Part shown: positions 1 through 64,000 of the stretch, one piece after another
Layout of the letters: every line of letters begins with the position of its first letter
Position numbering within the stretch: the stretch's first letter is position 1
NCBI RefSeq assembly: GCF_001908725.1
Contig: NZ_CP018725.1
Location: 744,001-808,000, forward strand
Direction: 5' to 3'
Source: Xanthomonas vesicatoria ATCC 35937
GTDB lineage: Bacteria; Pseudomonadota; Gammaproteobacteria; Xanthomonadales; Xanthomonadaceae
DNA length: 64,000 nt
Made by a program: the position numbers and the translations under genes
The notes under the pieces: generated by a model
Database searches by the model: none
The model's input: the letters and a program-made list of their open reading frames with translations, nothing else
Told to the model about the DNA's origin: nothing

Positions 1-157
1 GGTGCAGCAAGGCGCCGCGCTCGGCCAGCGGCAACGCAGCCCAGGCCGGGAAGGCCTTGGCGGAAGCGGCCAGGCGCGCTTCGATGCCGGCGGCGTCCAG
101 GGTCTGCTGGGTGTGCTCGACCTGACCGTTGGCCGGGTTGACAGTGTCGTAGGACAT
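1..157 (-). CDS. Aldehyde dehydrogenase, N-terminal part (probably succinate-semialdehyde dehydrogenase)
   Basis: Only the first 52 codons lie in the window; the gene continues past the left edge. The product begins MSYDTVNPANGQVEHTQQTL and goes on with a segment ending AWAALPLAERGALL. This is the usual start of NAD(P)-dependent aldehyde dehydrogenases of the succinate-semialdehyde type, with the 'NPA(T/N)G' strand and then 'W...(P)..ER...L'. The ATG has a GGAG ribosome site about 6 bases upstream. Catalytic residues are outside the window. If it is succinate-semialdehyde dehydrogenase, it would take the last step from GABA to succinate, which fits the putrescine genes that follow. The family is clear, the exact substrate is inferred from context. 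Confidence 0.75.
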   Translation of the reverse strand, partial: MSYDTVNPANGQVEHTQQTLDAAGIEARLAASAKAFPAWAALPLAERGALLH

Positions 158-417
158 GGCGTTCTCCAGTAGCAAGGCCGCCATCCTAGTCGCCAGAAAG
201 TTTTTGCCGCGTCACAGCCGGCTGAAATCGGTGCAACGCTGTGTTTGCCGGCGCTGCGACGCAATGCGGCGCCGGCAGCGCGCAACACGAACCTGATGGC
301 GTCTGAATACAGCTTCCGGAACAACGTAACGGAAGATGCCATGCCCCATGGTTCAACCGCACAAACTGCTCTAGCATCGCGCAGTGGCAGATTCACTCTT
401 CATGGAAGAACACTACG

Positions 418-828
418 ATGCGCCGAGATCTCGTTGTTCTGGTTGTCCTTGTCACCTGCGCGTGCCTTCCCGGCTGCGCCGCCTTCCAGGATCTCTTGCG
501 TGGTCCGCGGCCCGGCCCGGCCGGGTTTGTCACCGTGAGCTGCAACAGCCTGATGCCCGATTCCGCGCAACCCTGCGAGGAAGAGGCACAGCGCGCGTGC
601 TCGGACACGGCCATCCGCCAACTCATTACCGCGCGTTCATCGCCGAACATGGTCACGATCTTTCCCGAGAAGCGAAAATCCAAGGGCGACGACAAGAACA
701 GCCGCAAGGACCGCGCCGACGAACAATCCAGGGTCGAGCAACACGGCTACGACATCACGGCCGAATATCAGTGCTACCTGACCAAGCCGCAGCCCTGGGA
801 TAGCGGTTACACGCCACCAACCCGGTAA
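418..828 (+). CDS. Small hypothetical lipoprotein
   Basis: The 136-residue product starts with a basic n-region, a Val/Leu-rich core and the lipobox LPGC with the modified cysteine at residue 20, so it should be a lipid-anchored envelope protein. The mature part has four more cysteines in the stretch from VSCNSL to RACSD and one later (YQCYL), which suggests disulfides in the periplasm. A very charged Lys/Arg/Asp segment lies around residues 85-105. I recognise no enzymatic domain. It is a single gene, convergent with potI, and a GGAAG ribosome site precedes the ATG. Function unknown. Confidence 0.7.
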   Translation: MRRDLVVLVVLVTCACLPGCAAFQDLLRGPRPGPAGFVTVSCNSLMPDSAQPCEEEAQRACSDTAIRQLITARSSPNMVTIFPEKRKSKGDDKNSRKDRADEQSRVEQHGYDITAEYQCYLTKPQPWDSGYTPPTR

Positions 829-979
829 GAGCGTCCCATCGAAGTGTGGCGCGCATTGGCAGGCAGGCGTATCAAACAATTGGAACCGATTTGCAGCCTT
901 CACGCGCAGGTGGCTTAAGCGCTTGTCTGTCTGGCGGCCGGCCGCTGCGGTCCATTGGCCAGCTCAGCGGTGGCGCGCT

Positions 980-1828
980 TCAGGGAGTGGCTTGCAGCGC
1001 AAGTTGCTGATCGCGCTGCCGGCGTTTTTCGCTGCGCGCCAGCAACCACCAGCCGATTACCGCGGCGATCGACACCGCCAGCACCATCACCGTGGCCAGT
1101 GCGTTGATCTTGGGGCTGATGCCCAGCCGAACGGAGGAGAACACCTTGATCGGCAGTGTGGTGGAGCTGGGCCCGGCCAGGAAGCTGGCAATCACCACAT
1201 CGTCCAGCGACAGCGTAAAGGCAAGCAGCCAACCCGATGCGAGCGCCGGGGCGATGATCGGCAAGGTGATCAAAAAGAACACTTTCAGCGGTGTGGCCCC
1301 CAGGTCCATCGCGGCTTCTTCCAACGAGCGGTCCAGCTCCTGCAGGCGGGAGGAAATCACCACGGTGACGAAGGACACGGTGAAGGTGACATGCGCGACC
1401 CAGATCGCCACTGCCCCGCGTGGTGCGATGCCGAGTATGCCGCCCATCGAGACCAGCAACAGCAGGATCGACAAGCCAATGATCACCTCAGGCATCACCA
1501 ACGGAGCGGTGATCAGCGCGCCGAACAGCGTTTTGCCGGGAAACCGCCGCATGCGCACCATCGCCATCGCAGCCATCGTGCCCAGCACCATCGACGCGCA
1601 AGCCGTCCAGAACGCGATTTCCAGGCTGACCCACGCCGCCTCCAGCAATTGCCGGTCGCGCAGCAATTCGCCATACCAGCGCGTCGAAAATCCGCCCCAC
1701 ACCGTGGCAAGACGCGAGGCGTTGAACGAGTACACCATCAGCAACAGGATCGGCAGATACAAAAACCCGAACCCCAGCGCAAGCACACTGCCACCGAGCA
1801 CGCGCCCACCGCGCGAGGCGCGCATCAT
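980..1828 (-). CDS. potI: Putrescine ABC transporter permease PotI
   Basis: This is one of two inner-membrane permease subunits of a polyamine importer. The 282-residue protein has six predicted membrane segments. It carries the EAA loop 'EEAAMDLGATPLKVFFLITLP', which docks to the ATPase, followed by a conserved 'SLDDVVIASF' stretch typical of PotC/PotI proteins. Its start overlaps the potH stop by 4 bases, so the two are translationally coupled. It is the last gene of the potG-potH-potI run. Specificity for putrescine rather than spermidine is inferred from the PotFGHI-like set and the nearby putrescine catabolic genes. Confidence 0.93.
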   Translation of the reverse strand: MMRASRGGRVLGGSVLALGFGFLYLPILLLMVYSFNASRLATVWGGFSTRWYGELLRDRQLLEAAWVSLEIAFWTACASMVLGTMAAMAMVRMRRFPGKTLFGALITAPLVMPEVIIGLSILLLLVSMGGILGIAPRGAVAIWVAHVTFTVSFVTVVISSRLQELDRSLEEAAMDLGATPLKVFFLITLPIIAPALASGWLLAFTLSLDDVVIASFLAGPSSTTLPIKVFSSVRLGISPKINALATVMVLAVSIAAVIGWWLLARSEKRRQRDQQLALQATP

Positions 1829-2739
1829 GTCAGCCGCCCTTCCAGCTCGCGCTGCTGGTAACGGTGGAAGATCACGATCGGCACCAGCAGCAATACCAGC
1901 ATGACGGTGGCCACCGCAGCGGCCACCGGCCAGTCGCGATTATTGAAGAATTCGCCCCACAGCACGCGGCCGATTATCAAGGTATCGGGGCCGCCCAGCA
2001 TTTCCGGAATCACGAACTCGCCCACCGCCGGGATCATCACCAGCATGCAGCCGGCCACGATGCCGTTGCGCGACAGCGGCAAGGTGATGCGCACAAATGC
2101 CTGCCACGGGCGCGCGCCCAGATCGTAGGCCGCTTCCAGCAAACGGTTGTCGTGCTTGACCAGATTGGCGTATAGCGGCAACACCATGAAGGGCAGATAG
2201 CAGTAGACGATGCCGATGTAGGCAGCCATCGGCGTATACAGCAACTGCAACGGCTGCTTGATCACGCCCAGCGCCAGCAGCGCCTGATTGAGCAGGCCGT
2301 TGCCGTCGAGAATGCCGATCCATGCGTAGACGCGGATCAGGAACGAGGTCCACGACGGCAGCACCACCAGCATCATCGCCACGTTGCGGGTCGCCAGCGG
2401 CAAGCGTGCGATCACATACGCCATCGGGTAACCGATCAGCAACGCCAGCGCGGTGGAAATCGCCGCGATCTTGATCGAGCTCAGGTACGCAGCCACGTAC
2501 TGGTTATCGCGCAGCAGTGCCAGGTAATTGCCCAGGTGCAGCTTGACGCTGATTGCCCCATCAGCCGCAGACGCAAACAGCGGCGTGTACGGCGGCATCG
2601 CAGTAGCGCGTTCGGCAAACGAAATCTTCAGCACGATCAGGAACGGGATCGCGAAAAACAACAGCAACCACAGGTACGGTGCGGCAATCACGCCCCAGCG
2701 CGCACCTGGCAAGCCGCGACGGAACAGGCCCGGCCTCAT
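1825..2739 (-). CDS. potH: Putrescine ABC transporter permease PotH
   Basis: This is the other permease subunit of the polyamine importer. It has 304 residues and about six membrane helices. The N-terminal segment ends in 'YLWLLLFFAIPFLIVLKISF', which is characteristic of PotB/PotH. The EAA loop is 'EAAYDLGARPWQAFVRITLP' and the conserved 'GEFVIPEMLGGPDTLIIGR' motif follows it. It overlaps potG and potI by 4 bases on either side. With PotI it forms the channel that receives putrescine from PotF. Confidence 0.94.
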   Translation of the reverse strand: MRPGLFRRGLPGARWGVIAAPYLWLLLFFAIPFLIVLKISFAERATAMPPYTPLFASAADGAISVKLHLGNYLALLRDNQYVAAYLSSIKIAAISTALALLIGYPMAYVIARLPLATRNVAMMLVVLPSWTSFLIRVYAWIGILDGNGLLNQALLALGVIKQPLQLLYTPMAAYIGIVYCYLPFMVLPLYANLVKHDNRLLEAAYDLGARPWQAFVRITLPLSRNGIVAGCMLVMIPAVGEFVIPEMLGGPDTLIIGRVLWGEFFNNRDWPVAAAVATVMLVLLLVPIVIFHRYQQRELEGRLT

Positions 2740-3866
2740 GCGGTGAGCACCACGCCATCGTCCTCACCCCAGCCCACCCACACTGCATCGCCCCAGGTCA
2801 GCGCTTCGCTGGCCCAGCGTTGGCGATTGGCGAAGTGGGCCATCAGCTTGACGCCGCTGGGCAAGCGCACGTGGTAGACCGAATGACTGCCGAAATAGGC
2901 GATATCTTCGATCACTCCCCGCGCCTTGTTGCAGGCTTGCGCCGGTTCGTCCTTGCCGATGGCGAGTTTTTCCGGGCGCAGCGCAAAGGCCACCGCCTGG
3001 CCTTCGAAGCCGGTGATGCCGTGACCGATGCGGATACGGGCGTCGAACGCAGGCGTCTTCAAGGTGACGTAATCGGGCGCGTCTTCGGCGATGACCGCAT
3101 CGATCAGATTGACCGAGCCAATGAACTCGGCGGCAAAGCGATTGGCCGGCTGTTCGTAGATTTCATCGGGCGTGCCGACCTGCTGGATCCAGCCCTGGTC
3201 CATCAATGCGATGCGCGTGGCCATGGTCATCGCCTCTTCCTGGTCGTGGGTGACCATCACGCAGGTGACGCCGGAGGTTTCGATGATGTTGACCAGCTCC
3301 AGCTGCATCTGCGAGCGCAGTTTCTTGTCCAGCGCACCCATTGGCTCGTCCAGCAACAGCAGCTTGGGCCGCTTGGCCAGCGAGCGCGCCAGTGCGACAC
3401 GTTGCTGCTGGCCACCGGATAACTGATGCGGCTTGCGCTTGGCCAACGCGCCCAGCTGCACCAGCTCCAGCATTTCGCCGACGCGGGCGGCGATGGCCGC
3501 CTTCGACAAGCCTTCCTGCTTCAGCCCGAAGGCGATGTTCTGCTCCACGCTCATGTGCGGAAACAGCGCGTAGGACTGGAACATCATGTTGATCGGACGC
3601 TCGTACGGCGGCAGCGCGTCGATCGGCTGGCCATCGAGTGTAATGCGCCCTTTGGTGGGTCGCTCGAAGCCAGCCAGACACCGCAGCAACGTGGACTTGC
3701 CGCTGCCCGACCCGCCTAGCAGCGCGAAGATCTCACCCTTGCGGATCTGCAGGCTGACATCGTCCACCGCAACGAACCCGTCGAACTCCTTGCGGACCTC
3801 GCTGATGGACAGGTAGCTGGCATTCGCAGCGGTGGACGGGAGCGGCAAGGCATCGGTCAGTGACAT
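2736..3866 (-). CDS. potG: Putrescine ABC transporter ATP-binding protein PotG
   Basis: This is the ATPase subunit of the polyamine importer, 376 residues from the chosen ATG (MSLTDALPLP), which has a GAGGAA ribosome site just upstream. A longer in-frame reading exists, but its extra N-terminus does not resemble the family. Motifs: Walker A GGSGSGKS at residues 51-58, signature LSGGQQQRVALARS, Walker B LLLDEPMGALD, and H-loop 'VTHDQEEAM'. A C-terminal TOBE-like domain includes 'FALRPEKL'. It leads the potGHI run. The cognate binding protein gene potF is about 5 kb upstream, on the far side of an efflux operon. Confidence 0.94.
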   Translation of the reverse strand: MSLTDALPLPSTAANASYLSISEVRKEFDGFVAVDDVSLQIRKGEIFALLGGSGSGKSTLLRCLAGFERPTKGRITLDGQPIDALPPYERPINMMFQSYALFPHMSVEQNIAFGLKQEGLSKAAIAARVGEMLELVQLGALAKRKPHQLSGGQQQRVALARSLAKRPKLLLLDEPMGALDKKLRSQMQLELVNIIETSGVTCVMVTHDQEEAMTMATRIALMDQGWIQQVGTPDEIYEQPANRFAAEFIGSVNLIDAVIAEDAPDYVTLKTPAFDARIRIGHGITGFEGQAVAFALRPEKLAIGKDEPAQACNKARGVIEDIAYFGSHSVYHVRLPSGVKLMAHFANRQRWASEALTWGDAVWVGWGEDDGVVLTA

Positions 3867-4370
3867 GGTTCCTCTCGAGTGCGGCAAACGCAGGCGCCTT
3901 GAGCAAAGCCTGCACGCCATCATGGCAAAAGCGCGTGTCCGCTGCAGCGCGTATGTCGGCCTCGGGTTGAGAGCGGCGATGCAGCAGCATCTTGGGCAGC
4001 GACCTTGACGATACCGTTGACGGCCTCGCACATGGAACGACCGCCAAATATCTCGTGTGCCATCGCGTACACGGGGACGATGTCAGGCGTTGGAGCAAAT
4101 CAAGCCTGCCGCCCGTTGCATAACGCACCACTTGGGTGCACCGATGCGTCGACCCACCCGACAGCCGTTTCATCGGTGTTGCAGTCAGGCAGGTCGCCGC
4201 AGAACAGCGGCTGACTTGCCGCGGTCGGAAGGCTCCATCGTTCCGATGACACACGTATTGCGAACGCGCTCAATGCTTGCGCATCCCAATACAGCACCAA
4301 TGCCAATGCTAATGCCAGGCAGAGTCGTGCCGTTGGGAATCCGCCCCGATCGTCGGCACGTCACCTGCCA
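3867..4370. other. Gene-free intergenic stretch between potG and the efflux operon
   Basis: About 500 bases with no convincing gene. Short readings exist in several frames, but none has a family resemblance, a good ribosome site and normal codon use together. The part next to potG must hold the potGHI promoter or leader unless the operon is read from further upstream. I see no clear terminator after the outer-membrane factor gene. Confidence 0.5.
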
Positions 4371-5879
4371 TCAACGCGTCTCTGGTGGCGCCTCGCTCCA
4401 ACCCAGCCCCAGACTCTTCTGCAGCGCGACGTAGTTGACCAGCAGTTGCAATTGCGCCTGCGCGGCGGCGTCCTGCGCGGACAGTTGCTGTCGCTGTACA
4501 TCGAGCAGATCGATCGACGAGGTTGCGCCGGCATCGCGGCGCTGCTGCATCAGGCCAGCCGAGCGCGTGGCCGAGGCTTCGGCTTGGCGCGCGACCACCA
4601 ATTGCTTGCGCGCCGAACCGAAGCGCGACAACGCGGAATTTGCATCCTGCAGCGCCACCAGCACCGCGCCTTCGTAGGCCGCCACGCGGCCGGCGTTGCC
4701 GGCACGCGCCTGCTCCACCTGCGCGCGGGTCTTGCCGAAATCGAAGATCGACCAGCGCAGCATCGGCACCGCCAGGGTGGTCAGCGCGTCGGAGTTGAAG
4801 TCGCTGGGCGAGCCGGCCACCCAGCTCAGGCCGCCGAGCAAGGTCACCTGTGGGAAATAGCCATTCAAGGCCTCGCCGATCTGCGCGCTGGACGCAGCCA
4901 GCTCGCGCTCGGCCTTGCGCACGTCGGGGCGGCGGCGGATCAACGCGACGGCATCGTCTACACGCACGTCGGTGGGCAACATCGGCAGCGGCCGCACCGC
5001 CGCCAGCTGCGCGTCCAGCGCGCCGGGTTCGCGCCCGACCATCAAGGCAAGCTGGTCCAACGCTTCCTGCAATTGCATCTCAAGCGGCAAGCGCTGCGCT
5101 TGCTGTTGCTGTACCTGGGTGGCGATCTGTTCGACCTGCAGGTCCGACGCGGCACCCTGCGCACGGCGTTGCTGCACCAGCTGCAACGACTGGCGGATCT
5201 TGTCCAGGTTGGCATCGGCAATGCCCAGCCGCGCCTGCAACCCGCGATAGTTGAGATACACCTGCCCCACTTCGGCGGCGAGCTGCACCTGCGCGTCGGC
5301 CAGTTCGGCTTCGGAAGCCTGCGCTTGCGCCAACGCCCCCTCGGCGGCGCGACGACGGCGGCCGAAGAAATCCAGTTCCCAGCTGGCATCGAAACCGGCG
5401 CTGTAGATTTGGGTCTTGTCCAGATCCAACGCCTGATCGCCGGTGGCCGGCGGTTGACCGGGCTGGCCCTCCTGCAGCCCGCCCAGCGTATCAACGATGG
5501 TCTGCGGCGGCTCGGCATAGGCGTACAGCGCGCTCGCATTGAGCTTGGGCAAGCGCTCGGCGCGGCGTTGCCGGGCCAGTGCGCGATTGGCGCGCAGACG
5601 GGCTTGCGCAGCGCGCAGGTTCGGGCTGTCTGCCAGTGCCTGGGTCACTAGCTGGGTGAGCTGCGGGTCGTTCAGTTGCTCCCACCAATGGTTCAACGGC
5701 GCGGCCGCAACCACCTGCGCGCCGCTGGCACGATGCAGCGTGGGTGCCTGCATGGCCGCATCGGCCACCGGCGGAGCTTTGGTGTAGTTGGGGCCGAGCA
5801 TGCAGCCGCCAAGCAACACGGCGCTCAACGCCGCCGCCAGTGGCATGCGCATCGGGCGCAGGTAATCAGTGCATTGCAA
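4371..5879 (-). CDS. Outer-membrane efflux lipoprotein, NodT/OprM family
   Basis: This is the outer-membrane channel of a tripartite drug efflux pump. The 502-residue product has a lipobox LLGGC and the typical post-cysteine 'MLGPNYTKAPP'. Two repeated outer-membrane-factor domains follow; the second contains 'RRRPDVRKAERELAASSAQIGEA' and 'WSIFDFGKTRAQVEQARA'. The start is uncertain. A TTG at the given position has a purine-rich GGGGG upstream, while an ATG nine codons later gives a shorter signal peptide. Its first codons overlap the end of emrB. It is the third gene of an emrA-emrB-outer-membrane-factor operon. Confidence 0.9.
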   Translation of the reverse strand: MQCTDYLRPMRMPLAAALSAVLLGGCMLGPNYTKAPPVADAAMQAPTLHRASGAQVVAAAPLNHWWEQLNDPQLTQLVTQALADSPNLRAAQARLRANRALARQRRAERLPKLNASALYAYAEPPQTIVDTLGGLQEGQPGQPPATGDQALDLDKTQIYSAGFDASWELDFFGRRRRAAEGALAQAQASEAELADAQVQLAAEVGQVYLNYRGLQARLGIADANLDKIRQSLQLVQQRRAQGAASDLQVEQIATQVQQQQAQRLPLEMQLQEALDQLALMVGREPGALDAQLAAVRPLPMLPTDVRVDDAVALIRRRPDVRKAERELAASSAQIGEALNGYFPQVTLLGGLSWVAGSPSDFNSDALTTLAVPMLRWSIFDFGKTRAQVEQARAGNAGRVAAYEGAVLVALQDANSALSRFGSARKQLVVARQAEASATRSAGLMQQRRDAGATSSIDLLDVQRQQLSAQDAAAQAQLQLLVNYVALQKSLGLGWSEAPPETR

Positions 5880-7452
5880 GGTGCGCCCCCTTGGGTAACG
5901 GCTTGAGCAAAAAAGCCAGCGGAATCGTGCAGACCACGATCACGCCGAAGATCCAGAACAGATCGCTGTAGGTCATCACCAGCGCCTGCTGTTGCACCAG
6001 TCGCGCCAGCTGCGCGATGGAGCGGATGGCGGCCTCGCCACCGGCGCTGCCCTGCATCTGCGCGCTCAGGCCAGCCAGAAAGTCCTGCGCGCGCGTTGCA
6101 TTGGCGGTGATCGCGCTGCCGATGGTTTCGGTATGGAAGGTCATGCGGCGCTCCTGGAAGGTGGAGATCAACGCAAGCCCCACCGAGCCACCCAGGTTGC
6201 GGCCGGCATTGAACAGACCGGATGCATCGCCGGCCAGCTCCGGCGGCACCGACGAAATGGCCGCCTGATTGAGCGACATCATCGCCAGCGCCAGCCCGCA
6301 CCCCTGTAGCAACTGCCCGGCGACGAAATGCATGCCCACGGTGTCGGCGGTCAGCGACAGATTGACGAAGCACGCGGCGGCAAAACAGATCAGCCCGGCG
6401 ATCACCAGGATGCGCACGTCCACCACGTCCAGCAGCTTGGGCATCATCGGCATCAGCAGCACGGTGGGCAGGCCGGACAGCAGCAGCACGTAGCCGGCCT
6501 GCTCGGTGTTGTAGCCGGAAATCACCGCCAGAAACTGCGGGATCATGTACATCACGCCGAACAGGATCATGCCGACCGCCATGATCATGATGAACACCGC
6601 GCCGAAACTGCGATGCAGCAGCAGTGACAGGCGGATCACCGGCGCGCGCTTGCGGAATTGGCCGATCACCAGGGCGATGAAGCCGCTCAAGGCGATCAGG
6701 CTCAGCGTGTTGATCTCGCTGGATTCGAACCAGCGTTCGCGTTGGCCTTCCTCCAGCACCACAGTGAGCCCACCCAGGCCCGCGGTGAGGCCATAGATGC
6801 CCAGCCAATCCGCGTTGAGCAGGCCGGCCCAATCGGCTTTTTCGTGCTTCAACCCCAGCAGCAACAACGCCACCAGGCCGACGCAGATCGGCACGTTGAT
6901 GAAAAACGCGTAGTGCCAGCTGACGTTCTCGGTGAGCCAGCCGCCAAGCAGCGGGCCGATCACCGGGCCCATGATCACGGTCATGCCGAACAAGGCGGTG
7001 CCCATGGTCTGCTGGCTTGGCGGCAGCCGCGTGGCAACGATGGTCAGCGCGGTGGGAATCAACGCGCCGCCGGCGAGGCCCTGCCCGACCCGGCCGATGA
7101 TCATCATGCTCAACGAAGTGGACAGCCCGCACACCACCGAAAACGCGGTGAACATCACCGCGCAGATCAGCAGGAAGTTGCGCAGGCCCAACGTGCGCAC
7201 GAACCAGCCGGTCAGCGGGATCATGATGATCTCGGCGACCAGGTAGGCGGTGGAGATCCAGGTGCCTTCGGTGCCGCTGGCACCGACCTCGCCCTGAATG
7301 GTGGGCAGCGCGGCGTTGACGATGGAGATATCCAGCGTCGCCATGAACGAGCCGATGGTGCCGGCCAGCACCGCCAGCCAGGAGCCCGGCTCGGCCTTCT
7401 CGCCGGTCGCGCTGCCGCCGGCGCTCTGGCCGGTGGCTGCCGCTGCAGTCAC
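5866..7452 (-). CDS. emrB: Drug:proton antiporter EmrB, MFS DHA2 family
   Basis: This 14-helix inner-membrane drug/H+ antiporter is 528 residues long. Hallmarks: 'FMATLDISIVNAALPTI' in helix 1 (motif D1 of the 14-helix family), the loop 'GWFVRTLGLRNFLL', and 'IGPLLGGWLTENVSWHYAFFINVP' for motif C and the following helix. It starts at GTG and overlaps the emrA stop by 4 bases (GTGA). It works with EmrA as the periplasmic adaptor and the downstream lipoprotein as the exit channel. Substrates are unknown; hydrophobic drugs or plant phenolics are typical of the family. Confidence 0.93.
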   Translation of the reverse strand: MTAAAATGQSAGGSATGEKAEPGSWLAVLAGTIGSFMATLDISIVNAALPTIQGEVGASGTEGTWISTAYLVAEIIMIPLTGWFVRTLGLRNFLLICAVMFTAFSVVCGLSTSLSMMIIGRVGQGLAGGALIPTALTIVATRLPPSQQTMGTALFGMTVIMGPVIGPLLGGWLTENVSWHYAFFINVPICVGLVALLLLGLKHEKADWAGLLNADWLGIYGLTAGLGGLTVVLEEGQRERWFESSEINTLSLIALSGFIALVIGQFRKRAPVIRLSLLLHRSFGAVFIMIMAVGMILFGVMYMIPQFLAVISGYNTEQAGYVLLLSGLPTVLLMPMMPKLLDVVDVRILVIAGLICFAAACFVNLSLTADTVGMHFVAGQLLQGCGLALAMMSLNQAAISSVPPELAGDASGLFNAGRNLGGSVGLALISTFQERRMTFHTETIGSAITANATRAQDFLAGLSAQMQGSAGGEAAIRSIAQLARLVQQQALVMTYSDLFWIFGVIVVCTIPLAFLLKPLPKGAHLAMH

Positions 7453-8636
7453 TGCGCGCGCTCCTGCTCCTGCACGCGGTCGGATTCTTTTTCGGCACGC
7501 TGCTTGGCGTCCTTGGCCGAGCGCGTGTCCACCGTCACTTCCACCGACATGCCCGGCACCAGCACCTTGCGAGCCTCCTCGCCGGCCAGCACGCGAATGC
7601 GTACCGGCACGCGCTGCACCACCTTGGTGAAGTTGCCGGTGGCGTTTTCCGGCGGCAACAGCGCGAACTGCGAGCCGGTACCGGGGGACAGGCTTTCGAC
7701 CTTGCCATGCAGCTTCACGCCGGACAGCGCATCGACCTCGATCTCGGCCGGCTGGCCCGGACGCATCAGGCCAACCTGGGTTTCCTTGAAGTTGGCGATG
7801 AGGTACAGCGATTCCTGCGGTACGATGGTCATGGTGCGGGTGCCGGCGGCCAGAAACTGCCCTACCTGCACGGTCTTGTCGCCGACACGGCCGTGGATGC
7901 GGCTGGTCAGACGGGTGTCTTCCACGGCGATGCTGGCCTGATCTGCATCGGCAGTGGCCTGCTTCACCCCTGCTTGAGCCTGCTCCAGCTGCGCCGTGCT
8001 GGCCTGGATCTGACTCTCCGCCGCCTTGGCCTGTGCCTGGGCGGCGTCGTACTGGGCGCGGGCGCGGGCCAGATCGTGCTGCAGGCTTTCCTGGTGTTCA
8101 TGGGTGTCGGCGCCGGAAGCCGCCAACGGCGCGAAGCGCTTCACTTCGGCCTGGGCGAACTTGAGGCTGGCAGCAGCGGCAGTGACCTGGGTACGTGCCT
8201 GCACCAGCGACGATTCCTGCGCCGACACATTGGCGGTAGCGGCGGCGATATCGGCCTGGCGCGCGGCAATCGCAGCCTCGGCCTGTTGCAGCGTGGCCTG
8301 ATAGGTGCGGTCGTCGATCTGCAGCAGTGGCTGGCCGGCGTCCACGATCTGGTTGTCGCCCACCATCACCTTGGTCACATAGCCGCTGACACGCGGCGCC
8401 ACCGCCACCGAATCGGCCTGCAGATAGGCGTTGTTGGTGTCCTGCATGTAGCGGCCCTTGATGAGGTAATAGCCCAGCCAGACCACCAGCAGGACCAGCA
8501 CCAGCACGCCCACCAGGATCAGCGTCCACTTGACCTTGGGATTCTTCAACGGCGACGGCTTCTGTTCCTGGTCGTCGTGCGCGTCCGCAGCCTGGCTGCG
8601 GCCATCGTTGGACTGGCGGTCTTCTTGGTTGCTCAA
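7449..8636 (-). CDS. emrA: Efflux pump membrane-fusion protein EmrA (HlyD family)
   Basis: This is the periplasmic adaptor of the EmrAB pump, about 395 residues. It has a short cytoplasmic tail, one membrane anchor 'WTLILVGVLVLVLLVVWLGYYLI', and a biotinyl-lipoyl-like half 'VAPRVSGYVTKVMVGDNQIVDAGQPLLQID'. An Ala/Gln-rich coiled coil and the beta-barrel part with 'PGQPAEIEVDAL' follow. I prefer the TTG start (LSNQEDRQ), because AGGA lies 8 bases upstream; an ATG 14 codons further up lacks a ribosome site. First gene of the efflux operon, and no dedicated regulator is adjacent. Confidence 0.9.
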   Translation of the reverse strand: MSNQEDRQSNDGRSQAADAHDDQEQKPSPLKNPKVKWTLILVGVLVLVLLVVWLGYYLIKGRYMQDTNNAYLQADSVAVAPRVSGYVTKVMVGDNQIVDAGQPLLQIDDRTYQATLQQAEAAIAARQADIAAATANVSAQESSLVQARTQVTAAAASLKFAQAEVKRFAPLAASGADTHEHQESLQHDLARARAQYDAAQAQAKAAESQIQASTAQLEQAQAGVKQATADADQASIAVEDTRLTSRIHGRVGDKTVQVGQFLAAGTRTMTIVPQESLYLIANFKETQVGLMRPGQPAEIEVDALSGVKLHGKVESLSPGTGSQFALLPPENATGNFTKVVQRVPVRIRVLAGEEARKVLVPGMSVEVTVDTRSAKDAKQRAEKESDRVQEQERAQ

Positions 8637-8966
8637 AGGAAGCGTCCTGTAGGTCGTGGGCGAAGCGCGCAACGGCATGCTGCATCAGCGGCACGGCGCA
8701 AGCGGCGGAACCATACAATTATTTGAACCCGCCAGTACAGATTGCGTGACGAGCCCAGTCAGCTGGGGCTGGAGCTCGCCAAGCGCGCGGTATGGGCGGT
8801 TGCTGCGTGTCGGTCAGCCGCGTGCGGCACAGGAACGTGCGCTGGCGCTGCAAGCGACGCCGGTGCGCCAGCTGCACGCAGCCGCGACCAAGGCTGCAGT
8901 TTCGCAGCCAATGATTGGCGCTTGATGAAGATGCGGTCGGCGCCGCATCAGCACTGTCAGCTTGGC
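8637..8966. other. Intergenic stretch holding the efflux-operon leader
   Basis: This lies between the potF stop and emrA. The only AT-rich island, around 8711-8733 (CAAATAATTGTATGG on the minus strand), is the best place for an emrA promoter or regulator site. There is no obvious potF terminator. Short readings on both strands look spurious. Confidence 0.4.
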
Positions 8967-10082
8967 TCAGCGGCCGGTCTTGATCTCGGTCCACAGCCGC
9001 GTGTACAGGCGATCAACCTCCGGGGGATTGATCGCATAGGTGAACATCTTGGCGGTCACTTCCGGCGGCGGGTAGATGGTGGGGTCGTTGCGGATCGCCG
9101 CATCCACCAATGGCGTGGCGGTGCGCACCGGGTTGGCGTAATGAATGAAGTTGCTGTTGGACGCGGCCACCTCCGGCTTCAACAGGTAGTTGATGAAGGC
9201 GTAGGCGTTTTCAGGATGCTTGGCGTCCTTGGGGATGGCCAGCATGTCGAACCATTGCGGTGCGCCTTCCTTCGGAATGGCGTAAGCCACCTTGACGTTG
9301 TTGCCGGCCTCCTTGGCACGGTCGCGCGCCTGGATGATGTCGCCCGACCAGCCCACCGCCAGGCAGGTATTGCCGTTGGCCAGGGATGTGACGTACTGGC
9401 TGGAGTGGAAGTTCTGCACGTACGGGCGGATGCTCTTGATCAGCCCGGCCGCCTTCTCGATCTCGGCCGGCACACTGCTATGCGGGTCCAGCCCCAGATA
9501 GTTCAGCGCGATCGGGATCATGTCCGATGGCGTATCCAGAATGGTGACGCCGCAGTCCTTGAGCTTGGACAGGTTCTCCGGCTTGAACACCAGATCCCAG
9601 CTGTTGGCGACATCGGTGCTGCCGAAGATCGCCTTGAGCTTGTCCACGTTGTAGCCGATGCCGGTGGTGCCGATCATGTACGGCACGCCATACGCATTGT
9701 TGGGGTCCTGCGCGGCGATGCGGCGCATGACGTCCGGGTCCAGATTGGCCAGATTCGGGATCTTGCTTTTGTCCAGTGGCAGAAACACACCGGCCTGGAT
9801 CTGCCGGCCGAAGAAGTTGAGTGTGGGCACCACGACGTCATAGTCGCTGCCGCCGGCGAGCAGCTTGGTTTCCACCATCTCGTCGCTGTCGAACACATCG
9901 TAGGTGACCTTGATACCGGTGCTCTTTTCGAACGCGGGGATCGTGTCTTCGGCGATGTAGTCGGAGTAGTTGTAGACGTTCAGCAGCTTGGCCTGCGCAT
10001 CGGCCTTGCCCGGCGCGCCATTGCCGCCACAGCCGGACAACAGAGTGAGGGACAGGGTCAGGGCGAGCAGTCGCAGCGTCAT
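8967..10082 (-). CDS. potF: Putrescine-binding protein PotF
   Basis: This is the solute-binding component of the polyamine importer, 371 residues. A signal peptide ends in LLSGC with the lipidated cysteine at residue 18. The mature domain starts 'LLNVYNYSDYIAEDTIPAFEKSTGIKV' and contains 'GSDYDVVVPTLNFFGRQIQAG', both hallmarks of PotD/PotF. Further on are 'AVGWSGDIIQARDRAKEAG' and the C-terminal 'ALYTRLWTEIK'-like end. It sits just downstream of spuC. Its permease and ATPase genes are separated from it by the emrAB operon. Confidence 0.95.
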   Translation of the reverse strand: MTLRLLALTLSLTLLSGCGGNGAPGKADAQAKLLNVYNYSDYIAEDTIPAFEKSTGIKVTYDVFDSDEMVETKLLAGGSDYDVVVPTLNFFGRQIQAGVFLPLDKSKIPNLANLDPDVMRRIAAQDPNNAYGVPYMIGTTGIGYNVDKLKAIFGSTDVANSWDLVFKPENLSKLKDCGVTILDTPSDMIPIALNYLGLDPHSSVPAEIEKAAGLIKSIRPYVQNFHSSQYVTSLANGNTCLAVGWSGDIIQARDRAKEAGNNVKVAYAIPKEGAPQWFDMLAIPKDAKHPENAYAFINYLLKPEVAASNSNFIHYANPVRTATPLVDAAIRNDPTIYPPPEVTAKMFTYAINPPEVDRLYTRLWTEIKTGR

Positions 10083-10273
10083 GTGGGTCTCCAGGGCAGT
10101 GCGGTGGGGCGACCCGGCATCGCGGCCGGTCTGCCGTCCAGCCTACCCACCGCGTCCGGGTTTGCACAGCATGCGGTCGCAGGACGGCAGTTCGCGCGGG
10201 TGCGACGCGCTGAAGCGTCTGACGTGGCGAAGGTCTTTCGCGGCGGTGGCGCTTGCTGCGCTTGGGATCGGTG

Positions 10274-10302
10274 GCGCGGCGGCCGGCGTCCTGCCGCCGC
10301 GC
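10274..10302. other. GC-rich hairpin directly after spuC
   Basis: A perfect 10-base inverted repeat (GCGCGGCGGC ... GCCGCCGCGC) with a 9-base loop begins immediately after the spuC stop codon. There is no T-run, so it is not a standard terminator. It may stabilise the 3' end of spuC mRNA or reduce read-through into potF. Confidence 0.5.
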
Positions 10303-11682
10303 TTACTTGCCCAATGCCTGCGCGGTGTCGTCCAGCGCCGCCCAGGCCTTGTCGAACAGCTCATCGACCTGTTCGCAGGTAATGATCAATGGCGGCGACA
10401 GCAGCATCGCATCGTAGGTGGCACGCAGGATCAGCCCGCGCCGCAGCGCAAAGTCGCGACACAGCGCGCCGACCCGCCCGCGCCCATTGAAATACCTGCC
10501 GCGTTGGCGCTTGTCCGGCACCAGCTCCAGCGCGCCGACCAGGCCAGCGATCCGCGCCTCGCCGACCAGCCGGTGCTCTCCCAGTTCGGCCCAGCGCTGC
10601 GCCAGATACGGCGCAATCTGCGTGCGTGCGGTGTCCACGATGCCTTCGTCCTGCAGCAGGCGCAGATTCTCCAGCGCCACCGCTGCGCACACCGGATGCC
10701 CGGCATAGGTGCCGCCATGTGCCAGCTCGCCGCCTTGCTGCTTGAGCACCCCGGCTACCCGATCGCTGAACATCGCCGCTGCCAGCGGGATGTAGCCGGA
10801 GGTAATGCCCTTGGCCAGCGTCATCACATCGGGCTGAAAGCCGAAATAATCTGCCCCGAACCACTCGCCGGTGCGGCCGAACCCGCAGATCACTTCGTCG
10901 GCCACCAGCAGCACGTCGTAGTACCGGCAGATGCGCTGGATTTCCGGCCAATAACTGCGTGGCGGAATATAGACACCGATCGCCCCCAAGATCGGTTCGC
11001 CGATGAATGCCGCCACGTTTTCAGGACCAAGCTCAAGAATCCGGGCTTCCAGACGGCGTGCGGCAAGCAGTCCGTACTCGTCCGGTGCCATGTCCCCGCC
11101 ATCACCGAAATGATTGGGCGGCTCGATATGCACGATGCCCGGTATCGGCAACCCGCCCTGCTTGTGCATGCCCTGCATGCCACCCAGGCTGGCACCGGCC
11201 ATGGTGGTGCCGTGATAGCCGTTGTGGCGACCGATGAAGACCTGTTTCTGCGGCTGCCCCTGCACCGCCCAGAAATGCCGCACCAAGCGCAGGATGGTGT
11301 CGTTGGCCTCCGAGCCGGAATTGGCGAAGAACGCATGGTTCAAATCGCCCGGCGTCAGTTCCGCGAGCTTGGCGGCCAGGTGGATGGTGGGCTCGGTGGT
11401 GCACTGAAAAAAGCTGTTGTAGTAGGCCAACTGCTCCATCTGCCGCGCTGCGGCCTGCGCCAGCTCCTTGCGTCCATAACCGACATTGACGCACCACAAG
11501 CCACCGAACGCATCCAGCAACTTGTTGCCGTCGGCATCCCACACGTACACGCCCTCACCGCGCGTCAGGATGCGCGTGCCCTTGCCCGCCAAAACCGCGT
11601 TGTCGTTGAACGGATGCAGATGATGCGCGGCATCGAGTTGCTGCAACGACTTGAGCACAGAAGAATCCACGACCCGCTCCAC
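10303..11682 (-). CDS. spuC: Putrescine aminotransferase, class III PLP-dependent (SpuC-like)
   Basis: A PLP aminotransferase that would move the amino group of putrescine to pyruvate, giving 4-aminobutanal. The 459-residue protein matches the SpuC group: 'HHLHPFNDNAVLAGKG' at the N-terminus, the cofactor loop 'NSGSEANDT', 'ADEVICGFGRTG' with Asp262, and the Schiff-base lysine at residue 291 in TLAKGITSG. The start is taken as GTG without a clear ribosome site, so the true start is uncertain. It is upstream of potF and downstream of puuA on the same strand, separated by long non-coding spacers. Substrate assignment is inferred from similarity and context. Confidence 0.88.
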   Translation of the reverse strand: MERVVDSSVLKSLQQLDAAHHLHPFNDNAVLAGKGTRILTRGEGVYVWDADGNKLLDAFGGLWCVNVGYGRKELAQAAARQMEQLAYYNSFFQCTTEPTIHLAAKLAELTPGDLNHAFFANSGSEANDTILRLVRHFWAVQGQPQKQVFIGRHNGYHGTTMAGASLGGMQGMHKQGGLPIPGIVHIEPPNHFGDGGDMAPDEYGLLAARRLEARILELGPENVAAFIGEPILGAIGVYIPPRSYWPEIQRICRYYDVLLVADEVICGFGRTGEWFGADYFGFQPDVMTLAKGITSGYIPLAAAMFSDRVAGVLKQQGGELAHGGTYAGHPVCAAVALENLRLLQDEGIVDTARTQIAPYLAQRWAELGEHRLVGEARIAGLVGALELVPDKRQRGRYFNGRGRVGALCRDFALRRGLILRATYDAMLLSPPLIITCEQVDELFDKAWAALDDTAQALGK

Positions 11683-11811
11683 GCATGAAGAACCAAGAGC
11701 ATACCCAGGCCCTGTTGCCGGACCGTGGACGGCGTTGCAGATCGCCCCGCCATTCCACTGCGCGCCCGGCAGACAGGTGGGCCGCGAGAAGTTGCCCTAC
11801 CAACGACGTCG

Positions 11812-11877
11812 CCCTCATCCGCCCTTCGGGCACCTTCTCCCCCATGGAGGAGGACAATGTCCCGGAGGGAGAAGGAA
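11812..11877. repeat. Dispersed intergenic repeat, CCTCATCCGCCC family, copy 1
   Basis: The core CCTCATCCGCCCTTCGGGCA is followed by CCTTCTCCC and, after an insertion, by a GGGAGAAGG arm that can pair with it. The same core recurs at 12,393 and, in the opposite orientation and diverged, near 36,600. Confidence 0.7.
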
Positions 11878-12086
11878 AACGTCTGGCGACATAGGCGCCC
11901 TGCGCATTTCGAGCGCACTTTCGGCCTCCTGCGCAGCACCGCCTGGCCTGCGCATGGCATCGCCGCACCTCAGTGCGTTGCGCAAAGCGGCGCTTGCTTT
12001 GCTTTGCTTACGCTTTTCCGGGGCCCCATACCGCAGCGGCAAGACCGGCAGATACAACCCGCAGGGCGGCGCATGGATGCGCGACG

Positions 12087-12120
12087 TTTTTGTAAGGGAC
12101 AGTGATGTACCTTACAAAAA
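12087..12120. repeat. Perfect inverted repeat (hairpin)
   Basis: The arms TTTTTGTAAGG and CCTTACAAAAA are perfect 11-base complements around a 12-base loop. T and A runs at both ends would make it usable as a terminator on either strand. It sits between spuC and puuA and could separate their transcripts. Confidence 0.6.
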
Positions 12121-12225
12121 TTTCTGCCGGACTTGCGCACCCGCAGCGCCAAAGGCGCGCAGGGCGCGAGGACGGGGTGTGCTTTCTTTGGTTACTTGGG
12201 TCAGCCTGCGGCTGCCGTAAAGCGC

Positions 12226-12246
12226 TTCTTTGCACAAGCAAAGAAA
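12226..12246. repeat. Short hairpin TTCTTTGC-ACAA-GCAAAGAA
   Basis: A small inverted repeat with a 4-base loop within the repeat-rich spacer, followed by two direct copies of GGGCGTGAAAGCTCTGC about 50 bases apart. It belongs to the repeat cluster, and no function can be inferred. Confidence 0.5.
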
Positions 12247-12392
12247 GTGACTCGCGCCCGAAGGGCGTGAAAGCTCTGCGTTGGTTGAAATATCTAAAAA
12301 ACGATCCCGACGGGCGTGAAAGCTCTGCTTTAAATTTGAATGACCAGAAACGCGCAAGCACAAGCCACACTTCAACACCACCCGACACCGTA

Positions 12393-12437
12393 CCCTCATC
12401 CGCCCTTCGGGCACCTTCTCCCGATGGGAGAAGGACG
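12393..12437. repeat. Dispersed intergenic repeat, CCTCATCCGCCC family, copy 2
   Basis: It carries the same core as the copy near 11,812 but is compact: CCTTCTCCC is followed directly by GATGGGAGAAGG, so the ends form a tight hairpin just downstream of the puuA stop codon. It may act as the puuA 3' structure. Confidence 0.65.
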
Positions 12438-12462
12438 CGTGCAGCGATATTCTTTCGGATGC

Positions 12463-13848
12463 TCACACGTTCAACAACAGGAACTCCCGCTCCCACGAGC
12501 TGATCACCCGAAAGAACGTCTCATATTCTTTCCGCTTCACCGAGATATAGGCCCGCACAAACCGCCGCCCCAACATCTCCTGCAATGCCTCGCATCCCTC
12601 CAGCCCATCCAGCGCCTCGCCCAACGAGCGCGGCAAATCGTAGCCCTGCTCCTTGCCGTTGCTGCTGATCGGCGCGGTCGGTTCGAGCTTTTCGCGGATA
12701 CCCAACAACCCGCAGGCCAAGGTCGCCGCCATCGCCAGATATGGATTGGCATCGGAGCCGGCAAACCGACTTTCCACCCGCATGTTCTGCGGCGCATCGA
12801 TCGGCACCCGCAGCCCGCAGGTGCGGTTGTCGAATCCCCACAGCACATTGCTTGGCGAGACCTCGCCGAACATCAGCCTGCGGTACGAATTGACGTTGGG
12901 CGCCAGCAGCCCCATCGCCATCGGAATGTATTTCTGCAGCCCGCCCAGGTAGTGCGCGAAGGTCTCGCTGAACCCGCCCTCGCGTTTTCCAGTAAACACG
13001 TTCTTGCCGGTGCTGGCGTGCAACAGGCTCTGGTGAATATGCATCGCACTGCCAGGCTCGGTTTCCATCGGCTTGGCCAGAAACGTGGCATACACCCCGT
13101 GACGCAACGCCGCTTCGCGCATGGTGCGCTTGAACAGGAATACTTGGTCCGCACGCGACAAGGCATCGGCGTGGGTGAAATTGACTTCCAGCTGGGCGGC
13201 GCCGGATTCGTGGATCAAGGTATCCACGTCCAGCTCCATTGCATCGCAGTAGTCGTACATCAGATCCAGGATCGGGTCGAACTCGTTGACCGCATCGATC
13301 GAATACGACTGCCGGGCGGTCTCCGGGCGGCCGGAGCGGCCGGCCGGCGGCAGCAGCGGGAAGTCCGGGTCGGTGTTCTTCTGCACCAGGAAGAATTCCA
13401 GCTCCGGTGCCACCACCGGTTGCAACGTGACCTCGGCATAGGCATCCAGCACGCGACGCAGCACGTTGCGCGGCGCCAGTTCATGCGGCTGGCCGTCCTT
13501 GGTGTAGCAATCATGGATGACCTGCGCGGTGGGGTCTGCGGCCCACGGCACCATGCGCACGGTGGACGCATCCGGGCGCAGATGCATGTCCGAATCCGAC
13601 GGCGAGGTCAGTGCGTAATAGTCGTCCGGGAAATCGCCGGTCACCGTGGTGGCGAAGATGCCTTCCGGCAAACGCGTGCCGTAATCGTGCGAAAACTTGT
13701 CGGCCGGAATGATCTTGCCGCGCGCATTGCCGGTGATGTCCGGCACCAGGCATTCCACCTCGGTGATGTGGCGGTCCTTGAGCCAGCGCCGCAGTGCGCT
13801 CTCCGGCTGCTTAGGCGTGGATTTACGCGAGCGTGTGCGGATCGACAT
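12463..13848 (-). CDS. puuA: Gamma-glutamylputrescine synthetase (glutamine synthetase fold), copy 1
   Basis: This enzyme joins glutamate to putrescine using ATP, the first step of the Puu pathway. The 461-residue protein has the glutamine-synthetase fold: the N-terminal 'VECLVPDITGNARGKIIP', a metal/substrate region 'PELEFFLVQ', the catalytic segment 'EPGSAMHIHQSL', 'NVNSYRRL', and 'RVESRFAGSDANPYLAMAA'. It lies 6 bases downstream of puuD, so they are cotranscribed. A second member of the family is encoded divergently. The set of neighbours supports a polyamine rather than ammonia substrate. Confidence 0.92.
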   Translation of the reverse strand: MSIRTRSRKSTPKQPESALRRWLKDRHITEVECLVPDITGNARGKIIPADKFSHDYGTRLPEGIFATTVTGDFPDDYYALTSPSDSDMHLRPDASTVRMVPWAADPTAQVIHDCYTKDGQPHELAPRNVLRRVLDAYAEVTLQPVVAPELEFFLVQKNTDPDFPLLPPAGRSGRPETARQSYSIDAVNEFDPILDLMYDYCDAMELDVDTLIHESGAAQLEVNFTHADALSRADQVFLFKRTMREAALRHGVYATFLAKPMETEPGSAMHIHQSLLHASTGKNVFTGKREGGFSETFAHYLGGLQKYIPMAMGLLAPNVNSYRRLMFGEVSPSNVLWGFDNRTCGLRVPIDAPQNMRVESRFAGSDANPYLAMAATLACGLLGIREKLEPTAPISSNGKEQGYDLPRSLGEALDGLEGCEALQEMLGRRFVRAYISVKRKEYETFFRVISSWEREFLLLNV

Positions 13849-13854
13849 ACAACC

Positions 13855-14610
13855 TCACTGACCGCGCTGAGCGGCGTAACGGCGACAGGCCTCGCCGAAG
13901 GCCTGAAAGATGCCACGGTAGAACGGATGCTGTGTGACACGCCATTCCGGATGCCATTGCACAGCAAGCAAAAAGCCCGGGCCGGAGCCGCGAAAGGCTT
14001 CGATCAGGCCATCCGGCGCGGTCGCTTCGACCAACAGGCCCTCTGCAAGTATGGCGATGCCCTGCCCATGCAGGGAGTTCACCCACACCTCGGCCGAGTC
14101 GTTCATGCTCGCTAGCAAGCCGCCAGGCTGCAGCCGCACCGGGTGGGCGGGGCCGTATTGCACCTCCAGCGCCGCGTTGCGGTCTTCGCGGTGGTCGGCC
14201 AGACCGGTCACCGCATGCACGCGTTGATGCAGGCGCCCGCCGAGCGCGACATTGACCTCCTGCAGGCCACGACAGATCGCCAGCACTGGCAAACCGCGCG
14301 CAAGCGCCTGCGGGATCAGCCCCAGGCTGGTGGCATCGCGCGCCGCATCGTGCAGGTTGCCCTCCCAGCTGGATTCGTCGCTGTAGTGGTGCGGCTCGAT
14401 ATTGCTGACCGCCCCGGTGAGCAGCAGGCCGTCCAACCGATCCAGCCACACGCCGGCATCCAGGCTGGGCTGCAGACTCGGCAGCAGCACCGGCATGGCA
14501 CCGGCCGCCTCCACGACCGCGCGGATGTATTTTTCGCCGGCCGCCAGAAACGGATGCGGCCCTTGTGCGATGCGATCGGTCGGCAATCCGACCAGCGGTA
14601 CCACAGCCAT
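13855..14610 (-). CDS. puuD: Gamma-glutamyl-GABA hydrolase (class I glutamine amidotransferase fold)
   Basis: This hydrolase releases GABA and glutamate from gamma-glutamyl-GABA. The 251-residue protein shows the peptidase C26 arrangement: 'DGLLLTGAVSNIEPHHY' near the N-terminus, nucleophile Cys113 in AICRGLQEVN, and the His-Glu pair in 'AVQWHPEW'. The oxyanion-region sequence 'LDGLLLTG' is present. It is the first gene of the puuD-puuA operon and faces the second puuA across a 148-base divergent promoter region. Confidence 0.92.
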   Translation of the reverse strand: MAVVPLVGLPTDRIAQGPHPFLAAGEKYIRAVVEAAGAMPVLLPSLQPSLDAGVWLDRLDGLLLTGAVSNIEPHHYSDESSWEGNLHDAARDATSLGLIPQALARGLPVLAICRGLQEVNVALGGRLHQRVHAVTGLADHREDRNAALEVQYGPAHPVRLQPGGLLASMNDSAEVWVNSLHGQGIAILAEGLLVEATAPDGLIEAFRGSGPGFLLAVQWHPEWRVTQHPFYRGIFQAFGEACRRYAAQRGQ

Positions 14611-14758
14611 GCAGACATCCCGATGCGGTGCGTTGAACGGCAGATGCGCTCGAACTTACCGCGCCAGCGCCGCCATTGCCAATGGCCGCACCGTTGCACG
14701 GTCGCAAAAGATCACGCGTGCTTTGCTAGGCTGGGCGGCGACTTCGCAGGGGGTGCCC
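14611..14758. promoter_or_regulatory. Divergent promoter region of the two puu operons
   Basis: The 148 bases separate the start of puuD (left) and the second puuA (right), so both promoters and any shared polyamine-responsive operator must lie here. A GCAGGGGG ribosome site precedes the right-hand start. I could not pick out a convincing -35/-10 pair or palindrome. Confidence 0.55.
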
Positions 14759-16138
14759 ATGGCTTCCGAGACTTCCGTTGCATCGCTGCCCACTGCCGAT
14801 GCCGCCACCCTGGCTGGCATCCCAGGCTGCCACTCCGTCGACCTGTTGTTGCCCGACACCAACGGAGTGCTGCGCGGCAAGCGCGTCACTGCCGATGTGC
14901 TGCACAAGGTCTACCGCGATGGCGTATGCCTGCCGATGTCGCTGATCGCTACCGACATCACCGGCAACACGGTGGAAGAAACCGGGCTTGGCTATGCCAT
15001 CGGCGATGCCGACCGCATCTGCCGGCCGATCGAAGGCTCGCTGCGTCCGGTACCGTGGGCGCCGCAGCCGATGGCGCAGCTGTTGCTGGCGATGCATGCG
15101 CCGGACGGCAGCCTGGTCGAGGTCGCACCCCGCTCGGTGCTGCAGCGGGTATTGCATGGCTTTACCGCGCTCGGACTGACCCCGGTGATGGCGGTGGAGC
15201 TGGAGTTCTACCTTTTCGATGCAGTACCCGATGCGCAGGGGCGCCCGCAGACCCCGCGCGATCCGGTCACCGGCCTCCGCAGCGACAGCACCCAGGTATA
15301 CGCGTTGCAGGACCTGGACGATCACCGTGGTTTTACCGATGCGGTCACTGCGGCATGCCGCCAGCAAGGCATTCCGGCCGACACCGCCGTGGCCGAATAC
15401 GCGCCGGGCCAGTTCGAGATCAACCTGCAGCATCGCGCCGATGCCGTGGCCGCCTGCGACGAGGCAATCCTGCTCAAGCGCACCATCAAGGCAATCGCAC
15501 AACAGCAGCGCATGCTGGCCAGCTTCATGGCCAAGCCCTTCTCCGGCCAGGCCGGCAGCGGCCTGCATCTGCATGTGAGCCTGCTCGATGCCGACGGGCA
15601 CAATGTGCTGGCCGGCGAGGCCGAGATGCCCGCCGAGCGCCTGCGCCACGCCATTGCCGGGCTGCAGCGGCATGCGGACGCATCGCTGCTGTTGTTTGCC
15701 CCGCACGCCAACAGTTACCGACGCTTCGTCAGCAATGCCTTCGTGCCGCTGGATGCCAGCTGGGGCTTCAACAACCGTACCGTGGCGCTGCGCATCCCGC
15801 ACAGCGATGCCCGCAACACCCGCATCGAACACCGCATCGCCGGCGCCGATGCCAACCCGTATCTGGCCGTCGCGGCAGTGCTGGCGGCCATCCTGGATGG
15901 CCTGCAGCAACCCGCCGAGCCCACGCCGCCGATCACCGGCAATGCCTATGCGCAAGGCGTGTTCCAGCCACGCACCTGGCAGGGCGCGGTCGATGCGTTT
16001 GTGTCCAGCGACTTCATCGGCGCCCAATTGGGCGCGCAGTTCCAGCAGGTGTTCGGGCAGCAGAAACAGCGTGAGTTGCTCGACTATCAGGCGCTGGTGC
16101 CGGACATCGATTACGCCCGGTATCTGCGAACCGTGTGA
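14759..16138 (+). CDS. puuA: Gamma-glutamylputrescine synthetase-like protein, copy 2
   Basis: A second glutamine-synthetase-fold ligase, 459 residues from the ATG with a strong purine-rich ribosome site; a longer reading lacks family similarity. Features: 'HSVDLLLPDTNGVLRGKRV' at the N-terminus, 'VELEFYLFD', 'GSGLHLHVSLLD' as the catalytic glycine/histidine segment, 'NSYRRFVSNAF', and 'RIEHRIAGADANPYLAVAA'. Its stop overlaps the start of puuB by one base, so it should make the substrate that PuuB oxidises. It is clearly diverged from copy 1 and may prefer another amine, such as spermidine or ethanolamine-type substrates. Confidence 0.88.
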   Translation: MASETSVASLPTADAATLAGIPGCHSVDLLLPDTNGVLRGKRVTADVLHKVYRDGVCLPMSLIATDITGNTVEETGLGYAIGDADRICRPIEGSLRPVPWAPQPMAQLLLAMHAPDGSLVEVAPRSVLQRVLHGFTALGLTPVMAVELEFYLFDAVPDAQGRPQTPRDPVTGLRSDSTQVYALQDLDDHRGFTDAVTAACRQQGIPADTAVAEYAPGQFEINLQHRADAVAACDEAILLKRTIKAIAQQQRMLASFMAKPFSGQAGSGLHLHVSLLDADGHNVLAGEAEMPAERLRHAIAGLQRHADASLLLFAPHANSYRRFVSNAFVPLDASWGFNNRTVALRIPHSDARNTRIEHRIAGADANPYLAVAAVLAAILDGLQQPAEPTPPITGNAYAQGVFQPRTWQGAVDAFVSSDFIGAQLGAQFQQVFGQQKQRELLDYQALVPDIDYARYLRTV

Positions 16139-17454
16139 TGGCCAACCAGACCACCGCGCTGCCGCACGCCGATACCGCGCAAGGCGGCTATCCGGACAGC
16201 TGGTATGCGCGCAGCGCGCCGGCCCTGCCCGCGCAACGGCGCCTGCGCGGCGCCGAACGCGCCGATGTCTGCATCCTCGGCGCCGGCTACACCGGCCTGA
16301 CGGCGGCGCTGGCGCTGGCCGAAGCCGGCTACCAGGTCGTCGTGCTCGAGGCCCGGCGCGTCGGCTGGGGCGCATCCGGTCGCAACGGCGGCCAGGCGAT
16401 CGTCGGCTACGGCTGTGAACAGGACACGCTGGAAGCGCTGGTCGGCGATGCAGATGCACGGCTGCTGTTCGACTTCTCGCGCGACGGCATGCGCCTGCTG
16501 CGCCAGCGGATCGCGCGCCATGGCATCGCCTGCGACTGGCGCGATGGTCACGCCCACGTGCCGCTGAAACCACGCCAGGTCCGGGCGCTGCAGCACGGCA
16601 TCGTGCGCATGGCCGAGCGCTACGACTACCCGCTGGAGTGGTGGGACCGTGCCCGCACCCGCCAGGTGCTGGACAGCCCGCTGTATCTGGGTGCGATGTT
16701 CGACCCCGCCAGCGGCCACCTGCATCCGCTGGCCTATGCCTTCGGCCTGGCGCGGGCGGCGCTGGCGGCCGGCGTGCGCATTTTCGAGGACTCGGCCGTG
16801 ACCCGGCAGGACGCTGGTGCGCAGGTCACGCTGCACACCGCCGAGGGCAGCGTCACCGCGGATTTCGGCGTGATTGCCGGCAACGCCTTGCTACACGGCA
16901 TCGCCCCGCAGCTTGAGCAACGCATCATGCCGGTCGGCACCTATGTCGGCGCCACGCTGCCGCTGGGCCAGGCGCGTGCGCATGCCCTGATCGCCAACGA
17001 CATGGCGGTGGCCGACACCAATTGGGCGCTGGACTATTACCGGCTCAGCGCCGATCACCGGATGCTGTTCGGCGGGCGGGCCAGCTACTCTTCGCGCCCG
17101 CCGCCGGGACTGCAGCGCTTGATGACCCAGCGCATGCACACGGTGTTTCCCCAATTGCGCGACGTGCCGCTGGACACCGTTTGGGGCGGCTACGTGGACA
17201 TCACCCGCAACCGCGCCCCGCACTGGGGCCGGCTCGCCCCGAATGTGTATTTCGCCCAAGGTTTCTCCGGCCATGGCGTGGCGGCCACCGGTCTGGCCGG
17301 CCAAGTGATTGCAGAGGCCATCGCCGGCCAGAGCCGGCGGCTGGACGTGTTCGCACGCATCCCGCACCTGCCCTTCCCCGGCGGGCAGCGGCTGCGCACC
17401 CCGTTGCTGGTGGCGGCCATGAGCTGGTATCGGCTGCGCGACGCATTGTGGTGA
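16138..17454 (+). CDS. puuB: Gamma-glutamylputrescine oxidase, FAD-dependent
   Basis: This flavoprotein of the DAO family oxidises gamma-glutamylputrescine to its aldehyde. The 438-residue protein has the dinucleotide-binding motif 'CILGAGYTGLTAALALAEAG' near residue 45 and then 'RRVGWGASGRNGGQ', which is typical of PuuB/OrdL. The second FAD contact, 'FAQGFSGHGVAATGLAG', is near the C-terminus. The ATG overlaps the preceding stop (TGATG). The aldehyde dehydrogenase PuuC that should act next is not in this part of the window; the enzyme at the left edge may serve instead. Confidence 0.92.
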   Translation: MANQTTALPHADTAQGGYPDSWYARSAPALPAQRRLRGAERADVCILGAGYTGLTAALALAEAGYQVVVLEARRVGWGASGRNGGQAIVGYGCEQDTLEALVGDADARLLFDFSRDGMRLLRQRIARHGIACDWRDGHAHVPLKPRQVRALQHGIVRMAERYDYPLEWWDRARTRQVLDSPLYLGAMFDPASGHLHPLAYAFGLARAALAAGVRIFEDSAVTRQDAGAQVTLHTAEGSVTADFGVIAGNALLHGIAPQLEQRIMPVGTYVGATLPLGQARAHALIANDMAVADTNWALDYYRLSADHRMLFGGRASYSSRPPPGLQRLMTQRMHTVFPQLRDVPLDTVWGGYVDITRNRAPHWGRLAPNVYFAQGFSGHGVAATGLAGQVIAEAIAGQSRRLDVFARIPHLPFPGGQRLRTPLLVAAMSWYRLRDALW

Positions 17455-17554
17455 CTGGGCAAACACGCACATCGCGCAGGCTGCGACGCCGTGCTCAAGT
17501 TTTGGCGAGCAGAGCCGTTAGCTGATCTGACGGTTCGATCCACACGGCCAGCCG

Positions 17555-18853
17555 ATGTCCCCAGGTACCCTACATCGCAATAGTGAAAGCGCAGTCCTGC
17601 CGCAACGCGTATTGCTGGTGGAGAACTCGCGCACGTTCACCAGCATGCTGCGCGAAGCCATCGAGCAACGCGTGGAACTGCCGGTCACGGTCGTTTCGAC
17701 CCTGGCCGAAGCCGCACGCGTGCTCGACGAAGAAGACGGCTGGTTCCTGGTCCTGACCGGCCTGGTACTGGTCGACGGCGACCGCGACAAGGTCGTGGAG
17801 TTTTTTCTCTCGCGCAATTTGCCCACCGTGGTGGTCAGCGGCGTGTATGACGAGGACCTGCGCCAGCGCGTGCTGCAGCAGCAGATCATCGATTACGTGC
17901 TCAAAAATGCGCCGGGCAGCATCGAATATCTGGCCTGGCTGGTGCAGCGCCTGGAGCGCAATCGCCGCATCGGCGCACTGGTGGTGGACGATTCCTTGTC
18001 CGCACGCACCTATGCCGCCGCCCTGCTGTCGATGTACGGCTACCGCGTGGTGCTGGCCGCCGATGGCGCCGCCGGACTGGAGGCGATCGAACGCGACCCC
18101 GGCATCCGCCTGACCATCGTCGACCAGGAAATGCCCGGCATGGAAGGCGTGGAATTCACCCGCCGGCTGCGTGCGCTGCGCTCGCGGGACAAGGTCGCGG
18201 TAATCGGCATTTCCGGCAATAGCGACTCGTCGCTGATCCCGCGCTTCTTGAAGAATGGCGCCAACGACTTCCTGCGCAAGCCGTTCTCGCGCGAAGAATT
18301 CTTCTGCCGCGTCTCACAGAACGTGGACCAGCTGGAATTGATCGGCACGCTGCAGGATCTGGCCACGCGCGATTTTCTTACCGGCCTGCCGAATCGGCGC
18401 TACTTCCTGGAACAAAGCCAGCGCGTGATCCCCCAGCTGCTGTCGCAGGACCAGACGGTGACCGCGGCCATGCTGGATATCGACCACTTCAAACACATCA
18501 ACGACACCTGGGGCCACGAAGCCGGCGACCAGGCGCTGCGCGCGGTGGCCGCATCGGTCTCCGGGCATGCACGGCCGCAGGACCTGGTCGCGCGTTTCGG
18601 CGGCGAAGAATTCTGCCTGCTGGTGCCAGGACTGGATGCGGCCAATGCCACCAGCTACTTCGAAACCTTGCGCGAACGCATCAGTGCGCTACGCGTACGC
18701 GTTGGCGACGATACGCTGAGCATGACCGTGAGTATCGGCGTGTGCATCGCGACCGAAAGCGACCAGTCGCTGCATCATCTATTGAACGAAGCGGACAAGC
18801 ATCTGTATCTGGCCAAAGCCGGCGGCCGTAACCAGGTGCGGTTGGCGAGTTGA
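17555..18853 (+). CDS. Diguanylate cyclase with two receiver domains (REC-REC-GGDEF)
   Basis: Probable cyclic-di-GMP synthase, 432 residues, PleD-like. The first receiver domain (about 19-135) appears inactive: where the phospho-acceptor Asp is expected the sequence reads FLVLTGLVL. The second (about 140-260) is complete, with 'ALVVDDS', the acceptor in 'TIVDQEMPG' and the lysine in 'LRKPFS'. The cyclase domain has the active-site motif GGEEF at 349-353 and an inhibitory-site motif RPQD five residues before it, so product feedback is likely. No kinase gene is adjacent. It is a single gene with a 100-base spacer after puuB. Confidence 0.9.
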   Translation: MSPGTLHRNSESAVLPQRVLLVENSRTFTSMLREAIEQRVELPVTVVSTLAEAARVLDEEDGWFLVLTGLVLVDGDRDKVVEFFLSRNLPTVVVSGVYDEDLRQRVLQQQIIDYVLKNAPGSIEYLAWLVQRLERNRRIGALVVDDSLSARTYAAALLSMYGYRVVLAADGAAGLEAIERDPGIRLTIVDQEMPGMEGVEFTRRLRALRSRDKVAVIGISGNSDSSLIPRFLKNGANDFLRKPFSREEFFCRVSQNVDQLELIGTLQDLATRDFLTGLPNRRYFLEQSQRVIPQLLSQDQTVTAAMLDIDHFKHINDTWGHEAGDQALRAVAASVSGHARPQDLVARFGGEEFCLLVPGLDAANATSYFETLRERISALRVRVGDDTLSMTVSIGVCIATESDQSLHHLLNEADKHLYLAKAGGRNQVRLAS

Positions 18854-19266
18854 GCGCCGCACGCTTGGGCGCCTGAGACTGCAATGCGGCCTGGTACGTT
18901 CCATCGTTGAACCGGAAAACCGATGAGCACGCCGCCATTGGCGGGAGCGACGCATTACCGGAGTAAAGAGGCACGGAACCGCAAGCAGAAAGGCTGCGCA
19001 ACCGCTGCCCTGAACCGGCTTGCAATACGCACATCGTGCACTTTCTCCGTATCGCCCAGCACCACCGGGTAATCGCTCGCGCCGTTTTCGTTGCTGAGAA
19101 TGGTGCATGCGACCTGCGCCCAGGTGGCGCGCTCAGCCAGTGCCGATGCCTGCGGTGGCATGGCGCCGCAGGATCCAACTGGGAGCTTGCCCGTTTGATC
19201 GAGATCAACGCGCCATTGCTAGCGCATGCCTATTGTCCACCCATCGCATTGATCAATGGATTTTCG
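18854..19266. other. Intergenic stretch, no convincing gene
   Basis: About 410 bases between the cyclase and the hemerythrin gene. A minus-strand reading at 18,955-19,161 (68 residues) has fairly ordinary composition in its middle part and could be the remnant of a lost gene. It has no ribosome site or recognisable family, so I do not call it. Confidence 0.4.
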
Positions 19267-19728
19267 ATGGCATTGCTGGTTTGGCAGGACGACCTCAACA
19301 CCGGGATCGAGGTCATCGATCATCAACACCGGCGCATCGTCGAGATGATCAACCACCTGCATGTTGCGCAGACCAGTCTGCAGCGATTGGCTGTCGCCGA
19401 GGTGATCGACGAACTGATCGACTACACGCTGTCGCACTTCGCGTTCGAAGAAGAGTTGATGGAGCAGGCCGGCTACCCTTTCAGCCTGGCGCACAAGCGG
19501 GTGCATCTCGTGTTCGGCAAGCGTGTCGGCGAGTATCGGCTGCGGTTCCAGGCCGGTGAAGACGTCACCGATGAACTGCGCAACATGCTTTCGCGCTGGC
19601 TGTTCAATCACATTCGCGGCGACGACCAGGCCTACGCACCGCAGGTGATCGCCCATCTCAACCAGTTCTCGCGCAGTCACCAACATGGCACCTGGCTGGG
19701 ACGCACACTACAGCGGATCTTTCGCTAA
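19267..19728 (+). CDS. Bacteriohemerythrin
   Basis: A small oxygen-binding di-iron protein, 153 residues. Iron ligands fit the hemerythrin pattern: '[14 protein letters not shown]' (H and HxxxE-like), 'HFAFEEELM' (HxxxE), 'HKRVH' and the final 'HIRGDDQAY' (HxxxxD). The ATG giving MALLVWQDD starts exactly where family members start. The role may be oxygen storage, delivery or sensing. It stands alone, between a diguanylate cyclase and a transporter on the opposite strand. Confidence 0.92.
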
Positions 19729-19802
19729 CTCGCAGGCGCGCGCTGCGCGCTAGATGCGTTTATCCGACACGCACCATTGCGTGCCAGCACACGCCTGAGA
19801 AG

Positions 19803-21101
19803 TTACGTGCCAGGAAGCGCCTTGGGCCGCGAGCGCCGCGCCACCGTCAATGCGAGCAAGCTCAACACGGCGGCGGCGCCCAGGTAGTAACCCACCGCTT
19901 GCACCCCGTAGCGGGCCGCCAGTTGCGTGGCCAGGTACGGTGCCGGCGCCGCGCCCAGGATGCTGGCCAGGTTGAACGACAGCGACGCGCCGGTGTAGCG
20001 CACTTCGGTGGGATACAACTCCGCCAGCAAGGTGCCACAGGGCCCGTAGGTCAGCCCCATGAAGAAGAATCCCAGGCCAAGAAAGACCAGCACTTGCAGC
20101 GGGTGATGTGCCTGGAACAACGGCGCGAACGCCAGCCCGAACGCAACAATGGCGACGCTGGCGAGCATCATCGCCAATGGTGCGCCGTGCCGGTCTCCGA
20201 ACTTGGCCGACAGCGGAATGCCGAGTGCAAAAAATACGATGCCGGCCATCTGCAGCAAGAGGAATTGTTCCTTGTCGTAGCCCAGCGTCTTGGTGCCATA
20301 GCCCAACGCGAATACGGTCATCAGGTAGAACAACACGAAGGTGGCAAACGCGCCCAGCGTGCCAACGAGCAACGCCGGCCAATGCTGTGAAATTACCGTG
20401 CCCAGCGGCAGCCGCACACGCGTCTTGCGATCCAGGGTTTTTTGAAAGTCCGGCGTTTCAGTGATGCTCAGGCGTACCCACAGCCCTGTCAGCACCAATA
20501 AGGCGCTTGCCAGAAATGGCACCCGCCACCCCCACTGCAAGAAGGCCGCATCGTCCAGCAGTGCGCCCATGCCCAGGAAGGTGCCGGTGGACAGCAAAAA
20601 GCCCAACGGCGCACCCAGCTGCGGAAACATGCCGTACCACACACGTTTGCCCGGCGGCGCGTTCTCGGTGGCAAGCAGCACCGCTCCGCCCCACTCGCCG
20701 CCAAGGCCCAACCCCTGGCCAAACCGGCAAACCGCCAGCAGCAACGGCGCCCAAACCCCGATTTGCGCATAGCCGGGCAACAGACCAATAGCTACCGTGG
20801 ACAGGCCCATGGTCAGCAGCGCTGCCACCAGCGTGGCCTTGCGGCCCACCCGATCGCCAAAGTGCCCGAACACCGCCGAGCCCACCGGCCGCGCGATGAA
20901 AGCCACCGCAAAGGTCGCCAGCGACTGCAGCATCGCCGCACTGCCGTCACCGGCCGGAAAGAACAACGTCGGGAACACCAGCACCGCAGCGGTGGCATAG
21001 ATGTAGAAATCGAAGAATTCGATGGTGGTGCCGATCAGGCTGGCAAACAGCACGCGCGCAGGCGAATTGACGGGCGTAGCGAGTGGCGCGGCGGCAGTCA
21101 T
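19803..21101 (-). CDS. Metabolite:H+ symporter, MHS family MFS transporter
   Basis: A 12-helix inner-membrane transporter, 432 residues from the ATG (MTAAAPLATP); an upstream in-frame extension lacks family character. MHS hallmarks are 'ASLIGTTIEFFDFYIYATAA' in helix 1, the loop 'GHFGDRVGRKATL', 'CRFGQGLGLGGEWGGAVLL', and 'RVWYGMFPQLGAPLGFLLSTG'. The group includes shikimate, citrate and proline/betaine carriers, so substrates are probably small carboxylates. The exact substrate cannot be read from the sequence. Confidence 0.9.
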   Translation of the reverse strand: MTAAAPLATPVNSPARVLFASLIGTTIEFFDFYIYATAAVLVFPTLFFPAGDGSAAMLQSLATFAVAFIARPVGSAVFGHFGDRVGRKATLVAALLTMGLSTVAIGLLPGYAQIGVWAPLLLAVCRFGQGLGLGGEWGGAVLLATENAPPGKRVWYGMFPQLGAPLGFLLSTGTFLGMGALLDDAAFLQWGWRVPFLASALLVLTGLWVRLSITETPDFQKTLDRKTRVRLPLGTVISQHWPALLVGTLGAFATFVLFYLMTVFALGYGTKTLGYDKEQFLLLQMAGIVFFALGIPLSAKFGDRHGAPLAMMLASVAIVAFGLAFAPLFQAHHPLQVLVFLGLGFFFMGLTYGPCGTLLAELYPTEVRYTGASLSFNLASILGAAPAPYLATQLAARYGVQAVGYYLGAAAVLSLLALTVARRSRPKALPGT

Positions 21102-21763
21102 CGTTGATCGGCATCCAGACAGACAAGACGGCTGATTCTGGCAGATCGTGGCAACGCTTTGCGCAGGCGAACCGGTTGGTAAAAAGTTACAGGCGTGACC
21201 GACGGTGCTATGGGCTAGGCATCCTTGCCTTGCCCGCTTAAGGCGATCGACAAAGCGTAGCCAACTGCTGTTCAAGTGCTTTGGTTGCAGAACGCTTGAT
21301 CTGCGGTATTGCTGCGACTATTTCCCGCTAAAGCTTGGTTGGTTTGCTGAAGGGCCCTTGTCCGCCCACCATCGCGGGACACGCCGCAAGTACGTCCCTG
21401 TAGGCTCTTACGCGACGGTGAGCGGACAAGGACCAGTCGAGATGGTCGGTGTGTCAGTGCAAGCGATAGGCGACCTTCGCTTTCTGCGCCGCGCTGCGCC
21501 GCCTGCGTATTAAGAGCAGCTCGCATAAAACCGCCGACCAACGCTCTGGTGCGGTGACCTCGCCGATTGCGGGACCGTTGGCGGCATGGATGCCGCCATC
21601 GAGCGCCCAGGGATGGGTTTACGGCGTGTCCCGCAAGCGGTGAGGGCACCGCGCGCTCGCCCAACGACGCTTTTGGCTCAAACCCGTGACCCTCGTCGTT
21701 CCTGGATGCGGTACCAACCAAATCCAAAACACCGCCAGCTCTTCATCAAAGCGGGAAGATCGC
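21102..21763. other. Non-coding spacer carrying a repeat element
   Basis: 660 bases separate the MHS transporter (reading left) from the end of the small protein gene near fdhF. It contains the palindromic element annotated separately. The remainder shows no gene. Confidence 0.5.
21349..21665. repeat. Composite palindromic repeat, single diverged copy
   Basis: Two modules are present. The first runs from CCCTTGTCCGCCCACCATCGC through GGGACACGCCGCAAGTACGT to GCGGACAAGGACCAGTC. The second runs from GCGGTGACCTCGCCGATTGC, GGGACC and GGCGGCATGGATGCCGCC to GTCCCGCAAGCGGTGAGGGC. Each module has complementary ends. Both recur, better conserved and partly multiplied, at 51,175-51,790, 30 kb away. Confidence 0.75.
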
Positions 21764-22072
21764 TTAACCGCCCTGCGGCGCTTGCGCCGTTGCACGCTGT
21801 ACGTGTTCATCCAGACCGGCAGCGGTAATCACCGCAAATTGCCGTTCGCCACGCTCTTCTACGCGGACCCAGTCCGGGCCAGGTTCACCGTCCAGGTTTG
21901 CCGTCCCCAGCCAGGCGAGCGTGCGCAGTAACACGCTCATGCGCACACCCAGTTGCTTGCACAACTTAGCCAGAGACACGCCTTCCGGCGCATCGGCCAG
22001 GACGTGCAATAGCTTCGCAGTGAGTTGCGGGTCAGCGGACAAGCACGGCCCCGATATCGCGCGGCGCCGCAT
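21764..22072 (-). CDS. Small winged-helix-like protein at the end of the formate dehydrogenase cluster
   Basis: The 102-residue product has a helix-turn-helix-like middle, 'LTAKLLHVLADAPEGVSLAKLCKQLGVRMSVLLRTLAWLG', followed by a beta-type 'WVRVEERGERQFAVITAAG', which together resemble a compact winged helix. It overlaps the 3' end of the molybdoenzyme gene by about 40 bases, so it is likely translated from the same message. A transcriptional role is inferred from the fold only. The start is uncertain because of the overlap. Confidence 0.6.
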   Translation of the reverse strand: MRRRAISGPCLSADPQLTAKLLHVLADAPEGVSLAKLCKQLGVRMSVLLRTLAWLGTANLDGEPGPDWVRVEERGERQFAVITAAGLDEHVQRATAQAPQGG

Positions 22073-24380
22073 CGGCAGTTTCTAGGCGATGCGGCAGCAC
22101 GATCACCGGAATCGACTTGGAGGTCGGCGTACGTGCTTCGTCGGCAAAACTCGACAGCGGCACCAGCGCGTTGGTTTCCGGGTAATACGCGGCCAGGCAG
22201 CCACGCGGAATGTTGTAGTCCACCAGCAGGAAACGCCGCGCCTCGCGATGCACGCCGTCTTCGCACAGGCTTTCCAAATCCACCCAATCGCCGGCCTTCA
22301 TGTTCAACGCGGCGATATCGGCGCCGTTGATGAACAACACGCGGCGCTCGCCGAACACGCCGCGGTAGCGATCGTCCAGCCCGTAGATGGTGGTGTTGTA
22401 TTGATCGTGCGAGCGCGTGGTGGCGAGCGTAAACACCATCTGATCGCCTCGCGAACGCCGCGCGCGATGAATCGGGTTGTCGGTGGGGACCGCGTGCGCC
22501 TTGAACACTGCACGCTGCTCAGGGGTGACCCAGTGGCGGTCACGCGCGGTGTTGGACAGGCGAAAACCGCCCGGCGTGCGTACGCGCTCGTTGAAGTCGG
22601 CAAAGTCCGGGAACACCTGTGCGATCAGGTCGCGGATGCGGTCGTAATCGCCGACCAGCCAGCGCCAGCGGATGGCGCTGCGCGCACCCAGCGTGGCTTC
22701 TGCCATGCGCGCAACGATCGCCGGCTCCGACAACAGCTCCGGCGAGGCGGGCGGGTTGATGCCGGCCGACAGGTGCACCATGCTCATCGAATCCTCTACC
22801 GTCACGCCTTGCGAGCCGGTGTCCTGGATATCGATTTCGGTACGCCCCAGGCACGGCAGGATCAACGCATCGCGTCCGTGCACCAGATGGCTGCGATTGA
22901 GCTTGGTGGTGACGTGCACCGTAAGTTCGCAGTTGCGTAATGCGCGGTGCGTGGCGTCGGTATCCGGCGTGGCGGCAGCAAAATTGCCGCCCATCGCGAA
23001 GAACACCTTGCCCCGCCCGTCCAGCATCGCTTCAATCGCACCGACGGTATCGAAGCCATCTTCGCGCGGCGGCGCAAAGCCGAACACCGACTGCAGCTTG
23101 TCCAGGAAGGCGGCCGGCGGTTTTTCGTAGATCATCATCGTGCGGTCGCCCTGCACGTTGCTATGCCCGCGCACCGGGCACACGCCTGCGCCGGGACGGC
23201 CCAGATGACCGCGCAGCAACAGCAGGTTGGTGATCATGTGGATGGTGGCCACCGAGTGCTTGTGCTGGGTGATGCCCATGCCCCAGCACGCAATCACACG
23301 CTCGGCCTTTAGATAGATCTCGCCGGCCTTGCGCAGCGCCGCCTCGTCCAGGCCGGATTCTTCGACAATCGTGTCCCAGCGCTCGGCATGCACATCGGCA
23401 GCGAATGCGTCGAAATTCGCGGTGTGCTCGGCGATGAAATCCAGATCCAGCAACCGCGGCGTGCCATCGCGCTGCGCCTGCGCATCGCGCTCCAGCACAT
23501 GCTTGATGATGCCCTTCAACGCTGCCAGGTCGCCGCCGATCTTGAGCTGGAAATAATCCGAGGCGATGCGCGTGGAGCCGTTGTGCAGCATCTCCAGCTT
23601 GTCCTGCGGGTCGGCAAATTTCTCCAGCCCGCGTTCGCGCAGCGGATTGAACGCCGCAATCGCCGCGCCACGCTTGGAGGCCTGGCGCAACTCGCCCAGC
23701 ATGCGCGGGTGATTGGTGCCCGGGTTCTGGCCGAAGATGAAGATGGCATCGGCCAACTCGAAATCGTGCAACGACACCGTGCCCTTGCCCACGCCGATCT
23801 GCGCGCGCAGGGCGGTGCCGGAGGGCTCGTGGCACATGTTGGAGCAGTCAGGGAAGTTGTTGGTCCCGAACTCGCGCACAAACAACTGATACAAAAACGC
23901 CGCTTCGTTGCTGGTCCGCCCGGAGGTGTAGAAGATCGCCTCGTCCGGGGTTGCCAGGCCATTGAGATGGCCGGCGATCTGCGCAAACGCAGCGTCCCAG
24001 CTCACCGGCACGTAATGATCGGTGGCGGCGTCGTAGCGCATCGGGTGGGTCAAGCGGCCCTGCCCTTCCAGCCAGTAGTCACTGTACTGCGACAGCAGGC
24101 TCACGCTGTGCGAGGCGAAGAGCTCCGGCCCGGCGCGGCGCGCGGTGGACTCGGCGGCCACGGCCTTGGCGCCGTTTTCGCAGAACTCGAAGGTGGAGGT
24201 GTGGTCGCGATCCGGCCAGGCGCAGCCCGGGCAATCGAAGCCGTCCGGCTGGTTGGCGTGCAGCAGCGTCTTGGCGCCCTGCACCGCGATGTCCTGTTCC
24301 ATCAGGTGCTTGGCTACCGAGCGCAATGCGCCCCAGCCGCCCGCGGGATTGTCGTACTGCTTGATGGTTTTCTTGCTCAT
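22032..24380 (-). CDS. Formate dehydrogenase-like molybdopterin oxidoreductase, FdhF/YdeP family
   Basis: A large molybdenum enzyme of the DMSO-reductase superfamily, 782 residues from the ATG giving MSKKTIKQYD. Features are an N-terminal cysteine cluster 'CPGCAWPDRD...FCENGAKA', 'IFYTSGRTSNEAAFLYQLFVREFGTNNFPDCSNMCHEPSG' around the expected cofactor ligand region, 'FGQNPGTNHPRML', and the C-terminal 'ATTRSHDQYNTTIYG' of the cofactor-binding domain. It lacks selenocysteine and a clear ferredoxin module. The start overlaps the fdhD stop by 4 bases. YdeP-type enzymes are linked to formate metabolism or acid resistance, and the precise substrate is unproven. Confidence 0.9.
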   Translation of the reverse strand: MSKKTIKQYDNPAGGWGALRSVAKHLMEQDIAVQGAKTLLHANQPDGFDCPGCAWPDRDHTSTFEFCENGAKAVAAESTARRAGPELFASHSVSLLSQYSDYWLEGQGRLTHPMRYDAATDHYVPVSWDAAFAQIAGHLNGLATPDEAIFYTSGRTSNEAAFLYQLFVREFGTNNFPDCSNMCHEPSGTALRAQIGVGKGTVSLHDFELADAIFIFGQNPGTNHPRMLGELRQASKRGAAIAAFNPLRERGLEKFADPQDKLEMLHNGSTRIASDYFQLKIGGDLAALKGIIKHVLERDAQAQRDGTPRLLDLDFIAEHTANFDAFAADVHAERWDTIVEESGLDEAALRKAGEIYLKAERVIACWGMGITQHKHSVATIHMITNLLLLRGHLGRPGAGVCPVRGHSNVQGDRTMMIYEKPPAAFLDKLQSVFGFAPPREDGFDTVGAIEAMLDGRGKVFFAMGGNFAAATPDTDATHRALRNCELTVHVTTKLNRSHLVHGRDALILPCLGRTEIDIQDTGSQGVTVEDSMSMVHLSAGINPPASPELLSEPAIVARMAEATLGARSAIRWRWLVGDYDRIRDLIAQVFPDFADFNERVRTPGGFRLSNTARDRHWVTPEQRAVFKAHAVPTDNPIHRARRSRGDQMVFTLATTRSHDQYNTTIYGLDDRYRGVFGERRVLFINGADIAALNMKAGDWVDLESLCEDGVHREARRFLLVDYNIPRGCLAAYYPETNALVPLSSFADEARTPTSKSIPVIVLPHRLETADAAPRDIGAVLVR

Positions 24381-25222
24381 GCGGGCTCTCCCACGGCAAC
24401 GCCCAGATTCAGGCGTTGTGGATGGCTGTAAACAACACAATCGTGATTGCGGGCAAAACCGACCAGGGTCAGGCCCGCGCTGTCGGCCAGGCTGATCGCC
24501 AGCGCGGTCGGTGCCGAGATCGCCGCCAAGAGCGGAATCCGGGCCTGCGCAGCTTTCATGGCCATTTCGTAACTGGCGCGGCTGGTGACCACCGCAAACC
24601 CTTGCGATGCATCGATGCGCGCGCGCGCCAATGCACCGATTAATTTATCCAACGCGTTGTGGCGGCCGACGTCTTCGCGCACGAGCTGCACTGCCCCGTT
24701 TGCGTCCGCCCAACCGGCCGCGTGCACGGCGCCGGTCTGCGCGGCGATCGGCTGCTGGGCATGTAATGCCTCCAGCGCGCGCGCCAGCGCATCGGTGTCG
24801 ATCTGCAGCGTCGATTGCACCTGCGGCGGCACACGTAGCACCGCCTCGATTGATTCATTGCCGCACACGCCGCAACCACTACGTCCATCCAGATTGCGCC
24901 GCCGCTGGTCCAACGCGGCCGCGCGCTCGGGCGGGATCTCGATCTGCAGCGACGCGCCTTCCAGAAAGGTCTCCACCGCGACCACGCGCAGATCCTGCGC
25001 GTGGTCGACGATGCCTTCGCTCAAGGAAAACCCGAGCGCGAAATCCTCCAGGTCTTCCGGCGTGGCCATCATCACTGCGAACGGCACCTGGTTATAGATC
25101 AGGGCAACCGGCATCTCGGCCGCCACCATGTCCTGCACGGTGGCACCGCGGCCGCCGCGATGACGGACAACCGTGCGCACCACACTGCCAGGGCGCACTG
25201 CACGAGACGATGGGATGGTCAT
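24377..25222 (-). CDS. fdhD: Formate dehydrogenase sulfurtransferase FdhD
   Basis: FdhD passes sulfur to the molybdenum cofactor of formate dehydrogenases, without which they are inactive. The 281-residue protein has the essential CxxC as Cys117 and Cys120 in GRSGCGVCG, preceded by 'DFALGFSLSEGIV' and followed by 'VREDVGRHNALDKLIGA' and 'SRASYEMAMKAA', all family signatures. It overlaps the oxidoreductase downstream by 4 bases and sits just after the transporter gene, which makes the three a formate-metabolism operon. Confidence 0.95.
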   Translation of the reverse strand: MTIPSSRAVRPGSVVRTVVRHRGGRGATVQDMVAAEMPVALIYNQVPFAVMMATPEDLEDFALGFSLSEGIVDHAQDLRVVAVETFLEGASLQIEIPPERAAALDQRRRNLDGRSGCGVCGNESIEAVLRVPPQVQSTLQIDTDALARALEALHAQQPIAAQTGAVHAAGWADANGAVQLVREDVGRHNALDKLIGALARARIDASQGFAVVTSRASYEMAMKAAQARIPLLAAISAPTALAISLADSAGLTLVGFARNHDCVVYSHPQRLNLGVAVGEPA

Positions 25223-25228
25223 CTCACC

Positions 25229-26908
25229 TCAGTGAAACAGCACGAAGGCTTTCTGCAGCGTCACCCAGATGCCGAACGCCATCGGGATGCCGACCGCCAA
25301 CCAAGCAAACGCAACCAGCGCAGGATTACCGCCATGCCCGATCCGCGACATCTGGTCCGGCGGCAGCACCGCATGCCCGCTACGGTCAACCTTCTCGTGC
25401 GCCAGCTGCTTCTCGCGTGCCAGTTCGTCGGGCGTCATGAAATGACGCGCGGCCACCGGGCGCACCAGCAAATTACAGATCAGGCCGAGCACGAGCATGC
25501 CGGCGAGGATGTACATGGTGGTGTTGTAGACCTGTGACGGCGGGCTGCCGTGCGCCAGCTGGTACTCGCGCATGTACCCCACGACCACCGGGCCGAGGAT
25601 GCCGGCGGTGGCCCAGGCAGTCAGCAGACGGCCATGGATGGCACCGACCATCTGGGTGCCGAACAGATCGGCCAGATACGCCGGAATGGTGGCAAAGCCG
25701 CCGCCATACATCGACAGGATGATGCAGAAGATGCCGACGAAAAGCGCAATGCCGCCCACACCACCAGCCGACGGCGCCGCCGCGTACAGGCAGATGCCCA
25801 GCACAAAGAACAACGTGTAGGTGTTCTTGCGGCCGAGCTTGTCGGACATGCTGGCCCAGAAGAAACGGCCACCGATGTTGAACAGGCTGAGCAGGCCGGT
25901 GAAGCCTGCCGCAATCGCCGCGATGCTGGCCAACTGGGCCGGATCCAGACTACCGAAGCCGATATCCATGCCGATCAGACGGCCGCCAAAGACCTCCTGC
26001 AGCATCGGCGAAGACATGCCGATCACCCCGATGCCGGCCGAGACGTTCAAGCACAACACGCCCCACAGCAACCAGAACTGCGGAATGCCCCAGACCTTTT
26101 TCACATGCACATGGTTGGCGGTGATCATGGCGTTGTTGCTGGCCACCGGAGCGGTCCAGCCAGCCGGGGTCCAGCCGCTCGGCGGCACGCGGTAACCGAA
26201 GGCGCCGGCCATCATGAAGACGAAGTACAGCGCGGCCATGACCAGGAAGGTTTCCATCACGCCCACCGAGGTCGGCGTGGCGAAGTGGCGCATCAGCGCA
26301 TCGGCCAGTGGGCTGCCGATCATCGCGCCGCCGCCGAACCCCATGATGGCCATGCCGGTCGCCATGCCGCGGCGGTCCGGGAACCATTTGATCAGGGTCG
26401 ACACCGGCGAGATATAGCCCAGGCCCAGACCGATGCCGCCGATCACGCCCGAACCCAGCCACAGCATCCAGATCTGATGGAAATGGATGCCAGCCGCCGA
26501 GATCACCAGGCCGCCGCACCAGCACAGCGCCGAAACCACGCCGGCCTTGCGCGGACCGGCACGTTCCAGCCAGCCGCCCCAGATCGCCGCCGAGCATCCC
26601 AGCAGCACGAAGAACAGGGTGTACATCCACTGCAGCTCGCTGATCTTCCAGTCGCAGGTGCTTGCCACCATGCGCGCGAACAGGCCCATGTCGGCCGGGC
26701 AGGCAATCGCTTCGGTGATGCCCAGCGCCTTGGACAGCGGCAGCCAGAACACGCTGAAGCCATAGGCCATGCCGATACAGAGATGGATTGCCAGTGCAGC
26801 CGGCGGCACCAGCCAACGATTGAACCCCGGACGCGCAACGATGCGCTCCTTGGACAGCAAACCGGTGTCTGCGCCACTGGCTGCCGCCACGGTGGACCCT
26901 TGCGTCAT
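25229..26908 (-). CDS. Oxalate/formate antiporter family MFS transporter
   Basis: A 559-residue inner-membrane carrier of the OFA group. Motifs are 'GMAYGFSVFWLPL' in helix 1, 'GGIGLGLGYISPVSTLIKWFPDRRGMATGMAIMGFGGGAMIGSPLA', and 'GRFFWASMSDKLGRKNTYTLFF'. It has a long loop with 'GWTPAGW' before helix 7, and an additional membrane segment at the very C-terminus ('VAFAWLAVGIPMAFGIWVTLQKAF') beyond the usual 12. The ATG has a GGGGAA ribosome site. It leads the fdhD-molybdoenzyme operon, so formate or oxalate is the probable cargo. Confidence 0.9.
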   Translation of the reverse strand: MTQGSTVAAASGADTGLLSKERIVARPGFNRWLVPPAALAIHLCIGMAYGFSVFWLPLSKALGITEAIACPADMGLFARMVASTCDWKISELQWMYTLFFVLLGCSAAIWGGWLERAGPRKAGVVSALCWCGGLVISAAGIHFHQIWMLWLGSGVIGGIGLGLGYISPVSTLIKWFPDRRGMATGMAIMGFGGGAMIGSPLADALMRHFATPTSVGVMETFLVMAALYFVFMMAGAFGYRVPPSGWTPAGWTAPVASNNAMITANHVHVKKVWGIPQFWLLWGVLCLNVSAGIGVIGMSSPMLQEVFGGRLIGMDIGFGSLDPAQLASIAAIAAGFTGLLSLFNIGGRFFWASMSDKLGRKNTYTLFFVLGICLYAAAPSAGGVGGIALFVGIFCIILSMYGGGFATIPAYLADLFGTQMVGAIHGRLLTAWATAGILGPVVVGYMREYQLAHGSPPSQVYNTTMYILAGMLVLGLICNLLVRPVAARHFMTPDELAREKQLAHEKVDRSGHAVLPPDQMSRIGHGGNPALVAFAWLAVGIPMAFGIWVTLQKAFVLFH

Positions 26909-27274
26909 TCTTGATTCCCCAAAATGAAGTGCGATAAAGGCGATTGACGCCTGCGATTGATCGGCGTGTTGCGATATATGCGGCGGCGACAACCAGACCC
27001 AGCAAGCGGTTGTCTGGCGCATCATCGGCAATCCTTGCAGCTTTGCAATGCTCGGCGACGCCTCGCAGCGTTCCATCGCATCGCCACACACACGCCATAC
27101 AAGCGTTCCTTGAGATTAGCGGCCGACGCTGCGACTAATTAACTAGTCCTTACGAGCTAGATCAACCGCTGCCCGGAAGAACTGTCTGGGCATACCGCCC
27201 ATTCTCGCCAGACGCCGAGGTGACGACCGGGGCGAAGGCTGCGTACAGTCGGGAGACCCGTGACGGAGCCACTC

Positions 27275-28627
27275 ATGCACGACCCACTTTTGCGCGACGA
27301 CGCGCAGGCGCTGCAGACACCGGCGCAGCTGGACGCGTTCTGGATGCCCTTCACAGCGAACCGGCAGTTCAAGGCACGCCCTCGTCTGCTCGCCTCGGCC
27401 GCCGGCATGCACTACCGCGATATCGACGGCCGGCAGATCCTCGATGGCACTGCAGGCCTGTGGTGCTGCAATGCCGGGCACGCGCGTGAGCGGATCGTGG
27501 CGGCAATCCGCGAACAGGCCGGCACGCTGGATTTCGCTCCGACCTTTCAGATGGGCTCGCCGCTGCCTTTTGTACTGGCGCAGCGTCTGGCCGCGATCGC
27601 GCCCCCCGGCCTGGGCCATGTGTTCTTCACCAACTCCGGATCGGAGGCGGTGGATAGCGCGATGAAGATCGTGCTGGCATACCACCGGCTGCGCGGCGAA
27701 GGCCAGCGCACGCGTTTCATCGGCCGCGAGAAGGCCTATCACGGGGTCGGCTTCGGAGGTATGTCGATCGGCGGGCTGCCCAATAACCGCAAGTGGTTTG
27801 GCCCGCTGCTGGCCGGCACGGACCATCTGCGCCACACGCTGGATCTGCAGCGCAACGCCTATTCGCGCGGTCTGCCGACGTATGGCGCGGAGCTGGCCGA
27901 CGATCTGGAGCGCCTGATCACCCTGCACGACGCCTCCACGATTGCCGCAGTGTTCGTCGAACCGGTGTCCGGCTCGGCCGGCGTGATCCTGCCGCCGGAA
28001 GGCTACCTGCAACGATTGCGCGCCATCTGCGACCGACACGATATCCTCCTGGTGTTCGACGAGGTGATCACCGGCTTTGGCCGCGTCGGCGAGGCGTTCG
28101 CCGCGCAGCGCTTCGGCGTCACACCCGACATCATCACTGCCGCCAAGGGACTGACCAGCGGCACCGTGCCGATGGGCGCGGTGCTGGTGGCCGATGCGAT
28201 CCATGACGCCTTCATGCACGGGCCGCATAACGCCATCGAGCTCTTCCACGGCTACACCTATTCCGGCCACCCGCTGGCTTGCGCCGCTGCGATTGCGACT
28301 TTGGACACCTACGCCGAAGAAGGCCTGTTTTCTGCTGCGATCACGCTGGGCCCGCAGTGGGAAGACGCGCTGCACAGCTTGCGGGGCCTGCCGCACGTGA
28401 TCGACATCCGCAACATCGGCCTGATCGGCGCGATCGAGCTGGCGCCGCGCGATGGCGCCCCCGGCGCGCGCGGCTACGAGGTGTTCGAACGCTGCTTCCA
28501 CGACGGCGGCCTGCTGGTGCGCGTCACCGGGGATGTAATCGCGCTGTCGCCACCGTTGATCGTGACCCCCGAGCAGATCGGGCAAATGGTCGAGACCCTG
28601 GCCGGCATCCTGCGCCAGGTGGATTAG
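27275..28627 (+). CDS. Omega-amino acid:pyruvate aminotransferase, class III
   Basis: PLP-dependent transaminase, about 450 residues, using beta-alanine or similar omega-amino compounds with pyruvate. Signatures are 'LDAFWMPFTANRQFKARPRLL' and 'GTAGLWCCNAGHARERI' at the N-terminus, 'NSGSEAVDSAMKI', 'FDEVITGFGRVG' and the Schiff-base lysine in 'TAAKGLTSG'. I chose the ATG with GGAG six bases upstream; an in-frame GTG lies five codons earlier. It is divergent from the formate operon. It could also accept GABA or polyamine-derived amines, linking it to the puu genes. Confidence 0.9.
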   Translation: MHDPLLRDDAQALQTPAQLDAFWMPFTANRQFKARPRLLASAAGMHYRDIDGRQILDGTAGLWCCNAGHARERIVAAIREQAGTLDFAPTFQMGSPLPFVLAQRLAAIAPPGLGHVFFTNSGSEAVDSAMKIVLAYHRLRGEGQRTRFIGREKAYHGVGFGGMSIGGLPNNRKWFGPLLAGTDHLRHTLDLQRNAYSRGLPTYGAELADDLERLITLHDASTIAAVFVEPVSGSAGVILPPEGYLQRLRAICDRHDILLVFDEVITGFGRVGEAFAAQRFGVTPDIITAAKGLTSGTVPMGAVLVADAIHDAFMHGPHNAIELFHGYTYSGHPLACAAAIATLDTYAEEGLFSAAITLGPQWEDALHSLRGLPHVIDIRNIGLIGAIELAPRDGAPGARGYEVFERCFHDGGLLVRVTGDVIALSPPLIVTPEQIGQMVETLAGILRQVD

Positions 28628-28861
28628 CAAGGCAGCCGGCATGCTCGGATGACAGGCGGTGATGCGCGCCACTGACCTGGTCCGCATGGCCGCATCGCGT
28701 TGGTACCTGGCGTCAGCGAGTGGCGTCATGACAGCCCGCCGACGGCGCGCCCGGCCGGTCGTAATGGCGCCCGCGTGTCACGGGCGTGGGCACCACGTCA
28801 AGCGCGCAAAGCCGGAGCAGGCTCTCTACAATGCCGGCCCCGTACTCCCCGCAGTTGCCCC

Positions 28862-29716
28862 ATGAACATCGTTGTCAAAGAAGAACTCAAGGCTTATATC
28901 GACCCGCTGACACCCGACGAGCACGAGGCGCTGCAGCGCAGCCTGCTGGCCGAAGGCTGTCGCGATGCCTTGGTGCTGTGGGGCGATGTGCTGGTAGACG
29001 GCCACAACCGCTACGGCATCTGCCAGAAGCACGGACTGCCCTTCCAAACCGTGCAAAACCCACGCTTCCAATCGATGCAGGACGTGCATCTGTGGATGAT
29101 CGAGCAGCACCTTGGCCGACGCAGCGTCTCCGACTTCCAGCGCGGCGTGCTGGCACTGCGCAAGCGCGAGATCCTGGCCGCACGCCGGCGCAGCCAGCGC
29201 GACGCCGATGCCGCCGCAGAGGCGCCAGCGGTCGACGACCAGCAAGCCGACACCAGCCTCGACGAAAGCGCCGCCCGCACCACCGACGACACCGACAGCC
29301 CGCCGTGGGAGGAAACCTCCACTCCGGTGAGCCGCGCTGAGCTGGCACGCGAAGCACGCCTGAGCAGCAACCAGGTGGTGATGATCGAACGCATCCACAA
29401 ACAGGCCGCACCGGAAGTGGTGCAGGCAGTGAAGGCCGGCGAGATCTCGATCAGCGCCGCGGCCGCCGTGGCCACGCTATCGGAAGACGAACAACGTGCC
29501 GCCGCGCAGGCCGGCAAGGCAGAACTCAAGCAGGCCGCCAAGCGCGTGCGCGACGCCAAGCGCAAACCCAAGCCCGACGAGGCCGAAGGCGGCGAAGCCG
29601 AGCGCCGCGATCTCAAGGCCTTGCAGCGCCGCGTGACCGAGCTGGAAAACGAAAACGCCGCGCTGCAGTCCAAGGTGACCGCATTGCAGGCGCAGCTGGA
29701 GCGGCTGCGCGGCTAA
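28862..29716 (+). CDS. ParB-like nuclease/partition-domain protein with C-terminal coiled coil
   Basis: The 284-residue protein starts with a short ParB-like N-terminal domain ('LTPDEHEALQRSLLAEGCRDALVLWGDVLVDGHNRYGICQ'). A low-complexity acidic linker (about 100-155) and a helical part with an HTH-like 'ISISAAAAVATLSEDEQ' follow. The C-terminus is a heptad-type coiled coil ('LQRRVTELENENAALQSKVTALQAQLERL'). It lacks a partner ATPase gene and is far from an evident origin. Such proteins are often labelled plasmid replication/partition related. A DNA-binding, dimerising regulator is the most that can be inferred. Confidence 0.8.
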   Translation: MNIVVKEELKAYIDPLTPDEHEALQRSLLAEGCRDALVLWGDVLVDGHNRYGICQKHGLPFQTVQNPRFQSMQDVHLWMIEQHLGRRSVSDFQRGVLALRKREILAARRRSQRDADAAAEAPAVDDQQADTSLDESAARTTDDTDSPPWEETSTPVSRAELAREARLSSNQVVMIERIHKQAAPEVVQAVKAGEISISAAAAVATLSEDEQRAAAQAGKAELKQAAKRVRDAKRKPKPDEAEGGEAERRDLKALQRRVTELENENAALQSKVTALQAQLERLRG

Positions 29717-29745
29717 GCGCCCAGCCGCCGGCCAACAGCCATCCT

Positions 29746-29812
29746 GTAGGAGCGCACCTGGGCGCGACTGAGCCTTCTCGCGAAAGCCCGTCGCGCCCGG
29801 GTGCGCTCCTAC
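29746..29812. repeat. REP-like palindrome (GTAGGAGCGC type)
   Basis: Left arm GTAGGAGCGCACCTGGGCG and right arm CGCCCGGGTGCGCTCCTAC pair over almost their full length around a short loop. It lies 30 bases after the ParB-like gene and resembles the GTAGGAGC REP elements common in Xanthomonas, Stenotrophomonas and Pseudomonas. It probably also acts as a 3' mRNA structure. Confidence 0.8.
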
Positions 29813-29922
29813 GACAGCACAGGCGCTTGGTCGCCCCGTTGCAAGCACGGCTGCCAACATCGGCCCGCAAGCGCCACCTGCCGTGGACATGCCCTGGTCA
29901 AACGACTCGGTACACTTCGGGC

Positions 29923-31227
29923 ATGGAACCCAGTCTCAGTACGTCTCGCCCCATCGATCCCCGTCGTGCCCAGCTGCAGCGCATGAAGCTGTTGGCGGTA
30001 GCCTTGCTGCTGGCGATGTTTGCCGGCTTTGTCGTCAGCCACCTGATGGGCGAACAAGGCATCTGGGCATGGGTGTCGGCCTTCTGCGAAGCGGCCACCG
30101 TCGGCGCATTGGCCGACTGGTTTGCCGTGGTGGCCTTGTTTCGCCGTCCGATGGGCCTGCCGATCCCGCATACCGCCATCCTGCCGCGCGGCAAGGAACG
30201 GCTGGCCGACGGCCTGGCGGTATTCGTGCGCGACCAGTTCCTCGCCCCGGCTGCGTTGATGGACAAGCTGCGCGTGTTCGATCCCGCCAGCCGCCTGGGC
30301 GAATGGCTGGCCAAGCCCGAACAGGCACGTATGCTCGCGCAGATGGCACGCGGCTGGATGTTGCAGGCGTTGGAGTTGCTGGACGAAGCCGCAGTGCGAA
30401 GCGCCATCCAGCGCTTTGTGGTGGATCGCCTGCGCAAATGGAATGCGGCCGCCACCGCGGGCGATGTGATGGCGCTGCTCACCACCGATGGCCGCCATCA
30501 GAAGTTGCTGGACGAAGTGCTGCTGCGGCTGGGCGAATGGCTGGACCAGGAACAGGTCAAGACCCGCGCCTCAGCATTGATCGTGCGGTATGCGCGCCGC
30601 GAGTGGCCCAAGCTGGTTGGCACGGTGAACTGGGTCAAGCCGATCGAAGAGATCGGCGATAGCCTCGCCGACCGCATGGCGCGCGCGGCCATCGAAGAGT
30701 TGCAGGACATCCTCAAGACACCCGAGCATCCAATCAGGCTCGACTACGAAGCGTGGCTGCAACGTTACATCGCGCGCTTGCGCGATGACCCGGAGATGGC
30801 CGTGCGCGTTGAAGAACTCAAGCAACGCGCGATCGAACATCCTGCCTTGCAGGAATACGTGCAGGGCCTGTGGGGCGAAATCCGCGACGCGCTGCGCAAC
30901 GATCTGGCACGTGAAGAATCATCGATGGCCGCACAGATGGAGCGCTCGATGCAATCACTCGGCCAGGCGCTGTCGCAAGATCCCTCGCTGCGCGATGCAC
31001 TCAATCAGCATATGCTGCAGGCAGCCGACAAACTCACGACGCGGCTGCGTGCATCGGTCACCGACCACATTGCATCGACAGTGAAAAGTTGGGACGAACG
31101 TCACCTCGTCGAACAATTGGAATTGGGTGTCGGGCGCGATCTGCAATACATTCGCTTCAACGGAACGTTGGTCGGTGGATTGATCGGCCTTGCCCTTCAC
31201 GCATTATCGATCTGGCTATCGTTCTGA
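29923..31227 (+). CDS. DUF445 family membrane protein
   Basis: The 434-residue protein has an N-terminal hydrophobic region ('LLAVALLLAMFAGFVVSHLM' and 'AATVGALADWFAVVALF'), a long helical soluble middle rich in charged residues, and a final C-terminal membrane segment ('YIRFNGTLVGGLIGLALHALSIWL'). 'GALADWFAVVALFRRPMGLPIPHTAILP' is the family signature. The topology fits a membrane-spanning or envelope-bridging helical protein. The function of DUF445 is not established. The ATG at MEPSLSTS was preferred over a longer low-quality extension. Confidence 0.87.
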   Translation: MEPSLSTSRPIDPRRAQLQRMKLLAVALLLAMFAGFVVSHLMGEQGIWAWVSAFCEAATVGALADWFAVVALFRRPMGLPIPHTAILPRGKERLADGLAVFVRDQFLAPAALMDKLRVFDPASRLGEWLAKPEQARMLAQMARGWMLQALELLDEAAVRSAIQRFVVDRLRKWNAAATAGDVMALLTTDGRHQKLLDEVLLRLGEWLDQEQVKTRASALIVRYARREWPKLVGTVNWVKPIEEIGDSLADRMARAAIEELQDILKTPEHPIRLDYEAWLQRYIARLRDDPEMAVRVEELKQRAIEHPALQEYVQGLWGEIRDALRNDLAREESSMAAQMERSMQSLGQALSQDPSLRDALNQHMLQAADKLTTRLRASVTDHIASTVKSWDERHLVEQLELGVGRDLQYIRFNGTLVGGLIGLALHALSIWLSF

Positions 31228-31378
31228 TGCACTGACATGACGTTGATCGCCCAATAGGACAGCATGCAGCAACTGGGGACGCTGCACGCATCCAAATGAT
31301 CGTCAGGCGGTACCGCGAGGTCGACGTTGCCGTCGGCCTGGACACTGGGCACGCAACAGGCAAGGCGAAGGAACGAAA

Positions 31379-35473
<4,095 letters not shown>

Positions 35474-35507
35474 CGGCGATCTCCCGTACCGTCTGCAAGG
35501 ACCACCC

Positions 35508-36500
35508 ATGCCGTCCCGCCCCTTGCTGTGTGTCGACGACGAATCCAGCAACCTGGCAACCCTGCGCCAGTTGCTGCGTGACGACTTCCCGCTGGTGTTC
35601 GCCAAAACCGGGGGCGAGGCGCTGGACGCGGTGGCGCGCCACGCACCGGCATTGATCCTGCTGGATGTCGAACTCCCCGACATGGATGGTTATGCGGTCG
35701 CGCGCACGCTCAAGCAACAACCCTCCAGCACGGCCATCCCGATCCTGTTCGTGACCTCGCGCAACAGCGAGCACGACGAGCGCGCTGGGCTGGAAGCGGG
35801 CGCGGCCGATTACGTCAGCAGGCCCTATTCGCCGGCCCTGCTCAAGGCGCGTATCAACACCCAGCTTAGGCTGGCCGAAAACGCGCGGCTGGCGCAGCAA
35901 TACCGCGATGCGATTCACTTGCTGGGCACCGCCGGCCAGGGTCAGGACGCGGACACCGGCGCGCATATCTGGCGCATGGCGGTGTATGCCCGTGTCCTGG
36001 CCGAAGCCGCCGGCTGGTCGCCGCAACAGGCCCAGACCCTGCAGGACGCCGCACCGCTGCACGACGCCGGCAAGATCGCCGTGCCCGGCAGCATCCTGCA
36101 CAAGCCAGATACGCTGGACGAGCACGAACGCTCGGTAGTGCGGCAGCACCCACAGGCCGGTCACGATCTGCTGCGGCACGGACGCGGACCGGTGTTTCAA
36201 CTGGCCGCCGAAATCGCGCTGCATCACCACGAATGCTGGGACGGCAGCGGATATCCCACCGGACTGGCCGGCGAGGCCATTCCGGAATCGGCCCGCATCG
36301 TCGCGGTGGCCGACGTGTTCGACGCGCTCTGCGGGCGGCGCGCCTACAAGGCGCCATGGACGGTAGAAGACGCGATGCGCAAGCTGGAAAGCATGGCGGG
36401 CAAGCAACTGGAACCGCGCCTGGTGCGGCATTTCCACGATGCGCTGCCAAGGATCCTGGAGATCAAGGACGCCTGGGACAGCCGAACCGCGCAGCGCTGA
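35508..36500 (+). CDS. Response regulator with HD-GYP domain (cyclic-di-GMP phosphodiesterase)
   Basis: The 330-residue protein has a receiver domain with acceptor Asp53 (LLDVELPDMDG), then an RpfG-like HD-GYP domain: His185-Asp186 in HDAGKIAVP, the metal-binding 'HHHECWDGSGYPTGL' with the GYP motif at 248-250, and 'ARIVAVADVFDAL'. It should hydrolyse cyclic-di-GMP when phosphorylated. It is paired with the hybrid kinase upstream; I chose the ATG 34 bases after that stop. It is not rpfG itself, because the rpfC/rpfF neighbours are absent. Confidence 0.92.
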   Translation: MPSRPLLCVDDESSNLATLRQLLRDDFPLVFAKTGGEALDAVARHAPALILLDVELPDMDGYAVARTLKQQPSSTAIPILFVTSRNSEHDERAGLEAGAADYVSRPYSPALLKARINTQLRLAENARLAQQYRDAIHLLGTAGQGQDADTGAHIWRMAVYARVLAEAAGWSPQQAQTLQDAAPLHDAGKIAVPGSILHKPDTLDEHERSVVRQHPQAGHDLLRHGRGPVFQLAAEIALHHHECWDGSGYPTGLAGEAIPESARIVAVADVFDALCGRRAYKAPWTVEDAMRKLESMAGKQLEPRLVRHFHDALPRILEIKDAWDSRTAQR

Positions 36501-37039
36501 CCCAGCGCTTCAAGCACGGCGAGCTGTATCGCCTTGTGCATGCTGCGAGCTGCGTCGTGCTTGGTGCTAGCGAGCCACGCACGATCCGCGTGCTCATCAC
36601 TCCCTTCTCGCACCGGGGTGGCGCGCAGCGCCGGATGAGGGGACGGCGGCGCCATCGACACCCACGCACCCAGACCTCACCGTCACCCGACGCGGTTGCG
36701 CCACCGCACGCGCTGCCTCACGCACGGCCCGAACGCTGGCAGCTCCTTTTTCCCGCTTGAGACGGCCATCAGCGACAGATAGCGCGGCAATCAGCGCACC
36801 TCTTCAAGCCACCAAACACGATCACATCCGGCCACTCCACTTGGCAGATCGCCCCACTCAAGAGTCCGCTCCGGCCAACGCAGAAATGCACCGCCCAAAC
36901 GCACGCAGCGTTGCCGCCACGTGCTTGAACCGCGCGCTACGCAAGCGGACAATATCCATGTTGCGCCGCACAACACCGTGCGACGCGGGCTGTTCCGGCG
37001 CTCCAGCGCCGTAGACGCGGCCCGGCAACCGAGAACCCG
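36501..37039. other. Intergenic stretch without a gene
   Basis: 540 bases between the HD-GYP regulator and the MFS gene. Apart from a reversed copy of the CCTCATCCG repeat it shows no recognisable structure, and the open readings here are short and of poor codon quality. The promoter of the MFS gene should lie near its right end. Confidence 0.5.
36601..36642. repeat. Dispersed CCTCATCCG-family repeat, reversed copy
   Basis: Read on the minus strand it is CCCTCATCCGGCGCTGCGCGC followed by CACCCCGGTGCGAGAAGGGA. This is the same architecture as the elements at 11.8 and 12.4 kb, with a different loop. Orientation is opposite. Confidence 0.55.
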
Positions 37040-38476
37040 ATGTCTTCCAGCGTGTCCGAGGCCGGCGTGACGCCGCCGCGTTATCCCGACTACCGCATCA
37101 TTTCGCTGATCCTGGCGTGCGCCATTTTCATGGAGCAGATGGACGCCACGGTGCTGGCAACCGCACTGCCAACGCTGGCGCGCGACTTCGGTGTGGCCGC
37201 GCCGGCCATGAGCATCGCCATGACCAGCTATCTGCTGGCACTGGCGGTGCTGATCCCGGCCAGCGGCGCGATCGCCGACCGCTTCGGCCTGCGCCGCGTG
37301 TTCGGCGCTTCGATCTGGGTCTTCGTGGGCGGCTCGATCCTGTGTTCGCTGGCAGACAGCCTGCCCACCATGGTGGCCGCACGCGTGCTGCAAGGCGCCG
37401 GCGGCGCGATGATGGCCCCGCTGGGACGGCTGATCCTGCTGCGCACCGTGGAGCGCCGCCATCTGGTGTCGGCGATGGCCTGGACGCTCGTCCCCGCCTT
37501 CATCGGCCCGATGCTGGGCCCGCCGCTAGGGGGCTTTTTCGTGTCGTATCTGGATTGGCGCTGGATCTTCTACATCAACGTACCGATCGGCATCGCCGGC
37601 TTTTTGCTGGTGCGCCGTTTCATCCCGGAAATTCCCACCGACACCGCACCGGCGCGTTTCGACCTGCGTGGCTTCGTGTTGTGCGGCATGGCGCTGGGCT
37701 GCTTGTTGTTCGGCCTGGAAATGGTCAGCCAGCAGGACGGCATCGGCATGGCCAGCTGGTTGCTGGCCATCGGCGCGGCCGCGTCCGTGGGATATCTGTG
37801 GCATGCCCGCCACCACCCTGCACCGCTGCTGGATCTGACCCTGCTGCGGATCGACTCGTTCCGTCTGTCGGTGATCGGGGGCGCACTGATGCGCATCACC
37901 CAGGGCGCGCAACCGTTCCTGTTGCCGTTGTTGTTCCAGATCGGCTTCGGCTTCAGCGCCGCGCACAGTGGGCGGCTGATTCTGGCCACCGCACTCGGCG
38001 CATTGCTGATGCGCAGCATCACTCCGCAATTGCTGCGCCGCTTCGGCTACCGCAACAGCCTGATCGGCAATGGCATCCTGGCCAGCCTGGGATACATGGT
38101 GTGCGCACTGTTCCGGCCAGACTGGCCGCCGGCGCTGATGTTCGGCCTGCTGCTGTGCTGCGGTGCCTTCATGTCGTTCCAGTTTGCCGCCTACAACACC
38201 ATCGCCTATGAAAACGTGCCCAGCGCGCGCATGAGCCGCGCGAGCAGCCTGTACACCACCTTGCAGCAGCTGATGCTGTCGGTGGGTGTCTGCGCCGGCG
38301 CGATGATTCTCAAGCTGGCGATGCTGGCCGGCGATCACACCCAGCCCGCGCAACGCGATTTTTCGCTGGCGTTCTGCGTGGTCAGCCTGATTTCGCTCAG
38401 CGCCACCTGGTGGCATGTGCGCTTCGACAAGCACGCCGGGCAGGAAATGAGCGGACACCGCGCTTCGCGCGGCTGA
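37040..38476 (+). CDS. Multidrug MFS transporter, DHA2 family (MdtD-like)
   Basis: The 478-residue inner-membrane antiporter has 'MEQMDATVLATALPTLARDFG' in helix 1 (14-helix-family motif D1), the loop 'GAIADRFGLRRVFG', 'AARVLQGAGGAMMAPLGRLILL', and motif C 'PAFIGPMLGPPLGGFFVSYLDWRWIFYINVPIG'. It stands alone, with no adaptor or outer-membrane partner. It probably exports drugs or toxic metabolites; the substrate is unknown. Confidence 0.9.
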   Translation: MSSSVSEAGVTPPRYPDYRIISLILACAIFMEQMDATVLATALPTLARDFGVAAPAMSIAMTSYLLALAVLIPASGAIADRFGLRRVFGASIWVFVGGSILCSLADSLPTMVAARVLQGAGGAMMAPLGRLILLRTVERRHLVSAMAWTLVPAFIGPMLGPPLGGFFVSYLDWRWIFYINVPIGIAGFLLVRRFIPEIPTDTAPARFDLRGFVLCGMALGCLLFGLEMVSQQDGIGMASWLLAIGAAASVGYLWHARHHPAPLLDLTLLRIDSFRLSVIGGALMRITQGAQPFLLPLLFQIGFGFSAAHSGRLILATALGALLMRSITPQLLRRFGYRNSLIGNGILASLGYMVCALFRPDWPPALMFGLLLCCGAFMSFQFAAYNTIAYENVPSARMSRASSLYTTLQQLMLSVGVCAGAMILKLAMLAGDHTQPAQRDFSLAFCVVSLISLSATWWHVRFDKHAGQEMSGHRASRG

Positions 38477-38784
38477 CCCACCTGTGGCGTGACCGGCGGG
38501 CGGGCACCGCCGTCAGCCGATATCGACAGAGACACCGCAGCTCCTGCACTTCATCAGCATTTACTGTCGCAGGTGCTGACCACAATGGGTTTGCAACGTG
38601 CCCCTGCGCTTCGATTTCATGACGTCACGCAACTTGCTGCAGTCATGCGGCGATCAATGCGCGTGGCGAGCACGAAGGATCTGCAGGACCACTCACGCAT
38701 TACATGGCGTGTCAGGACGCGTGCTTTTCTCGCCGCGCGGCTTGACCGGCGCAATCGCGCAAGGTGCGCATGCACCTGTGCCCG
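38477..38784. other. Convergent intergenic stretch, nothing recognised
   Basis: About 310 bases between the MFS gene and the tetR gene, which face each other. I see no gene, repeat or clear terminator hairpin. Confidence 0.45.
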
Positions 38785-39360
38785 CTAGTTGGACGGTTGC
38801 AACGACGACAGGATCTGGTCGCGACATACCGCAATGATTTCGTCTGCCAGTGGCGAATCGTTCGGGCAGGAGCGCGACAGCACGATGGCGCCGATCGCAT
38901 GCGCCATCATGTCCAGGTTGCTGGTGCGCTCCTGTGCCGCCTCGGCAGTGCCGGGCGCGGCGCCGCTACGGTCGAGCGCAGCCAGCAGGTTTTCGACCCC
39001 GACAGCAAACGCTTCGCGCACTTCCTGCGGCTGACGCGCAGCGTCGGCGCCCAGCGCAGCCATCGTGCAACCGGTGGCGGGGTTGTCGCGATGCCCGCGC
39101 GACAGATAGAAGTTCACGAAATCCGTCTTGTTCGCGTGCTCGGTCTGTGCCGCGACGTTGGCCAGCCCGCAGGCAGCCGATTCGGCCATCAGATCCGCCT
39201 TGGAGCGGAACTGCTTGTAGAAGCCACCGTGGGTGAACCCTGCCGCAGCCATCAGATCGGCGATGCCGATCCCTTCATAACCGCGTTCGCGAAACAACAC
39301 CCCGGCCGTCTCGACGACGTGCGCGCGGTTTGCCTGCGCTTGTGCCTTGGTCACTTTCAT
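38785..39360 (-). CDS. TetR family transcriptional regulator
   Basis: A 191-residue repressor. N-terminal HTH: 'VVETAGVLFRERGYEGIGIADLMAAAGFTHGGFYKQFRSKADLM', the canonical TetR_N helix set, followed by a ligand-binding C-terminal half. The ATG has a GGAGGG ribosome site; a longer reading crosses the promoter and is rejected. It is divergent from the short-chain dehydrogenase. A perfect 8-base inverted repeat in the shared spacer is the likely operator, so it probably represses itself and that gene. Confidence 0.92.
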   Translation of the reverse strand: MKVTKAQAQANRAHVVETAGVLFRERGYEGIGIADLMAAAGFTHGGFYKQFRSKADLMAESAACGLANVAAQTEHANKTDFVNFYLSRGHRDNPATGCTMAALGADAARQPQEVREAFAVGVENLLAALDRSGAAPGTAEAAQERTSNLDMMAHAIGAIVLSRSCPNDSPLADEIIAVCRDQILSSLQPSN

Positions 39361-39406
39361 CGTTGGGACCCTCCGTGGGTGCGGGACGTTGTAGAACGCC
39401 AGCATA

Positions 39407-39430
39407 CTTTGATGTTGCACATCATCAAAG
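39407..39430. promoter_or_regulatory. Probable TetR operator between tetR and the SDR gene
   Basis: The arms CTTTGATG and CATCAAAG are perfectly complementary with an 8-base spacer, the usual size of TetR-family operators. A TTGACA hexamer begins three bases after it, followed by AT-rich CATAAT, forming the likely promoter of the dehydrogenase gene. Confidence 0.65.
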
Positions 39431-39548
39431 CATTGACATTTTAGATTTTGGTCATAATCATTAAGGTGCCCTGCGAGCAACGCCATTGCTCGCTCCGCTT
39501 CGACCCCACGCTCTGGGCATCTGCCCCGACCAACCGCAAGGAACTTCC

Positions 39549-40337
39549 ATGACAACCCTCCCCGCTGTCCTCATCACTGGCGCCTCCACCGGTATCGGCG
39601 CCGTCTACGCCGAACGCTTCGCCCAACGCGGCCATAACCTGGTGCTTGTCGCGCGCGACAAGACACGCCTGGACGCCCTGGCCGCGCGCCTGCACGACAG
39701 CCACCAGGTCACCGTCGATGCGCTGCAGGCCGACCTGACCCAGCCTGCCGACCTCAGCAAGGTCGAAGCGCGCCTGCGCGACGACGCGCAGATCGGCATC
39801 CTGGTCAACAATGCCGGCATCGCGCAATCCGGCGGCCTCGTGCAACAAAACGCCGAGGGGATCGATCGCCTGATCGCGCTCAACATCACCGCGTTGACGC
39901 GCCTTTGTGCCGCCGTCGCACCACGCTTTGCGCAATCCGGCAGCGGCGCCATCGTCAATCTCGGCTCGGTCGTTGGGCTGGCTCCGGAATTCGGCATGAC
40001 TGCGTATGGCGCAACCAAGGCGTTCGTTCTGTTCCTGTCGCAGGGGCTGCACGTGGAGCTTGGCGCCAAGGGCGTGTACGTGCAGGCCGTCCTGCCGGCC
40101 GGCACGCGCACCGAAATCTGGGAGCGCGCCGGTATCGACATCAACACGCTGAGCGATCTGATGGACGTTGGCGAATTGGTCGATGCCGCGCTGATCGGCT
40201 TCGATCGCCGCGAGCTGGTGACGATTCCGCCGTTGCATGCAGCCGAGCGCTGGGATGCACTGGATGGCGCACGTCAGGGCTTGCTGTCGGACATCCGGCA
40301 GGCGAACGCCGCGGAGCGCTATCGACCGGCGGCCTGA
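39549..40337 (+). CDS. Short-chain dehydrogenase/reductase
   Basis: NAD(P)-dependent oxidoreductase of the classical SDR type, 262 residues. It has the cofactor motif TGASTGIG at residues 10-17, 'NNAGIA', the catalytic Ser in 'NLGSVVGLAP' and the YxxxK pair in 'YGATK'. The ATG has an AAGGAA ribosome site. Its expression is probably controlled by the divergent TetR repressor. The substrate is unknown; a xenobiotic carbonyl is plausible for a TetR-paired SDR. Confidence 0.92.
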   Translation: MTTLPAVLITGASTGIGAVYAERFAQRGHNLVLVARDKTRLDALAARLHDSHQVTVDALQADLTQPADLSKVEARLRDDAQIGILVNNAGIAQSGGLVQQNAEGIDRLIALNITALTRLCAAVAPRFAQSGSGAIVNLGSVVGLAPEFGMTAYGATKAFVLFLSQGLHVELGAKGVYVQAVLPAGTRTEIWERAGIDINTLSDLMDVGELVDAALIGFDRRELVTIPPLHAAERWDALDGARQGLLSDIRQANAAERYRPAA

Positions 40338-40448
40338 GCGGCATTCACTCAGCGCCGGTCTGAGTGGCGAAGGCTGCCGGGCCTGCGCTGATCTGCCGTG
40401 CACTCTGACTGCTGCAGGACTCAAGAAACCGCAGCAGTCTGGACGCCA

Positions 40449-40486
40449 TCACGCAAAAGGCCGCCCGAGGGCGGCCTTTTGCGTGA
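40449..40486. terminator. Bidirectional terminator between the SDR gene and gdh
   Basis: A perfect 18-base inverted repeat (TCACGCAAAAGGCCGCCC and its complement) with a 2-base loop, containing a GC-rich stem flanked by A4 and T4. It lies between two convergent genes and can terminate both. Confidence 0.8.
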
Positions 40487-40562
40487 CAGACAACAACGGT
40501 CATCACCGATGACGGGCAACGTGACAGCGGCGCGTGCCCCGCTGTCACGCCACGGCACGCGC

Positions 40563-43500
40563 CTACAGCCCGTGCGCAGCCAGCTGACCCAGCCGCTGCA
40601 CCGCAACCGACACGGTCGGGTAATCGAGCGTCTTCTGCTCGGCCACGTCGGCGAGCATGGCCAGGGTGAAGCGCAGGCTGGAATCGTCGCGCGCCAGCCA
40701 GTTGGCCACCTTGTCCTCGGCACTGCTGCCGGGCATGGTCAGCACCTGGCCCACCAGTGCACGCTGGTGCGCGGCCAGTTCGTCGCGCAGCACGCCACGC
40801 GCCACCGCATGCCAGCGGCCGTTGACCTCCAGCGCGTCGATCTGCTCGAACAACCACGGCAGCCGCAGCGCATCGCCCAGGCGGAAATGCACCTTGGATA
40901 CTTCCACCGGCTTGAGCTTGCGGGTGCGCGCGGTTTCGATGATGTCGAACGCAGGTTCCAGATAGCGCAACTCGGACAGCTGCTGCGCCAGTGCCGGCGG
41001 CAGGCCCTTGTCCTGCCAATCCTGCACGCTGGCTTCGTACAGCGGTCGCTGGGTGTCGGACAACACGCCCGATGCCACGCGGATATCGTTGAACGGGCCG
41101 TGGTAACGCTCTACTGCCGCCGTGATGCCCGGCATCTGGCCCGGACGCAGCAACAGCCAGCGCACGAACGAGCGTTGCAGGCGCCAGATCACTTCCAGTG
41201 CATCGATCTGCACCGGCTCGGGCACCTTGCCGTCCAGCGCGTCGATCTGCGTCCACAGCGCGCGCGCATCCAGCGTTTCGCGGCTGATGGTGTAGGCCTT
41301 GGCGACCTCGCCGATGCTGCGGCCGGTGTCTTCCTGCATGCGCATCAGGAAGGTGGCGCCCATGCGGTTGATGGTGGTGTTGGTCACCGCGGTGGCGATG
41401 ATTTCGCGCTTGAGGCGATGGCGCTCCATCGCATCGGCGTATTTTTTCTGCAGCGGCTGCGGGAAGTAGCGCTGCAATTCCTTGGACAGGTACGGGTCTT
41501 CCGGAATATCCGATTCCAGCAACTGCTGGAACGCCACCAGCTTGGAATACGACAACAGCACCGACAGTTCCGGCCGGGTCAGCCCCTGCCCGCGCGCCTT
41601 GCGTGCGGAGAGTTCGGCATCGGACGGCAGGAACTCGATCTGGCGATCGAGCAGGCCCTGCAATTCCAGCGTACGAATGAAGTGCTGCTTGGAGCCCAGG
41701 CGCTTGACGCTCATGCGCTCCATCAAGCTGATGGCCTGGTTCTGGCGATAGTTGTCCCACAGCACCAGGTCGGCCACTTCGTCGGTCATCGACGCCAGCA
41801 GCGTGTTGCGCGCGTCGTAGGTGAGCTTCTTGGCCTGCACCATGTCGTTGAGCAGGATCTTGATGTTCACCTCGTGATCGGAGGTGTCCACGCCGGCCGA
41901 GTTGTCGATGAAGTCGGTGTTGAGCAGCACGCCGGTCTGCGCGGCTTCGATGCGGCCGAGCTGGGTCAGCCCCAGGTTGCCGCCCTCGCCCACCACCTTG
42001 CAGCGCAGTTCGCCGCCATTGACGCGCAGGCCGTTGTTGGCGCGGTCGCCCACGTCGGCATGCGATTCGCTGGACGCCTTGACGTAGGTGCCGATGCCGC
42101 CATTCCAGAACAGGTCCACCGGCGCCTTGAGGATGGCGTTCATCAGCTCGTTGGGCGAGAGCTGCTTGACGTTGGGCTCCAGGCCCAGCGCCTCGCGCAC
42201 CGGCGCGCTGATGTCGATCGACTTGAGCGTGCGCGGATAGATACCGCCGCCAGCGCTGATCAGCGTGGCGTCGTAATCGGCCCAACTGGAGCGCGGCAGC
42301 TTGAACAAGCGATCGCGCTCGGCAAAGGAGACCGCTGCATCCGGATTCGGGTCCAGGAAGATGTGGCGGTGGTCGAATGCCGCCAGCAGGCGGATATGCC
42401 GTGAGAGCAGCATGCCGTTGCCGAACACGTCGCCGGACATGTCGCCGATGCCGACCACGCTGAAATCCTGGCTCTGGCAATCGCGATCCATCGCACGGAA
42501 GTGGCGCTTGACCGATTCCCACGCGCCGCGCGCAGTGATGCCCATGCCCTTGTGGTCGTAACCGACCGAGCCGCCGGAGGCGAACGCATCGCCCAGCCAG
42601 AAGCCATGGTCCAGCGCCAGGCCATTGGCGATATCGGAGAAGGTGGCAGTGCCCTTGTCGGCTGCAACGACCAGATACGGGTCGTCCTGGTCGTGACGCA
42701 CCACCTGCGGCGGCGGCACGATCTTGCCGCCGACGATATTGTCGGTAATGTCGAGCAGGCCCTGGATAAACAGCTTGTAGCAGGCGATGCCTTCAGCCTG
42801 GATCGCGTCACGGTCGCCGCCCACCGGCGAGCGCTTGACGTAGAAACCGCCCTTGGCGCCGACCGGCACGATGACAGTGTTCTTCACCATCTGCGCCTTG
42901 ACCAGCCCCAGCACCTCGGTGCGGAAATCCTCGCGGCGGTCCGACCAGCGCAGGCCGCCACGGGCCACCGCGCCAAAGCGCAGGTGCACGCCTTCCACAC
43001 GCGGGCCGTAGACGAAGATCTCGCGATACGGGCGCGGCTTGGGCAGGTCCGGCACCAGCGCAGAATCCAGCTTGAAGCTGATGCAATGGCCGTGCTTGCC
43101 CTGTTTATCGGTCTGGTAGTAGTTGGTGCGCAAGGTTGCATCGATCACGTCGATGAAGCTGCGCAGGATGCGGTCTTCGTCCAGGCTGGACACGCGGTCC
43201 ATCAGCTTGAGCAGGGTGGCGCGGGTGGACTCCTGTTGCGCAGCACGATCGCCACCGCGCGCCTCCAGGACCGGCTCCAGCGCCTTGAGCGTGGCCTCAT
43301 CGCCACCTGCCAGCGCGGAGAGCTCTTCGCGCAGACGCTCCTGCCCGGCAAAGATCTGCGCCTTGGTTTCGCTGCCCGTGGACGGATCGAAGCGCGCTTC
43401 GAACAGCTCCACCAGCAAACGTGCCAGCAACGGATAACGGGTGAAGGTCGCTTCGACGTAGGCCTGCGAGAACGGCACTGCCGTCTGCAGCAGGTACTTG

Positions 43501-45569
43501 CAGTAACCGCGCAGCAGCGCGACCTGACGCCAGTGCAGGCCGGCGGCCAGGATCAGGCGGTTGAAACCGTCGTTCTCGGCATCGCCATTCCAGATCCGCT
43601 CGAACGCTTCGCCGAAGCTGGCATCGGCGCTGGCTGCGTTGATCTTGCCGGCGGTGGATTCGACCTCGAAATCCTGGATATAGACAGGCGTTTCGCCGAC
43701 CTGCAGCCGATACGGCCGCTCGGAGATCACGCGCAGGCCCATGTTTTCCATCATCGGCATCGCATCGGACAACGGAATATCGTCGAGCTGGCGGTACAGC
43801 TTCAGACGCAGCCCTTCGCCGGCGTCTTGCACGCCAGCGTCGCGACGGACCTCCTGCAGGCTCAGATGCAGATCGTCCGGGCCATCCAGGGTTGCCAGAT
43901 GTTCGACGTCCGACACCGCCGATTCGATCGACGACTCTTCGATGTAACCAGCCGGCAGCGCGCGGCCAAAATTGGCCGCCATGCGCAAGCCGTTGGCCTC
44001 GCCGTGACGGGCAACCAGCGCTTCGCGCAGGGCATCGCGCCAGTTGCGCAACAGATGCGCCAGCCGCGATTCCAGTTCGGTGGTGTTGAACTCCAGCGCT
44101 TCGCCGCTCTTGGGCCGTACGATCAGATGCAGCTGTGCCAGCGGCGACTCACCCAGCACCACCGACGAGTCGATGTATTCGCCATGCAAGGCGTCTTTGA
44201 GCAGCGCCTCGATGCGCAAGCGCACATCGGTGTTGAAGCGCTCGCGCGGGATGTACACCAACGCGGAAATGAAGCGGCTGTACTTGTCGCGGCGCAGAAA
44301 CATGCGGCTACGCACGCGTTCCTGCAAGCCCAGGATGCCGATCGCGGTGCGATACAGCTCTTCTTCGTTTGACTGGAACAGCTCTTCGCGCGGAAGTGTC
44401 TCGAGAATATGCCGCAACGCCTTGCCGCTATGGCTGCTCGGGGTCAGCCCGGACTTGCTCATCACGTATTCGTGGCGCTGACGCACCAGCGGGATTTCCC
44501 ACGGGCGGCGGTTGTAGGCGCTGGAGGTAAACAGGCCGAGAAAGCGCTGCTCGCCGACGATGCGGCCCTTGGCGTCGAATTCCAGGATGCCGATGTAATC
44601 CATATAGCCAACCCGGTGCACGCGCGAACGTGCATTGGTCTTGGTCAGGATCAACGCGTCCTTGAGCTTGGACGAGGCATTCAGGCCATGCGCCGCCAGC
44701 GTGGTCACCGGCCGCGCCGGCGAGGTGTCGTGGCCGCGCATCAGGCCCAGACCGGTCTCTTCCACCGGTGCCAGTACTTCCTGGCCGTCCTGCTTCTCCA
44801 CGCGGTATTCGCGGTAGCCGAAGAAGGTGAAATGGTCGGCAGCGGCCCAGCGCAGGAACTCCTGCGCTTCGTGGCGGCTGATGTCGTCGATCGGCAGGCG
44901 GCGGGTGGCCAGGTCGTCGGCAAGCATCACCATCTTTTCGCGCATCGAGGCCCAGTCGTGCACGATGGCGCGTACTTCGCCCAGCACCTTGCGCACCGCC
45001 GCTTCCACCTTGGCCATTTCATCGGCCGGCTGGCGATCGATCTCCAGCACCATCAACGACTCGCTCTTGCCCTCGCCCACCGCGGTCAGCTTGCCGGCCT
45101 TGTCGCGCGCGATGCGCAGCACCGGGTGGCCGAGCACATGCACGCCGATGCCCAGGTCCGACAAGGTCATGCTCACCGAATCCACCAAAAACGGCATGTC
45201 GTCGTTGACGATCTGCAGCAGCGTGTGCGGCGACTCGTAGCCGTGGCTCTTCAAGGTGGGGTTGAACACCCGCACATTGACCGTGCCGGCCTTGCGCACG
45301 CGCGCAAATTCCAGCATGTCGGCCGCCAGCGCCGCCCATTGTTCGGGCGGATGGTTCGGGAACTCGTCCTCTTCCATGCGCCGATAGAAGTCGGCGGCGA
45401 ACGCCTGTCCTTCTGCCTGGCGGGCGGCCGGATAGCGCTTGCGCAAGGCGGCAAACACCGGCTCGAGGGTCACCGCCTGCGGTTCGGTGGCAAGCACGGG
45501 GACGGCACGTTCGGCGACCGGTCTGACCGACGTCGTGGACGATTTCGAAGCGGCTTTCTTGGCTGTCAT
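40563..45569 (-). CDS. gdhB: NAD-specific glutamate dehydrogenase, large (about 180 kDa) type
   Basis: Oxidises glutamate to 2-oxoglutarate with NAD. The 1668-residue size is typical of the large GDH class. The N-terminal third carries regulatory domains; the catalytic core holds 'YGPRVEGVHLRFGAVARGGLRWSDRREDFRTEVLGLVKAQMVKN' and 'VPVGAKGGFYVKR', followed by 'VGIGDMSGDVFGNGML' for dinucleotide binding and 'FIDNSAGVDTSDHEVN'. The ATG at MTAKKAASKS was chosen; an upstream extension is out of family. It is the exit route for the glutamate released by PuuD-type reactions. Gene symbol is by analogy with Pseudomonas. Confidence 0.93.
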   Translation of the reverse strand: MTAKKAASKSSTTSVRPVAERAVPVLATEPQAVTLEPVFAALRKRYPAARQAEGQAFAADFYRRMEEDEFPNHPPEQWAALAADMLEFARVRKAGTVNVRVFNPTLKSHGYESPHTLLQIVNDDMPFLVDSVSMTLSDLGIGVHVLGHPVLRIARDKAGKLTAVGEGKSESLMVLEIDRQPADEMAKVEAAVRKVLGEVRAIVHDWASMREKMVMLADDLATRRLPIDDISRHEAQEFLRWAAADHFTFFGYREYRVEKQDGQEVLAPVEETGLGLMRGHDTSPARPVTTLAAHGLNASSKLKDALILTKTNARSRVHRVGYMDYIGILEFDAKGRIVGEQRFLGLFTSSAYNRRPWEIPLVRQRHEYVMSKSGLTPSSHSGKALRHILETLPREELFQSNEEELYRTAIGILGLQERVRSRMFLRRDKYSRFISALVYIPRERFNTDVRLRIEALLKDALHGEYIDSSVVLGESPLAQLHLIVRPKSGEALEFNTTELESRLAHLLRNWRDALREALVARHGEANGLRMAANFGRALPAGYIEESSIESAVSDVEHLATLDGPDDLHLSLQEVRRDAGVQDAGEGLRLKLYRQLDDIPLSDAMPMMENMGLRVISERPYRLQVGETPVYIQDFEVESTAGKINAASADASFGEAFERIWNGDAENDGFNRLILAAGLHWRQVALLRGYCKYLLQTAVPFSQAYVEATFTRYPLLARLLVELFEARFDPSTGSETKAQIFAGQERLREELSALAGGDEATLKALEPVLEARGGDRAAQQESTRATLLKLMDRVSSLDEDRILRSFIDVIDATLRTNYYQTDKQGKHGHCISFKLDSALVPDLPKPRPYREIFVYGPRVEGVHLRFGAVARGGLRWSDRREDFRTEVLGLVKAQMVKNTVIVPVGAKGGFYVKRSPVGGDRDAIQAEGIACYKLFIQGLLDITDNIVGGKIVPPPQVVRHDQDDPYLVVAADKGTATFSDIANGLALDHGFWLGDAFASGGSVGYDHKGMGITARGAWESVKRHFRAMDRDCQSQDFSVVGIGDMSGDVFGNGMLLSRHIRLLAAFDHRHIFLDPNPDAAVSFAERDRLFKLPRSSWADYDATLISAGGGIYPRTLKSIDISAPVREALGLEPNVKQLSPNELMNAILKAPVDLFWNGGIGTYVKASSESHADVGDRANNGLRVNGGELRCKVVGEGGNLGLTQLGRIEAAQTGVLLNTDFIDNSAGVDTSDHEVNIKILLNDMVQAKKLTYDARNTLLASMTDEVADLVLWDNYRQNQAISLMERMSVKRLGSKQHFIRTLELQGLLDRQIEFLPSDAELSARKARGQGLTRPELSVLLSYSKLVAFQQLLESDIPEDPYLSKELQRYFPQPLQKKYADAMERHRLKREIIATAVTNTTINRMGATFLMRMQEDTGRSIGEVAKAYTISRETLDARALWTQIDALDGKVPEPVQIDALEVIWRLQRSFVRWLLLRPGQMPGITAAVERYHGPFNDIRVASGVLSDTQRPLYEASVQDWQDKGLPPALAQQLSELRYLEPAFDIIETARTRKLKPVEVSKVHFRLGDALRLPWLFEQIDALEVNGRWHAVARGVLRDELAAHQRALVGQVLTMPGSSAEDKVANWLARDDSSLRFTLAMLADVAEQKTLDYPTVSVAVQRLGQLAAHGL

Positions 45570-45817
45570 GAGAGAGCTGGGATGCTCGGTGGAAAACCTG
45601 AATTGTACCGATGCGCCGTGAGAACGCCTTGCTGCATAGCGCAAATGCATGGCGCGCAACAGGCGCCGCAGTGGCCCCAAAACGCTTTGGCTCTGTAGTT
45701 TTCTCAGCCAGGCCTGGCCAATGGCAGCTGGACCGCCAGATCCGGCAAAGTCCGGCCCAATGCCTGGCACACAAGGCATTGCGCAGGCCAAACTGCGATC
45801 GTCAAGGCTGTTTAAAA

Positions 45818-45837
45818 ACTAAACTGGACGGTATAGT
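45818..45837. promoter_or_regulatory. Probable AcrR operator overlapping the -10 box
   Basis: The imperfect palindrome ACTAAAC-TGGACG-GTATAGT contains TATAGT, which is the only good -10 hexamer before the tetR start. Repressor binding here would block the tetR-acrA-acrB transcript. The -10 lies 8 bases from the ATG, so the message may start almost at the start codon. Confidence 0.6.
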
Positions 45838-45845
45838 CTACCGCC

Positions 45846-46505
45846 ATGACCTCTCGTTCCCCCCGTGCTGCCCGGCGTTCGGACTGCGATCGCCGCATCC
45901 ATGCTGCCGTGCATACTTTGCTTGCCGAGCGCGGTATGCGGCTGAGCATGGACGCGGTGGCGGAGCGTGCCGGCTGTTCCAAACAGACGCTCTACAGCTA
46001 TTACGGTTGTAAAGAGAATCTGCTGCGCGATGTCCTTCAGGACCATGTGCATCTGGCCACGGTGCCGCTGGGTGCGGTATCCGGCGATCTGCGCGAGGAT
46101 CTGCTGGCCTTCGCGCTGGCCCATCTTGACCGCCTCAACAGCCCGGATGTGTTACAGACCTGTCGTTTGGTGGAGGCCGAGTCGCACCGGTTCCCCGATC
46201 AGTCCCAGCAGATCTTCCATGAGGGCGTCGTCGGTATGCAGCAGCGCCTGGCGCATCGCTTCGAGCAGGCGATGACCGCCGGCCAGCTGCGCCATGACGA
46301 TCCGCACTTCATGGCCGAGCTGCTGCTCAGCATGATCGTCGGGCTGGATTTCGATCGCCAACGCTTCCAGGTGCCCCATCGCGCCGGCCTTGCCGCCCGG
46401 CAGCAGTGGGCGCAGTTCGCCGTCGATACCTTTTTGCGGGCGTTTGCCGTGGCCAACGCCACGCCTGCGCTGGCCCCGCTTTCTCTTCTCACTTCAAGAC
46501 CCTAA
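45846..46505 (+). CDS. acrR: TetR/AcrR family repressor of the RND pump
   Basis: The 219-residue regulator has the HTH 'IHAAVHTLLAERGMRLSMDAVAERAGCSKQTLYSYYGCKENLL' and a helical C-terminal ligand domain. It is the first gene of the cluster with acrA 14 bases downstream, so it should be an autorepressor of its own operon. There is no clear Shine-Dalgarno, and the ATG follows closely after the -10 element. Confidence 0.9.
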   Translation: MTSRSPRAARRSDCDRRIHAAVHTLLAERGMRLSMDAVAERAGCSKQTLYSYYGCKENLLRDVLQDHVHLATVPLGAVSGDLREDLLAFALAHLDRLNSPDVLQTCRLVEAESHRFPDQSQQIFHEGVVGMQQRLAHRFEQAMTAGQLRHDDPHFMAELLLSMIVGLDFDRQRFQVPHRAGLAARQQWAQFAVDTFLRAFAVANATPALAPLSLLTSRP

Positions 46506-46519
46506 CGGAGTTCCTCCTG

Positions 46520-47827
46520 ATGATTGCCCCGCTCCGCACCTTCGGCCTGGCCTTGGCCATCACCGTGGCGCTCGCTGCCTGCAGCAAGCCCGAACAACAG
46601 CAGGCGCCACCGCCGCCGGAAGTGTCGGTGCTGGAAATGAAGCCGCAGACGCTGCCCCTGGAGCGCGACCTGGTGGGTCGCCTGTCGGCGTTTCGCTCGG
46701 CCGACGTGCGCGCCCGCGTGGACGGCGTGCTGCTCAAGCGCCTGTACACCGAGGGCACCGACGTCAAGGAAGGCCAGCCGCTGTTCGAGATCGACCCGAT
46801 GCCGCTGCGCGCCTCGCTGTTGCAGGCACAGGGCCAGCTGGCGGCCGCCGAGGCCACCTATGCCAACGCCCAGATCGCCGCCAAGCGCGCGCGCAGCCTG
46901 GCGCCGCAGCAATACGTCTCGCGCGCGGACATCGATAACGCCGAAGCCACCGAGCGCTCCTCCGGCGCCAGCGTGCAACAGGCGCGCGGCACGGTACAGG
47001 CTGCCAAGATCCAGCTCAGCTTCGCCAGCGTCACCTCGCCGATCACCGGCCGCGCCGGCATCCAGCGGGTGACCGAAGGCGCGTTGGTCGGCGCCGGCGA
47101 AGCCACCCTGCTGACCACGGTCGACCAGATCGACCCGCTGTACGTCAACTTTGCGATGAGCAGCGAAGAACTCGCCGCGCTGCGCCAGGCGCAGAGCAGC
47201 GGCAACGTGCAGCTCAGCGGCGACGGCAAGTCCACCATCAACGTGGAACTGGGCAACGGCACCATGTACCCGCACCCCGGCACGCTGGACGTGTCGGCGG
47301 TGACGGTGGACCCGAGCACCGGCGCGGTGTCGCTGCGCGCAACCCTGCCCAACCCGGAACTGTCGCTGCTGCCAGGTGCGTTTGTGACCTTCAAGGCCAG
47401 CCTGGGCCAGCGCAACAATGCCTACCTGCTGCCGCAGCAGGCACTGCAGCGCGATGCCATGGGCGCCTATGCGCTGGTGCTCGGCAAGGACGGCAAGGTG
47501 GTGCGCAAGAACCTCACTGTCGACGGCCAGCAGAAGGGCCAGTGGATCGTGACCGGCGGCGTGACCCCGGGCGATCAGGTCATCGTCGACGGCGTGCAGA
47601 AGGCCAAGGAAGGTCAGCCCGCCAAGGGCGTGCCGTGGGATCCGAACAAGCCGGCCGCCGGTGGCCAGCCCGGTGCACCTGGCGCGGCGCCTGCTGCCGG
47701 CCAGGCCGGCGATGCCAAGGCCGCACCGGCCGCCAACGCGGCTGATGCCGCGGCCCCGGCGGCGCAGGAGCAGCCCAAGCAGGATGCGGCGGCGCAGCCG
47801 GCCGACTCCCAGTCCAAGCAGCAGTGA
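46520..47827 (+). CDS. acrA: RND efflux periplasmic adaptor (AcrA/MexA family)
   Basis: Periplasmic membrane-fusion lipoprotein, 435 residues. The signal peptide has its lipid cysteine at residue 21 (ALAAC). The core is 'VRARVDGVLLKRLYTEGTDVKEGQPLFEIDP' (lipoyl half-motif), a helical hairpin 'LAPQQYVSRADIDNAEA', and the barrel 'TSPITGRAGIQRVTEGALVG' with 'GAFVTFKAS'. The last 60 residues are an unusually long Ala/Pro/Gln-rich tail, probably disordered. A GGAG ribosome site precedes the ATG. AcrB is 12 bases downstream. Confidence 0.93.
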   Translation: MIAPLRTFGLALAITVALAACSKPEQQQAPPPPEVSVLEMKPQTLPLERDLVGRLSAFRSADVRARVDGVLLKRLYTEGTDVKEGQPLFEIDPMPLRASLLQAQGQLAAAEATYANAQIAAKRARSLAPQQYVSRADIDNAEATERSSGASVQQARGTVQAAKIQLSFASVTSPITGRAGIQRVTEGALVGAGEATLLTTVDQIDPLYVNFAMSSEELAALRQAQSSGNVQLSGDGKSTINVELGNGTMYPHPGTLDVSAVTVDPSTGAVSLRATLPNPELSLLPGAFVTFKASLGQRNNAYLLPQQALQRDAMGAYALVLGKDGKVVRKNLTVDGQQKGQWIVTGGVTPGDQVIVDGVQKAKEGQPAKGVPWDPNKPAAGGQPGAPGAAPAAGQAGDAKAAPAANAADAAAPAAQEQPKQDAAAQPADSQSKQQ

Positions 47828-47839
47828 CGGAACCCGCAC

Positions 47840-50800
47840 ATGCCTAAGTTTTTTATCGAACACCCGATCTTTGCCTGGGTGGTGGCGATCCTGATCTCGC
47901 TTGCGGGCGTGATCTCGATCCTGAATCTGGGTATCGAGTCGTACCCCACGATCGCCCCGCCGCAGGTCACCGTCACCGCCAACTTCCCCGGTGCCAGCGC
48001 CGATACCGCCGAAAAGGCGGTGACGCAGGTCATCGAGCAGCAGCTCACCGGTATCGACCACCTGCTGTATTTCAACTCGTCGTCGGCCTCCAACGGCCGC
48101 GTCACCATCACGCTGACCTTCGAAACCGGCACCGACGCGGATATCGCGCAGGTGCAGGTGCAGAACAAGGTGTCGTTGGCCACGCCACGCCTGCCGTCCG
48201 AAGTCACCCAGCAGGGTGTGGTGGTGGCCAAGGCCAACGCCGGCTTCCTGATGGTGGCCGCATTGCGCTCGGACAACCCGTCGATCGACCGCGATGCGCT
48301 CAACGACATCGTCGGTTCGCGCGTGCTCGAACAGATTTCGCGCGTTCCCGGCGTCGGCAGCACCAACCAGTTCGGCGCCGAGTACGCGATGAATATCTGG
48401 TTGAACCCGGAGAAGCTGCAGGGTTACAACCTGTCGGCCACCCAGGTGCTGACCGCGGTGCGTAATCAGAACGTGCAGTTCGCGGCCGGTTCGGTCGGTG
48501 CCGACCCAACGCCGCAAGGCATCAGCTTCACCGCCACGGTGTCGGCGGAAGGGCGTTTTAGCTCGCCGGGAGAGTTTGAGAACATCATCCTGCGTACCGA
48601 CAACAATGGTGCGACGGTGCGCCTGAAGGACGTCGCGCGTGTCTCGGTGGGCCCGAGCAACTACGGCTTCGATACCCAGTACAACGGCAAGCCTACCGGT
48701 GCCTTCGGTATCCAGTTGCTGCCGGGCGCCAACGCATTGAACGTGTCCGAGGCGGTCGGCGCCAAGCTCGACGAGCTGCAGCCCACCTTCCCGCAGGGCG
48801 TGACCTGGTTTGCGCCGTACGAGTCGACCACCTTCGTGCGCATCTCCATCGAGGAAGTGGTGCACACGCTGGTGGAAGCCATCGTGCTGGTGTTCCTGGT
48901 GATGCTGCTGTTCCTGCAGAACTTCCGCGCTACAGTCATCCCGACACTGGTGATCCCGGTGGCGTTGCTGGGCACGTTCTTCGGCATGTATGCCATCGGC
49001 TTCACCATCAACCAGCTGACGCTGTTTGCGATGGTGCTGGCGATCGGCATCGTGGTGGACGACGCGATCGTGGTGATCGAGAACGTCGAACGCATCATGA
49101 GCGAGGAACATCTGGAGCCAAAGGCGGCCACGCAAAAGGCAATGACCCAGATCACCGGCGCGGTGGTGGCCATCACCGTGGTGCTGGCGGCAGTGTTCAT
49201 CCCCTCCTCGCTGCAGCCCGGCGCCTCCGGTGCGATCTACAAGCAGTTCGCGCTGACCATCGCCATGTCGATGGGCTTCTCCGCGTTCCTGGCGCTGACC
49301 TTCACGCCGGCGTTGTGCGCCAGCTTCCTCAAGGCCACCCATTCGGACAAGAAGAACTGGGTCTATCGCACGTTCGACAAGTACTACGACAAGCTGGCGC
49401 ATCGCTATGTCGGCGTGGTGGGCCACACGCTGAAGCGCTCGCCACCGTGGATGATCGTGTTCGTGGTGCTGGTGGTGCTGTGCGGCTTCCTGTTCACACG
49501 CATGCCGGGCAGCTTCCTGCCGGAAGAGGACCAGGGCTTTGCAGTGGCCATCGTGCAGCTGCCGCCGGGTGCTACCAAGATCCGTACCAACGAAGCGTTT
49601 GCGCAGATGCGTGCGGTGCTGGAAAAACAGCCCGCTGTGGAAGGCATGCTGCAGATTGCCGGTTTCAGCTTCCTGGGCTCGGGCGAAAACGTCGGTATGG
49701 GCTTCATTCGGCTCAAGCCGTGGGAAGAGCGTGACGTCACGGCCGAGCAGTTGATCCAGCAACTCAACGGTGCCTTCTACGGCATCAAGGGTGCGCAGAT
49801 CTTCGTGGTCAACCTGCCCACCGTGCAGGGCCTTGGCCAGTTCGGCGGCTTCGACATGTGGCTGCAGGACCGCTCCGGCGCAGGCCAGGAAGCATTGACC
49901 CAGGCGCGTAACATCGTGCTCGGCAAGGCGGCGCAGAAAGCCGACACCATGGTGGGCGTGCGCCCGAACGGCCTGGAAAACTCGCCGCAGCTGCAGTTGC
50001 ATGTGGACCGCGTGCAGGCGCAGTCGATGGGTCTGGAAGTCAGCGACATCTACAGCTCGATCCAGCTGATGCTGGCACCGGTGTACGTCAACGACTATTT
50101 CTCCGAAGGCCGCATCAAGCGCGTCAACATCCGTGCCGACGATCAGTTCCGTACCGGCCCGGAATCGTTGCGTAACTTCTTCACTCCCAGCAGCACCGCC
50201 ACCGGTGCCGACGGGCAGCCCGGCATGATTCCGCTGAGCAATGTGGTCAAGGCCGAATGGACCTACGCCTCGCCGGCGCTGAATCGCTACAACGGCTATT
50301 CGGCGGTGAACATCGTCGGCAACCCTGCCCCGGGCGGTAGCTCCGGCCAGGCGATGACGGCGATGGAAGAGATCGTCAACAACGACCTGCCGCCGGGCTT
50401 CGGTTTCGACTGGAGCGGCATGTCCTACCAGGAAATCATCGCCGGCAACGCGGCCACGCTGCTGCTCGCGCTGTCGGTGGTGGTGGTATTCCTGTGCCTG
50501 GCTGCACTCTACGAGAGCTGGTCGATTCCGGTGGCGGTGCTGATGGTGGTGCCGATCGGCGTGCTGGGCGCGATCACCTTCTCCATGCTGCGCGGCCTGC
50601 CGAACGATCTGTACTTCAAGATCGGCATGATCACCGTCATTGGTCTGGCGGCGAAGAACGCGATCCTGATCGTGGAGTTCGCGGTGGAGCAGCGGGCGGC
50701 GGGCAAGACCCTGCGCGAGGCGACACTGGAAGCGGCGCACCTGCGTTTCCGCCCGATCCTGATGACCTCGTTCGCCTTCATCCTGGGCGTGCTGCCGCTG

Positions 50801-51010
50801 GCCATCTCCACCGGTGCCGGCGCCAACTCGCGTCACTCCATCGGTACCGGGGTGATCGGCGGCATGGTGTTCGCCACCGTGCTCGGCGTGATCTTCATCC
50901 CGCTGTTCTTCGTGGTGGTGCGCCGCATGCTGGGCGACAAGCTGGACGAGCAGTCCAAGGAATACCTGGTCGCACAGAACGACTCGGGCACGCATCGTCC
51001 GGATCGTTGA
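47840..51010 (+). CDS. acrB: RND multidrug efflux transporter (AcrB/MexB family)
   Basis: The 1056-residue inner-membrane proton/drug antiporter of the HAE1 group. It starts 'MPKFFIEHPIFAWVVAILISLAG' and has the proton-relay pair in 'AIGIVVDDAIVVIENVERIM' in the fourth helix. The middle contains 'PGSFLPEEDQGFAVAIVQLPPGAT', and late helices include 'GLAAKNAILIVEFA' (with the conserved lysine) and 'RFRPILMTSFAFILGVLPLA'. With AcrA it exports drugs and plant toxins. No outer-membrane channel gene follows, so a TolC/NodT-type protein from elsewhere must serve. A terminator closes the operon. Confidence 0.95.
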   Translation: MPKFFIEHPIFAWVVAILISLAGVISILNLGIESYPTIAPPQVTVTANFPGASADTAEKAVTQVIEQQLTGIDHLLYFNSSSASNGRVTITLTFETGTDADIAQVQVQNKVSLATPRLPSEVTQQGVVVAKANAGFLMVAALRSDNPSIDRDALNDIVGSRVLEQISRVPGVGSTNQFGAEYAMNIWLNPEKLQGYNLSATQVLTAVRNQNVQFAAGSVGADPTPQGISFTATVSAEGRFSSPGEFENIILRTDNNGATVRLKDVARVSVGPSNYGFDTQYNGKPTGAFGIQLLPGANALNVSEAVGAKLDELQPTFPQGVTWFAPYESTTFVRISIEEVVHTLVEAIVLVFLVMLLFLQNFRATVIPTLVIPVALLGTFFGMYAIGFTINQLTLFAMVLAIGIVVDDAIVVIENVERIMSEEHLEPKAATQKAMTQITGAVVAITVVLAAVFIPSSLQPGASGAIYKQFALTIAMSMGFSAFLALTFTPALCASFLKATHSDKKNWVYRTFDKYYDKLAHRYVGVVGHTLKRSPPWMIVFVVLVVLCGFLFTRMPGSFLPEEDQGFAVAIVQLPPGATKIRTNEAFAQMRAVLEKQPAVEGMLQIAGFSFLGSGENVGMGFIRLKPWEERDVTAEQLIQQLNGAFYGIKGAQIFVVNLPTVQGLGQFGGFDMWLQDRSGAGQEALTQARNIVLGKAAQKADTMVGVRPNGLENSPQLQLHVDRVQAQSMGLEVSDIYSSIQLMLAPVYVNDYFSEGRIKRVNIRADDQFRTGPESLRNFFTPSSTATGADGQPGMIPLSNVVKAEWTYASPALNRYNGYSAVNIVGNPAPGGSSGQAMTAMEEIVNNDLPPGFGFDWSGMSYQEIIAGNAATLLLALSVVVVFLCLAALYESWSIPVAVLMVVPIGVLGAITFSMLRGLPNDLYFKIGMITVIGLAAKNAILIVEFAVEQRAAGKTLREATLEAAHLRFRPILMTSFAFILGVLPLAISTGAGANSRHSIGTGVIGGMVFATVLGVIFIPLFFVVVRRMLGDKLDEQSKEYLVAQNDSGTHRPDR

Positions 51011-51032
51011 GTCGGGCGTTCATTGCAAACCG

Positions 51033-51061
51033 AAAGCCCCGGCACTGCCGGGGCTTTTTTG
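51033..51061 (+). terminator. Rho-independent terminator of acrRAB
   Basis: Stem AAAGCCCCGGC / GCCGGGGCTTT with a 3-base loop and a T-run, 22 bases after the acrB stop. Confidence 0.92.
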
Positions 51062-51876
51062 TGCTTTGACCTGAGAGTTTGACTGCATCCGAACCAAGCG
51101 ACGGCTCGAAGCGGCTTTCTCCAATAGCGCGCGGATGGGCCAGAAGGAAAGTCCCTAATCGGCGGCGTCGTTGCAGGGCCCTTGCCCGCCTACCATCGCG
51201 GGACACGCTGCAAGTACGTCCTTGTAAGCTCTTACGCGGCATCCATGCCGCGTAAGGTCCCGCGACGGTAGACGGGCAAGGACCAGTCACGATGGTCGGT
51301 GCGCAGAGCGTTCACTAAAACAGCCAGCAAACTGTCTGGCGCGGTGCCCTCGCCGGTTGCGGGACCGTTGGCGGCATGGATGCCGCCATCGAGCCCCCAT
51401 GGATGGGTTCACGGCGTGTCCCGCAAGCGGTGAGGGCGCCGCGCTCCCGACTAATTCAGGCTAAGTAGGCAAGGACCAGTCACGATGGTTGGTGCGCAGA
51501 GCTTTCAATAAAACAGCCAGCAAACTGTCCGGTGCGGTGCTCTCGCCGCTTGCGAGACCGTTGGCGGCATGGATGCCGCCATCGAGCCCCCATGGATGGG
51601 TTCACGGCGTGTCCCGCAAAAGGACCAGTCACGATGGTTGGTGCGCAGAGCTTTCAATAAAACAGCCAGCAAACTGTCTAACGCGGTGCCCTCGCCGGTT
51701 GCGGGACCGTTGGCGGCATGGATGCCGCCATCGAGCCCCCATGGATGGGTTCACGCAAGCGGTGAGGACACCGCGCGCTCGCCGAGGCATACGTTTGACT
51801 TCGAGCGGTAACAGCATGCCGCGCTCACGACGAGCCAGGCGTTTTGACCGGCGCTGAGCGCGCTACTCAGCTGCAG
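51062..51876. other. Gene-free region dominated by repeats
   Basis: About 800 bases between acrB and the fruR remnant. Most is the repeat block listed separately, and the small open readings inside it are repeat-derived. No gene supported. Confidence 0.6.
51175..51790. repeat. Composite palindromic repeat with three tandem units
   Basis: A leading hairpin module runs from CCCTTGCCCGCCTACCATCGC through GGGACACGCTGCAAG to GTCCCGCGACGGTAGACGGG. It is followed by three head-to-tail units that begin AAGGACCAGTCACGATGG at about 51,278, 51,470 and 51,618. Each unit includes AAAACAGCCAGCAAACTGTC and GGCGGCATGGATGCCGCC. In the first unit the segment from GCGGTGCCCTCGCCGG to GTCCCGCAAGCGGTGAGGGC closes a second hairpin. 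Units two and three are nearly identical. A diverged single copy is at 21.4 kb. Confidence 0.82.
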
Positions 51877-52688
51877 TCAGATGCCCGGTGTGCGTGTTCC
51901 AGTCGACCCTCGCACCACGCACCGCCCGGTCATGACCATGCGGCGGATCGGCAGCTGCGGGTTGCCCAGGCGTTCCAGCAGCAGCGACATCGCCGCGCGG
52001 CCCATGTCTTCCACCGGCTGTTCGACGACGGTGATGCCCGGTTCGACCAGATCGGTCCAGCGTTCGTTGTCGAAGCCGGCCAGCGCCAGGTCCTGCGGCA
52101 GGCGCAGGCCGGCGGTACGTGCAGCTTTCAGTGCGCCCATCAGCAGCAGGCTGTTACTGGTGACGATAGCTTCCGGGCGAGCCTTGCTGGCCAGCCAATC
52201 GCCCAGTTCGGCGATCGCCGCTTCGGCCGTCGGCGCCACTTCGCGGTAATCCGGCTCCAGCCCCTGCGCACGCATCGCGGCAAGGTAGCCATCACGGCGC
52301 TCGGCCGCAGTGGTGCTGGTGCTGCCGAACAGCCCGCCGATGCGCCGATACCCCTGTGCCTGCAGATGCGCGACCAGTTCGCCCATCGCAGCGGCGTTGT
52401 CGAGTACCACGCTGTCGTAGCGGCTGCCAGGGCCCGCGCGGTCCACCAGCACGGTGGGGTAATCCAACGCCAGTTCGTGCATGCGCCCGACCGTCACCCG
52501 GGTCGGCGCGAAGATCAGCCCGGTGATGCGTTCTTCCTGCATCAACTCCAGATACAGCGCCTCACGCTCGGGGTCTTCATCGGTATTGCACAGGGTGACG
52601 CGCATACCGGGCCGGTGCCCAGCGCGCGCGAGACCGTGGACTTGGACACACCGGCCACCCGGGCCACGTCATTGATGCTGATACTCAC
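51877..52688 (-). pseudogene. fruR: Fructose operon regulator FruR (LacI family), internally deleted and frameshifted
   Basis: Reading from a GTG, the first 28 codons give a normal LacI-type HTH (SINDVARVAGVSKSTVSRAL, then GTGPV). The frame then stops about 17 codons later. In a different frame the sequence resumes with MRVTLCNTDEDPEREALYLE and continues as a complete sugar-binding domain to the C-terminus ('ALAGFDNERWTDLVEPGITVV'). Compared with intact LacI regulators, roughly 55-60 residues (the rest of the headpiece, hinge and first strand) plus the frame are missing at the junction. It is divergent from fruB with operator-like palindromes between them. The sugar-binding part alone could still be made from its own ATG but could not bind DNA. 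Confidence 0.85.
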
Positions 52689-52689
52689 T

Positions 52690-52701
52690 GGGATCGTTCC
52701 C
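52690..52701. promoter_or_regulatory. Operator-like half-perfect site at the fruR start
   Basis: GGGATCGTTCCC is one base off the perfect palindrome GGGAACGTTCCC found in front of fruB. Its position next to the fruR start codon suggests former autoregulation. Confidence 0.5.
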
Positions 52702-52771
52702 GCTCCGTTTGCGCACCTGACCCAGGCGCCCTAGCCGTTCCGATGCTAACCCGAAAGCACTACAAGGATTT

Positions 52772-52819
52772 TGTGCACTGCACATTGACCTGGATCGTGG
52801 GAACGTTCCCACTATACTT
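52772..52819 (+). promoter_or_regulatory. fruB promoter region with FruR operator
   Basis: The 16-base perfect palindrome GTGGGAACGTTCCCAC (52,797-52,812) sits directly before a -10-like TATACT, the classical place for a LacI-family operator. Upstream lies a second perfect palindrome, TGTGCACTGCACA (52,772-52,784), perhaps for a global regulator. The -35 is unclear. Confidence 0.7.
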
Positions 52820-52849
52820 CCCAGCCTGATCCCCCAATCGGAGCCCGCC

Positions 52850-55366
52850 TTGTCTTCTCCGTCGCCCGCCCCCGTCACTCCCGAGCTCATCCGTCTGCGT
52901 GCGCAGGCCCGCGACAAGGACGATGCCATCGCCCAGGCTGCTCAATTGCTGGTCGCCGCCGGCTGCGTAGCGCCCGGTTACGACGCCAGCATGCGACGCC
53001 GCGAAGGCCTGGCAAACACCTTCCTGGGCCATGGCTTGGCGATCCCGCACGGCGTGGGCGAGGACCGCCACCTGGTGCGCCGCGACGGCATTGCGGTGCT
53101 GCAGCTGCCCGAAGGCGTGGAGTGGAACCCCGGCCAGATCACCCGACTGGTGGTGGGCATCGCTGCCCAGTCCGACACCCATATCACCCTGCTACGCCGG
53201 CTGACCCGGTTGATCCAGGACCCGGCGCAGCTGGAAGCGCTGTTCACCACCGACGACCCCGGCGTGATCGTGGCCGCGCTCACCGGCGACCGCGCCCCCG
53301 ACAGCAGCGCCGTGCCGGCCACCGATCTGGCCGAGCGCTTCGAGTGGACCATCGCCTACCCCAGCGGCCTGCACGCGCGCCCGGCCACCCGCTGGGCCGA
53401 AACCGCGCGCGGCTTCAGCGCCCGCGCCCAGGTGCGCGCTGGCGACCAGGCCGCCGATGCCAAGAGCCTGGTCGGCCTGCTGCAACTCGGCCTGCGCGCC
53501 GGCGACAGCATCACCGTCTCGGCCGAAGGCGGCGATGCCGCCGCCTTGCTCAAGCGCCTGCGCGCGGTGATGGACAGCCTGACCGCACAGGAAAAGGCTG
53601 ATGCCGAACGTGCCGCGCAACGCCGCGCCGCCCCGGTGGTCGGCTGGACCCCGCCGCAGGCGCAGCCGGCCATCGTCGGCATCGGCGCCAGCCCGGGCGT
53701 GGCGATCGGCATCGTGCACCGCCTGCGCGCGGCGCAGACCGAGGTGGCCGATCAACCGGTTGGCCTGGGCGATGGCGGCGCGCAGCTGCACGACGCATTG
53801 ACCCGCACCCGCCAGCAGCTGGCGGCGATCCAGGACGATACCCAGCGCCGGCTCGGCGCCTCGGACGCGGCCATCTTCAAGGCCCAGGCCGAGCTGCTCA
53901 ACGACACCGACCTGATCACCCGCACCTGCCAGCTGATGGTCGAAGGCCATGGCGTTGCATGGTCGTGGCATCAGGCGGTGGAACAGATCGCCTCCGGCCT
54001 GGCGGCGCTGGGCAACCCGGTGCTGGCCGGCCGCGCAGCCGACTTGCGCGACGTCGGCCGCCGTGTGCTGGCCCAGCTGGACCCGGCGGCGGCGAGCGCT
54101 GGCCTCACCGACCTGCCCGAGCAGCCCTGCATCCTGCTGGCCAGCGACCTGTCGCCGTCGGACACCGCCAACCTGGACACCGCGCGCGTGTTCGGCCTGG
54201 CCACCGCACAGGGCGGCCCGACCTCGCACACCGCGATCCTGTCGCGCACCCTGGGCCTGCCGGCTCTGGTCGCAGCCGGGGGCCAGTTGCTGGACATCGA
54301 AGATGGCGTCACCGCGATCATCGACGGCAGCAGCGGCCGGCTCTATCTCAACCCGTCCGAGCAGGATCTGGACGCCGCGCGCACCCATATCGCAGAACAA
54401 CAGGCCATCCGCGAGCGCGAAGCCGCGCAGCGCGCCCTGCCCGCCGAGACCACCGACGGCCACCACATCGACATCGGCGCCAACGTCAACCTGCCCGATC
54501 AGGTGGCCATGGCGCTAACCCAAGGCGCCGAAGGCGTGGGCCTGATGCGTACCGAATTCCTGTTCCTGGAAAGCGGTAGCACGCCCAGCGAAGACGAGCA
54601 GTACCAAACCTACCTTGCGATGGCGCAGGCCCTGGATGGCCGCCCGCTGATCGTGCGCGCGCTGGACATCGGCGGCGACAAGCAGGTGGCGCACCTGGAA
54701 CTGCCGCACGAAGAAAACCCGTTCCTGGGCGTGCGCGGCGCGCGCCTGCTGCTGCGTCGCCCGGACCTGCTGGAGCCGCAACTGCGTGCGCTGTACCGCG
54801 CTGCCAAGGACGGTGCGCGGCTGTCGATCATGTTCCCGATGATCACCTCGGTGCCGGAGCTAATCGCCTTGCGCGCCATCTGCGCGCGCATCCGCGCCGA
54901 GCTGGATGCGCCCGAAGTGCCGATCGGCATCATGATCGAAGTGCCCGCCGCCGCCGCGCAGGCCGACGTGCTTGCGCGCCATGCGGACTTCTTCTCGATC
55001 GGCACCAACGACCTCACCCAGTACGTGCTGGCGATCGACCGCCAGAACCCGGAACTGGCCGCCGAAGCCGATAGTCTGCACCCGGCGGTGCTGCGCATGA
55101 TCCGCAGCACGATTGAAGGCGCGCGCAAGCACGACCGTTGGGTTGGCGTGTGCGGCGGTCTGGCCGGCGATGCGTTCGGCGCCAGCCTGCTGGCCGGCTT
55201 GGGCGTGCAGGAACTGTCGATGACACCCAACGACATCCCGGCGGTCAAGGCACGTCTGCGTGGCACCGCGCTCAGCGCGCTGCAGCAGCTGGCCGAGCAG
55301 GCGTTGAACTGCGAAACCGCCGAGCAAGTGCGCGCACTCGAAGTGCAGCGCGAGGACAGGGCATGA
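52850..55366 (+). CDS. fruB: Fructose PTS multiphosphoryl transfer protein FruB (EIIA-HPr-EI)
   Basis: A fusion that carries the phosphate from PEP to the fructose permease, 838 residues. Domain order: EIIA-fructose with His67 (LAIPHG), HPr with His175 (GLHARPATRW), and enzyme I with His460 (GGPTSHTAILSR). The PEP-binding barrel contains 'RTEFLFLESG', 'ALDIGGDKQVAHLELPHEENPFLGVRGARL' and 'FSIGTNDLTQY'; its catalytic cysteine is in 'VCGGLAGD', where most enzymes I read CGE(M/L)AGD. It starts at TTG with GGAG upstream. It is the first gene of the fruBKA operon. Confidence 0.94.
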   Translation: MSSPSPAPVTPELIRLRAQARDKDDAIAQAAQLLVAAGCVAPGYDASMRRREGLANTFLGHGLAIPHGVGEDRHLVRRDGIAVLQLPEGVEWNPGQITRLVVGIAAQSDTHITLLRRLTRLIQDPAQLEALFTTDDPGVIVAALTGDRAPDSSAVPATDLAERFEWTIAYPSGLHARPATRWAETARGFSARAQVRAGDQAADAKSLVGLLQLGLRAGDSITVSAEGGDAAALLKRLRAVMDSLTAQEKADAERAAQRRAAPVVGWTPPQAQPAIVGIGASPGVAIGIVHRLRAAQTEVADQPVGLGDGGAQLHDALTRTRQQLAAIQDDTQRRLGASDAAIFKAQAELLNDTDLITRTCQLMVEGHGVAWSWHQAVEQIASGLAALGNPVLAGRAADLRDVGRRVLAQLDPAAASAGLTDLPEQPCILLASDLSPSDTANLDTARVFGLATAQGGPTSHTAILSRTLGLPALVAAGGQLLDIEDGVTAIIDGSSGRLYLNPSEQDLDAARTHIAEQQAIREREAAQRALPAETTDGHHIDIGANVNLPDQVAMALTQGAEGVGLMRTEFLFLESGSTPSEDEQYQTYLAMAQALDGRPLIVRALDIGGDKQVAHLELPHEENPFLGVRGARLLLRRPDLLEPQLRALYRAAKDGARLSIMFPMITSVPELIALRAICARIRAELDAPEVPIGIMIEVPAAAAQADVLARHADFFSIGTNDLTQYVLAIDRQNPELAAEADSLHPAVLRMIRSTIEGARKHDRWVGVCGGLAGDAFGASLLAGLGVQELSMTPNDIPAVKARLRGTALSALQQLAEQALNCETAEQVRALEVQREDRA

Positions 55367-56319
55367 GCCTGCAGGCCATTACCATCACGCTGAATCCGGC
55401 GATCGACCAGACCATCCGGCTCGACAGCCTGCTGCCTGGCGCCGTGCATCGGGCCAGCAGCGTGCGTAACGACGCAGGCGGCAAGGGCATCAACGTCGCC
55501 GCCTGCCTGGCTGATTGGGGCAGCGATGTCGCCGCACTCGGCGTGCTCGGCGGCGGCAATGCCGGCGTGTTCGAAGCGCTGTTCCGCGAGCGCGGCATCG
55601 TCGACCACTGCCAGCGCGTGGCCGGCGAAACCCGCACCAATCTCAAGCTGGTGGAAGCGCGCAGCAACGACACCACCGACATCAACCTGCCCGGCCTGCA
55701 ACTGACCAGCGCGCATCTGCAAGGCGTGGCCGATCAACTCGCCCCGCTGCTGCGCCCCGGCTTGCCGGTGGTGCTATCCGGCAGCCTGCCGGCCGGCCTG
55801 CCCGACGACAGCTGGGCGCAGCTGCAGGCGCAGGCCAGCGCGGCGGGCGCACGCGTGCTGCTCGACACCAGCGGCGCGCCGCTGGTGGCGGCATTGGGCG
55901 CTGCCCGCGAGGCCCTGCCTTACGCGGTCAAGCCGAATCGTCATGAACTGGAAGCCTGGACCGGCCGCCCGCTCACCGATCGGGCCGCACTCAGCGCCGC
56001 TGCGCACGAACTGCTCGCGCGCGGCATCCAGCTGGTGGTGATTTCGATGGGCACCGACGGCGCGTTGTTCGTGCAGCGCGACCAGCGCCTGATCGCGCGT
56101 CCGCCACGGCTGGCACAGGGCAGCAGCGTTGGCGCGGGCGATGCGATGGTGGCCGGCCTGGCCGCCGCGCTGCTGGATGCGCCCACCGATCTGGAGCAGT
56201 GCGCGCGGTTGGCCACGGCGTTTTCGATGTGCCGGCTGGAAAGCGGCGACGCGCGCAGGCTCAACGCCGACGGCGTGCGCCGTGCTGCGGCCGACGTCGT
56301 GATCGAGACGCTGTCGTGA
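55363..56319 (+). CDS. fruK: 1-Phosphofructokinase FruK
   Basis: Converts fructose 1-phosphate to fructose 1,6-bisphosphate. The 318-residue PfkB-fold kinase has 'TLNPAIDQTI' at the N-terminus, 'NDAGGKGINVAACLADWG', 'LSGSLPAGLPDDSW', and the catalytic Asp in 'SSVGAGDAMVAG'. The ATG overlaps the fruB stop by 4 bases. Confidence 0.95.
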   Translation: MSLQAITITLNPAIDQTIRLDSLLPGAVHRASSVRNDAGGKGINVAACLADWGSDVAALGVLGGGNAGVFEALFRERGIVDHCQRVAGETRTNLKLVEARSNDTTDINLPGLQLTSAHLQGVADQLAPLLRPGLPVVLSGSLPAGLPDDSWAQLQAQASAAGARVLLDTSGAPLVAALGAAREALPYAVKPNRHELEAWTGRPLTDRAALSAAAHELLARGIQLVVISMGTDGALFVQRDQRLIARPPRLAQGSSVGAGDAMVAGLAAALLDAPTDLEQCARLATAFSMCRLESGDARRLNADGVRRAAADVVIETLS

Positions 56320-56467
56320 GCGCCGCCTGGCACTTGCCGGCGACTGGCACGCCGGTCTTGGCGTGGCGTTCCGACTGCCGCCATCCCGGCATGCGTCATC
56401 CGCACGCCTAACACCCCAATTCCCCCGCCGGCCTTACCGGCGACCGCAATACAGCAGGAGTTTTCCC

Positions 56468-58213
56468 ATGTCCTCTTCCATCGTGGTCATCGCCGCCGGC
56501 GAACGCAGTACCGAAGCCGTCCTGGCGGCCGAAGCGCTGCGCCGCGCGGCCACCGCCGCCGGGCGCAGCGTGACGATCGAAATCCGCAGCGACCAGGGCG
56601 TGCTCGGCGCACTGCCGACCGAGCTGACCAACGGCGCTGCGCAAGTGCTGATCGTCGGCGATGCCGATGCCGACACCGCGCGCTTCGGCGACGCGCAACT
56701 GCTGCATCTGAGCCTGGGCGCGTTGCTGGACGACCCGGCCGCCGCCGTCGGCCAGCTCGCTGCCACCACCGCACCCGCCAGCACATCGGTAGCGACCGCT
56801 GCGTCCGGCGCAGGCGGCAAGCGCATCATCGCGATCACCTCCTGCCCCACCGGCATCGCCCACACCTTCATGGCCGCCGAGGGCCTGCAGCAGGCCGCCA
56901 AGAAGCTGGGCTACCAGATGCGCGTGGAAACGCAGGGCTCGGTGGGCGCGCAGGACGCGCTGACCGACGAGGAAATCCGCGCCGCCGACGTGGTCATCAT
57001 CGCTGCCGACCGCGAAGTGGACCTGGCCCGCTTCGGCGGCAAGCGGTTGTTCAAGAGCGGTACCAAGCCGGCGATCAACGACGGCCCGGCGCTGATCAAC
57101 AAGGCGCTGGCCGAAGCCAGCGTGCACGGCGGCGCGACGCCGGCCTCGGGCACGGCCGCCAGCGCCACCGCGAGCAAGGCCAACGGCCGCACCGGCGCCT
57201 ACAAGCATCTGATGACCGGCGTGTCGTTCATGCTGCCGTTCGTCACCGCCGGCGGCCTGTTGATCGCGCTGGCCTTCGCGCTCGGCGGCATCTATGCCGG
57301 CGACGATGCGCATCAGGGCACGCTGGCCTGGTCGCTGTTCCAGATCGGCGCCAAGGCCGGATTCACCCTGATGGTGCCCGCGCTGGCCGGTTACATCGCC
57401 TACTCCATCGCCGACCGCCCCGGCATCGCGCCCGGCATGATAGGCGGGTTGGTCGCGGCCAATCTCAATGCCGGTTTCCTCGGCGGGATCATTGCCGGCT
57501 TCATCGCCGGCTATGGCGTGGCCGCGCTCAACCGCTACATCAAACTGCCGCGCAACCTGGAAGGGCTCAAGCCGGTGCTGATCCTGCCGGTGCTGGGCAC
57601 CCTGCTGGTCGGCCTGGCGATGATGTACGTGTTCGGCCAACCGGTGGCCGACCTGCTGGCCTGGCTCACCGCCTGGCTGCGCGGCATGCAGGGCAGCAGC
57701 GCACTGCTGCTGGGCCTGTTGCTCGGCGGCATGATGGCCTTCGACATGGGCGGGCCGGTCAACAAGGCCGCCTACGCGTTTTCCACCGGCCTGATCGCCA
57801 GCCAGGTCTACACCCCGATGGCCGCGGCCATGGTGGCCGGCATGACCCCGCCGCTGGGCATCGCGCTGGCCACCTGGGTGTTCCGCAATCGTTTCACCGT
57901 CGAAGAGCGCGGCTCGGCCACCGCCGCCGGCGTGCTCGGGTTGGCCTTCGTCACCGAAGGGGCGATCCCGTATGCCGCCCGCGACCCGCTGCGCACCATC
58001 CCGGCGCTGGTGGTCGGCTCGGCCGTGGCCGGCGCGATCTCGATGTCGGTCGGCGCCGAACTGAAGGCCCCACACGGCGGCATCTTCGTGCTGCTGATTC
58101 CCAATGCCGTCACCCACCTGGCGATGTATGTGCTGGCGCTGCTGGCCGGCGTGGCGGTCACCGCGATCGCCCTGCGCGTGCTCAAGAAGCCGGTGGTCGA
58201 CGTCGTCGCCTGA
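56468..58213 (+). CDS. fruA: Fructose PTS permease FruA (EIIB'-EIIB-EIIC)
   Basis: Imports and phosphorylates fructose, 581 residues. An N-terminal EIIB-like domain (about 1-100) has no cysteine. The active EIIB domain has the phosphorylated Cys126 in SCPTGIAHTFMAAEGL. The EIIC membrane part begins 'MTGVSFMLPFVTAGGLLIALAFALGG' and ends with 'FVTEGAIPYAARDPLRTIPALVVGSAVAGAISM'. The duplicated B domain is normal for FruA. AGGAG precedes the ATG, 148 bases after fruK; the gap may hold a weak internal regulatory element but shows no clear hairpin. Confidence 0.95.
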   Translation: MSSSIVVIAAGERSTEAVLAAEALRRAATAAGRSVTIEIRSDQGVLGALPTELTNGAAQVLIVGDADADTARFGDAQLLHLSLGALLDDPAAAVGQLAATTAPASTSVATAASGAGGKRIIAITSCPTGIAHTFMAAEGLQQAAKKLGYQMRVETQGSVGAQDALTDEEIRAADVVIIAADREVDLARFGGKRLFKSGTKPAINDGPALINKALAEASVHGGATPASGTAASATASKANGRTGAYKHLMTGVSFMLPFVTAGGLLIALAFALGGIYAGDDAHQGTLAWSLFQIGAKAGFTLMVPALAGYIAYSIADRPGIAPGMIGGLVAANLNAGFLGGIIAGFIAGYGVAALNRYIKLPRNLEGLKPVLILPVLGTLLVGLAMMYVFGQPVADLLAWLTAWLRGMQGSSALLLGLLLGGMMAFDMGGPVNKAAYAFSTGLIASQVYTPMAAAMVAGMTPPLGIALATWVFRNRFTVEERGSATAAGVLGLAFVTEGAIPYAARDPLRTIPALVVGSAVAGAISMSVGAELKAPHGGIFVLLIPNAVTHLAMYVLALLAGVAVTAIALRVLKKPVVDVVA

Positions 58214-58386
58214 GCCAACCTGCGGCGGCAGACATCTGCCGCCGCATCCGACGCGCCGGACGCGCGTCGCCCCTGATTGCCGTTACCGCCGCACCGCGCA
58301 TTGATCGCGCGCCGCCAGCGGCTTGCCCATCCCCTTGCTGTCGCGTCCGCCATCTCGGCCACGCCCTCTTTGTTCGGAGTCCTGCC

Positions 58387-59664
58387 ATGACCGCCCTGCT
58401 CTCCCACCGCGCTTCCCATCGTCTGCTGTGCCTGTCGCTTGCCATGGCGCTGGCCCCCTTGGCCCACGCGCAGGACGCCGCCGACGCCTTCAAGCTCAAG
58501 CTCGGCTACACCGGCGAAGCCGCTTCGATGATCGATGGCGGCCGCAAGAGCGGCGACGCCTACGCCGGCCAGCTGATGGTCGGCACCGACGTGGACATGG
58601 ACCGCCTGTTCGGCTGGAACGGCGCCACCGTCAAGTTGTACGTCACCAACCGCCACGGCACCAACCTGTCCAACAGCAGCATCGGCAACAGCACCTCTGT
58701 GCAGGAAATCTACGGCGGCCAGGGCACGCGCCTAGCCAACTTCACCCTGCTGCAAAAACTCTTCAACGACCGCCTGGAACTGGAAGCCGGCCGCAGCGTG
58801 GCCAACATCCACTTCCTCGGCTCGGACCTGTGCCAGTACTTCCAGGGCAACTCCGCGTGCGGCAACCCCACCTTCGTGTTCCGCACCAGCAACTTCACCT
58901 ACTGGCCGGTCTCCAGCTGGGCCGCGCATGCCACCGCCTGGGTCACGCCCAAGGTCTATGTGCATGTGGGCGCGTATGAAGTGAACCCCGTGCAGGCACA
59001 AGACGGCCAGCACGGCCTGAAGTGGAGCACCGACGACACCACCGGCGTGGTGGTGCCTTACGCCATCGGCTACAAGAACAAGGGCGGCGACGGCACGCTG
59101 GCGGCGATGTACGAACTCGGCGGCTGGCAGGACAACTCCGACTACACCGACCCGCTGCGCGACCGCAACGGCAACCCCGCCGTCCTCAGCGGCTTGGGCT
59201 ATGACAACAAGCAAGGCCGCTCGGGCCTGTTCGGCCGCTTCGAGCAGCAGGTCACCAACCCGGACCCGTCCGGCAACCAGGGGCTGACGGTCTTCGCCGC
59301 CATCCTCAAGAGCACCAGCGGCCAGGCGATCGAAGACCACTTCGTGCAACTGGGCCTGGTGCAGAAAGGCACCTTCGCCAGCCGCCCGCAGGACAACATT
59401 GCGTTTGTGATCACCCAACAGAAGTACAGCGACGACGCCATCGAAAACCTGCGCCTGGCGCGCGCTTCCGCCGGCGGCACCGGCACCCCGGCCGACAACC
59501 AGATCATGATGGAGCTGAGCTACGGCATCCAGGTCACCAAGCGCCTGCGCATCGCCCCCAACCTGCATTACGTGATCAACCCGGACCAGTTCAACGAACC
59601 CACGCGCACCAATGATCTGAAGAATGCGTTGATCGCCGGCATGCGGGTTGATTGGAATCTGTGA
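58387..59664 (+). CDS. oprB: Carbohydrate-selective porin, OprB family
   Basis: Outer-membrane sugar porin, 425 residues. A signal peptide ends in APLAHAQ-D, and the mature protein has alternating beta-strand sequence such as 'LKLGYTGEAASMIDGG', 'GATVKLYVTNRHG' and 'LQKLFNDRLELEAGRSV', with two cysteines in the 'LCQYFQGNSACG' loop typical of OprB. It ends with the aromatic/hydrophobic C-terminus 'MRVDWNL'. It sits 173 bases after fruA and probably supplies fructose to the PTS. Confidence 0.92.
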   Translation: MTALLSHRASHRLLCLSLAMALAPLAHAQDAADAFKLKLGYTGEAASMIDGGRKSGDAYAGQLMVGTDVDMDRLFGWNGATVKLYVTNRHGTNLSNSSIGNSTSVQEIYGGQGTRLANFTLLQKLFNDRLELEAGRSVANIHFLGSDLCQYFQGNSACGNPTFVFRTSNFTYWPVSSWAAHATAWVTPKVYVHVGAYEVNPVQAQDGQHGLKWSTDDTTGVVVPYAIGYKNKGGDGTLAAMYELGGWQDNSDYTDPLRDRNGNPAVLSGLGYDNKQGRSGLFGRFEQQVTNPDPSGNQGLTVFAAILKSTSGQAIEDHFVQLGLVQKGTFASRPQDNIAFVITQQKYSDDAIENLRLARASAGGTGTPADNQIMMELSYGIQVTKRLRIAPNLHYVINPDQFNEPTRTNDLKNALIAGMRVDWNL

Positions 59665-60037
59665 GCCGTAGAGACGCTGTGCGCGTTGCGCGCATGCTTG
59701 TCGAGCACTATTGCCTGAAGTGAGTGGCGGGTGCGTTGCATCTGACTTCAGTGCAACGCATTGCGTCGACTCGGTTGACTTGGTCATTTTCCGGATGTGG
59801 CCGACGAGTTGGATGAGCCGCGTCAGTGCGCAATCGCACGGAATGAGGCGTTATCGGCCCACCTGGTCGCGCAAGCCAGTCACTGGACACGCAGGATCAC
59901 GCGACAGCGGATGCCGAAGCTGCAATGACCCACCACTGCCTAACGCCAGAATTAAGCCGCGCCGCGACGCGAGTTCGGCTTGAATGAATTGTTATGCGCC
60001 CGCTTGACGGGCACCATGACCTTTGCGACAGGCATGC
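59665..60037. other. End of the cassette array and gene-free junction to oprB
   Basis: It holds the last attC of the cassette array at its right part, followed (to the left) by 270 bases of chromosomal sequence up to oprB with no gene. No terminator hairpin was seen after oprB. Confidence 0.6.
59938..59997 (-). repeat. Integron attC site A (distal end of the array)
   Basis: On the minus strand it begins GCATAAC, has complementary arms CAAGCCGAA... and ...GCGGCTTAATTC around a GC-rich loop, and ends in the core site GTTAGGC (GTTRRRY consensus). 60 bases, imperfect palindrome. The next sequence is unrelated chromosome, so this is the array's distal end. Confidence 0.88.
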
Positions 60038-60448
60038 TTAGCACTTGAAGTAGACAACTGCTGACAAGCGGTCTTTGTAGGCCTTTGCCAGGCTACGAAA
60101 TCTCTTTGGCCAACTTTCATCAATTTCAGTTGAAGTGTATGTCGAGCCAGACTGATGCCATTCGCCATCTGGCGCTACAAACACGTACGGCTCATCATTG
60201 AACAGGAGAGCGGCAACTGGAACGATAACGAGGTTGCTGCCAGAAAGAGCCTGCGGAAAGTCAATTGCAAGATATCCCACGCGGGAGTACCACCCTTTAT
60301 CAACGACAGAATAGAAGGCGAGAGGAAAGCATTCATCCTGCTCGGGTTGATGCGGCGCCAAGATCGAATGAACGAAGTTAACTACTGCCACTTCGTCTGC
60401 GGGATCAATGGCGCCGGGTAACACAACATTGCCGTGGAAGTGTCCCAA
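60038..60448 (-). CDS. Cassette protein A, unknown function
   Basis: A 136-residue soluble protein, acidic, with alternating hydrophobic segments ('SNLVIVPVAALLFNDEPYVFVAPDGEW'). No signal or membrane segment, no recognised domain. It starts at a TTG with GAGGAA 9 bases upstream and is followed by attC A, so it forms the last gene cassette. Base composition is lower in GC than the chromosome around it, as expected for captured cassettes. Confidence 0.75.
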   Translation of the reverse strand: MGHFHGNVVLPGAIDPADEVAVVNFVHSILAPHQPEQDECFPLAFYSVVDKGWYSRVGYLAIDFPQALSGSNLVIVPVAALLFNDEPYVFVAPDGEWHQSGSTYTSTEIDESWPKRFRSLAKAYKDRLSAVVYFKC

Positions 60449-60470
60449 AGCTGCGCGTTCCTCAAAGGGG

Positions 60471-60551
60471 GCCTAGCGCTCGCGGAGTGCGAGGCACGGA
60501 GGGTATCCACAAGCAGAGCGTGTGGACGTCGGGTTGACCAACCAGTTAGGC
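60471..60551 (-). repeat. Integron attC site B (long form, altered core)
   Basis: On the minus strand it runs from GCCTAAC through a hairpin with TCCACA/TGTGGA arms to GCTAGGC. The final core should read GTTAGGC, so the second base of the recombination triplet has changed. It is about 80 bases and unlike the other attC sites in internal sequence, so this cassette has a different origin. Confidence 0.75.
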
Positions 60552-60583
60552 TTAGGGGTTGAAGCACTGATTTACTGGCATGT

Positions 60584-61405
60584 TTAATTTAAATGCCCTT
60601 GAAGAGTGTTGTGATCAATGTTGCCGTTGTTTGTTAGATATGCGAAGTCAGGTGCTAAGAATGCGCGCTGAACTTGACCTTCGCCAAATAAAAGAGCTGT
60701 GATTCTCCGTGTATCTCGCGTTGGCTCTGCAATATATGGCACAAAAAGAACGTCATCATCGAATTTATATGCAGAGTATGGAACTCGTGTTTTTGAGAGA
60801 TATATGTCAACTTTAGTCAAGTCCGTTTTATTGAGCGCCTTCAGCAGTTCTTTCAGTGCATCCTTGAGTTTAGTTGAGCGCGTTCCTGGTTTTTCATTGA
60901 ATTCGGCATCGAATCTGCCCATCAATTCATCTTCTCGAAAATCAGAAAGAACCAATTTAAGACGCACGCCATCTTTGGAAAGGAAGTCACGCAAAATTGC
61001 CAATCGATCCACCAAAAGCGGGCGTGCCGAAATGGCCACTATGGTGATTGTCTTTGAATTTCCAAACAATTTCGCCCATGGCACCTCATCGAATTTCCAG
61101 CAATCCGTTAGGCCTGATATTAGAGTGGATTCTTTAAGGTGAAGGCGTTCGCTAACGGAATCAATGGCTTCTTTCCATATTTTTGTTCTCAATAGAAAAT
61201 CGAGGGCACCGACCGTCAGAAGAAGCGAACCGACTTCACGAAATGGGCCGGCGGTTTTATTCCAAGGTTCTGCCAAGTTCTGCACCCAACTTGCAAGCAG
61301 GAAAATTATTAGTGATAAAACTGAAAACACCAATGCCACAACTAAAATCGCCAAACCCGATCCGCTGGTGAGAAAGTCATGCAGAGATTTTTTGGTAGTA
61401 AGCAT
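60584..61405 (-). CDS. Cassette protein B, membrane-anchored with cytoplasmic C-terminal domain
   Basis: A 273-residue protein with a strong N-terminal membrane segment (about 17-40) and a possible second one (about 58-72). A soluble alpha/beta domain follows with 'TITIVAISARPLLVDRLAILRDFLSKDGVRLKLVLSDF', 'KVDIYLSKTRVPYSAYKFDDDVLFVPYIAEP'. The layout, with repeated hydrophobic strands and a 'Y(K/R)FDD.(L/M)...P' turn, recalls phospholipase D-like sensor/effector domains without the HKD catalytic motif. That relation is a guess from pattern, not proven. It shares a fused cassette with the gene upstream. Confidence 0.72.
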   Translation of the reverse strand: MLTTKKSLHDFLTSGSGLAILVVALVFSVLSLIIFLLASWVQNLAEPWNKTAGPFREVGSLLLTVGALDFLLRTKIWKEAIDSVSERLHLKESTLISGLTDCWKFDEVPWAKLFGNSKTITIVAISARPLLVDRLAILRDFLSKDGVRLKLVLSDFREDELMGRFDAEFNEKPGTRSTKLKDALKELLKALNKTDLTKVDIYLSKTRVPYSAYKFDDDVLFVPYIAEPTRDTRRITALLFGEGQVQRAFLAPDFAYLTNNGNIDHNTLQGHLN

Positions 61406-61473
61406 ATATGTGTCCAGTTTTATTTGGTGGCGTACCTTGTGGCTAGCTTATTGACAAGGTTAGTTCGCTAATA

Positions 61474-61500
61474 GCTTAACGCCTGAATGAATTGTTAGGC
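61474..61500 (-). repeat. Collapsed attC site C (about 27 bases)
   Basis: On the minus strand it reads GCCTAACAATTCATTCAGGCG then TTAAGC. Both outer core sites are present (GCCTAAC, GTTAAGC), but the whole central stem-loop of 30 or more bases seen in the other sites is gone. The two halves are joined at an ATTCA that occurs in both arms of intact sites. It should not fold into a recombinogenic hairpin. Confidence 0.78.
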
Positions 61501-62126
61501 CACCACCCGGAGTGCATGAATTGATCGACTATGACCTTTGCCCGCTGAGTGTACTCGCTGTATGTCTGCCCCAAATTGGCCCTAATGATGTCGTAGTTGC
61601 CTTCTGGTAGTTGTACGAAGGTCATGCGATAGAACTCGCGTGACTGATCCACGATTGAGTCAAGAAGGGATATGTTGCGCCTAATCTCAAGAAGACTTGT
61701 CTGATGGCGCGCATCAAACGTCTGGAGTGCGGAGACTCTATAATCCAGTAGCGGAACTGCGTACTTCTGCAAAAGAGTCGCTTTTGCGTCGGCAGTTTGC
61801 GACGCGCCAGCAATCTGGTCATCGGGAAACGCCAGAAGCTGATTTGTCATGGCGAGAAACTTTGCAGATCTCTCATTGCCAGGGTCCGCCTCTAGCTTGC
61901 CTTTTTGCCAGTTAAGAAACGCTCTGTCGATTTGACCAGCTAAGCCACTTGTTCGGAAGCAAGCGGCAAGAATTATGGATGAGAACTCCCTAAGTTCATT
62001 TTCTATTGCCTCGCGACCAAGAGCTGTTTCTCTCTTTGACTTTATGGCATCTACAATTGCGGGACTGAGCGTGCCGAGCAACCAGCCGAGAAGCAACATT
62101 AGCACAGAATTTAGTTGGTCTTCCAT
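61476..62126 (-). CDS. Cassette protein C, single-pass membrane protein of unknown function
   Basis: 216 residues from the ATG with a GGAG ribosome site: a membrane segment at about 5-25 ('VLMLLLGWLLGTLSPAIVDAI'), then a long helical cytoplasmic part with many Gln, Leu and Arg residues and no recognised motif. The stop codon lies inside the collapsed attC, so the last residues (PNNSFRR) are encoded by attC sequence. It is upstream of gene B in what is now one two-gene cassette. Confidence 0.75.
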   Translation of the reverse strand: MEDQLNSVLMLLLGWLLGTLSPAIVDAIKSKRETALGREAIENELREFSSIILAACFRTSGLAGQIDRAFLNWQKGKLEADPGNERSAKFLAMTNQLLAFPDDQIAGASQTADAKATLLQKYAVPLLDYRVSALQTFDARHQTSLLEIRRNISLLDSIVDQSREFYRMTFVQLPEGNYDIIRANLGQTYSEYTQRAKVIVDQFMHSGWWPNNSFRR

Positions 62127-62140
62127 GATATCTCCTAGCG

Positions 62141-62200
62141 GCCTAACACCTGAATTAAGCTGAGCCGCGAAGCGGCTTCGGCTTGAATGAACTGTTAGCT
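62141..62200 (-). repeat. Integron attC site D
   Basis: On the minus strand it runs from AGCTAAC through GTTCATTCAAGCCGAAGCCG and the loop to CTTAATTCAGGTGTTAGGC. 60 bases with complementary halves and an intact GTTAGGC core. The stop codon of gene D is in its first core site. Confidence 0.88.
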
Positions 62201-62683
62201 GCGTGCCGGATTGACGGCAAACAGCAATTGAGAAACCTCGCTGTGAAGGAATTCTTTGTCCTTGATGCCAAGTGACTTTCGAATTTCCATGCAAAAGCGG
62301 GTGAAAGCCAGAATCTCTTGCTCTGTCTCAAGCGTGGCGCCAGTTGCCCAAAACGTGGCTAGACGCCTCACGACATGCTCCTCACCGAAGATGCAGATGC
62401 GGGCCTTTGCATGAGTTAACCGAGCTAGCTGCTCAATCTCTCGCTGCTTATTTCCCACACGCTGAGCAGCAACAAGTTCCGAGACGGCCTCAAGAAAGTC
62501 AATGTACGCAGCATTCCGTGACTCAAGGAGGTGCTTCTCCTGATGTGACTGGCGTGCGAAGTGATTCTGCAGGAGCGCGCCAACCACTACGCCGAAGATG
62601 GAAAGCAGTGCCGTTATTGCGGTCGCCAAATTCTTCTCCTTAGCTGCTAAAGCCTCAGTTAAGCCGGCTCGCTGCGCGGCCAC
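62195..62683 (-). CDS. Cassette protein D, single-pass membrane protein of unknown function
   Basis: 162 residues from a GTG, or 144 from a TTG 18 codons later that has a much better AAGGAG ribosome site; the true start may be the latter. One membrane helix ('ATAITALLSIFGVVVGALLQ') is followed by a helical domain with 'LESRNAAYIDFLEAVSELVAAQR' and 'LTHAKARICIFGEEHVVRRLATFW'. Proteins of this general pattern are common among cassette and genomic-island hypotheticals. Function unknown. Confidence 0.72.
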   Translation of the reverse strand: MAAQRAGLTEALAAKEKNLATAITALLSIFGVVVGALLQNHFARQSHQEKHLLESRNAAYIDFLEAVSELVAAQRVGNKQREIEQLARLTHAKARICIFGEEHVVRRLATFWATGATLETEQEILAFTRFCMEIRKSLGIKDKEFLHSEVSQLLFAVNPARS

Positions 62684-62695
62684 GGCTGAGTGACA

Positions 62696-62753
62696 ATCTT
62701 ACGGCGCTCTGCCAAGGCTGCGAAGCGGGCTCGGCTTGAATAAATTGTTAGAT
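62696..62753 (-). repeat. Integron attC site E (altered core)
   Basis: On the minus strand it starts ATCTAAC, continues with AATTTATTCAAGCCGAGCCC and ends in CGCCGTAAGAT. The expected final GTTRRRY triplet reads GTA. The arms are less complementary than in sites A, D and F, so it looks degenerate. The stop of gene E lies in its first core. Confidence 0.75.
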
Positions 62754-63536
62754 TTGCTGCCAAGGATCAAGGAGCTCGCTGTGCGTGAGTGAGATTTCAA
62801 GGTCTGATGCTCTCGAGGCGCCGATGGGCAGTCTTTGAGGCATATACATTGCGACAAAGCACTTCGGGAAGTTCGTTACAGGTGGAGCGAGCTTGTGAAA
62901 GTTGTAGATGTCGAAGCAAGCGATGCAGAAATCCCCACCATTGTCGAAGCGTTCCCAAGTGCACGCGTATTTGAATTTGTCATTGTAGGCGCGCACAACG
63001 TCAGCCGACTTTGAGAGTAGAGTTTTTCGAATGATCCCAGAGAACGTAAACGTCTGCTCAAGCGGAAGAATGGGAGTTTTTCTCTCCAGCTCGGCTTCCG
63101 GCAGTGGAATGTGGAATTTGCTCTGGGTGCTGACAGGAAGAAACTCTTTGTATAGAAGAGCATGCATTCCGCGAACAATGCGAGCAGCCATTGGTGCAAG
63201 AGGAAGATTTGATACAGATGCCGCTTGGCTGTTCCCGAAGCTGACAAACTCGGTTTCAAAGCGCGAGGTAAAAGCTTGGTCTTGGCTTTTCTTTCTTGTG
63301 TGAAGCGCGTCTGTGATTATCCCGACAAGTTCGTCAGCCTCCTTCCAACTGTTGTTACAGCTTTCGTGCGTAGGAAGAATGATGGGGTAATTCTCGCGGT
63401 CGCTGGGGGCGAAGAAGCCTTTCGGCGGGCAATGATCTCGATTGAATGAGCTTGAGTCGTCTAACAGTTGTCCGCACAAATAGCAGAAATCTGGGGTTCC
63501 ATGGCTCCTGAGCTGCTTTTGCGATGAAATTTCCAA
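62748..63536 (-). CDS. Cassette protein E, HNH-like nuclease
   Basis: A 262-residue soluble protein with an N-terminal zinc-type HNH pattern: Cys18 and Cys21 (CYLCG), Asp34-His35 (NRDHCPPKGFF), and His57, Cys60, Asn61 (THESCNNSW). The rest is an unrecognised helical domain. DH-PPK-FF followed by CN is a known arrangement of HNH-type endonuclease families. It starts at TTG, 5 bases past attC F. A DNase role (defence or toxin) is inferred from the motif. Confidence 0.78.
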   Translation of the reverse strand: MEISSQKQLRSHGTPDFCYLCGQLLDDSSSFNRDHCPPKGFFAPSDRENYPIILPTHESCNNSWKEADELVGIITDALHTRKKSQDQAFTSRFETEFVSFGNSQAASVSNLPLAPMAARIVRGMHALLYKEFLPVSTQSKFHIPLPEAELERKTPILPLEQTFTFSGIIRKTLLSKSADVVRAYNDKFKYACTWERFDNGGDFCIACFDIYNFHKLAPPVTNFPKCFVAMYMPQRLPIGASRASDLEISLTHSELLDPWQQI

Positions 63537-63540
63537 GCAA

Positions 63541-63608
63541 ACCTAACGCCAGGGCTAAGCCGCGGACCTGCCGGAGGCGGGGCTATCGGCTTGAGCCCTT
63601 TGTTGGGC
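63541..63608 (-). repeat. Integron attC site F
   Basis: On the minus strand it runs from GCCCAAC through AAAGGGCTCAAGCCG and the loop to CGGCTTAGCCCTGGCGTTAGGT. 68 bases, strong complementary arms and an intact core. The coding sequence of gene F runs into it. Confidence 0.87.
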
Positions 63609-63998
63609 ATCAGCTACATACGCCTGCATTTCGTTCAGCTGATCCATGAACTGAATGAAGTGCTCCTCCGATATGGTGAGCAGAGAGCCTACCGATAGTT
63701 GCCAAGGCAGAACTTTCAGTGGCTTAACTCCAACAACTGATTTGTTGTGCACAATCCAGTTACGAACATGCCGGATATCTCCCATGAGATCGGCTCTAAT
63801 AGCCGAAGCATCTACTCCCATTTCTTTTGCTAAGCGATGTCTATAAAGCTCATCCCACTCTGAGTAGAGCGATACAATGAGCGACTTGGCGAGTGTGTCT
63901 GTGAATAGTCCACCCTTGCTTGAGAAATCAACCAAATCCTTCATCTTGATTCGGGCTTGGTGCTTTCCTTGCTCAGGGGCGGTGTTGCCTACATACAT
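63555..63998 (-). CDS. Cassette protein F, HEPN-like (possibly incomplete at the window edge)
   Basis: 147 residues from an ATG two bases from the window end; the gene may begin further on, outside. It is all-helical, with 'IVSLYSEWDELYRHRLAKEM' and the RNase-type motif R79-NWIV-H84 followed by N, typical of HEPN domains (Rx4-6H). The last 15 residues (QRAQADSPASGRSAA) are encoded by the attC itself. It could be a toxin or anti-phage RNase. No antitoxin partner is visible in the window. Confidence 0.68.
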   Translation of the reverse strand: MYVGNTAPEQGKHQARIKMKDLVDFSSKGGLFTDTLAKSLIVSLYSEWDELYRHRLAKEMGVDASAIRADLMGDIRHVRNWIVHNKSVVGVKPLKVLPWQLSVGSLLTISEEHFIQFMDQLNEMQAYVADAQQRAQADSPASGRSAA

Positions 63999-64000
63999 GG

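Follow-up and report, generated by a model that had tools for sequence, protein, structure and literature searches.

A second, integrase-dead integron platform beside secF in Xanthomonas vesicatoria, probably served in trans

The right end of the window (the whole 64,000-nucleotide stretch of Xanthomonas vesicatoria ATCC 35937 DNA that was analysed) belongs to a chromosomal integron cassette array and makes up its distal portion. Here the array comprises six minus-strand ORFs, from 60038 to the right edge; it runs on for another 4.6 kb beyond the window and ends at secF. It is likely that this array is a second chromosomal integron platform which lost its own integrase and is served in trans by the ilvD IntI. 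Three sequence observations lead to this reading of an attI platform that has no live integrase of its own and probably relies on one supplied in trans: a common scar in intI, wholesale differences between arrays, and cassettes found at both loci.

According to this reading, the secF intI would have shrunk at an early stage of the genus, leaving codons ~1-98 fused to ~249-257, and would have decayed further afterwards. Of the parts that serve cassette uptake and expression, the platform would retain attI, attC sites and a Pc-like promoter; the recombinase is gone. The ilvD-encoded IntI, whose gene lies 2.5 Mb off, would recombine attC and attI at their GTT cores, and would insert and remove secF cassettes in trans: one integrase, two docking stations. 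The Pc-like site is a putative promoter, and any benefit of the platform is likewise putative.

Extent of the array and its attC sites

The whole array sits between an oprB-type porin gene and secF. In the window, where its distal end faces the porin, the array adjoins the OprB porin and a fructose-type PTS/PfkB operon. ORF GC in the array is 0.43-0.53, compared with 0.65 for window bases 1-59900. The initial annotation had described six same-strand genes, four of them low in GC, at the distal end of a chromosomal integron array adjoining a fructose operon. All of this is borne out; the integron itself is confirmed by the attC sites described below and by an attI at the array head.

Since the initial annotation placed an attC after each gene without site coordinates, one site was sought after each ORF. 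Rfam at the gathering threshold gives no matches in the window, L023 or L026 (L023 is the stretch holding the entire array and secF). A strict RYYYAAC...GTTRRRY regular expression with a high stem score also gives none; a looser scan took its place, followed by nhmmer and covariance models. Model R1 has 28 training sites, 11 of them from the secF array itself; model R2 was trained only on 18 sites of the genome's other array, at ilvD. Under the independent model R2, the array displays the RYYYAAC and GTTRRRY ends and the stem of attC sites (Table 1).

Covariance scoring bears out the proposed sites in part. Four array sites in the 64-kb window are clear under R2, exceeding its best off-array match there (18.2 bits); one of these, the miniature site, lacks 33 central model positions. 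The fifth, atypical site scores below that match, and no attC is found at 60449-60583 by R1 or R2. The ORFs on either side of this interval may form one cassette, as no attC was found between them. In L023, R2 finds 14 minus-strand attC sites (ten at 66.4-85.5 bits, four at 17.2-25.0 bits), a count which includes one site at E 0.1 with R1; five fall inside the window. Single-strand folding z values for these five are -0.54, -0.57, -1.95, -1.38 and -1.29. Folding energy does not decide attC status here: 60449-60583, the stretch without a model match, has z -2.02.

The array was also said to lack internal promoters. This agrees with a promoter scan of L023:900-10080, which gives 4 promoter-like sites against 5.2 expected; the total is not above chance.

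Table 1. Features of the secF cassette array (coordinates of the window unless prefixed L023)
Feature	Position	Strand	Scores and remarks
Canonical attC (site 1), 60 bp, at the distal end of the array	59938-59997	-	73.8 bits R1; 66.4 bits R2, E 3e-17
Cassette ORF, 136 aa	60038-60448	-	no family
Cassette ORF, 273 aa	60584-61405	-	weak matches only: CARF_TM E 0.003; DUF554 E 0.009, below cut-off
Miniature attC, 27 nt, central stem deleted	61474-61500	-	27.6 bits R1; 25.0 bits R2, E 1e-4
Cassette ORF	61476-62126	-	no family; start placed at internal ATG (MEDQL...)
Canonical attC	62141-62200	-	82.4 bits R1; 84.7 bits R2, E 1e-22; fold z -1.95
Cassette ORF, at most 162 aa	62195-62683	-	start uncertain
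Atypical attC-like site, 109 bp	62645-62753	-	47.8 bits R1; 17.2 bits R2 (62696-62753), noise level
Cassette ORF, 262 aa	62748-63536	-	HNH-like motif by eye
attC, 68 bp	63541-63608	-	46.6 bits R1; 23.8 bits R2, E 2.4e-4
Cassette ORF extending beyond window	63555-64000	-	HEPN-like motif by eye; 196 aa in L023:4556-5146
attI	L023:9560-9598		outside window
Pc-like site, facing array	L023:9602-9630		outside window
intI remnant	L023 about 9727-9929		outside window
secF	L023:10056-11024		outside window

Cassette turnover and cassette content

Genomes G006 and G007 are 98.7% identical in secF, 95.9% in the porin gene and 97.8% in ilvD. Behind the scar, their secF arrays have no cassette type in common (0 of 16/14); their ilvD arrays have five (of 18/24).

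Cassettes are found at both loci. Five of 17 multi-member cassette clusters have both secF and ilvD members (6/18 counting an ORF-less family), and single cassettes are common to arrays with unrelated neighbours. Among nine cassette pairs inspected, identity starts exactly at GTT in three and stops within the next GTTRRRY in six; some alignment edges fall in the upstream attC arm or continue into a similar neighbour. In one case, 456-bp cassettes in the G022 secF array and the G031 ilvD array are 100% identical (98.95% when the attC arms are included, over 573 bp); the host genes are 91.4% (secF) and 91.8% (ilvD) identical. Neither genome has a full-length intI today, so this move predates the intI losses or took another route.

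One such route is homologous recombination, which could bring cassettes to secF in place of IntI; the attC arrays, attI and the intI remnant would provide the homology. The G022/G031 pair is consistent with it. In addition, the tree of array heads groups three secF heads (G034, dyei and G033) with three ilvD heads (99/99), although two of these secF heads keep the secF scar, and the AU test rejects one common secF clade (p 3.9e-5); tracts have thus probably been exchanged between the loci. As the route of cassettes to secF in place of IntI, however, homologous recombination is unlikely, given the identity that begins at the GTT crossover in three of nine pairs and the single cassettes amid unrelated neighbours.

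Supply in trans can also be viewed through array size. Where the ilvD intI is full length, secF arrays have 14, 3, 16 and 20 sites; otherwise they have 4, 3, 0, 3, 1, 2, 2, 8 and 3. They thus tend to be larger with a full-length ilvD intI (one-sided exact p 0.017; n=13; kinship uncorrected). The exceptions are G032 (full-length intI, 3 secF sites) and G033 (partial intI, 8 secF sites). The 14 sites of the array studied here were counted by covariance model and the other arrays with nhmmer; G026, G028 and G031 are in the 'not full length' group, yet their fragments pass the family cut-off.

The initial annotation suggested phage-defence content, on a visual reading of HNH-, HEPN- and membrane-type proteins; Vibrio cassette arrays are rich in defence genes (as cited in PMC12444791). 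The HNH-like and HEPN-like labels derive from visual inspection of motifs. No window cassette protein has a match above curated cut-offs or better than E 0.003 in Pfam, PADLOC or NCBIfam; the longer frame 61476-62294 has no match in these either. Among the cassette genes, known defence families give no significant match in the same three collections. The best PADLOC matches (E 0.003-0.03) are confined to two of ten proteins, and DefenseFinder flags 20 orthologous cassette genes (1.8%) in the genus, according to a passage of PMC12444791. A phage-defence island is therefore improbable.

The 262-aa protein has homologs in two other genomes among 299 of the order; one is 78% identical and belongs to a genome from another family of the order, the other matches at E 9e-4. 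Its best match among solved structures is only E 0.19. The 196-aa protein has a homolog in one other of the 299 genomes (E 3e-4).

A cassette of ~280 bp occurs in both arrays. Protein coding was considered and rejected, as the three phases are equally variable (0.132-0.134; 13 copies of exactly 280 bp); conserved RNA structure is likewise unsupported (z -0.16 and -0.08; 40 column shuffles each).

The array head and the intI scar

Extension to the right, proposed as a check for intI, attI and more cassettes, reveals further attC sites together with an attI and a promoter-like site; the intI adjoining them is only a remnant. The intact intI is 2.53 Mb away, next to ilvD, and has a separate array of about 10 kb. 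Across 318 bp, the secF-edge attI, leader and 5' intI share 70% identity with the ilvD integron; the two attI sites are homologous, with the crossover at G/TTAGAC. A complete integron has an intact adjacent intI; secF has the remnant only. By ancestry the array is a truncated integron, given its attI, its Pc-like site and the fossil of an intI gene.

A search with a pattern that was widened after the sequences were viewed detects the Pc-like motif in 34 of 40 heads; all six misses are at secF. Mean attI identity is 0.90 in 15 class-I secF heads versus 0.70 for the codons of the dead intI; leaving out the two most damaged rows gives 0.91 versus 0.77. In nine class-I ilvD-type heads mean attI identity is also 0.90. 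Gene conversion from ilvD could be partly behind the conservation of the secF attI.

The intI remnant adjoins secF in 21/35 genus genomes. G009 is a probable further case, with the remnant on a separate contig and a secF contig which ends 298 bp from secF. Twelve genomes have secF without a remnant (up to 1.5 kb examined), and G029 has no SecF match. In the 22 genomes with a remnant (including G009), tblastn detects no intI similarity past about codon 100. The scar fuses codons ~1-98 to ~249-257; this junction is present in 17 of 20 aligned secF remnants and missing in G014, G027 and G034. By blastn, both intI segments are present in four of five rows tested, two of these with an ilvD-type upstream half.

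Additional intI deletions at secF differ between species. They would fit a secF intI that worked until recently and was lost separately in each species, so that supply in trans was never needed. This is very improbable: most aligned rows have one and the same junction, and no intact intI is found next to secF in the 33 genus genomes with the neighbourhood seen or in 80 named loci (partly the same genomes).

A plain CALIN, in which an off-target attG site close to secF took up cassettes without having a platform of its own, is the least probable reading: the locus does have at least two attC sites, no neighbouring integron integrase gene and no TIGR02249 match, and a passage of PMC12444791 terms secF-adjacent clusters CALINs without proximal intI, but the head of an off-target array would be free of attI and intI sequence, and both are found here.

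Significance and relation to known integrons

With a platform served in trans, the known recurrence of CALINs at secF in Xanthomonas would gain a history that can be tested, in which a second integron gave up its enzyme and kept its docking site. The locus would also be a natural test case for selection on attI sites whose own integrase is gone, and it raises the question whether the arrays that surveys label as CALINs often depend on an integrase supplied in trans. Caution is advised on phage defence; the sequence of the six window genes gives it no support. Whether the genus has a split integron, with one integrase gene, two attI/Pc docking stations and two independently ordered expression arrays, is evenly balanced. 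The second station would then be permanently integrase-less, gain cassettes in trans and swap head sequence with the first.

CALINs beside secF in Xanthomonas are already published (Colombi et al. 2025, PMC12444791). As described in parts of that paper, they occupy the identical locus and are attC clusters without an intI gene; passages of its main text with 'attI' or 'truncated' describe no attI or intI fragment at secF, whereas the array here has both of these, an attI and an intI fossil, along with a Pc-like site. The Xanthomonas ilvD integron, as portrayed in parts of the same source, matches the secF platform in attI, leader, attC type, cassette families and an intI convergent with the core gene; it differs in that the secF intI is seen only in scarred form. 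Integrons with a pseudogene integrase, such as class 2 integrons (PMC2426708, in part), likewise combine attI and an array with a dead intI. Unlike them, the secF platform shares its genome with another locus that could supply the enzyme, and its dead allele is found across species.

The array end in the window and its head beside secF

The window (C1:744001-808000) comes from a 5.35-Mb genome in three contigs. The genes flanking the array on the left encode a fructose-type PTS protein, a PfkB-family kinase, a PTS IIB-containing protein and an OprB porin. The six same-strand genes of the initial annotation are borne out as six low-GC ORFs on the minus strand (60038-64000). An attC site after every gene had also been proposed; this holds in part. 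A covariance model (R2) trained on 18 sites, all from the genome's other array at ilvD, accepts four window sites (62141, 59938, 61474 and 63541), all of which outscore the best off-array match. At 62645, a 109-bp site scores 47.8 bits, but only with a second model (R1), 11 of whose 28 training sites are from the secF array. The models find no attC between the first two ORFs, which may therefore form one two-gene cassette or include a cassette whose site has decayed. Folding energies relative to shuffled sequences do not distinguish attC sites from this site-less stretch. The site at 61474-61500 is a miniature attC of 27 nt without the central stem.

Of the integron expected beyond the right edge, further attC sites and attI are present; the adjoining intI is a remnant. 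The array ends at C1:812.56k, 4.6 kb beyond the window and short of secF. In the 20-kb stretch around it (L023), R2 finds 14 minus-strand sites and, outside the array, no match at E up to 1 in 20 kb. Over 318 bp, a sequence at the secF head, which comprises attI, a Pc-like site and the intI remnant, shares 70% identity with the ilvD integron (attI, leader and 5' intI). An intact intI, whose product matches TIGR02249 at 507 bits, adjoins ilvD and the second array. Among 5747 initial candidates in this genome, R1 scored the top 150, which include two large attC clusters.

Features of the secF array and related loci in the genome of the window (L023, stretch around the secF array, window position = L023 position + 58999; L026, stretch with the ilvD array; G000, this genome)
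Feature	Position	Remark
attI	L023:9560-9598	
Pc-like site	L023:9602-9630	
intI remnant	L023 about 9727-9929	
secF	L023:10056-11024	
Barstar-family cassette	L023:8794-9120	beyond window; E 1e-15
~280-bp cassette	L023:7654-7933, 7993-8272	related stretch about 5201-5480; four places in L026
Intact integrase	C1:3337214-3338158	
Trio of attC-like sites	G000:C1:3075533-3076770	outside both arrays; R1, best 150 of 5747 candidates
Solitary attC-like site	G000:C1:3677979	outside both arrays; R1, best 150 of 5747 candidates

Searches of Pfam, NCBIfam and PADLOC gave none of the window's cassette proteins a match that passes a curated cut-off or improves on E 0.003. Beyond the window, besides the barstar-family cassette, another cassette encodes a DUF7674 protein (E 5e-22). 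In the window, the 262-aa gene has a DNA relative at 75% identity in a genome from a different family of this order. Their similarity sets in at the cassette edge (GTTAGGT/GTGAGGT) and stops in an apparently decayed attC arm, so the gene probably travelled as a cassette. Thirty copies of a ~280-bp cassette with no supported reading frame are spread over 13 genomes and both loci (14/89 secF and 14/130 ilvD cassettes).

Distribution and decay of the secF remnant

Remnant DNA has matches in 29 of 35 genus genomes (G numbers), ilvD copies and short hits included. Loci were typed in 40 stretches, 80 named SecF loci and 13 further SecF loci. The remnant adjoins secF in 21 of the 35 genomes, that of the window among them; 12 have secF with no remnant inside up to 1.5 kb, one of which (G020) keeps a 35-bp trace. 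G029 has no SecF match. In G009 the remnant is on a separate contig, and the secF contig stops 298 bp from secF.

The named loci are the top 80 among 547 confirmed stretches; they partly overlap with the 35 genomes, and some contigs stop shortly past secF. Among them are 15 Xanthomonas loci whose SecF is 93-99% identical; nine have the remnant: X. dyei (its SecF is as much as 99% identical to the SecF of the window's genome), hortorum pv. cynarae, cannabis, cucurbitae, floridensis, melonis, cissicola, phaseoli and strain Leaf131. It is missing from X. arboricola (three records), euroxanthea, LMG 31884 and an X. axonopodis record, whose spacers show similarity only around the secF terminator, plus weak matches of 19-20 nt. 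None of the 65 remaining named loci has a remnant beside secF. One locus codes for a SecF with 72% identity to Xanthomonas SecF; its contig is titled Bacillus subtilis, and the assembly is probably contaminated.

No intact intI lies beside secF in any genome examined. In 17 of the 20 secF rows aligned, codons ~98 and ~249 can be seen joined; the junction is absent from G014, G027 and G034. Blastn against intact intI recovers both segments in four of five rows tested, G013 being the one without; several genomes, including that of the window, show further loss in between.

Mean pairwise identity among 15 class-I secF heads is 0.90 for attI, 0.86 for the Pc-like site, 0.77 for the remaining leader and 0.70 for the dead intI codons (0.91, 0.86, 0.77 and 0.77 once the two worst-damaged rows are dropped). 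For nine class-I ilvD-type heads, of which one (X. cucurbitae) is away from ilvD, the corresponding means are 0.90, 0.74, 0.81 and 0.81. As judged by sequence identity, the docking site at secF appears to be kept. A cassette-facing motif of the type TTC[AC]CA-N17-GATACT is found in 34 of 40 heads, by a pattern broadened after the sequences were seen. All six misses are secF heads: by eye, the three of class II show TTCCCT-N17-GATACT; the -10 differs in cissicola, G022 carries alterations, and in G021 the stretch is gone. A consensus promoter scan by itself gives no excess over chance.

Probable exchange with the ilvD platform and array turnover

A tree of the 40 heads places 12 secF heads in one group (support 92/96, branch not starred). 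G034, X. dyei and G033 have secF heads that group with three ilvD heads (99/99), and a further six secF heads fall among class-I ilvD heads without resolution. The AU test rejects (p 3.9e-5) a clade uniting all secF heads; one branch of the tree, G031, is long. X. dyei and G033 still have the secF scar, so replacement from ilvD probably accounts for their upstream half.

Five of 17 multi-member cassette clusters have members at both loci, the ORF-less family being excluded. The 456-bp cassettes of G022 (secF) and G031 (ilvD) are 100% identical, and 98.95% across 573 bp including attC arms; for comparison, the secF and ilvD genes of these genomes are 91.4% and 91.8% identical. Nine cassette pairs were inspected: seven secF-ilvD pairs between genomes, one secF-secF pair and one inside the window's genome. 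Identity starts exactly at GTT in three (G006 ilvD 1 with G033 secF 8; G006 ilvD 2 with G034 secF 1; secF 4 with ilvD 1 of the window's genome) and ends inside the next GTTRRRY in six. The remaining edges lie inside attC arms or continue into a similar neighbour.

G006 and G007 are 98.7% identical in secF, 95.9% in the porin and 97.8% in ilvD. Their secF arrays, of 16 and 14 cassette types (ORF-less family excluded), have none in common; their ilvD arrays, of 18 and 24, share five. With a full-length intI at ilvD, the secF arrays hold 14, 3, 16 and 20 attC sites; in the other genomes they hold 4, 3, 0, 3, 1, 2, 2, 8 and 3 (one-sided exact test, p 0.017, in a small sample uncorrected for kinship). 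These counts cover arrays whose span to the porin is seen, with contig-limited arrays excluded; that of the window's genome comes from a different tool.

Relation to described Xanthomonas integrons

Work by Gillings et al. on Xanthomonas integrons is described in Colombi et al. 2025. The array as first annotated is ordinary. Apart from ilvD and secF, a third integron-integrase fragment with an attI-like head lies in G011, in a stretch (G011:C6:396000-415500) with neither gene, and G014 has intI with an array in a stretch without ilvD. Colombi et al. 2025 (PMC12444791) report intI at ilvD and, for X. cucurbitae, intI with an array away from ilvD. They describe CALINs (attC clusters without neighbouring intI) adjoining lamG and/or secF in five species, explain them by ancestral integron activity and state that mobilisation in trans is possible. 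The terms 'remnant', 'pseudogene' and 'duplicat' are absent from the main text; of its ten places with 'attI' or 'truncated', not one describes either at secF. The literature search, whose coverage leaves out most subscription journals, found no other publication evidently on the secF platform; the sections consulted of PMC12448352, on secretion systems, contain nothing on it, and those of PMC2426708 treat intI pseudogenes in general. The part added here is an attI platform that outlasts its own integrase in many species and has cassettes in common with the live platform. Such a platform without its own integrase is a modest but testable variant.
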